A stretch of DNA of 44,761 bases from a bacterium (GTDB lineage: Bacteria > Bacteroidota > Rhodothermia > Balneolales > M1805): assembly GCA_006226965.1 (NCBI GenBank), contig SBGQ01000166.1, positions 1 through 44,761 on the forward strand. The letters run 5' to 3'. Positions 1 through 44,761 of this stretch are shown here, in pieces. The position numbers and the translations under genes were made by a program. A model generated the notes under the pieces. It was not told the origin of the DNA. It made no database searches and saw nothing but the letters and a program-made list of their open reading frames with translations. Position 1 is the first letter of the stretch; every line of letters starts with the position of its first letter.

Positions 1-88
1 GAGTTTTAAAACTCTTGCTTCGTTAAACCACAGCCAAAAGTTATTTTTTTTCATTATGCTTTAAGCCGACATCAATAAGTTCGGTTTA

Positions 89-3000
89 ATGCTTCGTTTT
101 TTTCTTGTTTTATTAGTTTTTGGGTTAGAGTTTGCTCGGGCACAATCGGTTACATCGCCAAAAGAGTCCGCTTTTTTTACTCGTTATTTTCAATTGGGGG
201 ATGAATTACAGCGGAATAGTATAAACAGTATAGTTTTCGACGAATTCGGATTTTTGTGGATAGCAACCAAAAACGGGTTATTTCGTCACGACGGAACCAA
301 TTTTCAGCGATTTCGACAGGATATTAACGATAGCTTAAGTATTCCTGATAATTTTGTGCGGGATTTGAAAAGAGTTCCAGGGAATAAATTAGTCGCTGTT
401 ACCGATAAAGGCGGAGCCGGGTTTTTTGATGTAAAAGAATGTTCCTATTCAGCGTTTGATTTCAGCGATGTAGAACCGTCTGAAATTCCTACCCGTTATT
501 ATTCGGCTTTTATTTTATCTGATGAATCCATCTTGCTTGCTACGGAACAAGGTGTCTGGAAAATCAATCCAGTAACCTTAAAAGCGAAAAAATGGAATCA
601 TGAAATTCCGTTTTTTACAGGTTCGGTTCGTACAATTTTCCAAAGTGCAGATTCAAGCTTGTGGTTCGGAAGTTTAGGTTCCGGCGTGTTGAAACTTGAT
701 CAAACAGGCAAAGCAGAACACATCGATTTAAGTGTTTACGAAAACCCGCTTATTTGGAATATGATTGAAGTTGACCAAGAGATTTGGATGGCTTCGCAGG
801 GCTGGGGAATTCTATCCTATAATAAAAAGACTAAACAGATAACTCGTATTTCGGTAAATGGAAAAAAGCCGCTGCAAGACCGCATTTTAGCATTGGCAAA
901 ATCGCCGTTTGCATCCATGGAAGTTTTTGCGGGAGGCTGGGAAAACGGCTTATACAGTTTACATTCGTTTACCGGAGAATCTAAATCTGTGGTTTTAAAA
1001 CCGGGTTTAGAAGAGATGTCGGTTTTGTTTTTGCAATCTGATGAGCACGGTTTATGGATTGGTACAGAATCGGAAGGGTTGATTTATCTCCGTAAAGAAG
1101 TAAACGGATTTACGGTTCTGGAAGAAAGCAATTCGGGCATGAAAAGCAATCTTACCAGAAAGATATTGGCTGTAAATGACTCCACTTTTTTATTGGGAAC
1201 GATTTTGAACGGGCTTCAAACGGTTCGAAGTTCAGACTTCTCGAATATAGAAACGGCATTTCCTGAAAAGCTAAGTAAAGCAAATATCACCGATTTAAAA
1301 TGGATAGACTATCCCAAAACTATCGGAATTGCCAGTTTTGACGATGGTGTTTGGATTTGGGATGTTTCCAAACACAGATTTTCACAACTTAAATGGTCGG
1401 AAAACGGTTCAATTGGCGGCGTACAAAGTTTGTTTCGTGCGGATAGCTCCGTTTACTTTGCTTCCACTCAAAAAGGTTTAATTAAAACGGATTTGCATGG
1501 TGAAAATCCGGTGTTTTACAACTCGGAAACACAAAAAGAGCTGTCGGTAAATTATGACAAACTTCGACTCATTAAACCTTATAATGAACGGTTTTTATGG
1601 ATTGGGTCGATGTTAAGCGGGTTGTTTCTATTCGATACTAAAACACAGCACTATCATCCTGATATCACACAAAATCTAAAGCTGAGCGGGTTTTTAACCA
1701 ATGATTTAGTAAAAGATAAAACGGGAAATTGGTGGCTTGCACTGGAGAATTCGGGTATAACCGTTTGGAATCCTGAATCAAATAAAACAGAATATATCTC
1801 GGAAGAAAATGGGCTGATAAACGATAATGTCCAGAGTTTAAATGTTGACTCCAACGGAAAAATCTGGATGTTTACTACCTATGGTTTCAGTGTAATTGAG
1901 CCAGCAATTCAGTATGTGCATTCTTTTAAACGAAAACGTGATATCCCTTTCGATTTCTTTTATCGTGAATCACTTTTTGAGTTTAATGATTCTACATGGT
2001 ATGCTCCGGCCGATGGCGGCATTCTGAAAATCAATCCATCAGCCATTAAAAAACAAAAAAATCTGCCTCGTTTATATCTGAGTAAACTTGAAACAGGTTC
2101 AAAAACACTGGATTTTGCCGATTTGAATCCGCAGAAAGACCCCTTGGTTATCCCGTATACAGATAGAAGTGTTCGGTTTTCGGTAAGTGCGCCTCAGTTT
2201 TATGAAACGAATATTCAGGGATTTGAATACCGCTTGGTCGGCTCAGATATTACTTGGACCAAACAAACCGGTTTTGAGCCCATCATAGTAAATAATTTGA
2301 GTTCGGGTTCTTATGAACTGCAAGTTCGTGCAACGGGACAACTGCTTCAAGAGGTAATTCCGGTTCAAAAATTTGAATTTGAAATCGGGTTTCCGTTTTG
2401 GCGTCAATATTGGTTTTACGGCTTAATAGCGCTACTCATTAGCACGGTTTTGTATGTGATTTACAGTCAGTACCAAAAGCGGAAAGCGGCATTAGAACAA
2501 CTTCGGGTTCAGATTGCCAGCGATTTACATGATGAAATCGGCGCATCGCTCACAAAAATTTCGATTCAGGCCGGATTGTTGAGTGTTGAGCAAAAACCGG
2601 ATGGAATGATAGGGCGCATCAAAAAGATTGAAGATTCGAGTCGGGAAATTATTCGTTTGATGAGTGATATAATTTGGGCAATTGATTCGCGAAAAGACAC
2701 CGTAGAAGATTTAATAAACCGGATGAAAGAAACCGCGTTTGATTTATTCGAAGACCAAACTATTCAGTTTGAGTTTGATGAACAGGTGCAATCAAAACAA
2801 CGTGTATTGCCGTTAAAAACCAGAGAAACTCTTTTTTTAGTGTATAAAGAAGCCATCACTAACAGTGTAAAACATTCGTCCTGTTCAAAAATTCAGGTTC
2901 AGTTGAAGATGGATTCCAAATCGTATTCACTTTGGATAAAAGATGACGGACAAGGATTTGACGGTAAAAACCCTGAACGAGCCGGGAACGGTTTAAAGAA

Positions 3001-3112
3001 TATGGAAATGCGTGCAAAACGCGTAAATGCCCGTTTTACAATTAAAAACCAGCAAGGAACGTTGGTTCAATTGAGCGGAGAACTTCCAAAAATCCCCTAT
3101 TTATGGGATTGA
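89..3112 (+). CDS. Two-component propeller sensor histidine kinase (HisKA_3 type)
   Basis: A membrane sensor kinase of 1007 residues expected to phosphorylate the response regulator encoded 31 bp downstream. A signal peptide (residues 1-18, ending ARA-QS) leads into a long periplasmic region (about 30-680) of repeated propeller strands with 'LWIAT', 'LWFGS' and 'GLWIGTESEGL' signatures. A Y_Y_Y-like beta domain follows (about 700-760, 'FEYRLVGSD'), then one membrane helix (about 772-795). The cytoplasmic HisKA_3 dimerisation domain carries 'DLHDEIGASLTKI' with the likely phospho-acceptor His814. The HATPase domain shows an N box (Asn925 in 'EAITNSVKHS') and a G1 box ('DDGQGFDG', from Asp952). 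This is the NarX/LiaS-like kinase class that pairs with LuxR-type regulators. The ATG at 89 is used; no clear Shine-Dalgarno sequence precedes it. The ligand is unknown; such propellers often sense polysaccharide breakdown products in Bacteroidota, but nothing here shows that. Confidence 0.93.
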   Translation: MLRFFLVLLVFGLEFARAQSVTSPKESAFFTRYFQLGDELQRNSINSIVFDEFGFLWIATKNGLFRHDGTNFQRFRQDINDSLSIPDNFVRDLKRVPGNKLVAVTDKGGAGFFDVKECSYSAFDFSDVEPSEIPTRYYSAFILSDESILLATEQGVWKINPVTLKAKKWNHEIPFFTGSVRTIFQSADSSLWFGSLGSGVLKLDQTGKAEHIDLSVYENPLIWNMIEVDQEIWMASQGWGILSYNKKTKQITRISVNGKKPLQDRILALAKSPFASMEVFAGGWENGLYSLHSFTGESKSVVLKPGLEEMSVLFLQSDEHGLWIGTESEGLIYLRKEVNGFTVLEESNSGMKSNLTRKILAVNDSTFLLGTILNGLQTVRSSDFSNIETAFPEKLSKANITDLKWIDYPKTIGIASFDDGVWIWDVSKHRFSQLKWSENGSIGGVQSLFRADSSVYFASTQKGLIKTDLHGENPVFYNSETQKELSVNYDKLRLIKPYNERFLWIGSMLSGLFLFDTKTQHYHPDITQNLKLSGFLTNDLVKDKTGNWWLALENSGITVWNPESNKTEYISEENGLINDNVQSLNVDSNGKIWMFTTYGFSVIEPAIQYVHSFKRKRDIPFDFFYRESLFEFNDSTWYAPADGGILKINPSAIKKQKNLPRLYLSKLETGSKTLDFADLNPQKDPLVIPYTDRSVRFSVSAPQFYETNIQGFEYRLVGSDITWTKQTGFEPIIVNNLSSGSYELQVRATGQLLQEVIPVQKFEFEIGFPFWRQYWFYGLIALLISTVLYVIYSQYQKRKAALEQLRVQIASDLHDEIGASLTKISIQAGLLSVEQKPDGMIGRIKKIEDSSREIIRLMSDIIWAIDSRKDTVEDLINRMKETAFDLFEDQTIQFEFDEQVQSKQRVLPLKTRETLFLVYKEAITNSVKHSSCSKIQVQLKMDSKSYSLWIKDDGQGFDGKNPERAGNGLKNMEMRAKRVNARFTIKNQQGTLVQLSGELPKIPYLWD

Positions 3113-3143
3113 TAAATCCTTATTAAGCCATTAACCTCAGCAT

Positions 3144-3770
3144 ATGATTAAACTGATTATCATCGAAGACATTGCAGAAATACGCGAGGGCTTAAGCGAA
3201 TATCTAAGTACAGATTTTGAATTCAATCTAATTGGTTCCTTCGATTCTATTGAAACATTTTTGGAAAACCATGTATTCCCCAAGCCGGATATGGTGTTAT
3301 TGGATATCGGTTTGCCCGGAATTTCAGGAATAAACGGCATTCCGCTCATTCAGGAACGGTTTCCAGAAACAGAGTTTCTCATTTTGAGCATTTACAGCGA
3401 TCACGACAAAGTATATCAGGCCTTATGTGCCGGTGCCAGCGGTTATTTGTTGAAAACAGAGCCCTTAGCGCAGATTAAAAGTGCATTACTGGAGTTGAAT
3501 TCCGGCGGTGCGCCCATGTCGCCGCAAATAGCTCGAAAAGTAATTCAACATTTTCGTCCGGATATAAAAAGGGAATCCAAAGCAGATTTAACACAAAAAG
3601 AGCGCGATGTGGTTAACTATCTGGTAGATGGTATGAGTTATAAACAAATTGCCTATCAGATGGGAAATACGGTAGAAACAATTCGTCACCACATTAAAAA
3701 TATTTACAGAAAGCTACACGTGAACTCGAAAGCAGAAGTAATCGGGAAATCGCTCAGAGGTGAGCTTTAA
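3144..3770 (+). CDS. NarL/FixJ-family response regulator
   Basis: A 208-residue transcription factor with an N-terminal receiver domain and a C-terminal LuxR-type helix-turn-helix. The receiver has the acidic pair at the end of strand 1 ('IIEDIAEIREG'), the predicted phosphorylation site Asp54 in 'LLDIGLPGISG', and the conserved lysine in 'LLKTEP'. The GerE/LuxR domain spans about 149-205 ('LTQKERDVVNYLVDGMSYKQ', then 'VETIRHHIKNIYRKL'). It starts 31 bp after the propeller kinase stop on the same strand and is almost certainly its cognate regulator. The next gene, the giant M64 protein, begins 152 bp downstream and is a plausible target; this is inference from position only. Confidence 0.93.
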   Translation: MIKLIIIEDIAEIREGLSEYLSTDFEFNLIGSFDSIETFLENHVFPKPDMVLLDIGLPGISGINGIPLIQERFPETEFLILSIYSDHDKVYQALCAGASGYLLKTEPLAQIKSALLELNSGGAPMSPQIARKVIQHFRPDIKRESKADLTQKERDVVNYLVDGMSYKQIAYQMGNTVETIRHHIKNIYRKLHVNSKAEVIGKSLRGEL

Positions 3771-3922
3771 ATTATTCAGAGAGTGTGCAGAATGTAAAAG
3801 TGATTTTTATCGCCTTTCATAACTGCATTTTTGCACAGTAAATCAGTCCCCTTTTTATGGGATTGAATCCCGTTTTTAGAATAGAAATCTTTGTAGGGTA
3901 ACAATAATTAACCGTTTACACT

Positions 3923-6900
3923 ATGGGATTTTCAGAGAAAAATAGACGCACAAGCATTTGGACTAAACTCGGGTTACTCCTTTTTTTGAGTGTTATCATA
4001 CAAACAAACAGTAGTGCACAGTATTTCAGTGAGCAGGATATCGACAATCATCAGATAAGCGAATTGGAGTATGCTTCTTTTCGGGCTGTTGATATAAACG
4101 GCGACGGTTGGATGGATGTGGTTTCGTGGACGAGAGATACTTCTATTGAAAGTGAATTGTCTTCAAACATCTATATCCAAATGAATCGAAACGGAGTGTT
4201 GACCACTCAATTAGCCAACCTTCAAAACTTGCCCAGAGATTTGCGTTTCGATTCGCGCATCAATCTTGAGTTTTATGATGCAGATGCAGATAATCTGTTG
4301 GATGTATTCATGATAGATTACATTGACAATGGTATTCTTCACTTTAAAACCACTTTAGATGCACAAGGTAATCCGGTTTTCACCTTTGTGCAGGAATGGG
4401 AAAATCCGACAAACGAATATCTTTTAGATTTGTCATTCGCCGATGTAAATGCGGACGGATTTATGGATTTGATTTCAAATGCAGGTTTATTCATCAATTC
4501 AGGAAATGAGCAAACCTTTGAATTAAGTTATGAAAGCTGGAATAATTGGGCGCCCGGTAGCTATGTAAATCTCGGGAGCGAGGGTTTTAGGACGTTTATC
4601 GTTTATAGCGGTGATAAAGAGTTTATTCGAACAGGAGATTTTAACCAAGACGGATACGTGGATGTGTATTTCAGCACCATGGAAGCCGTATTGCTGAATA
4701 ATCAGGGAAGCGGATTTGAAGAATTTGCCTTGCCAACCGGTTTCTTTCGTCCGGAACTTGCAGATATTAATCAGGATGGACGTTTAGATATTGCCGGAGT
4801 TCGGACTGATAACTATACGTTTGGTTACGCCCTAAATCTCGAAAACGGGTTTGAATTATCGGATTATGAAATTGATTATTTCCGTTTTGTAGATAATGAT
4901 GTAGCCGATTTAAGCGGATTGGGCCGCCCAGAATTTACACTCGGATTTCTTATTTCAACTCATGTTGATTCCGTACAAGGATTCGGAGTTGTGCCGAATT
5001 ATTGGAACTCAGAACTTGAACCGCATCAAATTGTAGAAAATATGCCGCGCGAGAATGCGGTAATTTTAGATGTTAACGGCGATTCTAAATTAGATGTGCT
5101 CTTAAGCGGAGATGTTAAAGCTTTAGGAGAAAATTATTACATCAAGTATTTGCAAAACAGGATTGCGGTTGCCAATGTAGCTCCGGCTGCGCCTTCAGCC
5201 ATTACGGTTGCAACCAACCCGAATAGTCCGGGAAGTGTTTTTATCACATTTGAAACCCCTGAGCAAGCCGATCAAAATCAGGATTATCAATTGTTTTATG
5301 TTGATTACGATTTAATGGATATGGAAACGGGCGAATACCTTACAAAAGCTTTAGCCAAAGAAAACGGAATGCGTCTAAGTGGTGATTTCGGCACGTTTTT
5401 GAATACCGGGAAAATTACTCTTCAACATCTGGAGCAAGAAAAAACCTATAAAATTCGTGTTCAATTTGTGGATTTGGGAATGAAGGGTTCCGCATTTGCT
5501 GAGTTGGAATTTCAGTTAGAACAACAAAATTTGCTTCCCTTAGCTCAAGAATTAACCGAAAGCTGGCAAAATTATACTATTCAATGGGCAAATCTGAGCG
5601 GTAATTCGAACCCAGAATTTATTGTTCAGGGGGAACTTAATGGAAACGGTTCAACGGCAGTGTTTCAGATTAGTGAACAAAACCAGATTGAGTTGTTGGG
5701 AAATATGGGAATTCCCGAACGTAAAGAAGCACAATCCTTTTGGTTTGATTTTAATCAGGATGGAATGCAAGATGTGCTCATGTATGGGAAAGACCAAGCT
5801 AATTTTTATGAACTATCCGTTCTGAAAAACTCAAACGGAATTTTTACACCTGTTGCAACGGATGGAATCTTCCTTGATAATGTTGAACCGGAACGTTTGA
5901 TATTTACGGATTTAACAGGGAAAGGAAGAGGCGAGTGGCTTGCTTTTCATCCTGATAATGGTTTGCAAGTTTATGAGTGGCGATACGAAGATGAACAATT
6001 ACGCTTCTCATTGATGGAACATCTTTCACTTCCTGTTTCTGCATCAACTATTCAGGGTATTCAACTTGCCGATGTTAATCAAAACGGAAAATTGGAATGG
6101 TTGGTTATTCAAACGGTTAACGAACAATTAGACTTGGTACGTTTTGAACAAAATGAGCAAGGAAATTGGCAGGAATTGGAGCGAGAGTCGTTACTCATGA
6201 GTCAATTAGACTTGCAAAAAGGAATGTATGTGCAGGAATTAAACGAAACAGAAATTCCGGAATTTGTTGTGTACGGTAAAAATTCTTCGGACGAAAATGT
6301 AGTAAAGGTCTTTGCCTACAACAGCGATTTAAATGCGTTTGAAGTGATTGTTCAACAGACATCAAGCGGAAAAATTCTATTCGATTTCGCTGATGTAAGC
6401 CTAAACGGATATCCTGATTTTATCTTAATTAAAGAAGACGCTGAGCAAAATCCGCAGTTTACGATTAATCAAAATGTAGCTAATGCAAACGGCACAAGAC
6501 GGTTTCAAGAATGGAATGATGGTTTGGATTTTGTAACTCCGTTAAAGTCCGGTGCTGTTTCAGTAACCGATTACAATGCCGACGGAAAGCCGGATATTAT
6601 TCTTTCAGGATATTCTTCGGAAGGTGAATCCAAAACAACGGTTTATATCAACAACTTTGTCGGCGAAGTGCAAGCTGCTTCCGTTCCTGAGCAAGTAACA
6701 GCGATGTTGCAAGAAAATAATCAGGTATTTATTCAATGGAATACTTCAAATGATGCTCAAAGCGGTAATGAAGCCCTGCACTATCAGTTACGTATTCAGG
6801 ATGCTGAAACGCAAGAAGAGTATCGTATTATAACCACTCAAGAAAACGCAAACATTCCCGCATCTACTCAAATATTACCCGTTTTCGGGACAGAATTGAT

Positions 6901-9900
6901 GTTGAGTTTACCTGAAGGAAAAACGTATTCAATTTCGGTTCAATCCATTAACGCGAGCGGTGTACATAGCGCATTTTCACAAGCTGTTTCGGTTGAAGTG
7001 CCATATTTGCCATTTGCAGAAATAAAAGAGATTACAAACGATATAAGTAACGGTCTGGCAAGAATCGTAGATGTTAATGCCGACGGATTCTTAGATATTC
7101 TTCAATCCGGTTACGGTGGTTTTAATTTCTTCGAAAGCGGAGTTTGGTTGAATACGGAAAAAGAAGATGGCTCAAGGAGTTGGGATTTTCAGGAAATGCC
7201 AAGCTTGCCGGAATTAGGTGCATCACGAATCAGTTTTGGAGATATTGACGGTGATACCAAGCCGGATATGCTTATTTCCGGAGCAACGAGTACCGGGTTA
7301 AAACAAACCAAAGTCTATCAATTATTTACGCAAGGCGTGGGTTATTCGTGGTCTGAGCGTCAGGAATTGTCGGGAGTAATAGTTGGGGATTCCAAGTTTT
7401 TTGATGCGGATAACGATGGCGATTTAGACCTGATATTGACAGGTTCTGGTTTGTACGGCACCGTTCTCGAATTGTATCTGAACACGAATCCGGCGCCCGG
7501 AACCTATCGTGAAAATCCGTTTGAATTAGATTTTGAAGCGTTTTCCCCAGCTATCGGATACGATTTTTCTTCGGTTGATGTAGCCGATGTAAACCAAGAT
7601 GGTTGGTTAGATGTGCTCATCAGCGGGAATAATTATTCAGCAGTTGGCGGAAGAGGGTTAACCACTGACATTTATATGAATTCGGGCGGAAGATTTACGC
7701 TAGATGAAAAGGCATCAGAAAACTTGCCCGAGAATTATCACGGAACGGCAAAATTCGCAGATGTAAATAATGACGGGTTCCCGGATGTACTAGTAGTAGG
7801 AAGAGAAGGTGCCTTTTTGAGTATTCATCAGGGAAAAAATGATGATGGAACGATTGCATATACAACTTCCGCTTTACCGATTCCGGCGAGCGTTGGTGCA
7901 CGATTCGATGTCGGCGATTTAAACAATGACGGTTTTGTAGATGTGATTGTAAGTGGCCGTGAACAAATTGACGGAGCTAATACCGACCCGAAACGCGTGT
8001 GGATGTTACTTAATACAGGTGACGAGAGTTTTGAATTAGCCCCGGAAAAATGGACAGCCGGATTCCCGGAAACATGGAACGGCTCAGTTGAAATGGGCGA
8101 TTTGAACGGCGACGGTTCGATGGATGTGGTTTTTGCGGCATCAGACTTAACAAAAAAAGGGCGTGTGTTCATCAATCAATTGCATTGGATGGCGCCGGAA
8201 GAAATTCACTCGAATGAGCAACCGGAAGCGCCACTTCGTCCTCAAATCATATCAAAAAACGGAGTTCAGAAGTTGACATGGAGTTTTGGCGGAGATGACC
8301 ATACTTCGGCAAAAGCCATGCGATATAATATAAAAATGAGTTCAGCAGAAATCGGCGATAACCTAATTCGCTCTTCCGTTTCCGAGGATGGTAAACCACG
8401 TTTTATGACAAGCGGATTCGCCGTAAATAGAATGGAAGTAGATGTGCCGGAAATTAATCCTGATGAGGTGTACAGGTGGTCTGTTCAGGCAATCGATCAA
8501 TCAGGAAAACACTCAGCCTGGACTTTCGGAGGAGTGATAAACGATGAAGCATCGCAAGCCGCAGAATATCGTTCTTTAGTTGAAAACGGTTCCGTTGAAA
8601 AACGAATTAACATGGTCTTTATAGCAGAGGCCTGGACAGAAAACCAACGAGAAGCATTTTTTGCGGAAGCTGCAAGAATGGCAGATTCTATCGTAGCCAT
8701 TTCACCCTACAAGGAATATCGAAATTTCTTTAATATGCACGCCATTTTTGTGCCTTCAAACGATGGCGAAATCACGTATTGGAACGGAAATTCCACACAA
8801 GAACGGGATACCTATTTTAATGCATATCGAGATAATTACAACAATCCGTATTACATAACTATCCCGAATGCAGACGGAAAAAATGCGCAGAATTTGGCGA
8901 CGAACGGCTCTCGAGAAGCCGGAGATTATGCTGATGGTTTCGGCAAAGTAGATCAATTATTAAGTCGATTTTTACCGGAATACGATTTGGTTGTGATGCT
9001 GTGTAAATCCAATTCATTGGCAGGTTCTGCGGTTTTATGGCAGGATAGAACCATCGGATTTGTTGGAATTCCATCGGTTGATGCCGCAGGAAACCGTTTC
9101 AAAATTGCTAGACATGAATTGGCGCATTCTTTAGGTTTGGGTGATGAATACGGTGCAAGTTCGAACGTACGAGATCATTTTCAGGCTGATTTTCCGAATG
9201 TGTTCCGCGCAAGTGTGGTTAACAGAAACACGGCTTATGAAGAAGCGCCGTGGGCAAAATGGTTAACAAATGAGTTTAATTACCTTTCTTTTGGCGGGGC
9301 GTTTAACGGTAATGCGACTTCACACGGTTTGTTTGAAGGCGGGCAATACGTAGATAGAAATTATTTCAGAGCGCACTATAATGACATTATGCGCGATTTT
9401 ACGGTGAATAAATTTGGTCCGGTAAATCGCGAGTGGTTAATAAAAGCGTTTTATGGTTACCGTTGGCATGTAGAAGGAATGCCTGAACCGTTTCACAGAA
9501 TACGTCCGCTTCATTTAATTGAAGACCACACGCCCAACGAAGAGCTTATTCAATTAGAAGTGAATCAATCCTTGGAATTATCTACAGATTTGTTGATTCC
9601 TTCGCATGGTGGCGGTTTGCAAGTTGTTTGGCGATTGGATGGTGAAGTTGTTGAGACGGTATCATCGAGTATTCAGATTCCGTTTAACGAATTGAGCAGT
9701 GGTGTACATCAGGTAAGTGTACATGTAAAAGACATCACACCGTATTCTGATGAAATTCCGGCAGAAGCATATAATTCTATAGAAAACAGACGCTGGGTGA
9801 TTCCTGCAAATGATGAATTGGGCTATCTGAGCGACGAAGTTGAGTGGACGTTTACCGTACCCGAAACTGTTGCAAACGAGCAATCAACAAGTCCAACGGA

Positions 9901-10159
9901 ATTTGCCTTACATCAGAATTATCCGAATCCGTTTAATCCAAGCACACAAATACGTTTTAGTTTAGCCAAAGCAGGATTGGTTCGCTTAGAGGTGTTCGAT
10001 GCTATCGGTAGGAAGGTCGCCGTTTTAGCTGAAAATCAATTTAGTGCAGGAACACATTCCGTTCAGTTTAGCGGACATAATCTATCTAGCGGAATCTATT
10101 TTTACACACTTAAAACAGAACAACAAAGCTTGACAAGAAAGATGATGCTCATCAAATAA
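3923..10159 (+). CDS. Giant secreted FG-GAP/fibronectin/M64 metallopeptidase with C-terminal sorting domain
   Basis: A 2078-residue secreted protein. A signal peptide (about 1-32) is followed by blocks of FG-GAP/VCBS-type repeats, each with a calcium-binding DxNxDGxxD motif ('VDINGDGWMD' near residue 56, 'GDFNQDGYVD', 'ADVNQDGWLD', 'GDLNNDGFVD'); I count about 18, some degenerate. Fibronectin type III-like segments interrupt them near 420-535, 915-1025 and 1435-1540. From about 1560 the sequence resembles peptidase family M64 (IgA peptidase family): 'NMVFIAEAWTENQ', then the zinc motif 'HELAHSLGLGDEYG' with His1731, Glu1732 and His1735. The last 80 residues form a sorting domain starting 'NYPNPFNPSTQIRF' (about 1998) and ending 'TRKMMLIK'. 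The peptidase domain probably cleaves an extracellular glycoprotein or protein; the substrate is unknown. It lies directly downstream of a kinase/regulator pair and ends at a strong terminator. Confidence 0.9.
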   Translation: MGFSEKNRRTSIWTKLGLLLFLSVIIQTNSSAQYFSEQDIDNHQISELEYASFRAVDINGDGWMDVVSWTRDTSIESELSSNIYIQMNRNGVLTTQLANLQNLPRDLRFDSRINLEFYDADADNLLDVFMIDYIDNGILHFKTTLDAQGNPVFTFVQEWENPTNEYLLDLSFADVNADGFMDLISNAGLFINSGNEQTFELSYESWNNWAPGSYVNLGSEGFRTFIVYSGDKEFIRTGDFNQDGYVDVYFSTMEAVLLNNQGSGFEEFALPTGFFRPELADINQDGRLDIAGVRTDNYTFGYALNLENGFELSDYEIDYFRFVDNDVADLSGLGRPEFTLGFLISTHVDSVQGFGVVPNYWNSELEPHQIVENMPRENAVILDVNGDSKLDVLLSGDVKALGENYYIKYLQNRIAVANVAPAAPSAITVATNPNSPGSVFITFETPEQADQNQDYQLFYVDYDLMDMETGEYLTKALAKENGMRLSGDFGTFLNTGKITLQHLEQEKTYKIRVQFVDLGMKGSAFAELEFQLEQQNLLPLAQELTESWQNYTIQWANLSGNSNPEFIVQGELNGNGSTAVFQISEQNQIELLGNMGIPERKEAQSFWFDFNQDGMQDVLMYGKDQANFYELSVLKNSNGIFTPVATDGIFLDNVEPERLIFTDLTGKGRGEWLAFHPDNGLQVYEWRYEDEQLRFSLMEHLSLPVSASTIQGIQLADVNQNGKLEWLVIQTVNEQLDLVRFEQNEQGNWQELERESLLMSQLDLQKGMYVQELNETEIPEFVVYGKNSSDENVVKVFAYNSDLNAFEVIVQQTSSGKILFDFADVSLNGYPDFILIKEDAEQNPQFTINQNVANANGTRRFQEWNDGLDFVTPLKSGAVSVTDYNADGKPDIILSGYSSEGESKTTVYINNFVGEVQAASVPEQVTAMLQENNQVFIQWNTSNDAQSGNEALHYQLRIQDAETQEEYRIITTQENANIPASTQILPVFGTELMLSLPEGKTYSISVQSINASGVHSAFSQAVSVEVPYLPFAEIKEITNDISNGLARIVDVNADGFLDILQSGYGGFNFFESGVWLNTEKEDGSRSWDFQEMPSLPELGASRISFGDIDGDTKPDMLISGATSTGLKQTKVYQLFTQGVGYSWSERQELSGVIVGDSKFFDADNDGDLDLILTGSGLYGTVLELYLNTNPAPGTYRENPFELDFEAFSPAIGYDFSSVDVADVNQDGWLDVLISGNNYSAVGGRGLTTDIYMNSGGRFTLDEKASENLPENYHGTAKFADVNNDGFPDVLVVGREGAFLSIHQGKNDDGTIAYTTSALPIPASVGARFDVGDLNNDGFVDVIVSGREQIDGANTDPKRVWMLLNTGDESFELAPEKWTAGFPETWNGSVEMGDLNGDGSMDVVFAASDLTKKGRVFINQLHWMAPEEIHSNEQPEAPLRPQIISKNGVQKLTWSFGGDDHTSAKAMRYNIKMSSAEIGDNLIRSSVSEDGKPRFMTSGFAVNRMEVDVPEINPDEVYRWSVQAIDQSGKHSAWTFGGVINDEASQAAEYRSLVENGSVEKRINMVFIAEAWTENQREAFFAEAARMADSIVAISPYKEYRNFFNMHAIFVPSNDGEITYWNGNSTQERDTYFNAYRDNYNNPYYITIPNADGKNAQNLATNGSREAGDYADGFGKVDQLLSRFLPEYDLVVMLCKSNSLAGSAVLWQDRTIGFVGIPSVDAAGNRFKIARHELAHSLGLGDEYGASSNVRDHFQADFPNVFRASVVNRNTAYEEAPWAKWLTNEFNYLSFGGAFNGNATSHGLFEGGQYVDRNYFRAHYNDIMRDFTVNKFGPVNREWLIKAFYGYRWHVEGMPEPFHRIRPLHLIEDHTPNEELIQLEVNQSLELSTDLLIPSHGGGLQVVWRLDGEVVETVSSSIQIPFNELSSGVHQVSVHVKDITPYSDEIPAEAYNSIENRRWVIPANDELGYLSDEVEWTFTVPETVANEQSTSPTEFALHQNYPNPFNPSTQIRFSLAKAGLVRLEVFDAIGRKVAVLAENQFSAGTHSVQFSGHNLSSGIYFYTLKTEQQSLTRKMMLIK

Positions 10160-10182
10160 AAAAAGAGCATTATAGGGTACTG

Positions 10183-10216
10183 AAAGGCATCAGGCGGAAG
10201 CTTGATGCCTTTTTTA
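10183..10216 (+). terminator. Rho-independent terminator after the M64 protein gene
   Basis: A 13-bp stem (10183-10195 with 10200-10212, one G-U pair) encloses a GGAA loop and runs into a T tract on the plus strand. It sits 23 bp after the M64 stop codon and reaches into the stop codon of the convergent minus-strand gene. Confidence 0.85.
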
Positions 10217-11065
10217 TAGATTGGTTTCCATTAATGTTCGTGCTTCTTGGATAATGCGCTGAATTCGTGGTACTTCGTAGCCCAATTTGGTAAGAACAGA
10301 CTCTGCTACAACTAATTCCCGGCAAAGTGTGATTCCTTCATTCAAAATCTCTTGTTTTTCTTTTTTTGTGAGTTGATGTAATAAGGTGATTGGCAGAAGT
10401 TGAAAGCGTTTAATTTTATCCAACAAACTTTCACCGTTTGGGCTATCCCAACCCATGCTCCACATAGAACTGCATCTGGCAAAGGTTCGGGCATCGTCGG
10501 TAAGTTTGGTATTGGTAACTAAACCGCCTGAGATAAATCGTTTTTCATCAGGATGATCTATAAGCCAACGTTCCTTTAAATCGTTAATTCTGGAATTCAC
10601 ATATAATGCCACTTTAACATCGGATTTAACGCCCGATTGATTGTGAAATTTGCATTCAATGAAACGTAATTCGCTCTCGTTTTCAACCAGTACATCCACT
10701 TCGTGAAATACGCATTTCCCTTGAAGAACCACACCCGTTTTTGTAGAATAACCTTCTTCACGATAAATAGCAGCCACTAAATGTTCAAAAGGAAATCCGG
10801 TTGGCCCCAATTCCATGATTGCTTTTTTTAATTGATACGTTGAAGCTGCCGGACGATTTTGCATCTTCAGCAATTTGAATGCGCGCTCGTAAATTTTTTG
10901 AGTACGCATTCCGTTAATCAAATCCACTTCAACCGTGTTGGCGATGTCCTCGGCAATATGTTCGTTTGCCCCGCTTCGGACTAAAGAAAAAATGAGCTTA
11001 TTCCGATTAAAAGGAACTAACTCGCCGTTGGCTTTTTTTATGAGTGTTACATCGTGGACGGACAT
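10214..11065 (-). CDS. ATP-cone domain / Mrr-like restriction-endonuclease-fold protein
   Basis: A 283-residue protein that joins two domains. Residues 8-90 form an ATP-cone ('VTLIKKANGELVPFNRNKL', '...GMRTQKIYERAFKLL'), the nucleotide-sensing module of ribonucleotide reductases and NrdR. Residues 90-150 fit a restriction-endonuclease (Mrr_cat-like) fold: a helix 'FEHLVAAIYREEGY' (Glu94), then Asp124 in 'HEVDVL' and the Glu137-x-Lys139 pair in 'IECKFH', giving E...D...ExK. The remaining helical part (150-283) is not recognised. Similar ATP-cone/nuclease fusions occur in Bacteroidota; as far as I know their function is not established. It starts 6 bp after the pheA stop, so the two are probably co-transcribed. 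No methyltransferase or other restriction partner is adjacent, so a standard restriction role is unlikely. Confidence 0.8.
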   Translation of the reverse strand: MSVHDVTLIKKANGELVPFNRNKLIFSLVRSGANEHIAEDIANTVEVDLINGMRTQKIYERAFKLLKMQNRPAASTYQLKKAIMELGPTGFPFEHLVAAIYREEGYSTKTGVVLQGKCVFHEVDVLVENESELRFIECKFHNQSGVKSDVKVALYVNSRINDLKERWLIDHPDEKRFISGGLVTNTKLTDDARTFARCSSMWSMGWDSPNGESLLDKIKRFQLLPITLLHQLTKKEKQEILNEGITLCRELVVAESVLTKLGYEVPRIQRIIQEARTLMETNL

Positions 11066-11071
11066 TCAGTT

Positions 11072-12229
11072 TTACTCCTCAATTTGCATAGGATAACAAC
11101 CTAAAACACGCAAATTCGCCGATTTGCCGGCAAGTTCTTTTAAGGCTTTTATTACTTTGGGGTCCTTATTATTTGCTTCAATGTCTATGTAAAATTGGTA
11201 TTGAAATGCTTTATCCGGACGCGGACGAGATTCCAATTTTGTCATGTTAATTCCGTGTTTATCTAACACAGAAAGACATTTTAAAAGTGCACCTTTTTCG
11301 TGTAGCGTTGCTAAAATGAGAGAAGTTTTGCTAGGTAATTGTGGATCAACATCAACAGATTGAGCGCCAACGGCAACAAATCGTGTATAGTTTTCAGGGT
11401 AGTTTGAAACGCCGCGTTCAATAATGTGCAAACCATATAATTCAGCAGCGAGTTGACTTGCAATTGCAACCTGAGATAAATCATTGTCAGTTTTAACTTT
11501 TAAAGCTGCCATCGCTGAATCTCCGTACGACTCAATGGTACTGCCTCTAAAGGTTTCGAGATACTTTGAACATTGGACTAAAGTAAGCGGATGAGAAATA
11601 ATCCTTCGAATATTTTCTTTTTGAATAGGTTCGATTGCCATTAGACAATGCTCAACACGAATTACTTCTTCACCGACAATATGAAGATTATGAGAGCCTA
11701 ATATATCGTATGTCTCGTTGATAGAACCTGCCGTTGTGTTTTCGATGGGCAAAATGGCTACATGTGCAATCCCTTTTTCAACCGATTCAGCTGCTTCTTC
11801 AAAAGAGGCAAACCCTAGACAATTCACTTCATCATACCGTTCCTGAAAATGACGCAAGGCAGCTTGGTAAGAGTAAGCACCCTCAACACCCTGATATGCT
11901 ACTGTAATGTTGCGTTTAGTGTTTAATTCATTTTGATGATCTACTAAAGAATGATTTTGATATCGGACTGACTGGAATATGACTTCCCGAAATAAATGCT
12001 CAGCAAAATAGGGGTCAAGGCCGCTGGAAATAGCTTTTTCTTTAATTTTTTTGATGAGTAACTCTTCACGCTCAATATCTCGGATTTGTGTGGTAGTCGA
12101 AATTTTTGATGAAATTACTTTACGAACAATATGCTGCCGCTCAGCTAAGGCATCAATAATTTTTTGATCAATGGAGTCGATAGTGTCCCGAAGTTGTAAA
12201 AGTTGTTCGGGTTTCATGGAATCTGACAT
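11072..12229 (-). CDS. pheA: Bifunctional chorismate mutase / prephenate dehydratase (P-protein)
   Basis: A 385-residue enzyme converting chorismate to prephenate and then phenylpyruvate, the committed branch to phenylalanine. Residues 1-90 form an AroQ-type chorismate mutase helix bundle ('LRDTIDSIDQKIIDALAER'). Residues 108-285 form the prephenate dehydratase ('VAYQGVEGAYSYQAA', 'IENTTAGSINETYDIL', and the catalytic 'YTRFVAVG' Thr-Arg-Phe signature). Residues about 300-385 form an ACT domain ('HEKGALLKCLSVLDKHGIN', 'LESRPRP') that in this family binds phenylalanine for feedback inhibition. The length matches the fused P-protein family. It is the first gene of a two-gene minus-strand unit with the ATP-cone/nuclease gene and faces away from the propeller kinase across a 171-bp spacer. 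An alternative start is Met5. Confidence 0.95.
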   Translation of the reverse strand: MSDSMKPEQLLQLRDTIDSIDQKIIDALAERQHIVRKVISSKISTTTQIRDIEREELLIKKIKEKAISSGLDPYFAEHLFREVIFQSVRYQNHSLVDHQNELNTKRNITVAYQGVEGAYSYQAALRHFQERYDEVNCLGFASFEEAAESVEKGIAHVAILPIENTTAGSINETYDILGSHNLHIVGEEVIRVEHCLMAIEPIQKENIRRIISHPLTLVQCSKYLETFRGSTIESYGDSAMAALKVKTDNDLSQVAIASQLAAELYGLHIIERGVSNYPENYTRFVAVGAQSVDVDPQLPSKTSLILATLHEKGALLKCLSVLDKHGINMTKLESRPRPDKAFQYQFYIDIEANNKDPKVIKALKELAGKSANLRVLGCYPMQIEE

Positions 12230-12400
12230 GGGAATCCTTAAAATGTTACAAAAGCCGTAAGTAGCTGAAAATTAATTCATAAGATTGTTTTTTTCATCAA
12301 CCTGAGAAAAAAAAGAAACCAAGTAAAATCTTTGAAGTTAATCGGGTACAAAATTCAAAAAAATTATAGTTAGCAGTTCGGTTAGTCGATACTTATTCCG

Positions 12401-15400
12401 ATGAAAAGGTTCAGTGTATTTTGGTGTCTTTATTTAATAGTGTTTATTCATCTTGGAATAAACACTAAGGCTGACGATTTATCGCATTACCGAGCAACCG
12501 TCTGGACTTCAAAGAACGGTTTGCCCCAAAACTCGATTTCGGGCTTAATGCAATCAAAAGACGGATATTTGTGGTTCACAACCTTAGAAGGCCTCGTCCG
12601 ATTTGATGGACGAAACTTTAAAGTCTATAACTCCAAAACTATGCCGGGCAAGTTCTCATATGATAGAATGACCGCCTTCACCGAAGATGAAAACGGAGTT
12701 ATTTGGGCTACTACTGAGGAAGGCGGATTGTACAGTATTAGCAAAGACAATGTCAGTTATAAAAAAATATCAGAAGGCTTATCCAGCAGATACGGAACGG
12801 CATTACTTGCTATCTCAAATGGAATATTAATCGGAACAACCGGTGGAGTACTAAAACAAGAAGATGGTGTATTAACTCCTTGGCATGATAATACCATTGG
12901 CGGAAAGCACATCTCAAAAATTGAGGAGCGTAAAGACGGTACAATCTGGATAGCTACCAGCACAGGCTTGTACAGAACGGATAAATCTACAGGAAAATTA
13001 GTTTTAGAGCCGTTTACAAACAATAAACGGGTATATGATTTCGAGTTTCTTGATGACAGAACGGTAGTCATTATTTTGAATGAAGAACTCTATGTACTAG
13101 AGGAGCGAACATTTAGAAAGCTATTCCCGCCTAAGGAATTAAAGGTGCCGTTTAGATTATTGAAAGACCATGATAATTCAATTTGGATTGGAACAGGCGG
13201 ATACGGAATTTGGAACTGGAAAGGGCTTGATTTCAGAAATGTGAATACGGAATTGGGAATTAAGCAAGATGTAATCTGGAGCCTTTTTGCTGATGAAGAA
13301 CAAAATATCTGGATTGGAACCAATGGGGGCGGAGTTATCAAATTAACAAAAGGTCCGTTTTCGATGGTGACGGGAAGGGATAATCTGAGTCATCCGATTG
13401 TTTGGAGTTTAAGCGAAGCTCCAGACCGAAGTATATGGTCTGCAACGTATTTCGGCATTAATCAGATGTATGGCAATAAGGTTAATAATTATTATTTGGA
13501 TGGCGTTTCTTCTCAATTTTTGTGGACGGTTTTGGCCACAAAAGATCATGTGTATGCCGGTTCAAATGTGGACGGATTATTTGAGCTAAAAAAAGGTTCG
13601 AAAAAGTTCACAAAAGTTCAGGATCTACCCAAAAAAGTATCTATTGTTCGATTATTAAAAGAAGATGATAACGGAACAATTTGGGTCGGTTCTGTAAACG
13701 GGTTGTATAAAAAAGAAAAGAATGGCTGGGTGGAATTCCCTCTTCCGAAAGAAAAGCGTGAAGTAAAAACATGGTATCAGGAAAATAAAAACCTGTTTTG
13801 GATTGGAACAAAGCATGGAATTGCAAAAATTGAGCAAGAAATTATACAGCCTGACCCATTTCCTGATTTTCCGGATGTGGCGGTGCGCTATATCACATCG
13901 TACGGCCCGAACAGATGGATATTTTCAACCGAAGGTCTCGGACTTATCTTTTATGTAAATGCGAAGCAATACAGAATGGATATTTCCAATGGATTAAACT
14001 CCAATTTCGTCTCTTCTGCAGTAATGTTGGATAGTATGATTTGGGTTTCAACCAACTCGGGGATTTCAAGTTTTAATAAAAAACATATTCAACGGTTAAT
14101 GGACGATCCCGGCTATCTCGTTCCTGTCCGTATTTATGACGAGCTAGACGGTATGGAAACTGCAGAAACCAATGGCGGTGTTTATCCCAATATTATTGTT
14201 GATGAATTCGGGAAAATCTGGTATCCGACTATGAATGGCATCGCAGTTTTAGATACGAAAAAAGCGTTGCAGGAATCGCATCTCGACCCACGGATTTTTG
14301 TTGACGAATTACGAATTGATGGTAGCATCGCGCCCATTCAAGACCCTATCAAACTAAAAAATGAACATAAAGAGTTATTCGTTCGATTTAGCGTAATTCA
14401 GTTCGCTCAACCGGAAAGACTACTGTTTGCGTATCGTTTAAGCTCAAAACAAGACTGGGTGCCGCTCGGCGATATGCCCATAGTGAGTTTAAACCAAGTG
14501 GCAACCGGAAATCAGGAGTTAGAATTTAGTGTCTGGAATAAAGAAGGACGAATTTTAAGCACAAAAACCGTTTCTATTACAAAAGAACCACACTACACAG
14601 AATCGGCTTGGTTTATTTTGTTGATGATTAGTATCGGAATCGGGATGGGCTTTGTATTGTATAAAATCAGAATTTTGCAGTTAAAGCGAAGTGAAGAACG
14701 GTTGAACGCCCAGATTTTAGAACGTACTGAGGCATTGGAAGAAGAGAAGGAGAAGTCTGAAAAAGCATTGCTGAAACTCGCAAAAATAAATGAGCAGTTG
14801 AAGGCGGCGAATAAAATGAAAAACGACTTCCTGAGCATCGCTGCACACGATTTAAAGAATCCCTTAAATGGAATTATGGGTTTTTCGGAATTACTTTTAG
14901 ATGAGTTCGAGCAAGACCAACGCCTCAAACAAATGGCATCTTATATTCAAAAAAACTCTGAAAAAATGCTTGATATGATTGAGCGATTATTGGAGCAGGG
15001 TAAAATGAATGAAGAGCTCATGAACATGAAAATGGAGAACACAGATATTAGCGAAATTGCGTGGACTGCTGCCGCTGAGTTTTTCCCGATTGCCAAAAAG
15101 AAAATGCAAAAAATCAGTCTTTCGATGGGAGATCAAACCATTATACAAGCAGATGCGTTTTGGTTGCGTGAATGTATTGATAACCTGATTAGTAATGCTT
15201 TGAAATATTCGCCCATCGGAACAATTATTCATGTTCGCACGCTTAGAGAAAATCACGAAATTATATTGGAAGTTCAGGATTCCGGTCCGGGAATAGCTCC
15301 GGAAGATAGAATTAAGATTTTTGAGCCATATAAACGTTTAGATCATAAAACTACTGGTGGTGAAACTTCAACCGGATTGGGATTATCAATCGTTAAGCGT

Positions 15401-15508
15401 GTTATGGATCAGCATCACGGAAAAATAGAAGTAGATAGCGAAATCGGTGTTGGAAGCACCTTTCGATTGATATTTCAAGCGGACGAAGTCGGCGCTGAAT
15501 TGGTGTAA
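12401..15508 (+). CDS. Two-component propeller sensor histidine kinase (HisKA type, no receiver)
   Basis: A 1035-residue membrane kinase. After a signal peptide (about 1-24) the periplasmic region (25-640) contains propeller strands with typical signatures ('SKDGYLWFTTLEGLVRFDG', 'IWIGTGGYGIW', 'IWIGTNGGGVI'). A weak Y_Y_Y-like segment precedes one membrane helix (about 733-752, 'FILLMISIGIGMGFVLY') and a charged coiled coil (755-805). The HisKA domain has 'FLSIAAHDLKNPLNGIMGFS' with predicted phospho-His816; the HATPase has Asn932 ('NLISNALKYSP'), 'DSGPGIAPED' and 'TGLGLSIVKRV'. Unlike hybrid relatives it lacks receiver and AraC domains, and no regulator gene is adjacent, so its partner must be elsewhere. 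Its stop lies 51 bp before lon on the same strand. The signal it senses cannot be inferred. Confidence 0.92.
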   Translation: MKRFSVFWCLYLIVFIHLGINTKADDLSHYRATVWTSKNGLPQNSISGLMQSKDGYLWFTTLEGLVRFDGRNFKVYNSKTMPGKFSYDRMTAFTEDENGVIWATTEEGGLYSISKDNVSYKKISEGLSSRYGTALLAISNGILIGTTGGVLKQEDGVLTPWHDNTIGGKHISKIEERKDGTIWIATSTGLYRTDKSTGKLVLEPFTNNKRVYDFEFLDDRTVVIILNEELYVLEERTFRKLFPPKELKVPFRLLKDHDNSIWIGTGGYGIWNWKGLDFRNVNTELGIKQDVIWSLFADEEQNIWIGTNGGGVIKLTKGPFSMVTGRDNLSHPIVWSLSEAPDRSIWSATYFGINQMYGNKVNNYYLDGVSSQFLWTVLATKDHVYAGSNVDGLFELKKGSKKFTKVQDLPKKVSIVRLLKEDDNGTIWVGSVNGLYKKEKNGWVEFPLPKEKREVKTWYQENKNLFWIGTKHGIAKIEQEIIQPDPFPDFPDVAVRYITSYGPNRWIFSTEGLGLIFYVNAKQYRMDISNGLNSNFVSSAVMLDSMIWVSTNSGISSFNKKHIQRLMDDPGYLVPVRIYDELDGMETAETNGGVYPNIIVDEFGKIWYPTMNGIAVLDTKKALQESHLDPRIFVDELRIDGSIAPIQDPIKLKNEHKELFVRFSVIQFAQPERLLFAYRLSSKQDWVPLGDMPIVSLNQVATGNQELEFSVWNKEGRILSTKTVSITKEPHYTESAWFILLMISIGIGMGFVLYKIRILQLKRSEERLNAQILERTEALEEEKEKSEKALLKLAKINEQLKAANKMKNDFLSIAAHDLKNPLNGIMGFSELLLDEFEQDQRLKQMASYIQKNSEKMLDMIERLLEQGKMNEELMNMKMENTDISEIAWTAAAEFFPIAKKKMQKISLSMGDQTIIQADAFWLRECIDNLISNALKYSPIGTIIHVRTLRENHEIILEVQDSGPGIAPEDRIKIFEPYKRLDHKTTGGETSTGLGLSIVKRVMDQHHGKIEVDSEIGVGSTFRLIFQADEVGAELV

Positions 15509-15559
15509 TATTGGTATATTTCGCCCCTTGATTTAATTTAACATACACAAAGAGTTCTC

Positions 15560-17944
15560 ATGTCTGAAGCCGAAGAGGTTGACGTTTTACCGGTAGAAGA
15601 AGCGATACCAGCAAGCATGCCCATAATTCCACTTCGTGATACAGTGGTTTACCCATATACCATGTACCCGATTTTGATAGGAAGAGCAGGTTCTATCGAA
15701 GCAATAGAAGCCGCTATGGCCTCTGACAAATATTTGTTACTGGTTGCTCAAAAAGATTTTAAGGTTGAAGAACCCAAAGAGGAAGACTTATTCCAAATTG
15801 GTACTGTCGGCAAAATTCTACAAGTATTGAACTTGCCGAATAACATGATGAAAGTATTAGTCAACGGTCTGTTTACGGCAAAATGGAAAGCAGAAGAGAC
15901 TGAAGATACGAGTTACCATGTCGGTGCTATCGAACCAATCGATTTAACGATTACCAAAGCGGGACACAAGAAACTCGAAGCGCTCATCAAAAAGACAAAA
16001 GATAAATTTGAGCGGTACACATTTATTAACGAAGAAATTCCGGAAGAGGCGCTTCTCTCATTCGGTTCCATGGAAGACCCTATTCAGTTGTTTTATTATG
16101 TGTCTTCTTTTATTGATTTAGAAATGGGTGAAAAGCAGAAATTGCTTGAAGGAACCGATTTAGTTGCCAAATACACCAAATTACTGACTCACCTCACTAA
16201 AGAAATTGATTTACTCTCAATCAGTTCGGAGATTAATGAGCGTGTTCAGGAAGAAATTCAGAACACACAGAAGAAATATTTTATTCAGGAACAGATTAAA
16301 GTTCTTCAGGAAGAATTGGATGATGATGACTTTGCCGATCCTGAACTTGCAAAAATAAAAGAACAGCTCGATGCTAAAAAGCTGCCTGAGCTCGCTCGTG
16401 AAAAAGCTCTGGAAGAATTAGATAAGCTGAAAAAAATGCCTCAGATGTCGCCGGAATACGGTGTTTCCCGTAACTGGTTAGATTGGGTTTTATCACTTCC
16501 TTGGGGCGAATATTCTGCGGATAATCTCGACATTCTGAATGTTAAAGAAGCTTTAGATAAAGATCATTTCGGACTTGAAAAGCCAAAAGACCGCATTTTA
16601 GAACATATTGCGGTTCTGAATCTGGTTGAATCCATGAAGGGACAAATTTTGTGTTTCGTTGGCCCTCCCGGAACGGGTAAGACTTCTTTGGCTAAATCGA
16701 TTGCCAATGCGATGGGACGCAAAATGGTGCGCATTGCTTTAGGCGGCGTGCATGATGAAGCCGAAATTCGCGGTCATAGAAAAACCTATATCGGTGCTAT
16801 GCCGGGTCGAATTGTACAGGCAATGAAAAAAGCAGGAAGTATGAATCCTGTAATCATTTTAGATGAAATTGATAAAGTGGGTCAGGATTTTAGAGGCGAC
16901 CCATCTTCGGCGATATTGGAAGTTTTAGATCCGGAACAGAATAATACATTCTCCGACAATTACTTAGAGCTGGATGTGGACTTGTCGCAAGTTATGTTTA
17001 TCACTACAGCCAATATTGCGAATAATATTCAACCGGCATTGCAGGATAGAATGGAGTTTATAGAGCTTCCGGGATATTTAGAGCATGATAAACTGGAAAT
17101 TGCAAATCGCCATTTAATACCAAAACAACTAAAAGCGCACGGTTTAACAGCCAGTAAGGTGAAATTTAAAGATGATGCCATTATGGAAATCATCCGCAAA
17201 TATACCGCTGAAGCCGGAGTTAGAAACCTTGAACACCAGTTAGCGGCCATATCAAGAAAAGTAGCTAAACAGGTAGTTGTTAAAAAAGCGGAAGGTAAAA
17301 AGCCGGGAGTTACTACGGTTACTATCGCGAAAGTGCATGAATTATTAGGTGTTGAAAAATACCGCGATCGTGCATTGGACAAAAAAGACAAGATTGGTTC
17401 AATCAGCGGTTTGGCTTGGACAAGCACAGGTGGAAGCTTATTGCAGATTGATGTTGCTTCGATGCCCGGTAAAAACAAATTCTTGTTAACGGGTCAGTTA
17501 GGTGATGTAATGAAAGAGTCGGCACAGGCAGCCTTAACTTACATTCGCTCCCACGCTGATGAATACAAAATTGATTCGGCTTATTTTGAAAAGAATGAAA
17601 TTCACATTCACTTGCCGGAGGGCGCTATCCCGAAAGACGGGCCTAGTGCAGGAATGGCGATGACTTTAGCGATGCTTTCCTTGCTGAAAAAAACTCCGGT
17701 GCGACACGATATTGCATTAACTGGTGAAATTACCCTGCGTGGTGAAATTTTGGCAATTGGCGGTTTAAATGAAAAATTGCTTGCAGCTCAACGGAATAAA
17801 ATTAAAACCGTTTTAATTCCGAGAGACAATGTTCGTGATTTGGATGATATCCCTGAAAAAATAAAAGCAGGTTTAGAAATCGTTTCAGTAGATCATGTAA
17901 GTGAAGCGGAGAAAATCGTTTTTACAAAGAATGTAAGAGCCTAG
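15560..17944 (+). CDS. lon: ATP-dependent protease Lon
   Basis: A 794-residue cytoplasmic AAA+ serine protease that degrades misfolded and regulatory proteins. The N-terminal LON substrate-binding domain starts near residue 18 ('MPIIPLRDTVVYPYTMYPI'), followed by the helical linker with 'QKKYFIQEQIKVLQEELDDD'. The AAA+ module has a Walker A 'GPPGTGKTSLAKS' (Lys374) and Walker B 'PVIILDEIDKVG'. The protease domain has the catalytic dyad Ser696 ('PKDGPSAGMAM') and Lys739 ('GGLNEKLLAA'), 43 residues apart as in the E. coli enzyme. All key residues are present. A short leader with a weak TATATTTC box (15515-15522) suggests its own promoter. It is followed by a strong bidirectional terminator. Confidence 0.98.
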   Translation: MSEAEEVDVLPVEEAIPASMPIIPLRDTVVYPYTMYPILIGRAGSIEAIEAAMASDKYLLLVAQKDFKVEEPKEEDLFQIGTVGKILQVLNLPNNMMKVLVNGLFTAKWKAEETEDTSYHVGAIEPIDLTITKAGHKKLEALIKKTKDKFERYTFINEEIPEEALLSFGSMEDPIQLFYYVSSFIDLEMGEKQKLLEGTDLVAKYTKLLTHLTKEIDLLSISSEINERVQEEIQNTQKKYFIQEQIKVLQEELDDDDFADPELAKIKEQLDAKKLPELAREKALEELDKLKKMPQMSPEYGVSRNWLDWVLSLPWGEYSADNLDILNVKEALDKDHFGLEKPKDRILEHIAVLNLVESMKGQILCFVGPPGTGKTSLAKSIANAMGRKMVRIALGGVHDEAEIRGHRKTYIGAMPGRIVQAMKKAGSMNPVIILDEIDKVGQDFRGDPSSAILEVLDPEQNNTFSDNYLELDVDLSQVMFITTANIANNIQPALQDRMEFIELPGYLEHDKLEIANRHLIPKQLKAHGLTASKVKFKDDAIMEIIRKYTAEAGVRNLEHQLAAISRKVAKQVVVKKAEGKKPGVTTVTIAKVHELLGVEKYRDRALDKKDKIGSISGLAWTSTGGSLLQIDVASMPGKNKFLLTGQLGDVMKESAQAALTYIRSHADEYKIDSAYFEKNEIHIHLPEGAIPKDGPSAGMAMTLAMLSLLKKTPVRHDIALTGEITLRGEILAIGGLNEKLLAAQRNKIKTVLIPRDNVRDLDDIPEKIKAGLEIVSVDHVSEAEKIVFTKNVRA

Positions 17945-17969
17945 TTTTAGAGCTGGAACTTGTACACAA

Positions 17970-18002
17970 AAAAGGCTGACCGGTAAAACCGATCAGCCTT
18001 TT
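17970..18002. terminator. Bidirectional terminator between lon and the SthA-like gene
   Basis: A 15-bp stem (17970-17984 with 17988-18002) with one C-A mismatch and an AAA loop, flanked by A-rich and T-rich ends on both sides. It is centred between two convergent genes, so it probably serves both strands. Confidence 0.8.
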
Positions 18003-18023
18003 CAATAAAAAAAAGATTAAGAA

Positions 18024-19472
18024 TTACTTTTCTTTTCGGTACTTAACACCCGCTTTTAAAATACGGTTCACACCGTTAAATGCAGCCGTTTGGTAAGCTT
18101 GGGAGTAAGTCGGGTAATTAATGATATTTCTGATGAAATAATGAATACTTTCTCCGCGAGAAATTACACTTTGTCCTAAGTGAATGATTTCCGTTGATGA
18201 TTCACCGATAATGTGAACACCCAAAAGTTTAAAACTATCCGCATCAAAAACGAGCTTTAACATACCGTGTCCGGCGCTGGAAATTTGCGCACGAGTTAAA
18301 CCGTCGAAATATGCACGACCTACACCTACATTAATGCCCTCACGAACCGCATCTTTTTCTGTTAAACCGATGCTTGAAATTTCAGGAAGAGTATAAATGC
18401 CGTAAGGAACCAATCCGGAAACTTCGCCTGCAGGAATGTCGAACATATGGCAGGTTGCTAAGCGGCCTTGAGTAAAACTTGCAGAAGCAAGACTCGGATA
18501 ACCAATTACATCCCCAGCTGCATACACGCTGCTAACAGAAGATTTAAAATCTTTATCAACTACAATAAATCCGTCGTCTGAAGTTTTAACGCCTACTGAT
18601 TCCAAACCTAATTTTTCCGTATTTGGAATGCGGCTTCCTAAATACAGTACTTGTTCGGTTTCAATAACGTGCAGAGGTTGGTCGGAACCGTCGATGGTGT
18701 AACGAACTTCCGTTTTATTGCGCAATTTGTTTTTCACGATTCCCATAACATGCGCATTGTTTTGGATAAGAATGCCTAAATCGCTGAACGATTTGTTCAA
18801 TTCAGCTTTAATTTCTTCATCTAAAAAGCCCAAATAATCGGAGTGAGCATTTAATACAGTAACGATAGTTCCCATTGCTGCAAAAATTGATGCAAATTCT
18901 AAAGCGTGAACGCCTGCACCAATAATTACCAATCGGCGTGGAAAATGATCCATTTTAAGAACCGAAGTGCTGTCTAAAATGATATTATGGTCAATATCGA
19001 ATGTGGACGGAGGCATTGGACGAGCACCGGTTGAGATAAGTACTTTCTCGGTTGTATAGGTGTGTTTCATGCCGAGTGTGTCGGTAATTTCAACGGTGTT
19101 GCCATCAACTAATTTGCCGTATCCGCGAATGGTTTTAATTTCATTTTTGATGAAATAGTTTTTCGCTGATGCGGTTTCTTTAGTCATTACTTCGTTTTTG
19201 AAGCGGAGTAAATCGGCCATAGCATACTTTTCGAACGGTTTGCGTGAACCGGCCTTATGCTGATAAATTAAGTTATGATATTTGTAAACGGTGTACGCCG
19301 CTTCACGAAGTGCTTTACTGGGAACAGTGCCTGTATTAATCCATGCGCCGCCAAATCCTTCCATATTGGCTTCGACTACAAGTACATTTTTTCCTGCTTT
19401 TGATGCCTGCATGGATGCAGAATATCCGGCAGGGCCACTTCCTAGAATAATTAAATCAAAATCTTTGGACAT
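18024..19472 (-). CDS. sthA: SthA-like FAD-dependent pyridine nucleotide oxidoreductase lacking redox cysteines
   Basis: A flavoprotein of the class I pyridine nucleotide-disulfide oxidoreductase family, closest in visible motifs to soluble NAD(P) transhydrogenase. It has the FAD Rossmann motif 'LIILGSGPAGYSA' at the N-terminus, an NAD(P) motif 'IIGAGVHALEFASIF', 'YAAGDVIGYP', 'YTLPEISSIGLTEKDA' and a C-terminal dimerisation segment 'NYPTYSQAYQTAAFNG', all resembling SthA. The redox site CxxxxC of lipoamide dehydrogenase is replaced by 'GGAWINTGTVPSKAL': Trp44 and Thr49 stand where the cysteines would be. E. coli SthA also has Thr at the second position but keeps a Cys at the first. It probably balances NADH and NADPH pools without a disulfide. 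The ATG at 19472 is chosen over an upstream TTG (19484) because it starts just before the FAD fold. Confidence 0.8.
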   Translation of the reverse strand: MSKDFDLIILGSGPAGYSASMQASKAGKNVLVVEANMEGFGGAWINTGTVPSKALREAAYTVYKYHNLIYQHKAGSRKPFEKYAMADLLRFKNEVMTKETASAKNYFIKNEIKTIRGYGKLVDGNTVEITDTLGMKHTYTTEKVLISTGARPMPPSTFDIDHNIILDSTSVLKMDHFPRRLVIIGAGVHALEFASIFAAMGTIVTVLNAHSDYLGFLDEEIKAELNKSFSDLGILIQNNAHVMGIVKNKLRNKTEVRYTIDGSDQPLHVIETEQVLYLGSRIPNTEKLGLESVGVKTSDDGFIVVDKDFKSSVSSVYAAGDVIGYPSLASASFTQGRLATCHMFDIPAGEVSGLVPYGIYTLPEISSIGLTEKDAVREGINVGVGRAYFDGLTRAQISSAGHGMLKLVFDADSFKLLGVHIIGESSTEIIHLGQSVISRGESIHYFIRNIINYPTYSQAYQTAAFNGVNRILKAGVKYRKEK

Positions 19473-19615
19473 ATTTCCGGGCAAACTATGGTTTTATAAA
19501 ATTTGACTTAAGATACATTTTTGTGCGCATCATTACGAAATGGGATTCCCGAATTTAACGGAATGCTTGGTGAAGCGCTTTTTTGGATGGAAGTCGAAAG
19601 AAGAATGTTAATTTA

Positions 19616-19692
19616 GATTGCTGATTGCTGATTGCTGATTGCTGATTGCTGATTGCTGATTGCTGATTGCTGATTGCTGATTGCTGATTGCT
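19616..19692. repeat. Heptanucleotide tandem array GATTGCT x11
   Basis: Eleven perfect consecutive copies of GATTGCT, directly followed by a partial GA. Being 7 bp long, the unit cycles through all reading frames; on the plus strand it places TGA in every frame. It lies about 140 bp upstream of the SthA-like gene start. Copy number is likely to vary by replication slippage. Confidence 0.95.
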
Positions 19693-19962
19693 GAATTCGG
19701 ATGGCGGAGTTTTAATTACAGAGTTTATCAATTAATGTGCAAAAAGCCCTCTTTTTCCGGTGCATATTTAAGCTTTATCTGTAATAACAAGGGAGTAGGA
19801 AATATCAGTCGAAAATGAAACATGGTGAATTTGTGAATAAATATCTTTTAAACCCACGTTTGATAAAAACTTCAAAACACACAAAAAGAAGATGGCTAGG
19901 AAATGAAATTGGTTTTAAATGTTACGAAGTTAATCGCGGAAATGAATAATAAAACCTAATTT

Positions 19963-20018
19963 CCTTACTCCTTACTCCTTACTCCTTACTCCTTACTCCT
20001 TACTCCTTACTCCTTACT
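19963..20018. repeat. Heptanucleotide tandem array CCTTACT x8
   Basis: Eight perfect consecutive copies of CCTTACT ending 5 bp before the stop codon of the minus-strand ABC permease. Read on the minus strand the unit is AGTAAGG, which gives TAA in all frames and a Shine-Dalgarno-like AAGGAG at each junction. It is a different heptamer from the one 270 bp away. Confidence 0.95.
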
Positions 20019-20023
20019 CCTTC

Positions 20024-21385
20024 TCATTTATACAACTTATCATATACAGTCGGACCCTTTTTCGCTAAAAATGCAGGCCAGCGTTTCCAGTCCCAATATG
20101 CCCACCAAACGATAATCGGGATAATTGTCCAAGCCAATTTGTAGTTAGTTAATACACCGAAAATGCCAATCAACAGTATAGTTAATAAAGCGTGACCCAT
20201 TGCACCTGCATTTGAATTTTTATTCATAAACACGTTTTCAACATAAAGGGGCGCCGAATAACTTCCTCTAAATCCGATTGATAAAAGCGGCAGGATACAA
20301 ATCACATAAAAAAGCAGCATGTGCCAGCTTATTTCATAAATCGTGTACATAAGGCCGAAGCTAAGTGCAGCATCTAAGACTAAAATAACACCAATAAGTT
20401 TAAACCAATTTAGAAGCATTTCCTGTCGCGAGCGGCTATATAGTTCTCCAGCAAGCCAGAAATCGCGGTAAAAACCAAAGGTGTTCATAAAGATTTGCAT
20501 CAGAATAAATGCAGGAGAGAGAATCATATACGAATAAATATCCAAAATCTCGGTATTTCCGCGAGCACCGATTCCCAAGCCCACTAATCCTAAAAACAGT
20601 TTTGTTCCAAAAGCAGTAATAAATCCCATTCGGATTCTTGGATTTCGAAGTGTTATCTCTAGCATCAGCTTAACAATTGATGGCGGTTGAGTTGAACTTT
20701 CGGATGAATGACCACCTTCTTGCGACTCTAAAATGGACGCATCAATCCATAAACCGTGAATAAATAAAACCACGAACATGGAAGTATAAACCGGAACCAG
20801 CCAGCTTGTAGAAAGGCTTAAAGTTGAAAAGTGCAGCCATAATAAAAAGGCTAAACCGACTGATGCAACAATGGTAATTACAAGATGCAAGGTGTTCGAA
20901 ATCAGTCTGAAATCCAGACAACGGCGTAGGTTTCTGTCTACTAAAATCCAACAAAAAACAGCTATTGCCATAGCCGGCAAGGGATGCCATGTTAGTGTTT
21001 TAGAAATGGCTGTCATCAAAACAAAAAATAATCCGTAACTGATAAAAAGCGATGAAGTTAAATCGTTGATGAGGTGTCCTAAAGCTCGTTTAGTTGCAGA
21101 AACCGGGTAAATGGTTGCGATAAACCGAGTGCTTCCCTTATACATCGGGAAATAGTTTTTAATGATGAATGAAACAACCGTAAGGAGTAAAAAAACAGCA
21201 GTTACTCTATTGAGCGCGGTATTTCCTAGAGGATTTTTTTCATTGATTTGGTCGAGCAAATAACCGTACAAAACCCCGTAAGCAATGGATAAAAAAATCA
21301 TGATATAACGCAGACCAAGCGCTAATCCATTACTGGAATCCAGAAAAATCTGTTTGAGGCGAAGTTTTAAGATATAACTCAGCAT
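20024..21385 (-). CDS. ABC transporter permease-like polytopic membrane protein
   Basis: A roughly 453-residue integral membrane protein with many hydrophobic segments ('LGLRYIMIFLSIAYGVLYGY', 'VFLLLTVVSFII', 'LSFGLMYTIYEISWHMLLFY', 'LLTILLIGIFGVLTNYKL'). I recognise no specific permease family, but it follows directly after an ABC ATPase gene (4-bp gap), so it is most likely the membrane half of an ABC-2-like exporter. The substrate is unknown. The ATG at 21385 is preferred; a TTG 15 bp upstream would overlap the ATPase stop. The stop codon is followed within 5 bp by an eight-copy heptamer array. Confidence 0.75.
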   Translation of the reverse strand: MLSYILKLRLKQIFLDSSNGLALGLRYIMIFLSIAYGVLYGYLLDQINEKNPLGNTALNRVTAVFLLLTVVSFIIKNYFPMYKGSTRFIATIYPVSATKRALGHLINDLTSSLFISYGLFFVLMTAISKTLTWHPLPAMAIAVFCWILVDRNLRRCLDFRLISNTLHLVITIVASVGLAFLLWLHFSTLSLSTSWLVPVYTSMFVVLFIHGLWIDASILESQEGGHSSESSTQPPSIVKLMLEITLRNPRIRMGFITAFGTKLFLGLVGLGIGARGNTEILDIYSYMILSPAFILMQIFMNTFGFYRDFWLAGELYSRSRQEMLLNWFKLIGVILVLDAALSFGLMYTIYEISWHMLLFYVICILPLLSIGFRGSYSAPLYVENVFMNKNSNAGAMGHALLTILLIGIFGVLTNYKLAWTIIPIIVWWAYWDWKRWPAFLAKKGPTVYDKLYK

Positions 21386-21389
21386 ACGA

Positions 21390-22169
21390 TTAAGCCTCAA
21401 GTAACCAGTTTACGTCTTCCAATGTACGTTCCTGCCCCTGAAGCATTTCGTAGAGTTTGGTTTCCATTTTTTCCAAACCTTGTCCGGTAAAATTAGCTGC
21501 TGAATCCGCAAATACCACATGTTGACCGTTAATCACAATTACATGAGAAACCAGTTTTTCTATCTGATCCAGATTGTGAGAGGAAATGAGCAGCAGTCGT
21601 TGAGGAGTTATCCATGCTTTAAAAAATTGAATCATTCGAGTGGCAGAAACCGGGTCAATTCCTGAAAATGGTTCATCCAATAACAAAATAGTTGGTTTGT
21701 GAAGTAAAGCACTCATTAGGCCCAACTTCTTTTTCATTCCGGTTGAATAGGTTGATGTGCGTTTTTTCATGGAGTCGCGATCATCAAAAAAATAATCGAA
21801 TAAAGATTCTATGCGGAATGTTAAGGTGTCTTTATCCAAACCATATAACAAACCGACCAGCCATAATTGCTCCCAACCTGTGAGTTCTTCCATGAGCGGA
21901 AGTTTTTCGGTGAGAATTCCTAACTGTTGTTTTTGTTCGATTGTAAGAGTGTGCGCATCGCTTCCCAAAACGTGAACATTACCTGAACTCGGTAAGCTCA
22001 AACCGGCTATTAAGTTGATTAAAGTGGATTTTCCCGCACCGTTTTTGCCCAATAAACCATATGTATTTCCGGCTTCTAAACGGAGATTTACCGTAGAAAG
22101 AACTGTTTTCTTTTTGAATGATTTCGTTACATCTGATAACTGAATGAGCGTTTGCTTGAGATTTTCCAT
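21390..22169 (-). CDS. ABC transporter ATP-binding protein
   Basis: An ATPase subunit of about 259 residues with every nucleotide-binding motif: Walker A 'GLLGKNGAGKSTLINLIAGL', signature 'YSTGMKKKLGLMSALL', Walker B 'ILLLDEPFSGIDP' and the switch histidine in 'LLISSHNLDQIE'. The YSTGM form of the signature is common in ABC-2 type exporters. It energises the permease encoded 4 bp downstream. The ATG at 22169 (MENLKQ) is chosen because ABC domains usually start within about ten residues of the first strand; an in-frame ATG at 22277 would add 36 residues with no family resemblance. Confidence 0.9.
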   Translation of the reverse strand: MENLKQTLIQLSDVTKSFKKKTVLSTVNLRLEAGNTYGLLGKNGAGKSTLINLIAGLSLPSSGNVHVLGSDAHTLTIEQKQQLGILTEKLPLMEELTGWEQLWLVGLLYGLDKDTLTFRIESLFDYFFDDRDSMKKRTSTYSTGMKKKLGLMSALLHKPTILLLDEPFSGIDPVSATRMIQFFKAWITPQRLLLISSHNLDQIEKLVSHVIVINGQHVVFADSAANFTGQGLEKMETKLYEMLQGQERTLEDVNWLLEA

Positions 22170-22326
22170 AGACCCGTTATGATTAATTCCGATGGAATAT
22201 ACTGTAAATGCGAAATTTCTGAATGGAGTCAAGCGCTCTAAGTCTAACTGTTCAAGAAAAGTCAACAGGGCTATCATTTTTCAAATATGATTTTAAAAGT
22301 CGGGAGCTGTTTATTAGTTTGTTTAC

Positions 22327-22995
22327 ATGAAAACAGACTTTGATTTACAGCAAAATATCCTCGAAAAAACTGCTGAATTCGTAAAAATATCACTCGAAAA
22401 AGCCGAATCGGGTCACGATTGGTGGCATATTTGGCGCGTTCGAAATACCGCTACTCACATTGCAAAAGCCGAACAGGTAGATCCGTTTTTGGTTGAATTA
22501 TGTGCTTTATTGCATGATATAGGCGATTATAAATTCCATGACGGGGATGAAGAACTCGGGCCCAAACTAATTCGAGAGTTTTTAGAATCCATTCAAACGC
22601 CAAAAAGTATTATTGAAAAAGTTGATGATGTAGTTCGAAATATATCTTTCAAAGGAAGTTTAAATTCTCATGTAGAAAAATCGATTGAGCTGCAAGTTGT
22701 GCAAGATGCCGACCGACTCGATGCGATGGGCGCCATTGGAATAGCCCGTGCTTTTTCTTTCAGTGGTTATATTGGTCAGTCCTTTTACGACCCGAACATT
22801 CCACCGAAACCGGGTCTCAGTAAAGAAGAGTACAAAAAGCGAAAATCGACCTCAATCAATCATTTTTATGAAAAACTCCTTTTGCTGAAAGACGGAATGA
22901 ACACAAAAGCAGGAAGAGCATTAGCCGAAGAGCGCCATCGTTTTATGGAATTGTATCTGGAACAGTTCTATAAAGAATGGGATGGAGAGGGTTAA
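22327..22995 (+). CDS. HD-domain phosphohydrolase (YedJ/YpgQ-like)
   Basis: A 222-residue soluble metal-dependent phosphohydrolase. The HD superfamily metal ligands are visible: His34 in 'HDWWHIWRV', His63-Asp64 in 'CALLHDIGD', and the acidic cluster 'QDADRLDAMGAIGIAR' (Asp127-Asp132). The arrangement and size match the family of E. coli YedJ and B. subtilis YpgQ; YpgQ is reported to release pyrophosphate from nucleotides, but substrates vary in this superfamily and no specific one can be read here. It starts divergently from the ABC ATPase gene and is followed by a membrane protein gene 180 bp downstream that probably has its own promoter. Confidence 0.88.
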   Translation: MKTDFDLQQNILEKTAEFVKISLEKAESGHDWWHIWRVRNTATHIAKAEQVDPFLVELCALLHDIGDYKFHDGDEELGPKLIREFLESIQTPKSIIEKVDDVVRNISFKGSLNSHVEKSIELQVVQDADRLDAMGAIGIARAFSFSGYIGQSFYDPNIPPKPGLSKEEYKKRKSTSINHFYEKLLLLKDGMNTKAGRALAEERHRFMELYLEQFYKEWDGEG

Positions 22996-23142
22996 TCAAG
23001 CAACAAAAAAAGTATTCCAGCCAGTGTTCTCCATTAACGTTTTATGTAAGTGCTACTTCACTATTTATTTGAAATAAATTGATTCAAAACGTCCAATATT
23101 GACAAAATATATAAACTGACCCGCGCTTAATCACTTTGTGCG

Positions 23143-23150
23143 TATCTTTG
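23143..23150 (+). promoter_or_regulatory. Candidate Bacteroidota-type -7 box (TATCTTTG)
   Basis: An exact match to TAnnTTTG, 26 bp upstream of the membrane protein start. No TTG lies at the usual distance upstream, so support is moderate. Confidence 0.35.
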
Positions 23151-23175
23151 GCAAAATTCAAATTTCTACATTCGA

Positions 23176-24144
23176 TTGAACAGCAACCTTTTCATTAAAA
23201 ACATCTGGAATCTTTGTGTTCAAAGATTTTCACTTCGCAAAATAACTTGGGTTGTATTGCTTTTTAGCATTATCGGAGCCGTTTTTTTTCAGATAGAATA
23301 CGTTTATCCACAATTATCAGTGGAACATCCGTATTCAGATGCACTTATTTATCAAAATCTGGCAACCGGCAATCTGCATTTTTTTGGCCCGACACATATT
23401 ACGCATCGAATTGTATTACCGGGCTTAGTTCAAGTAGTTCATAACCTTACTCAAACTCCCGTTCATTATGTATTTGCAGCGTTTAATTTGTTGATGTTGA
23501 TTCTCGTTTTATGGCGAGTGTATCGAACCAAAGACGGATTGACCTGGGCATTTTTTACGTTTTTAGTGCTTTCTCTGCCGGCATTTTGGCGCGGCTTTTT
23601 TCTGCCGATGACGGATGCTTTTTTATGGGGATTTCTAACGCTGTTTTGGTTAGAAGCTGAAAAAACAAAATCAAATCCTTTGGCCTTGTTTTTATTGTTT
23701 TCGGCTGCCTTATTCAGTAAAGAAATTGCCGTTTTGAGTTTGATTTTTATTCCGTTCAGCTCGCTGGAAAACAAAAAAAAGGTGGTTTTATCAACCATTT
23801 TACCCATTATGTGTTGGCTGTTTTTAGAATCTTATTACAGTTCGGGTTCACAATCAAACTATGTATTTCAACCAGAGCGCTGGTTATTCGACATTCAAAA
23901 AAATCTGTCATTAAACCTTATTTGGGCACCAAAATATGTGCTTTCCGGTTTGTCCGGTTTTTTGGTTGCCTATGCTTACCGTTGGTTTATCACCGGAAAA
24001 AAATATGTAGTTGAAATAGCGCCGGAGCTCATTTTACTCACGCTTCTTTTATTAATTGCACCTGAAAACTCGCCTAGAATTTTGTTTTCATTTACCGGTA
24101 TAATGGCACTTCGATTAAGCACAAAAAAAAGCCACCTTCTGTAA
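23176..24144 (+). CDS. Multispanning membrane protein, possibly GT-C glycosyltransferase-like
   Basis: A 322-residue protein with about eight or nine hydrophobic helices. The first predicted loop carries 'EHPYSDALIYQNLATG', an acidic motif after helix 1 that resembles the catalytic loop of GT-C membrane glycosyltransferases, but I cannot assign a family with certainty. The likely start is a TTG at 23176 (NSNLF...); no ATG occurs before the second half of the membrane core, and the frame is open from 23131. The last codons overlap the stem of a terminator that serves the convergent gene. Function unknown; a membrane-bound sugar transferase is a guess. Confidence 0.65.
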   Translation: MNSNLFIKNIWNLCVQRFSLRKITWVVLLFSIIGAVFFQIEYVYPQLSVEHPYSDALIYQNLATGNLHFFGPTHITHRIVLPGLVQVVHNLTQTPVHYVFAAFNLLMLILVLWRVYRTKDGLTWAFFTFLVLSLPAFWRGFFLPMTDAFLWGFLTLFWLEAEKTKSNPLALFLLFSAALFSKEIAVLSLIFIPFSSLENKKKVVLSTILPIMCWLFLESYYSSGSQSNYVFQPERWLFDIQKNLSLNLIWAPKYVLSGLSGFLVAYAYRWFITGKKYVVEIAPELILLTLLLLIAPENSPRILFSFTGIMALRLSTKKSHLL

Positions 24145-24161
24145 TAACAAAAGATGGCTTT
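24128..24161 (-). terminator. Terminator for the minus-strand beta-propeller gene, inside the 3' end of the membrane protein gene
   Basis: An 11-bp stem (24128-24138 with 24151-24161, one mismatch) with a 12-nt loop. On the minus strand it is followed by a run of eight T residues; on the plus strand there is no T tract. Its far arm and T tract encode the last residues of the plus-strand membrane protein. Confidence 0.7.
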
Positions 24162-24187
24162 GTTCTAGGTTGTAACCCGATTAGAAT

Positions 24188-26149
24188 TTATTTGATTAAG
24201 ACCATGGATTTGGTTTGCACCGCGTTACCTGTTTTTAAGGTGTAGAAATAGGTTCCGCTCGATAAATCATCAGCCTGAATCTGGAATTCGTGGTATCCGG
24301 TTCCCAAGTTGGAATGCGTAACAGCTTTCACTTTTTGTCCCAACATGTTGAAAATATCAAGCGATACAAACTCAGCCTGACTTAACGTGAATCCGATTGT
24401 AGTAGATGGGTTAAAGGGATTCGGGAAGTTTTGATTGAGCGTGATGCTGTTCGGGTTTTGAAGTGTTTTCCCGTTTTCAATGGAAGTGTTTAAGTCTTTT
24501 ACACTCAATTTTGCAATAAAACCTGCTTGTGAATTTTCAGGTGAAGTCAAGGTAAAAGGCGCCAAGTCCAGAGTGCCGTTGTAATCACCGAACAGATACA
24601 ACATCCCACCGTCTTCATCAGCGTAGAAAATATCTAAAGGGGTAGTGCGGAAAGGAACTTCTTTACGAGCAATGCGGTCAACACCTTCCGAGCCTGTTCC
24701 TGCTAATTGTTTAACCCATTTGAAGGTTCCTGCAGAATCATACATGGCGATAAACAAGTCGTTTTCGGAATTGGTATTAAGAATAACCGGCTCATCAGTA
24801 TCCATGGCAAAGATGATTTTTTCCGAAAAACTGCCAAGAACATACACGTTTTCGTGGGCATCAGAAGTGACTTTAAAACCCTCCGCAAAACTGAATCCAA
24901 ATTGTTTTGCCCAAATGGCATCACCTTGCAAGTCGTATTTTACCACATACCCGTCAATGGCATCACCTTCTGTATTTAATACGATATCGGAGCCTACAAA
25001 ACTGGCTTCCCCGTTAAATGAGCCCGTAACATAAAACGAACCTTGCTGGGTACTTTCAATATCTAAACCTATTACTTGTTCTCCGGCGCCGATAAAGGAC
25101 GCAAAATACCAATTCCCGTTAACATCCCAGCTCATCACCATGGTGTCGTCTGATCCGGTATCGTTATCCCAACTATCATCCGAGTTCGGAAATTCAATAA
25201 TACCTTCACCAATAGTGGTAATAATGTTCAAATAACCTAAAGTGTCTGTGGAGACTGAGATGCCATTATCATCGTTCGGGGTTCCGAATGTAGTAACTCA
25301 AAAAGGTTGACTTCCGTCTTTATCGAGTGAGGCAATGAAAATATCACTACCGCCAACAGAAGAAACGGTTTCGCCAAAAAGGTTTGTTCCGGAAAAACTC
25401 CCGATTATGTAAGGATAACCTTCACTGTCTAATTCGATATCAGCAACTGTATTTCGGCCGGAAGCTAATGAGGATTCTGAACCCTCGCTGTTACTCTCGC
25501 CACCCATTGCCCATTCGAAGGTGCCGTCTTGGTCGTACTTGGCAACGAATAATTCAATATTAAGCAAAGACTCAGAGCTGCCGGTTAAGGCAAAAACGGA
25601 ATCGCCATCTGCATCACGGAAAGTCATGGAGCGAACAAAACCACCACCGACGTATAGATTATTTTCGGAATCGATGGTCATAGCTAAACCGCCATCAACG
25701 GAAAGATAATCATCGGATAAAACGGCTCCGTTTCCGGTACGAATCCATTCAATTTCGTTATTGGTATTGATTTTAATAAGGTACAAATCATAGCCTTGTG
25801 AACTCTCGTACCAAACCTCGTTTACTTCAATTTTTCCGGTAAAACCACCGGTTATATAGAGATTACCGTTACTGTCTCGAACAGAGCGGCCAATCTGTAC
25901 CACACCATCACCCGAAATATCGTATGCATCGGTAAAGGAATACATTTCGGAAGTGACATTCCCGTTTTTTAGGTTCAATAAATCCATATTCGATGCAAAC
26001 GAGGGTCGGAAAAAGCTTGCATTATTTATTCTGAATTTTAAATTACTAGAGCCAATCGGAAATGCGAAGGCCGATAATTGTTGCTGAACAACAACGGTAA
26101 AGAGTAGAATAAAACTCAGCAGTAGTTTTTTGTTAAGGTTTTTATTCAT
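24188..26149 (-). pseudogene. Secreted SBBP-type beta-propeller protein with sorting domain, interrupted by one in-frame TGA
   Basis: A 654-codon frame, intact apart from a single TGA at 25300-25298 (codon 284). It starts with a signal peptide after a strong GGAGG ribosome site (26154-26158). It consists of SBBP-like repeats ('NLYITGGFTG', 'YVTGSFNGEASFVGSD', 'DGTFEWAMGG', 'GDAIWAKQFG', 'GTFKWVKQLAG') and ends with the sorting domain 'NFPNPFNPSTTIGFTL' to 'QTKSMVLIK'. The frame does not shift: the 22 codons after the TGA read VTTFGTPNDDNGISV... straight into the second half. In each repeat a Trp follows 'DG-x-x-x', and the TGA sits exactly there ('DGSQPF*VTTFGTP'), so TGG to TGA is the simplest explanation. 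Either a recent nonsense mutation, a sequencing error or readthrough. Without the second half the protein would lose its export domain. It lies 15 bp behind lnt. Confidence 0.85.
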
Positions 26150-26164
26150 AGATCCTCCAAAGGA

Positions 26165-27817
26165 TTAAGGTTTTTTTATGACGATTAATACAAAAATGAA
26201 AAGTGCTCCAAGCGTATAGAAATTCGGATTACGCATATAAAAGCTAGAAATGTTACTCAGTACCACTCGAGATACTAAGCTTCCGTTGATAAGCCAAGGA
26301 ATACTGTGGGTGATTTCTCCGAAAGGATTGGTAGTAAACGTAAATCCCATGGGCGAAGATTTCGCAATTGAGCGTCGGTATTCAATACTTCTCATAATGG
26401 AATACCCGACCAATCCGTTTGGCATCGTAGAAAGTACTTTACCGAAATGCGTTTCATTGGCTAAGCCTGCAATAAAATTTGGATTAGCTTTCAATATGGA
26501 TTTTGGATTGGTAAATAATAAATCCCAACAAATAAGCGGTTGAACGCTAGTTATTCGATTGTCTTTAGTTAAAAACTTTAGAAGGCCTTCGTTTTTTCCG
26601 GTGCTAATATGAATCAAATTACCAACTTGAATAGCTGTGTTAGACAAGCTTGGGAAGGTTTCTGCTAAAGGAACTTTTTCCGTGAAGGGCATTGCGTGTT
26701 CTTTTCGATACACATTCAAATCATTCGCAGTAATAGTTCCTTCTAATACATTCCATGCAAACTGAGGAGTTAGAAGTAACGCCGCATTAAACACTTCGTA
26801 ATTTCTGTTTAAATAGTGTTGCAGAGGCGGAATGGGGGCACCTTCTTTAAAAAATTCGATATCAAAACTGCCGCTTAGTACAGCTGTTTCCCACTTTAAT
26901 ACATGGCTGAGTAGGTATTCCTGTACTTGTTTGTTTTCTTTGAATTGAATGGCAACAGCACTTTCCGGCCAAAGAATTAAATCAGGTTTTTGGTTTTGAA
27001 TTACCGAATCTGTAGTAGTTACATAGGTTTGCATAATAGAAACCCAACTACTGTCGGTCGCAGATTTGGGATCCGGATATTCTTCTTGAATAGCCATAAC
27101 CGAAACGGATTTATTCAAACGAGGTTCGTATTCGAGTTTTGAATATCCTAAGTACAAAAGAGGGAGTGCAAAGTGAAGTAAAATTATCCCCGTTTTTAGA
27201 AGTACCTTTGAGTTGCCGAATAACTTAAAACCACTACTATTTTTATTAGTACGAATAAAATGAAGCAAGGCATAAATGGCGATGTTCAGACTAATAATCC
27301 ACGTTGAAATACCTGTATATCCTGTAATGTCGATGTATTGAATTAAGCGCGGGTAAGAAGCCTGGCAAATGGATAAGGTATAAATCGGCATTCCGAATAA
27401 TTGCTCAACAATCCAGTAATCATAGGCTGGCCAAAGAAAGGCAATTGCAAAAAAGCTTCTGGTTAAACCGATACGGTTTTTTAGGAAAAAAATGAGTTGC
27501 AATGGAAAACTGAATAAAACAGCTCCAATCAAAATGACGAAAAATCCGGCGAGCGGGCTATTAATTAAAAAAGTGCCCAGCGCAAAGGTCAAATAAATAG
27601 AAGCGAATAAATAGGAGAGAACAAAGTGAGATAAAAAGGTTTTTCGTGACTCTAATGCTAGAAACAAAGGAAAAAAAGCAGCCCAAGCTGTAAATGCAAA
27701 TGAAAATCTATGCCATTCGTTCACCGAAAGACCCAGTAATACGCCTCCGAGAAGTGTTAAAACACCTGCTCTAATTACACTGATTTCTTTTGTTTGATTA
27801 ACTGTTTGAACGGCCAT
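26165..27817 (-). CDS. lnt: Apolipoprotein N-acyltransferase
   Basis: A 550-residue inner-membrane enzyme that transfers the third acyl chain to the N-terminal cysteine of lipoproteins. The N-terminal half holds about six membrane helices; the periplasmic nitrilase-like domain (about 240-520) carries the predicted triad Glu285 ('LILWPESAVA'), Lys372 ('YRKEHAMPFTEKVP') and Cys430 ('LICWDLLF'), matching Glu267-Lys335-Cys387 of the E. coli enzyme. A last helix closes the protein ('FYTLGALFIFVLIVI'). Length is slightly above the usual 500-520. It is followed after 15 bp by the interrupted beta-propeller gene, so the two may share a transcript. It diverges from the 7TM hybrid kinase across 177 bp. 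Confidence 0.92.
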   Translation of the reverse strand: MAVQTVNQTKEISVIRAGVLTLLGGVLLGLSVNEWHRFSFAFTAWAAFFPLFLALESRKTFLSHFVLSYLFASIYLTFALGTFLINSPLAGFFVILIGAVLFSFPLQLIFFLKNRIGLTRSFFAIAFLWPAYDYWIVEQLFGMPIYTLSICQASYPRLIQYIDITGYTGISTWIISLNIAIYALLHFIRTNKNSSGFKLFGNSKVLLKTGIILLHFALPLLYLGYSKLEYEPRLNKSVSVMAIQEEYPDPKSATDSSWVSIMQTYVTTTDSVIQNQKPDLILWPESAVAIQFKENKQVQEYLLSHVLKWETAVLSGSFDIEFFKEGAPIPPLQHYLNRNYEVFNAALLLTPQFAWNVLEGTITANDLNVYRKEHAMPFTEKVPLAETFPSLSNTAIQVGNLIHISTGKNEGLLKFLTKDNRITSVQPLICWDLLFTNPKSILKANPNFIAGLANETHFGKVLSTMPNGLVGYSIMRSIEYRRSIAKSSPMGFTFTTNPFGEITHSIPWLINGSLVSRVVLSNISSFYMRNPNFYTLGALFIFVLIVIKKP

Positions 27818-27994
27818 TGAACTGCGATAAACGAATTTTTATTCATTGTAAAGTTGATGAGTTTTATCGTTTTAAAAGTGCCAAAAAATGATTCCGGAAT
27901 GCCAAGCTGTATTTCTTTCAACGTAAATGAGCTATTTTGCCGACAGTTGAGTACAATTATTTGAAAACGATTACTCATTGTTTAAATCCATAAA

Positions 27995-30787
27995 ATGTTT
28001 TCTTCCTTGAAGTTTTATTTAAAAGTGTTATGTCTTTTGTTGTGTTGGTTCGTTTCAATCAGTACAAAGACATGGGCAAAATCGGATAGTGATTCATTAT
28101 TACATGTCGGGTATGATTCTATTTTAAGCAAAGGGGGACGTTATTTGGTGCTTTCATCCAATTGGTATATGAGCGTTGAAAAGCCCGAAATCAGTATAGA
28201 TGGAAATGCAATTCCTCATGATAAATCATTTACCCACTTAGAATTGATTCAGGAGTTTAATAAACCGGATTGGGGGAAATTTGCATGGTTGGAAACCTCG
28301 TTTTATGTGGATTCCAGCTTGGCAGGTGTTCCTTTAAGTCTGTCTTATTTTAATCTTCAACCGGTACATATCTGGATTAACGGTAGGTTGATTTTACAAG
28401 CCGGGAAGCCATCAAAAGAAAAAAATGAAGAGATTCCTCCCCTGTTTCTAAAAGCTGAAATGGCTGGTGTAACCTTGAGAGAAGGGAAGAACACCATGCT
28501 TATTGAGCTTTCTGCTCATAATGATAATTTTTTAATGCTTGGATATACGGCTTTTAAAAGTGGGATTATGCTCCGAGTTTACAAACAATTTGATTCATCA
28601 ATTAGAAGAAAGAGAGCGTTGACATTTGGCGGTACAGCTTTACTGCTGCTTATGTTATTAATTGTGCATGCTTTCCTGGCTTATAAATCAATCAACAAAT
28701 ACCATATATATGTCACCTTATGTACGCTATTTACTCTGGTGCACAATTCCTTAAGTTTAAGTGATTCATTTTTTGATTGGAACTATTCTGTTCTGCCATT
28801 TTTTAATGTTTCGTTTCCATTATCCTACTTGCTCTCCTTTTATTTTTACATTTTTTCTGTCCGAACCATTCTAAAACTCAAAGCGCATACAGCGTATTAT
28901 ACATCAACGCTGATAGTGTTTGCGGCACTCAGTTTATACTTTTCGCATACCAATGCAAATGCGCTGTTTTTTACACTCGGATTAGCAACCATTCTCTTTT
29001 TGATTATCAGTATTCAGTCTTTATTTGAGGCTAAAAAAGTTTCTGCACAGACACGAATCGGAGTCTTAGCCGGAGGATTAATCGTAACTGTTTTAGGTGC
29101 GCTTCTGTATTTAATAGTATATGTCGTATTCGGTGTCTCGATTGAAATTCTTATTTACGTTTCCATTCTACTTTCCTACTCAGGAATCCCGGTTTCACTC
29201 ACGCTCTATGTAATTCAAAGCTATTCTGATTTATTTGAGACCTTGGAACAAAAAATTCAAGAGCGAACGGAAGAGCTTGAAGCATCTGTGCGTTTCAAAT
29301 CAGATTTTCTGAGCAATATTTCCCATGAGTTCATCACGCCTTTAACGATCTGCAAAAACGTACTGCATCTCTCACAGGCAAATAATAAAACGGATTCCGT
29401 GCTTCAAAACGATTTTTTGGTGATTGAAGACAATCTAAATCGCTTGCACAATATGGTGAAGCAATTACTGGAACTCACCCAAACCGACCAGCGCGAATTA
29501 AAACTTAACAAAGAAACCATATTGGCGTTGCCTCTTTACAAAGATGTAGTTGATGGGTTTAAGCCCTTGCTCAGCACTCGAAATATTCAACTTAAGACGA
29601 ATTACAGAGATTCCTCGGTTTATATCCATGCCGATAAAAATCGTATTCAAATCATTTTAAACAATCTGTTATCCAATGCGATTAAGTTTACACCGGTTAA
29701 CGGAACCATTTATGTTGAAACAGAAGTGCAAAATAACCAATGGGTGTTTTCTGTCCGTGATACTGGGCCGGGTATTCCCAAAGGTTTTGAGGAAATAATT
29801 TTTGATCGTTTTCATCGCATCAATCAGAACGATTCGAATTATGTGGGAGGTGCCGGCATTGGACTAGAGTTAAGCAGAACTTTGGCGCGACTTCATCATG
29901 GTGAGGTTCTAGCCGATCCGAATCAAAAAGATGGTGCATTATTCCAATTTTTCTTGCCGATAGTTCAGCCCGATGAACTGTATGCACAAGTCGCCGCTAA
30001 TGCTGATGAAACGGCTCAAATGGAAACGCAGTTTAGGCAGCCATCAAGCACAAAACAAGGGTATCATATTCTTTTGGTTGATGATAATACAGCCATGCAG
30101 GAAACAGTTTCCAGAATTTTGAAGCCTTTAGGTTTGGTTCGGGTTGCAGGAAACGGAGCCGAAGCCATTCAACTCCTTTCACAATTCACACCCGATTTAA
30201 TCATTTCTGATATAATGATGCCGGTTATGAACGGATACGAATTCGTAAAAAAAGTATCCGGAAATCCACAATGGAACGGCATTCCGATTTTAATGCTCAC
30301 TGCAAAAATTATCGGTGATGAAAAAACGGAGTTGTTAAAAATTGGAATCATCGATTACATCACAAAACCCTTCAACCCGGAACATTTATTGTTGAAAGTG
30401 CAAAATCTGCTGCGTTTTTACGAGAAAAGAAAGAAAATGGAGCTTAGTTTGCCTGCGAATGAAATTTCTAAGGATAAAGACTTACACGAACAAATGGCAG
30501 CGTACATCTTGGAAAATATTCAGGATGCGAACATTACGATTGAGCGACTTGCCGACCGATTTCTACAGAGCAGAAGAACCTTGTTCAGAGTGATTGAAGC
30601 AGAAACGGGGATGACTCCCGCTGAGTTTGTTCGCGAAATCCGCTTAAAGAAATCCTTAGAGATTTTGCAGGTAAGAAAAAATATTCACTTAGACGAGTTG
30701 GCGTATTCTGTTGGTTATAAAACGTCTAGCGGGTTTAAAAATGCGTTTATCGAACGGTTTGGATATCACCCCACAAAAAAGGAGTAA
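27995..30787 (+). CDS. 7TM hybrid histidine kinase with receiver and AraC output domains
   Basis: A 930-residue one-protein signalling chain. A signal peptide (about 1-29) precedes an extracellular beta-rich domain (30-200, 'HIWINGRLILQAG' resembling galactose-binding folds) and seven predicted membrane helices (about 207-405), as in 7TMR-DISM receptors. Then come a coiled coil, HisKA ('FLSNISHEFITPLTI', His444; the usual LR after HE is replaced by FI), HATPase ('NLLSNAIKFTP', 'DTGPGIPKG'), a receiver (about 690-805, 'ILLVDDN', Asp739 in 'ISDIMMPVMNG') and an AraC-type DNA-binding domain (830-930, 'ITIERLADRFLQSRRTLFR', 'AYSVGYKTSSGFKNAF'). Phosphotransfer would run within the protein to DNA binding. 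The stop codon directly abuts that of the convergent UPF0316 gene. Confidence 0.92.
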   Translation: MFSSLKFYLKVLCLLLCWFVSISTKTWAKSDSDSLLHVGYDSILSKGGRYLVLSSNWYMSVEKPEISIDGNAIPHDKSFTHLELIQEFNKPDWGKFAWLETSFYVDSSLAGVPLSLSYFNLQPVHIWINGRLILQAGKPSKEKNEEIPPLFLKAEMAGVTLREGKNTMLIELSAHNDNFLMLGYTAFKSGIMLRVYKQFDSSIRRKRALTFGGTALLLLMLLIVHAFLAYKSINKYHIYVTLCTLFTLVHNSLSLSDSFFDWNYSVLPFFNVSFPLSYLLSFYFYIFSVRTILKLKAHTAYYTSTLIVFAALSLYFSHTNANALFFTLGLATILFLIISIQSLFEAKKVSAQTRIGVLAGGLIVTVLGALLYLIVYVVFGVSIEILIYVSILLSYSGIPVSLTLYVIQSYSDLFETLEQKIQERTEELEASVRFKSDFLSNISHEFITPLTICKNVLHLSQANNKTDSVLQNDFLVIEDNLNRLHNMVKQLLELTQTDQRELKLNKETILALPLYKDVVDGFKPLLSTRNIQLKTNYRDSSVYIHADKNRIQIILNNLLSNAIKFTPVNGTIYVETEVQNNQWVFSVRDTGPGIPKGFEEIIFDRFHRINQNDSNYVGGAGIGLELSRTLARLHHGEVLADPNQKDGALFQFFLPIVQPDELYAQVAANADETAQMETQFRQPSSTKQGYHILLVDDNTAMQETVSRILKPLGLVRVAGNGAEAIQLLSQFTPDLIISDIMMPVMNGYEFVKKVSGNPQWNGIPILMLTAKIIGDEKTELLKIGIIDYITKPFNPEHLLLKVQNLLRFYEKRKKMELSLPANEISKDKDLHEQMAAYILENIQDANITIERLADRFLQSRRTLFRVIEAETGMTPAEFVREIRLKKSLEILQVRKNIHLDELAYSVGYKTSSGFKNAFIERFGYHPTKKE

Positions 30788-31372
30788 CTAAACGCTTTTT
30801 CGTGTACTCAATACCTGCATAAAAGGTGTACGTTCCGCATTATTTATGCTTTTTGATGAACCGTCTGATGCAAATTTTACGTCCTCAATAGAATAAAAAG
30901 CCTCGGCATCAAACTGTTTAATCCATTTCATAACGTGCCCGGCTTGTTTTCGTTTAACCACTGTAAACACGACATTTTCTTCTCCGTTGGTACCCTGAGC
31001 TTTTAACACAGTGGAGCGCAATTTTGAACGATCGAGCAATTTTATGAACTCACTCGGGTCTTTTTGGGTGATAATTCTAAACACCTGCGTGCCGACTTTC
31101 AGCTTTTGTTCAATCAAAATTCCGATATAGTTTCCCGTTGCAAAACCTCCGGCATAAGCAATGTAATTCATCCAATGGTCCATGTTTGAAATAATCTGAG
31201 CCACTACGGTAATCCAAATAAAGACTTCAAAAAAACCTAAACCGGCAGCTACACCCTTCATGCCACGGTTTACAAAAATAATTCGGATAGTTCCCATAGA
31301 TACATCGAGAATACGAGACGCAAAAATGAGAAGTGGAACCAGAGAAGAGGGGATGGAGTCAATGAAAAACAT
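30788..31372 (-). CDS. UPF0316 (YebE-like) membrane protein with DUF2179 domain
   Basis: A protein of about 194 residues. The N-terminal half has three hydrophobic helices with the family signature 'IFASRILDVSMGTIRIIFVN'; the C-terminal half is a small soluble DUF2179-like domain ('FRIITQKDPSEFIKLL', 'ENVVFTVVKRKQAGHVMKWI'). This matches UPF0316 proteins such as B. subtilis YebE, whose function is not established. The ATG at 31372 is chosen over a TTG at 31396 because family members begin just before the first helix. Its stop codon (30788-30790) immediately follows the stop codon of the convergent hybrid kinase with no spacer, so neither gene has a private terminator. Confidence 0.88.
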   Translation of the reverse strand: MFFIDSIPSSLVPLLIFASRILDVSMGTIRIIFVNRGMKGVAAGLGFFEVFIWITVVAQIISNMDHWMNYIAYAGGFATGNYIGILIEQKLKVGTQVFRIITQKDPSEFIKLLDRSKLRSTVLKAQGTNGEENVVFTVVKRKQAGHVMKWIKQFDAEAFYSIEDVKFASDGSSKSINNAERTPFMQVLSTRKSV

Positions 31373-31649
31373 TAGAATAAAATACGTGTAAGCCAAAGGT
31401 GTAAATTGTGTGCCAAAGATACCGCCTAATTAGCTGTTTCGACAATTGAAAAAGTAATTGGTTTTTCATTATGTCGAACGTTTCGACATGAGATCTCTTT
31501 TATGGTGAGAAATTTGCAAAATTTCGACATGAGATTGTTTTGATATCGATCTGTTCATCATGAAAATGAATTGATGTCGAAATAATCATAAAATTCCGAC
31601 ATGAAGGATCCGATGAATAAAGTTTCTTGAGGCATCTCCCTAAAACAAA
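31373..31649. other. Intergenic region with six TTTCGACA-type motifs
   Basis: No gene is visible between the UPF0316 start and the tRNA-Ser terminator. The stretch from 31437 to 31604 contains six copies of a short word in both orientations (listed as a repeat). The UPF0316 promoter should also lie here, but no clear TAnnTTTG box is seen on the minus strand. Confidence 0.5.
31437..31604. repeat. Cluster of TTTCGACA / TGTCGAA words, two extended to TTTCGACATGAGAT
   Basis: Copies at 31437-31444, 31472-31478 (inverted), 31481-31494, 31522-31535, 31575-31582 (inverted) and 31594-31604 (one substitution). The second and third form a hairpin TGTCGAA-N-N-N-TTCGACA; the third and fourth share 14 identical bases. 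Spacing is irregular, so this is not a CRISPR. It may be a cluster of regulator sites or a decayed repeat element. Confidence 0.6.
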
Positions 31650-31678
31650 AAAAGCCGGTTCAAAATGAACCGGCTTTT
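31650..31678 (-). terminator. Terminator downstream of tRNA-Ser
   Basis: A perfect 13-bp stem (31650-31662 with 31666-31678) with an AAA loop, 3 bp past the tRNA end. On the minus strand it runs into TTTTTTTGTTTT, so it ends the tRNA and probably the hpt transcript. Confidence 0.9.
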
Positions 31679-31681
31679 ATG

Positions 31682-31771
31682 CGGAGAGAGAGGGATTCGA
31701 ACCCTCGGAGCCCCTTATGAGGGCTCAACATCTTAGCAGGATGCCGCTTTCGGCCACTCAGCCATCTCTCC
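31682..31771 (-). tRNA. tRNA-Ser (GCU anticodon)
   Basis: A 90-nt cloverleaf on the minus strand. The acceptor stem is GGAGAGA with TCTCTCC and discriminator G; the anticodon loop CTGCTAA gives GCU, decoding AGC and AGU. It has the long variable arm of class II tRNAs (GAGCCCTCATAAGGGGCTC) and a T arm GAGGG-TTCGAAT-CCCTC. The CCA end is not encoded. It lies 68 bp downstream of hpt on the same strand. Confidence 0.97.
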
Positions 31772-31839
31772 GTTTTCAGAGAACCGCAAAAATACGCCTG
31801 TTTCAATAGAAATACAAGAAACAGACTCAAAAAAATAAC

Positions 31840-32397
31840 TTAATTCTCAGGGTCTAAAACATAAATCTGAGCGAGGTTGCGGCCTTCTTGTGCATAATCA
31901 AGTCCGTAACCCAAAACAAATTCGTTTTTAATCGGGAAACCTACATAATCGATGTCGATATCGTATTTGGTTGCTTCGAATTTGTGCAATAATGTAATAA
32001 TGGTAACACTAAGCGGATGTTTTTCCTTCATTTTCTTAACCATATAGCTTAAGGAAAGTCCGGTATCAACAATATCTTCAACCAAAATAATATGGCGGCC
32101 TTCTACATTGGCATCCAATTCTTTGCGTTCGGTTACTTTGCCTGAAGAAACTTTTTCGTCGCCGTAACTGCTTAATTTGATGAAATCTACTTCGCAAGGA
32201 ATTGAAATATGACGCATTAAATCAGCTAAAAAGATAAATGAGCCGTTCAGAATGCCGATTAAAATGGGGCGTTTGTCAACAAAATCGCGGTTGATTTCCT
32301 GTCCGATTTCAGCAATTCGTTTATCTAAGGTTTCTTTGCTGATGTAGGTTTTAAAGCGTTCACCGTTAACAAAGACTTCATCAGGTAAATAAAACAT
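31840..32397 (-). CDS. hpt: Hypoxanthine phosphoribosyltransferase
   Basis: A 185-residue purine salvage enzyme that joins hypoxanthine or guanine to PRPP. The PRPP-binding loop 'IILVEDIVDTGLSL' and the flexible loop region 'KLSSYGDEKVSSG' are intact, as are the N-terminal 'LIGILNGSFIFLADL' segment and the C-terminal 'YVGFPIKNEFVLGYGLDYA' base-binding segment. Length matches the family. It starts 6 bp after the tilS stop, an association seen in many bacteria, and is the last protein gene of the birA-tilS-hpt unit, followed by tRNA-Ser. Confidence 0.96.
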   Translation of the reverse strand: MFYLPDEVFVNGERFKTYISKETLDKRIAEIGQEINRDFVDKRPILIGILNGSFIFLADLMRHISIPCEVDFIKLSSYGDEKVSSGKVTERKELDANVEGRHIILVEDIVDTGLSLSYMVKKMKEKHPLSVTIITLLHKFEATKYDIDIDYVGFPIKNEFVLGYGLDYAQEGRNLAQIYVLDPEN

Positions 32398-32403
32398 AAC
32401 AGA

Positions 32404-33762
32404 CTAGATTTGGTTGTTGGGGAAAATGCGAAGTATGCGTGTACTGCTTTTCGTGCATTTAACCTGTTCCGCCACACGATTATTTTGCGAAAAAGGTGGC
32501 GCAAAGATAACGGCATGAATCAAACCGTCAAAATTAGAAAGCACAAAAATATCGTTGCGAATATGTGTCGGAATCTTTGCATCCGTTAAAAAATCGGAAA
32601 CCAGTTTGTGCCCGCTCATTCCTAATGGCTGGAAAACATCGCCGGATTTCCATGTTCTGAGTTGCAAAGGAAACGAAACGAGACTGAAATCCAGATACAA
32701 ACTTCCGTCCTGAATCCATTTTTTAGGTAAATCAGTGATAAATTCGAACGTATAATCGAGTGGGTATAATTTCTGCAAATCATCAATAGAATTCAGTCTC
32801 TTAAAAAGAGAAGTGCTTTTTTTTGAAGAGGTAAAGAGAAGTCCGTTTTCTTCACGAAAAGCTTCAAAATCCGGTAATAGAGAAACTCTTCTTCCTTTTT
32901 GATGATGAAAAAGTAAACTTGCATGGCGTAAAGAACTTAAAGAAACGGAAGTTTTTCCCATTTCATCCAGATAAAGATGCAGAACATCCGTCTGAATACA
33001 TTCAGGAATTCGCTCAAAAAACTCATTTTTAACCCAAAGTGAGTCGGTTGATTGTTCTACAAATGCTTTCGTCTGTTCAAAAAAATGCTGCGTTAATTGA
33101 TATTCAAGTTCAGCCGTGTTTTGAAGTGTTTTATCCCAATCGGAAATCACTTCATTTAATTTCGGGATAAAATCATGTCTAATTTTGTTACGGGAATAAT
33201 GTGTTTCAAAATTCGAAACATCATCTCGCCAGGTCTGACCAATTTCACGTAAACCATCCTCAATTTCTGTACGGGTAAGTCCTAAAAGCGGACGCACATA
33301 CGGCGGATTAAACACAGACATTCCCAGTCGGGATTTGGCTGAACTTCCTCTCAGCCAACGAAATAGCCGAGTTTCTTGTTGGTCGTTTTGATGATGAGCA
33401 ATACCGATGAAATCAGCGCGGTAGTTGGTTTTAACTTCATCAAAAAAATCGTATCGAATGTGGCGCGCCCACTCTTGGAAATTGCCTTTGCTGTGTTTAG
33501 GTGCGCGTAAAGTTTCGAATGGTATATCTAATCTAGCAGCTAACTGCTCAACAAATTGTTGGTCGTTTTCTGATTCTACCCCGCGTTTCCAATAATTCAC
33601 ATGAGCCACAACAATCGGAATGTTTAACGCATGAAGTGCGCGAAGCAGACAAACGGAATCAGCCCCACCGCTAACAGCGAGAACCCAAGTTTTGGATAAG
33701 GAATCCGGCGGTAAAGCAGCAGAAACCTCACTAAGAATGTGGTTCCAGGCGGATTTGCTCAT
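32404..33762 (-). CDS. tilS: tRNA(Ile)-lysidine synthase
   Basis: A protein of about 452 residues that converts C34 of the CAU-anticodon tRNA-Ile to lysidine so that it decodes AUA. The PP-loop ATPase motif 'AVSGGADSVCLLRAL' is near the N-terminus, followed by 'VAHVNYWKRGVESENDQQFV' and 'HHQNDQQETRLFRWLRGS'. The C-terminal half matches the TilS substrate-binding and C-terminal domains in layout ('FQPLGMSGHKLVSDFLTDAK'). The ATG at 33762 (MSKSAWNH) is chosen over an upstream TTG at 33822; it overlaps the birA 3' end by 32 bp, pointing to translational coupling. The hpt gene begins 6 bp after its stop. Confidence 0.94.
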   Translation of the reverse strand: MSKSAWNHILSEVSAALPPDSLSKTWVLAVSGGADSVCLLRALHALNIPIVVAHVNYWKRGVESENDQQFVEQLAARLDIPFETLRAPKHSKGNFQEWARHIRYDFFDEVKTNYRADFIGIAHHQNDQQETRLFRWLRGSSAKSRLGMSVFNPPYVRPLLGLTRTEIEDGLREIGQTWRDDVSNFETHYSRNKIRHDFIPKLNEVISDWDKTLQNTAELEYQLTQHFFEQTKAFVEQSTDSLWVKNEFFERIPECIQTDVLHLYLDEMGKTSVSLSSLRHASLLFHHQKGRRVSLLPDFEAFREENGLLFTSSKKSTSLFKRLNSIDDLQKLYPLDYTFEFITDLPKKWIQDGSLYLDFSLVSFPLQLRTWKSGDVFQPLGMSGHKLVSDFLTDAKIPTHIRNDIFVLSNFDGLIHAVIFAPPFSQNNRVAEQVKCTKSSTRILRIFPNNQI

Positions 33763-34519
33763 GTTCAAACCAAATGTATTTGTTTTTTTCGGTGATGATT
33801 CCCAAGCGTCCGCTATGGTCAACTCCGTTTACCCAAGCCGTTTGTTGTGCAGCGGTTTGTAGGTTTTTAACTGTACAGTTTTTTTCAAAACCAATTAATT
33901 TTCGATTAACCATGCCACTCAATGCAGGGTCATTTACTTCCCATAATTCCATCAACTGAAAAAAATTGCGAAGAATGTGAGCCAATAATTCCTCCCGATT
34001 GCATGATAAACCTCGAAGCGAAGCCAAGGAAACGGCTGAATGTTGAAGCAGTGAATCTGAAAAACCTTGATTGATATTAATTCCGAATCCAAGTACAATT
34101 TTTTCGACTTGTTTTCCTCTGAATTGTGCTTCAACTAAGATTCCGGCTAATTTTTTTCCCTGAACATACACATCATTAGGCCATTTAATTTCCGCTTGTG
34201 CAAACTCACAAACAGCTTCAACGGTTTCAGAAATGGCAACAGCTAACAATAAACCCGTTAATGCTACGCCATGTTGACGTTTAGGACGATAGGCAATGGA
34301 ACAAATTCCGTTTTTTCCGCTCTCTGATTCCCATTTTCGATCATATTGTCCGCGTCCGCTTGTCTGATGATCCGCAAAAAGTACGTACGGTTTATCGAGT
34401 ACTTCGGCAGGTAAACGTTTTACATCGGTATTGGTTGATTCGGTTTCATCAACAAAATGAAGGTCTAAGCGATTAGAATAGGAGCCTAATAAATGGTTAA
34501 TCTGTTCGATGGAAAGCAT
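33731..34519 (-). CDS. birA: Biotin--[acetyl-CoA-carboxylase] ligase (no DNA-binding domain)
   Basis: A 262-residue enzyme that activates biotin to biotinyl-AMP and attaches it to the carboxyl carrier protein. The catalytic core is clear: 'DETESTNTDVKRL', the biotinoyl-AMP loop 'SGRGQYDRKW', 'EIKWPNDVYVQGKKLAGILV' and 'KIVLGFGININQG'. It begins with the core domain, so it is a monofunctional ligase and not the E. coli-type repressor. It opens the birA-tilS-hpt unit, and its 3' end overlaps tilS. A near-consensus TTG-N21-TACCTTTA lies right before the ATG and could give a very short or absent leader. Confidence 0.94.
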   Translation of the reverse strand: MLSIEQINHLLGSYSNRLDLHFVDETESTNTDVKRLPAEVLDKPYVLFADHQTSGRGQYDRKWESESGKNGICSIAYRPKRQHGVALTGLLLAVAISETVEAVCEFAQAEIKWPNDVYVQGKKLAGILVEAQFRGKQVEKIVLGFGININQGFSDSLLQHSAVSLASLRGLSCNREELLAHILRNFFQLMELWEVNDPALSGMVNRKLIGFEKNCTVKNLQTAAQQTAWVNGVDHSGRLGIITEKNKYIWFEHEQIRLEPHS

Positions 34520-34723
34520 TTATAAAGGTACAGAATCGCTGCGAGGATAAGCAACGAATTGAAACGACCCAATTAGGTTTGAAATACGGCTCAAAAATCG
34601 AAAGAAAAGCGTAACTCAACTTGGGTTTTAAACCGAATCGATGAGAAAAAGTGCAATTTACAGTAGTATCGAGCCCCTCGAATTACGAGTAAATACCTAT
34701 TTTTAAGCCTCACTATCAGCCTA

Positions 34724-34755
34724 TTGCATATAGGTGTGATATATGTGTAGCTTTG
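34724..34755 (+). promoter_or_regulatory. Bacteroidota-type promoter for recN
   Basis: TTG at 34724-34726, a 21-bp spacer and TAGCTTTG at 34748-34755 fit the TTG-N19-23-TAnnTTTG pattern recognised by the Bacteroidota primary sigma factor. It lies 24 bp upstream of the recN GTG start and is the best promoter match I found. Confidence 0.6.
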
Positions 34756-34779
34756 CGCCAAACTAATCGGTAATTCCAC

Positions 34780-36483
34780 GTGCTTACTTCACTTTACATC
34801 AAAGATTTTGCTTTAATTGATGAACTCGAAGTTCAGTTTACATCGGGTTTAACCATTATTACCGGACAAACAGGTGCCGGTAAATCCATTATTATCGGTG
34901 CTTTAAATATGGTTTTAGGAGAACGAGCCGATACCGATGTTATTCGTCACGACGCAGCAAAAGCCGTAGCTGAAGCGTTTTTCAAAGTGGAGCAAACCGA
35001 GGATTTAAAAAAGCTTTTTACTGAAAATGAATTGGAATGGCAGCCTGAACTGGTGTTGCGTCGGGAAATTAAAGCCAGCGGAAGCAGGGCTTTTGTGAAT
35101 GATACACCGGTTCCGATTGGCGTTTTAAAAGCTGTTGGTGATGTTTTGGTTGATTTACATGGTCAACATGATCATCAATTACTGCTGAAAGAAGAACATC
35201 ATCGCGGATTTTTAGACCAGTTTACAGCTATTCGTCCGATTTTGGCTGATTATCTCAACCAGTTAAATGAAACCCGAAAACTTCACAAAAAGTGGACGGA
35301 TTTAAAGCAATCGGATCGTCAATTACAGGAAAAATTGGATTTGTATCGTTTTCAGCTTAAAGAATTACAAGAAGCTGAGTTGCAGGAAGGCGAAGAAGAC
35401 GAGTTACTTCAAGAAATGAACCTGCTTGATAACGCTGAAATACTCGATCAAAAAGCTACTGCCATTCGCGAAATCGGAACAGACGGCGAAATTAATGTGA
35501 TGGATTTATTGGCTAAACTGGAAGACGAATTAGAGGATTTATCGAAGATTGATTCCGGTTTTGAGCAGTTTCTCAATGAAATGCAGGCGGCGAAAATCTC
35601 ACTGAATGAGCTGTTTCGATTCACAGATTCCTATCAATCAGGTATAGAGTTTAATCCTGATCGGCTCGAGCAATTGCGTGTTCGTCACACCGAGTTAAAA
35701 CGTTTGCAAAAAAAATATCACCGAAATATTGAAGAATTGATTGCTTTACGGGATGAACTGGAAGAGCAAATTCATATCAGCGATAATTTTGATGTTGAAC
35801 TTGAAAAGCTGGAGAAGAATTTTAAAGCTTCGTGTTCTGTATTGTCTGAAAAAGCGCAACAATTAAGAACAATCAGAACAAAAACGGGTAAAGACTTAGC
35901 ACAAAAAGTGGTTCAGGAATTACATCATTTGGGAATTAATCATGCTCAGTTTGAGGTGCGCTTACTCCCGATTGAACAAAAAAACGGTTGGATTCAGCTT
36001 GATGGATTAGCATTGGAAGCGAATGATTCCGGTGGCGACCATGTTACGTTTTACATTTCTACAAACAAAGGTGTTGAACCCAAACCGCTTTCAAAAACCG
36101 CATCAGGTGGGGAAATTTCGCGTGTAATGCTTACACTGAAATCCATTTTCGCTGAAGAACAAAGTCTGCCTTTAATGATTTTTGATGAAATTGATACCGG
36201 AATATCAGGCGAAATTTCTGAAAAAGTGGGGCGTTCAATGCGCAAATTATCATGCCGATGCCAAATTATCTGCATTACACATCAATCGCAGATTGCCGCC
36301 TATGCCGATGCTCATTTTGTGGTTCAGAAGTCGGAATCAGAGCATGATACAACAACTCAGATTATTTCATTAAGCGAGAGCAAACACGTGGAAGAAATCG
36401 CCCGACTAATGAGCGGCGAATTGATTTCAGACGCAAGTTTGGAAAGTGCACGACTTATGATTTCTCGCGCCAAAGCAGGATAA
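34780..36483 (+). CDS. recN: DNA repair protein RecN
   Basis: A 567-residue SMC-like ATPase used in double-strand break repair by homologous recombination. The N-terminal half-ATPase has 'LYIKDFALIDELEVQF' and Walker A 'GQTGAGKSIIIGALNMVLG', followed by 'DLHGQHDHQLLL'. A central coiled coil (about 160-370) precedes the C-terminal half with signature 'ASGGEISRVMLTLK' and Walker B 'PLMIFDEIDTGISGE', then 'IICITHQSQIAAYAD'. The start is a GTG at 34780, consistent with the usual RecN N-terminus; no ATG occurs earlier. It has a good promoter and no partner genes in operon. Length is normal. Confidence 0.97.
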   Translation: MLTSLYIKDFALIDELEVQFTSGLTIITGQTGAGKSIIIGALNMVLGERADTDVIRHDAAKAVAEAFFKVEQTEDLKKLFTENELEWQPELVLRREIKASGSRAFVNDTPVPIGVLKAVGDVLVDLHGQHDHQLLLKEEHHRGFLDQFTAIRPILADYLNQLNETRKLHKKWTDLKQSDRQLQEKLDLYRFQLKELQEAELQEGEEDELLQEMNLLDNAEILDQKATAIREIGTDGEINVMDLLAKLEDELEDLSKIDSGFEQFLNEMQAAKISLNELFRFTDSYQSGIEFNPDRLEQLRVRHTELKRLQKKYHRNIEELIALRDELEEQIHISDNFDVELEKLEKNFKASCSVLSEKAQQLRTIRTKTGKDLAQKVVQELHHLGINHAQFEVRLLPIEQKNGWIQLDGLALEANDSGGDHVTFYISTNKGVEPKPLSKTASGGEISRVMLTLKSIFAEEQSLPLMIFDEIDTGISGEISEKVGRSMRKLSCRCQIICITHQSQIAAYADAHFVVQKSESEHDTTTQIISLSESKHVEEIARLMSGELISDASLESARLMISRAKAG

Positions 36484-36496
36484 TGCGCGATTAGTT

Positions 36497-36520
36497 GATG
36501 TAATGATGTAATGATGTAAT
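36497..36520. repeat. Octanucleotide tandem repeat GATGTAAT x3
   Basis: Three perfect copies followed by a partial GATGAA, 13 bp after the recN stop. Short and probably slippage-prone. Confidence 0.85.
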
Positions 36521-36550
36521 GATGAAGTGATAAGTGATTTGTGAACGAAA

Positions 36551-36930
36551 AGCTGTCATGCCCGTGAATACGGGCATCTCCCATCGATTAGGATTTTGCA
36601 GAATCAATAAGCGTTAACCATTCGAAAATTCAAAGAGATTCCCTCATTCGAGGACACAGCATATGCTACGAAGTGAAATGATGAGTAAGAAAAGGCACTC
36701 TTAAGCTGTCATGACCGTGAATACGGGCATCTCCCATCGACTAGAGTTTTGCAGAATCCATAAGCGTTAACCATTCGCAAACCCAAAGAAATTCCCTCAT
36801 TCGAGGACATAGCATATGCTACGAAGTGAAATGACGAGTAAGAAAAGGCACTCTTAAGCTGTCATGCCCGTGAATACGGGCATCTCCCATCGATTAGAGT
36901 TTTGCAGAATCAATAAGCGTTAACCATTCG
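36551..36930. repeat. 153-bp direct tandem repeat, about 2.5 copies
   Basis: Copies start at 36551, 36704 and 36857, a constant 153-bp period; the third stops after about 74 bp. Copies 1 and 2 differ at about a dozen positions; the partial third is closer to copy 1. Each unit starts near a hairpin ATGCCCGT-GAAT-ACGGGCAT (36558-36577 in copy 1; broken by one change in copy 2), and the two full copies also contain the palindrome AGCATATGCT (36658-36667). Stops occur in all plus-strand frames. The GTCATGCCCGTGAATACGGGCATCTC-like hairpin resembles dispersed intergenic hairpin repeats known from many bacteria. Confidence 0.9.
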
Positions 36931-36992
36931 AGAGAATGACGATAAAAACGTATATCCTTATTGAAAAAGGAGTGAGAAAAGCCCTCTTGCTG

Positions 36993-37070
36993 TTTATGAG
37001 TTTGAGAATGTCATAAGACGTGAACGATAGAAGGTTGTGAGCTGGATGCAGAGCATCCGACACTCATAAA
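36993..37070. other. Potential structured element (nested inverted repeats)
   Basis: An outer 9-bp inverted repeat TTTATGAGT (36993-37001) and ACTCATAAA (37062-37070) encloses an inner hairpin GGATGC-AGA-GCATCC (37044-37058). No T tract follows on the plus strand. It may be a small structured RNA, a relic of the neighbouring repeat family, or chance. Confidence 0.35.
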
Positions 37071-37286
37071 ACTTTAGACATTGATGTTAATTCAGAATCA
37101 ACGTCAAAACACTCTCGCATCATTTTACCGAAATCCTAAATTACCCTACAGCAAAAAATAAAAAATCCCGTAACTTTCACCCGTTCTGATAACCAAATCT
37201 AAATCAATGAAATAAGTTTTCTTTCTGCTTTTTTAAATCAACATTTCTCAAAAGTGTTGAAGTCTATTCATTTCTAGAAAGAAAAC

Positions 37287-38876
37287 ATGTTAGTAATTCA
37301 GAATCTTTCGTATGCACATCCGAATAAAGATGTGCTGTTTCGACAACTCTTTTTAAGCATTTCAGCCGGTGAAAAAACCGCAATAATTGGTTCAAACGGA
37401 ACCGGAAAATCTACCTTATTTAAACTGATTTCGGGTGAGCTACAACCCCAAACGGGACATATTCATTGCACATCAAAACCGTATGTGGTGCCACAGCATT
37501 TTGGTCAGTTCGATACATTAACCATCGCCGAAGCTTTGTGTGTTCATCATAAAATTCAAGCTATACAAGAAATAGAATCAGGAATTGTTACAGAAGAAAA
37601 CCTCCAGATTATACACGATGATTGGTTGATTGAAGACAAACTCAACCAAGCGCTTCGTTTTTGGGGAGAGCGAGATTTGCATCCCAATCGCAAACTTTCA
37701 GAGTTAAGCGGCGGACAAAAAACAAAAGTATTTCTCGCTGGCTTGTTGGTCCATGATTCCGATTTGGTGTTATTAGATGAACCAAGTAATCATCTCGATT
37801 TAGACAGCAGAAACACATTATATCAGTGGATTGAGCAAACCAAGGCAAGTGTTTTGTTGATTTCGCATGACATAGAATTGCTGAATCGGATGGATTCCAT
37901 AAATGAGTTGCAACCGAACGGCATGGTTCGGTACGGCGGTAATTACGAGTTCTATTATCAACAAAAACAAACTGAAAGTGCAGCGCTGGAAAACGACCTT
38001 AAGCACGCAACAAAAGCCTTGAAAAAAGCAAAACAAGTCGAAAGAGAGGCATTTGAACGTAAACAAAAAATGGATAGTCGAGGTCGGAAAAAGCAAGAAA
38101 AAGCGGGAATGCCCTTGGTAATGTTACACAAAATGCAAAACGATGCAGAGAACAGTGCCGCGCGTTTGAAAAATTCACACGCTGAAAAAGTAGCCGATTT
38201 AAGTACTGATTTAAGTAATTTGAAAGAGCGGATTCCCGATTTAGATAAGATTCGTTTTGGATTGGGAAAATCGGATTTATATGCCGGTAAAATGCTGTTC
38301 AGCGGAACCGATTTAAAGCTGACTTTTGGAGAATCGGTAATTTGGAAAGATGCGAAATCCTTTGAATTGATGAGCGGTGAGCGAATCGCCATAAAAGGGA
38401 AAAACGGTTCGGGAAAATCGAGTTTAGTAAAAATGATTGTAGGAAAACTCTCACCGACTGAAGGTTCGGTTAAACGTGCAGATTTTTCTACGGCATACAT
38501 CGACCAAGATTATTCTATAATTTCAAATTCGAAAACCGTTTTGGAACAAGCGCGTGAGTTTGCTCATTCAGAAGTAAAAGATCATGAAATCAAAACCCGT
38601 TTGAGTCAATTTCTTTTTAGAGAGAATACATGGGAGAAATCCTGCGAGGTTTTGAGCGGCGGAGAAAAAATGCGTTTAACATTGTGCTGCTTAAGCTTAC
38701 AAGACCAAGCGCCGGATTGCCTGATTTTGGATGAGCCCACAAATAATTTAGATATTCCAAATGTGGAAGTACTGACTCGTGTAATTCAAAATTATGAAGG
38801 AACCTTACTGGTAATTTCCCACGATTTACACTTTTTGAATGCACTTAAAGTGCAAAAAGAATGGGTTTTAACATAG
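37287..38876 (+). CDS. ABC-F family ATPase
   Basis: A 529-residue soluble protein with two ABC ATPase domains and no membrane segment, the hallmark of ABC-F translation factors that act at the ribosomal E site. Domain 1 has 'IIGSNGTGKSTLFKLISGEL', 'LSELSGGQKTKVFLAG' and 'LVLLDEPSNHLDLDS'. A lysine-rich helical linker (about 225-310) follows. Domain 2 has 'AIKGKNGSGKSSLVKMIVG', 'LSGGEKMRLTLCCL' and 'LILDEPTNNLDI'. The linker and short ends resemble the vga/msr-like and uncharacterised ABC-F groups more than EttA or Uup, but I cannot place it further; antibiotic protection is possible but unsupported. It starts with ATG after an A-rich leader. Confidence 0.9.
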   Translation: MLVIQNLSYAHPNKDVLFRQLFLSISAGEKTAIIGSNGTGKSTLFKLISGELQPQTGHIHCTSKPYVVPQHFGQFDTLTIAEALCVHHKIQAIQEIESGIVTEENLQIIHDDWLIEDKLNQALRFWGERDLHPNRKLSELSGGQKTKVFLAGLLVHDSDLVLLDEPSNHLDLDSRNTLYQWIEQTKASVLLISHDIELLNRMDSINELQPNGMVRYGGNYEFYYQQKQTESAALENDLKHATKALKKAKQVEREAFERKQKMDSRGRKKQEKAGMPLVMLHKMQNDAENSAARLKNSHAEKVADLSTDLSNLKERIPDLDKIRFGLGKSDLYAGKMLFSGTDLKLTFGESVIWKDAKSFELMSGERIAIKGKNGSGKSSLVKMIVGKLSPTEGSVKRADFSTAYIDQDYSIISNSKTVLEQAREFAHSEVKDHEIKTRLSQFLFRENTWEKSCEVLSGGEKMRLTLCCLSLQDQAPDCLILDEPTNNLDIPNVEVLTRVIQNYEGTLLVISHDLHFLNALKVQKEWVLT

Positions 38877-38942
38877 AATTCCGCCCGAAAAAAAATCTTG
38901 GTGTAACATGCAAATTATCCGACTTTCCCTATACCTTTCGGT

Positions 38943-39458
38943 ATGAAAAAACCGCCCTTATTTGTTACAGAACGCCTGATTATTCGTCCGATTCAGCTGT
39001 CCGATTCACAAGCTTATTTTGAGATTTTTGGCGCTGAAGATGTGGCAGAATTTGATGATTTTGAACCGATTTCAAAAGAAGAAGCCATCGAAGACGTAAA
39101 GCTCATTATCGAAAAAGAAACGGATTCTGCTCGTGACGAATTTGAGTTTGCTGTAACAACAAAAGAATCGGACGATTTAATCGGTGTGTTGTATTTCAAA
39201 CCGGAAGATGAATGTTTATTTATTGGGTATCATTTTCACGGAAACTCAAGAGGAAAAGGTTTTGCTCGTGAAGCTGTTGCGGGACTTATTTTTTTCCTGA
39301 AATCGAAATATGCACAGCAAATACGCGCTAAAGTAGATGCTGAAAATATTCGCTCCATCCATTTATTAGAGCAACTAGGTTTTCAGCGGATGGAAGACTA
39401 TGCGATAGCGCAGTTTTTTAAAGGTGCCGACCATGTAGAATGGTGTTTTGAGTTATAA
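38943..39458 (+). CDS. GNAT-family N-acetyltransferase (RimJ/RimL-like)
   Basis: A 171-residue acetyltransferase. 'FVTERLIIRPIQLSDSQAYF' is the typical N-terminus of the RimJ/RimL subgroup; the acetyl-CoA-binding segment is 'YHFHGNSRGKGFAREAVAGL', and 'AENIRSIHLLEQLGFQRMED' forms the conserved C-terminal helix. Substrate may be a protein N-terminus or a small molecule; it cannot be told. A TACCTTTC box ends 4 bp before the ATG, so the transcript could be nearly leaderless. It is convergent with the DUF3052-like gene with only 2 bp between stop codons. Confidence 0.9.
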   Translation: MKKPPLFVTERLIIRPIQLSDSQAYFEIFGAEDVAEFDDFEPISKEEAIEDVKLIIEKETDSARDEFEFAVTTKESDDLIGVLYFKPEDECLFIGYHFHGNSRGKGFAREAVAGLIFFLKSKYAQQIRAKVDAENIRSIHLLEQLGFQRMEDYAIAQFFKGADHVEWCFEL

Positions 39459-39460
39459 AA

Positions 39461-39892
39461 TCAAGTAAGTCTTCTAGCAGCGTCGCGATTTAAGGTTTTT
39501 ATAAAGCTAACGTGACGAAATCGTAAGGCTGACCAATTTTCATCAATCGCTACCATTCTTACGGATTCAAATCCCATATTACCTAAAAAAGTCCAACCAT
39601 TATCCCGATTAAAATCGCAGGAATACTTTTTAGAACTTCCTTTCGGATAACAAAACCACAAAACGGCATCATCTTTTAATCTAGATATGATACGTTTGGT
39701 TATCGAATCAATTTGAGATTGTTGAGTAACGAAAATCATCACAAAATCGATGGAATCCGATTCGGAAACAGAGGTGCTGAATCCAGTGAAACCACTCATT
39801 GCCTGTAACTCCGTTTCAAATTCTTCGGGATGATTTAGAACATGAACGCGTGATTGCGCTTTAAAATTCAGTTTCTTGAAAAGTGGAGTCAT
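39461..39892 (-). CDS. DUF3052-like protein
   Basis: A protein of about 143 residues resembling the DUF3052 family: 'MTPLFKKLNFKAQSRVHVLN', an alternating strand-helix pattern with 'DFVMIFVTQQSQIDS', 'AVLWFCYPKGSSKK' and the ending 'MVAIDENWSALRFRHV'. The pattern is reminiscent of a Rossmann or methyltransferase-like fold without a visible SAM motif. Function is not established. The ATG at 39892 matches the family start better than an upstream TTG at 39928. It lies between the subtilase gene upstream on its strand, with a 76-bp gap, and the convergent acetyltransferase. Confidence 0.75.
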   Translation of the reverse strand: MTPLFKKLNFKAQSRVHVLNHPEEFETELQAMSGFTGFSTSVSESDSIDFVMIFVTQQSQIDSITKRIISRLKDDAVLWFCYPKGSSKKYSCDFNRDNGWTFLGNMGFESVRMVAIDENWSALRFRHVSFIKTLNRDAARRLT

Positions 39893-39968
39893 CGAGGTTG
39901 CGTAAGTTGAATGTTGCACCCAAATCAAACAAAAATCACCAGATTTTCAAAATTAGCGTAGCCGGAAA

Positions 39969-42900
39969 CTATTTTATCAACATCATTTTTTTGATGAATT
40001 GTTGTTCACCAATCCGCAACTCATAAAAATAAACGCCGCTGCTTTTCCCGATTCCGTTGAAGTTCACGCTGTGTTTTCCGGCTTGCCTTGTTTCGCGAAG
40101 TAAAACATCCACTAACTGACCCAATACATTATACACTCTAAGTTCAACCGGCGCTGATTGCGGAATGTAAAAATGGATTGCTGTTTGCGGATTAAAAGGA
40201 TTCGGATAGTTCTGATACAACTCAACTTGTTTAGGTAATTCTTCAGGTTGTTCCACCGGAGAACCGTTTCCTCCAATCCAGTCGCCCACAACAAAAGCCG
40301 GATGAATGGTTTGTACAGATGAATTACCGTAGGAATCATAAACACTGATGCGAATTTCAACAGCGTCTTTTTCCAACTGACTTACTCCGCTTAAATCAGC
40401 AGTAAAATGATACCCTTCATCGGAATTTTCGGTGAAAGTTAAGCGACTAAACTGATATTCAGCTTGAGTCCAAGTAGAGGCATCAAACGGTTTGTACTCC
40501 ACTTTGGTGAGCTCCGGTTTAATCATTTCCGTTGTGCTGAATGTCGGAATCGCTACGGTAAATTCAACGTTAGGAATTGCTCCCGGTTCAAAACGAGTTT
40601 GCGGTTTTCCGGAATCGTCTAAAACACGAAGCATATAAAATCCCGGAGCATTCACTTGTTGCTTGGTAAGTTCATAATTGGAAAAGTGAGTAATGATAAC
40701 AGGTTCATTTGCTAGATATCCTGCCTGTAATTGTAACTCACCGGAAGCAGATGCGGTGGAAACTTCAACCGCTTGAAAACGGTCTTGAATTCTGCCTTTT
40801 GAAACGCTGTTACCATTTCCGTCTTTTATTTCATAATTGATGGCAGATACTAAATCGTAACGCTGTTCACGGTTTATTTCTCGAACTTTAGGGTTAATAC
40901 CAACGGTTTTTTCTCCATAAACATTGTTGAAATTTCGGTTGAACAGGAACGGAATGCCGCCTCCAAGAGTGAGCGTATCTCCATTGGTGTACCTTATGTT
41001 GGGGCGATTGTAAAATTGAGGAGAAGCAAAAACCAATGCATCATCACGATAGGTTAATAAATCTGAATCAATTAAAATATCGTATAAGGTTTCGGTTACG
41101 GGTTTCATGAGCGAGAACGTAGCTGCCGCAAATACGCCGTTTCCTGTTGTATTTCCTGAACTGATATAGGTGATTTTTTTTGATTTGTTTTGGCTTGAAA
41201 AGGGGACAACATCAAAGAAGTTGCCATATTTGTAATCCACGCCGCCACTCCGAATCATCACCGGAAAATTCAATAAAAGGGAATAATTGCTAAGCGGTTC
41301 AATCGATTCCACAAGTACAGGATTCGTATTCCATGTAACATCTTGTTCAGTAAATGCAATATCTTGCTGAACACCTGACAAGGCAGGAAAATGAGGATGT
41401 ACAACAACGGGCGCATCACCATAATCGATGGCAAATACATCAAATCGGGTAGGATAATTCGCCGGAATAGCGTTGGTATAAATCCCGGATTCTTCTGATG
41501 GATTTACGTGTGTTGCAATTAAAAAACCGCCTGCATCAGAAAAGAAAGTAGCTAAACGCTGAACAGATTTATCATAATCTCGAAACGATTTTCCGTTTGG
41601 GTCTTTAAGTTGATGGCTGATTTTATAGGTTGCATTTGCCTTGCTGAAAGTTAATTTCGAATTCCATGTAACTTGATTGTACATCAAAATGGCAGGATCT
41701 GATTTTCCGTCTTGAAAAGCCAATGCAAAATTGTAATTCGCCGGTTTTAAGCCATAAACTTGAGCTCTTAGGCTATCCAGACGATTGTAGAAATTATAAT
41801 TTGTGCTAAAATCGGATTGTATATAATGGGTAGCATCGTGAACAATTACAAAAGGATTGGGAGAGTCAAAACGCAAATGTAGCACGGAACTTCTGGTAAA
41901 CAACCAAGGCATACGCCCCGATGTTTTCCCGTTTGTTGAAAACGTAAGCGCTCCGTCGAAAATACGGATATCATCTATTCTTTTGGTGATGGCTTGATTA
42001 TCCACACTTAAAATGACTTCGATTTCCTGCTCTGCCCCGGCTTCCAACGTAAAATTGAACGGAATCACACTTAATCCAATTCCGACTTTTAAACCGCTTT
42101 GTGAAATCGCAATGGTTTGGCTTTCCGACGATTGATTTCGAACCGTAAAGTTGATTTTTTTTAGCCATGTTGAACCGGAATCCGGATTCATGCCAAAGTT
42201 GAGGTGCGGCATAGAAAAGAAGAGTTTTGAACTGTCTGCTTTCTGGAGCTGTGCTAAACCGGCTCCTTGTTGCCATGCTTTAAATCCTTTTGATAACGAA
42301 TGATTAACCAAAGCACTTTTAATTTCCTGAACACTCCAATCCGGATGTTTTTGTTTGAGTAATGCCGCTAAACCTGCTATAAAAGGAGCAGCCATCGAAG
42401 TTCCCGATTTTGCCCCAAATGCTTGTCCGGGAATGGTAGAAAGTACATTTTCGCCGGGCGCCAAAACGTCGGGTTTTACACCAAAAATATGGCTCAATGG
42501 GCCTTTTGAACTAAATCGGCTTAAAGAACCTTCTAAACTCAACGAGCCGACAGTAATCGCTTCACGAGAAGTTCCGGGACTTCCAATTGTCTGAGCACCT
42601 AAGTCAGCATAGGAAACATCGTCGTTTGGTTCATAATAACTGTAACCGCTGTTCCCGGCTGAAATCACACAAACAATTCCTAAACTGCTTGCTACATCTA
42701 CGGCTAAACTAACAGGATCGCGCGGATCGCCGAAATTTGATCCTAAGCTCAAATTAACTACATCTAATTTGTCGGAGTAATCACCGTCGTTGTTTGGGTC
42801 AACGGCCCACTCTAAAGCAGCTAAAACACGGGCGAAATCACCTGAGCCTTTTGCATCTAAAACACGCAAAGCGAATAAGGTAGCTTCCGGCGCAACGCCT

Positions 42901-43577
42901 TGCATCTCATTTGATGAAGCACCAATAATTCCGGCAACATGGGTTCCGTGGCTGTTTTCATCCATTGGATCGGAATCGTTATCAACAAAATCATAACCGC
43001 CTGCAACTTTGAATCCCTCACCAAATCCGCCGCCTAACGCATCGTGGTTGTAGTCAATGCCGGAGTCGATAACACCGATTCGCAGGCCGTTTCCTTTAAG
43101 CCCTGTTGATGTCCAGAAAGAACGAACTTGAAGCATGTCGAGCTCTGCGTTAACATCATGCGCAGTAACGGTTTGATTCAAATACACAGATTCAACATTG
43201 GAAAATGTGCGAACTTGATTGATTAGGGATGCGGGGATTTCAACAACAGCAGATTGAGTTGTTTTGGTGAAGAATGTGGGCGATTGCATGATTCCGATGG
43301 TACCCGGACGCAAATCGTGTAATTCTTCAAGGAATGTTTGTTGGACAGCTTGATGGTTAAACGCTGAAATGGGGAAATGCTGGAGTTGCTCAATCTCAGA
43401 AGGAATTGTAAAACGAACGATAACTGAAACGAGAGAGTCGTTTACTGAAAAACTTGGGACTGTGCTTGAGTCCGCTTGATTTACGTTTTTAATATATTGA
43501 AGCGAAAAGGATTGCTGTGCAAAGCTAAAAAACGGCGTTAGAGCAAATAGGATTAAAAAAGTATAGAATGATTTCAT
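39969..43577 (-). CDS. Secreted subtilisin-like serine protease (S8) with C-terminal sorting domain
   Basis: A 1202-residue extracellular protease. A signal peptide (about 1-20, ending SFAQQ) is followed by an inhibitor-I9-like propeptide (about 45-140). The S8 catalytic domain has Asp171 ('IGVIDSGIDYNHDALGG'), His210 ('DENSHGTHVAGIIG') and Ser394 ('SGTSMAAPFIAGLAALLKQ'), plus the oxyanion segment 'CVISAGNSGYS'. A large region (about 450-1110) of beta-rich domains of unknown role follows, then the sorting domain 'NYPNPFNPQTAIHFYI' to 'IKKMMLIK'. The triad is complete, so it should be active. It is transcribed alone; a candidate -7 box lies upstream. It probably digests external proteins for nutrition. 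Confidence 0.94.
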   Translation of the reverse strand: MKSFYTFLILFALTPFFSFAQQSFSLQYIKNVNQADSSTVPSFSVNDSLVSVIVRFTIPSEIEQLQHFPISAFNHQAVQQTFLEELHDLRPGTIGIMQSPTFFTKTTQSAVVEIPASLINQVRTFSNVESVYLNQTVTAHDVNAELDMLQVRSFWTSTGLKGNGLRIGVIDSGIDYNHDALGGGFGEGFKVAGGYDFVDNDSDPMDENSHGTHVAGIIGASSNEMQGVAPEATLFALRVLDAKGSGDFARVLAALEWAVDPNNDGDYSDKLDVVNLSLGSNFGDPRDPVSLAVDVASSLGIVCVISAGNSGYSYYEPNDDVSYADLGAQTIGSPGTSREAITVGSLSLEGSLSRFSSKGPLSHIFGVKPDVLAPGENVLSTIPGQAFGAKSGTSMAAPFIAGLAALLKQKHPDWSVQEIKSALVNHSLSKGFKAWQQGAGLAQLQKADSSKLFFSMPHLNFGMNPDSGSTWLKKINFTVRNQSSESQTIAISQSGLKVGIGLSVIPFNFTLEAGAEQEIEVILSVDNQAITKRIDDIRIFDGALTFSTNGKTSGRMPWLFTRSSVLHLRFDSPNPFVIVHDATHYIQSDFSTNYNFYNRLDSLRAQVYGLKPANYNFALAFQDGKSDPAILMYNQVTWNSKLTFSKANATYKISHQLKDPNGKSFRDYDKSVQRLATFFSDAGGFLIATHVNPSEESGIYTNAIPANYPTRFDVFAIDYGDAPVVVHPHFPALSGVQQDIAFTEQDVTWNTNPVLVESIEPLSNYSLLLNFPVMIRSGGVDYKYGNFFDVVPFSSQNKSKKITYISSGNTTGNGVFAAATFSLMKPVTETLYDILIDSDLLTYRDDALVFASPQFYNRPNIRYTNGDTLTLGGGIPFLFNRNFNNVYGEKTVGINPKVREINREQRYDLVSAINYEIKDGNGNSVSKGRIQDRFQAVEVSTASASGELQLQAGYLANEPVIITHFSNYELTKQQVNAPGFYMLRVLDDSGKPQTRFEPGAIPNVEFTVAIPTFSTTEMIKPELTKVEYKPFDASTWTQAEYQFSRLTFTENSDEGYHFTADLSGVSQLEKDAVEIRISVYDSYGNSSVQTIHPAFVVGDWIGGNGSPVEQPEELPKQVELYQNYPNPFNPQTAIHFYIPQSAPVELRVYNVLGQLVDVLLRETRQAGKHSVNFNGIGKSSGVYFYELRIGEQQFIKKMMLIK

Positions 43578-43669
43578 GCGATTTGATAAAGGTGCACGTA
43601 CTACTTCGTGATAAATATTTTGTTCTTAAAAAATTGAAAAGATTTGCAAATCGTTAGCTAATGTGTAAC

Positions 43670-43677
43670 CAAAGGTA
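43670..43677 (-). promoter_or_regulatory. Candidate -7 box TACCTTTG for the subtilase gene
   Basis: An exact TAnnTTTG match on the minus strand, 92 bp upstream of the subtilase ATG. No TTG is found at the usual spacing upstream, so it is only a candidate. Confidence 0.35.
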
Positions 43678-43737
43678 GGGGTTGCCCAAATTATAATGAA
43701 TCTCTTATGGGATGAAAGGCTAATTCTTAGGGGTGAC

Positions 43738-44007
43738 TTAAGCTAAGTATGCGATATTTGCTGAATCTGATTCTTCATGAATATGGATTTCCCAGCCAAA
43801 TAATAAATAGGGTCTCTTGCGGAAATTGGTGGTTAAATAACTGCTTAGGTGTTCTTGATAGATGAATTCTTTCAAAGAATCAAACAACTGTTGAGTTAAA
43901 AAAATGTTTTTGTGACCAAGTTGAAAGGTCTGCTCTTCCAGTGCAATTTCCTGCAAACGGTAATAAATAGTCGCTGAATCGGTATTGTCGAAATGAATGG
44001 GAAGCAT
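43738..44007 (-). CDS. Small protein of unknown function
   Basis: A frame of about 89 residues (MLPIHFDNTDSATIYYRL...). It is mixed alpha/beta with no signal peptide or membrane helix and no motif I recognise; 'LFDSLKEFIYQEHLSSYL' looks like an amphipathic helix. The ATG at 44007 is chosen over a TTG at 44025 that lies inside the tRNA-Val terminator T tract. The start is only 13 bp past that T tract, so the gene either relies on readthrough of the terminator or on a promoter inside or beyond tRNA-Val. Codon choice looks like the neighbours, which supports coding, but the call is tentative. Confidence 0.55.
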   Translation of the reverse strand: MLPIHFDNTDSATIYYRLQEIALEEQTFQLGHKNIFLTQQLFDSLKEFIYQEHLSSYLTTNFRKRPYLLFGWEIHIHEESDSANIAYLA

Positions 44008-44020
44008 TTTGGAGTCTAAA

Positions 44021-44051
44021 AACAAAAAAAGCCCGCAAAATGCGAGCTTTT
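44021..44051 (-). terminator. Terminator downstream of tRNA-Val
   Basis: An 11-bp stem (44027-44037 with 44041-44051, one G-U pair) with a 3-nt loop, followed on the minus strand by TTTTTTTGTTTTT. It starts 3 bp after the tRNA end. Confidence 0.85.
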
Positions 44052-44054
44052 GAG

Positions 44055-44129
44055 TGGGACAAGAGGGATTCGAACCCCCGACCCCCTGCTTGTAAGGCAG
44101 GTGCTCTGAACCAGCTGAGCTATTATCCC
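44055..44129 (-). tRNA. tRNA-Val (UAC anticodon)
   Basis: A 75-nt cloverleaf on the minus strand. Acceptor GGGATAA pairs with TTGTCCC (one G-U), discriminator A. The anticodon arm CCTGC-CTTACAA-GCAGG gives UAC, decoding GUA and other GUN codons. The T arm is CGGGG-GTTCGAAT-CCCT-like. CCA is not encoded. Confidence 0.97.
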
Positions 44130-44200
44130 GTTTTTCAGAGACGCAAAATATACGGTAAGCAACTAACCCGATGCAAGAGGGATTTTCAAAAAAGTGAAAA

Positions 44201-44599
44201 TTATTTGTTTGGTAAAACTACAACGGCAGTATAGTTATAGGTTACAACATCCCCATAAAAACAAGAAACACAACTGGTGCTACTCCTTGTTTTAACAACT
44301 ACATGTGTTTCACCTGTCTTTTTAGGAATTAATAAAGACACCCCATTACTTATAGGCTTAATTTGAAGTAATGGCTCTTTGTTTTTGATATATAACCCAA
44401 AAGTTGGATCCTCGAAAACGCTTACACTTGTAGATGAAGAACTGCCGCCTTCGCTATCGGATTCATTTCTTTGATGTTTAAAATAAAGACTATCACCTAA
44501 TTGAATGGTTAATACATCATCTGTATAAACTTCGTCATAGGTAACACAAGATGTAAATGCGATTAAAACTACAATTATTGTTATAATTAATTTATTCAT
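44201..44599 (-). CDS. Putative small lipoprotein of unknown function
   Basis: A 132-residue protein. The N-terminus is a short basic segment plus hydrophobic stretch 'LIITIIVVLIAFTSC' ending in a plausible lipobox (F-T-S-Cys18), so it is probably lipidated and membrane anchored. The mature part is beta-rich with a serine-rich acidic stretch (about 48-62) and a late 'SCVSC' pair of cysteines that could form a disulfide or bind metal. It resembles no family I know. It is the first gene on the minus strand before tRNA-Val, 71 bp upstream of the tRNA; sequence further upstream (44600-44761) shows no clear promoter. Confidence 0.6.
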   Translation of the reverse strand: MNKLIITIIVVLIAFTSCVTYDEVYTDDVLTIQLGDSLYFKHQRNESDSEGGSSSSTSVSVFEDPTFGLYIKNKEPLLQIKPISNGVSLLIPKKTGETHVVVKTRSSTSCVSCFYGDVVTYNYTAVVVLPNK

Positions 44600-44761
44600 T
44601 GTTAGAGTTTATGATGGATAGATATTTTGAAATTATTTAGCGTCTTGTTAAAAAAATTCAATGAATTACTTTCTGTGTCGATTAAGTGTGGGAAATAGCT
44701 TAGTAAGAAATGATTATAGGATATATTAAAAAAAACATAGGAATTGATTTTTATATCAGAA

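Follow-up and report, generated by a model that had tools for sequence, protein, structure and literature searches.

Does the TGA codon that interrupts a gene for a secreted beta-propeller protein reflect a fresh mutation, an error in the sequence or a recoding event? In the window (the whole 44,761-nt stretch of DNA that was analysed) the minus strand from 26149 to 24188 is one 653-codon frame, bounded by an ATG at 26149 and a TAA at 24190-24188; the sole stop inside it is the TGA at 25300-25298 (codon 284). That the two halves share a frame and are separated by nothing but this TGA had been claimed in the original prediction, and it holds across all 653 codons.

The interrupted propeller gene

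The part upstream of the TGA (25298-26149, minus strand) encodes 283 amino acids with a signal peptide-like N terminus and the first SBBP-type propeller blades. The downstream part (24188-25297, minus strand; 369 codons and the TAA) encodes the other blades and a T9SS type A C-terminal sorting domain (PF18962/TIGR04183; 24200-24427, minus strand). In the read-through frame both profiles scored over their cut-offs, the SBBP repeat PF06739 with 23.4 bits (cut-off 20.5) and PF18962 (Por_Secre_tail) with 40.6 bits (cut-off 27); the read-through product is an SBBP propeller with a T9SS sorting domain. A terminator-like hairpin, 15 pairs followed by a T run, lies 3′ of the TAA (24128-24161, minus strand); no such hairpin was found after the TGA.

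Mechanical calling yields two ORFs at this locus, which could be taken for two separate genes whose polypeptides assemble into a split propeller. However, the sequence directly past the TGA offers neither a start codon nor a ribosome site nor a signal peptide; the first start, TTG at 25231, comes 23 codons on, and none of the starts in the downstream part leads into a signal peptide. The start of the ‘second ORF’ is mechanical only. Moreover, every full-length propeller homologue is a single chain. We consider a pair of genes extremely improbable; the locus should be annotated as one interrupted gene, not two.

In a structure predicted from a three-row alignment (pLDDT 55 overall, ∼55-85 in the blades, used only for counting blades) residues 84-482 form six four-stranded blades. 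An invariant Trp falls at the fourth strand of every blade (W135, W213, position 284, W347, W413 and W478). The model thus puts the stop in the last strand of blade 3 of a ring predicted to have six to seven blades. The nearest solved structure, in both profile and fold searches, was the propeller of CylK (PDB 7fh6, 7ron), which has the repeat pattern and the propeller fold in common with the window protein of the SBBP / T9SS type A family. CylK, however, is a cyanobacterial alkylating enzyme; the likeness seen here is one of fold and profile. SBBP propellers with the T9SS type A sorting domain (PF06739, PF18962/TIGR04183) have the same sorting tail as the window protein, and differ from it in that the window copy is interrupted.

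TGA decoding in this genome

As codon 284 occupies a Trp position, one could suppose that TGA has been reassigned to Trp throughout the genome, or else that it is read as selenocysteine. We surveyed stops (not frameshifts) in 845 kb, 22% of the genome, made up of forty 20-kb stretches and the window. TGA ends 42 of the 278 long frames. There were also 42 same-frame junctions of the type coding-stop-coding, and the one in the window is alone in continuing as coding sequence at once with no start nearby; in nearly all of the others a start codon follows within ∼13 codons, and the single junction that lacks one has a non-coding score directly past the stop. The search for further genes with TGA at Trp positions, suggested along with the original prediction, returned no other such TGA in the 845 kb. 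The matched stretches of 70 T9SS tails and 16 TonB barrels were free of stops.

The termination machinery is likewise that of a genome in which TGA is a normal stop. RF2 is intact, with its SPF and GGQ motifs. The prfB UGA frameshift site senses RF2 activity at UGA, and prfB here retains the canonical autoregulatory +1 site AGGAGG-TAT-CTT-TGA-C (stretch L036, ∼1503-1521), where MADIKVYTADHITELFKRLDALRRYL runs into an in-frame TGA and the +1 frame goes on as DYDARK... Among 36 tRNA genes there is a single tRNA-Trp (anticodon CCA) and no tRNA with a UCA anticodon, and all matches to tRNA-Sec and SelB were below the curated cut-offs. Stop usage, the intact RF2 and the lack of a recoding tRNA or SelB together rule out a code change; we give reassignment to Trp and selenocysteine, both refuted by stop usage and RF2, practically no chance.

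A change in tRNA-Trp(CCA) itself may also allow UGA reading, as in the system with a 4-bp anticodon stem (PMC13092985). The tRNA-Trp of this genome (stretch L048) resembles that system in being the only, CCA-bearing tRNA-Trp and in having a weak pair, G27-U43, at the top of its anticodon stem. Unlike in that system, all five anticodon-stem pairs form, there is no wider use of TGA at Trp positions, and the arms of the tRNA are shared with relatives that have TGG in the propeller gene. It carries A9 and G24, and none of the UGA-reading changes listed in PMC13092985 was found in it. It is identical to the tRNA-Trp of a genome from another family of the same order, and two relatives with TGG at this codon (G004 and G008) have matching D and anticodon arms. 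No suppressor tRNA-Trp was found in this genome; reading of the stop by a suppressor was rejected, as tRNA-Trp has no UGA-reading changes and a UCA tRNA is lacking. The G27-U43 pair is common to several relatives.

Codon 284 in relatives and the sequence past the stop

The comparison genomes, 129 of the same order and 245 of the class, represent families and genera other than those of the window. We found 15 copies of the propeller family in 10 genomes; 10 of the 129 genomes of the order were counted as propeller holders at E ≤ 1e-100, i.e. the gene is accessory within its order. The source genome has no second copy, while some relatives from the same order have two, one of them >1000 aa. In scans of contig databases the first yielded no relative and the second mainly matches to the sorting domain. 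The stop is confined to the window copy, with none of the 14 other class copies interrupted.

At the position of codon 284 all 12 covering homologues from the same order (nine full-length, three longer or partial) have TGG; these relatives are of other families, whereas the original prediction had called for a comparison of the codon in close relatives. The full-length homologues are 41-46% identical to the window protein, the nearest ∼46%. Trp also stands at this position in two more distant SBBP proteins (27-31% identity), which come from Ignavibacteria-type genomes. It had been predicted from the repeat pattern that the stop replaces a Trp, and this residue proved to be invariant not only in the 12 covering homologues but in the other blades as well. 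The lesion is a single base, TGA in place of TGG, and no other damage was seen.

There is no decay in the downstream half, which matches the upstream half in conservation and coding character and evolves no faster. Where the nine full-length homologues agree without exception, the window protein differs from them at 17 of 69 columns upstream of the stop and at 10 of 67 in the propeller part that follows; the terminal branch of the window accounted for 0.22 of the tree length before the stop and for 0.17-0.18 after it. These values bear out the earlier remark that the repeat continues past the stop with no decay. The coding score is 0.53 upstream and 0.54 downstream of the TGA. We saw no relaxed constraint past the stop, as expected for a young change. 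It follows that the interruption is young, an error, or tolerated.

How young a loss would have to be was estimated by simulating neutral drift. The downstream half has 139 single-base routes to another stop; with 0.05 substitutions per site it was still stop-free in ∼15% of runs, and with 0.08 in 4%, ∼95% of runs having gained a further stop by that point. Any loss would therefore be young. The indel rate was set to 0.07 per substitution, and the bound quoted here comes from stops only.

Nonsense change, base error or readthrough

We consider it probable that a recent substitution of one base turned a Trp codon (TGG) into the nonsense codon TGA in this accessory gene for a secreted beta-propeller; the base would then be real in the organism and the fragment inactive, two points that we infer. 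Loss of the gene is plausible because it is accessory in its order. The normal RF2 would terminate ribosomes at the TGA, giving a product of 283 aa that stops inside blade 3 and has no T9SS sorting domain. With less than three full blades, such a fragment would not be expected to close a ring, nor, as the sorting domain is missing, to be exported by the T9SS; very probably the truncated protein is non-functional and not secreted. Basal misreading of UGA by tRNA-Trp would insert the native residue and could produce traces of the full-length protein, thus the allele may be leaky. Pseudogenes with a single nonsense codon and in-frame stop alleles (PMC7918605) likewise have one stop, an otherwise intact frame and conserved coding sequence downstream, and beside them the window gene shows nothing distinctive. 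As a nonsense allele it would be of little import beyond annotation.

The main rival is an error of assembly or consensus, or a minority strain variant, in a draft sequence of an organism that has the gene whole. The assembly is a draft in 184 contigs, and the lesion is one isolated base, with everything else intact and the neighbours conserved. On the other hand, in the 845 kb no other gene was interrupted in like manner by a stop, and thus low local quality is unsupported. We regard this reading as rather unlikely, though one to be taken seriously. The intact Lnt-like and kinase neighbours and the absence of a second lesion, which suit a recent nonsense change, are also compatible with an error, or with a functional gene that is leaky.

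The remaining reading is that tRNA-Trp reads through the stop, by leakiness or for a function, so that a full-length secreted protein is made, alone or beside the short form. According to literature cited in PMC7918605, UGA stops leak in bacteria, with insertion of tryptophan; here the inserted Trp would equal the native residue, and the downstream sequence is, as far as visible, fully constrained. Still, the context speaks against it. We found no stimulatory RNA structure or context past the TGA: the stop is followed by a G, and the RNA beyond it is folded no more than shuffled sequences are (z -0.38). The tRNA-Trp, with its five pairs, A9 and G24, has no known UGA-reading changes (PMC13092985). 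prfB keeps its RF2 autoregulation site, and the stop, absent from the copy of every other species, is not conserved. Ending in blade 3, the short form would leave the ring broken and would lack the export domain, so that a useful soluble protein is unlikely. Readthrough is therefore improbable, and for its programmed form there is no positive support. It is still more doubtful that a real TGA is tolerated through misreading by tRNA-Trp at a level of a few per cent, favoured by the weak G-U pair, with the stop acting as dosage control on the surface-exported propeller. The original prediction had offered a recent TGG-to-TGA change, a read error or functional readthrough: the first two fit the data, and the third, with a short soluble form and a long form carrying the sorting domain, gained nothing in its favour: there was no recoding machinery, no RNA structure and, in the fifth of the genome surveyed, no second such TGA. 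Should reads confirm the base and the full-length protein be found, near-cognate decoding of one UGA as Trp would have a clean example in nature.

A recent nonsense change, our preferred reading, would be a less interesting lead than the conserved neighbourhood of the gene. The propeller gene follows, after 15 bases, a gene for an Lnt-like apolipoprotein N-acyltransferase (26165-27817, minus strand); a stronger Lnt match exists elsewhere in the genome, of which this Lnt-like gene is a paralogue. Divergent from it is a gene for a hybrid histidine kinase / response regulator with an AraC-type HTH (27995-30787, plus strand). Nearly every propeller stretch fetched from same-order relatives, within the bounds set by contig ends, contains the Lnt-like gene, the hybrid kinase gene or both, and most contain all three genes. 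The trio (24188-30787) looks like a functional unit.

Elsewhere in the window, 3923-10159 encodes a secreted protein of 2078 aa with FG-GAP repeats, a Peptidase_M64 match, fn3 and a T9SS sorting domain. At 10214-11065, adjoining a chorismate mutase/prephenate dehydratase gene, a 283-aa protein has weak ATP-cone, Mrr_cat-like and AF1548-like C-terminal matches.
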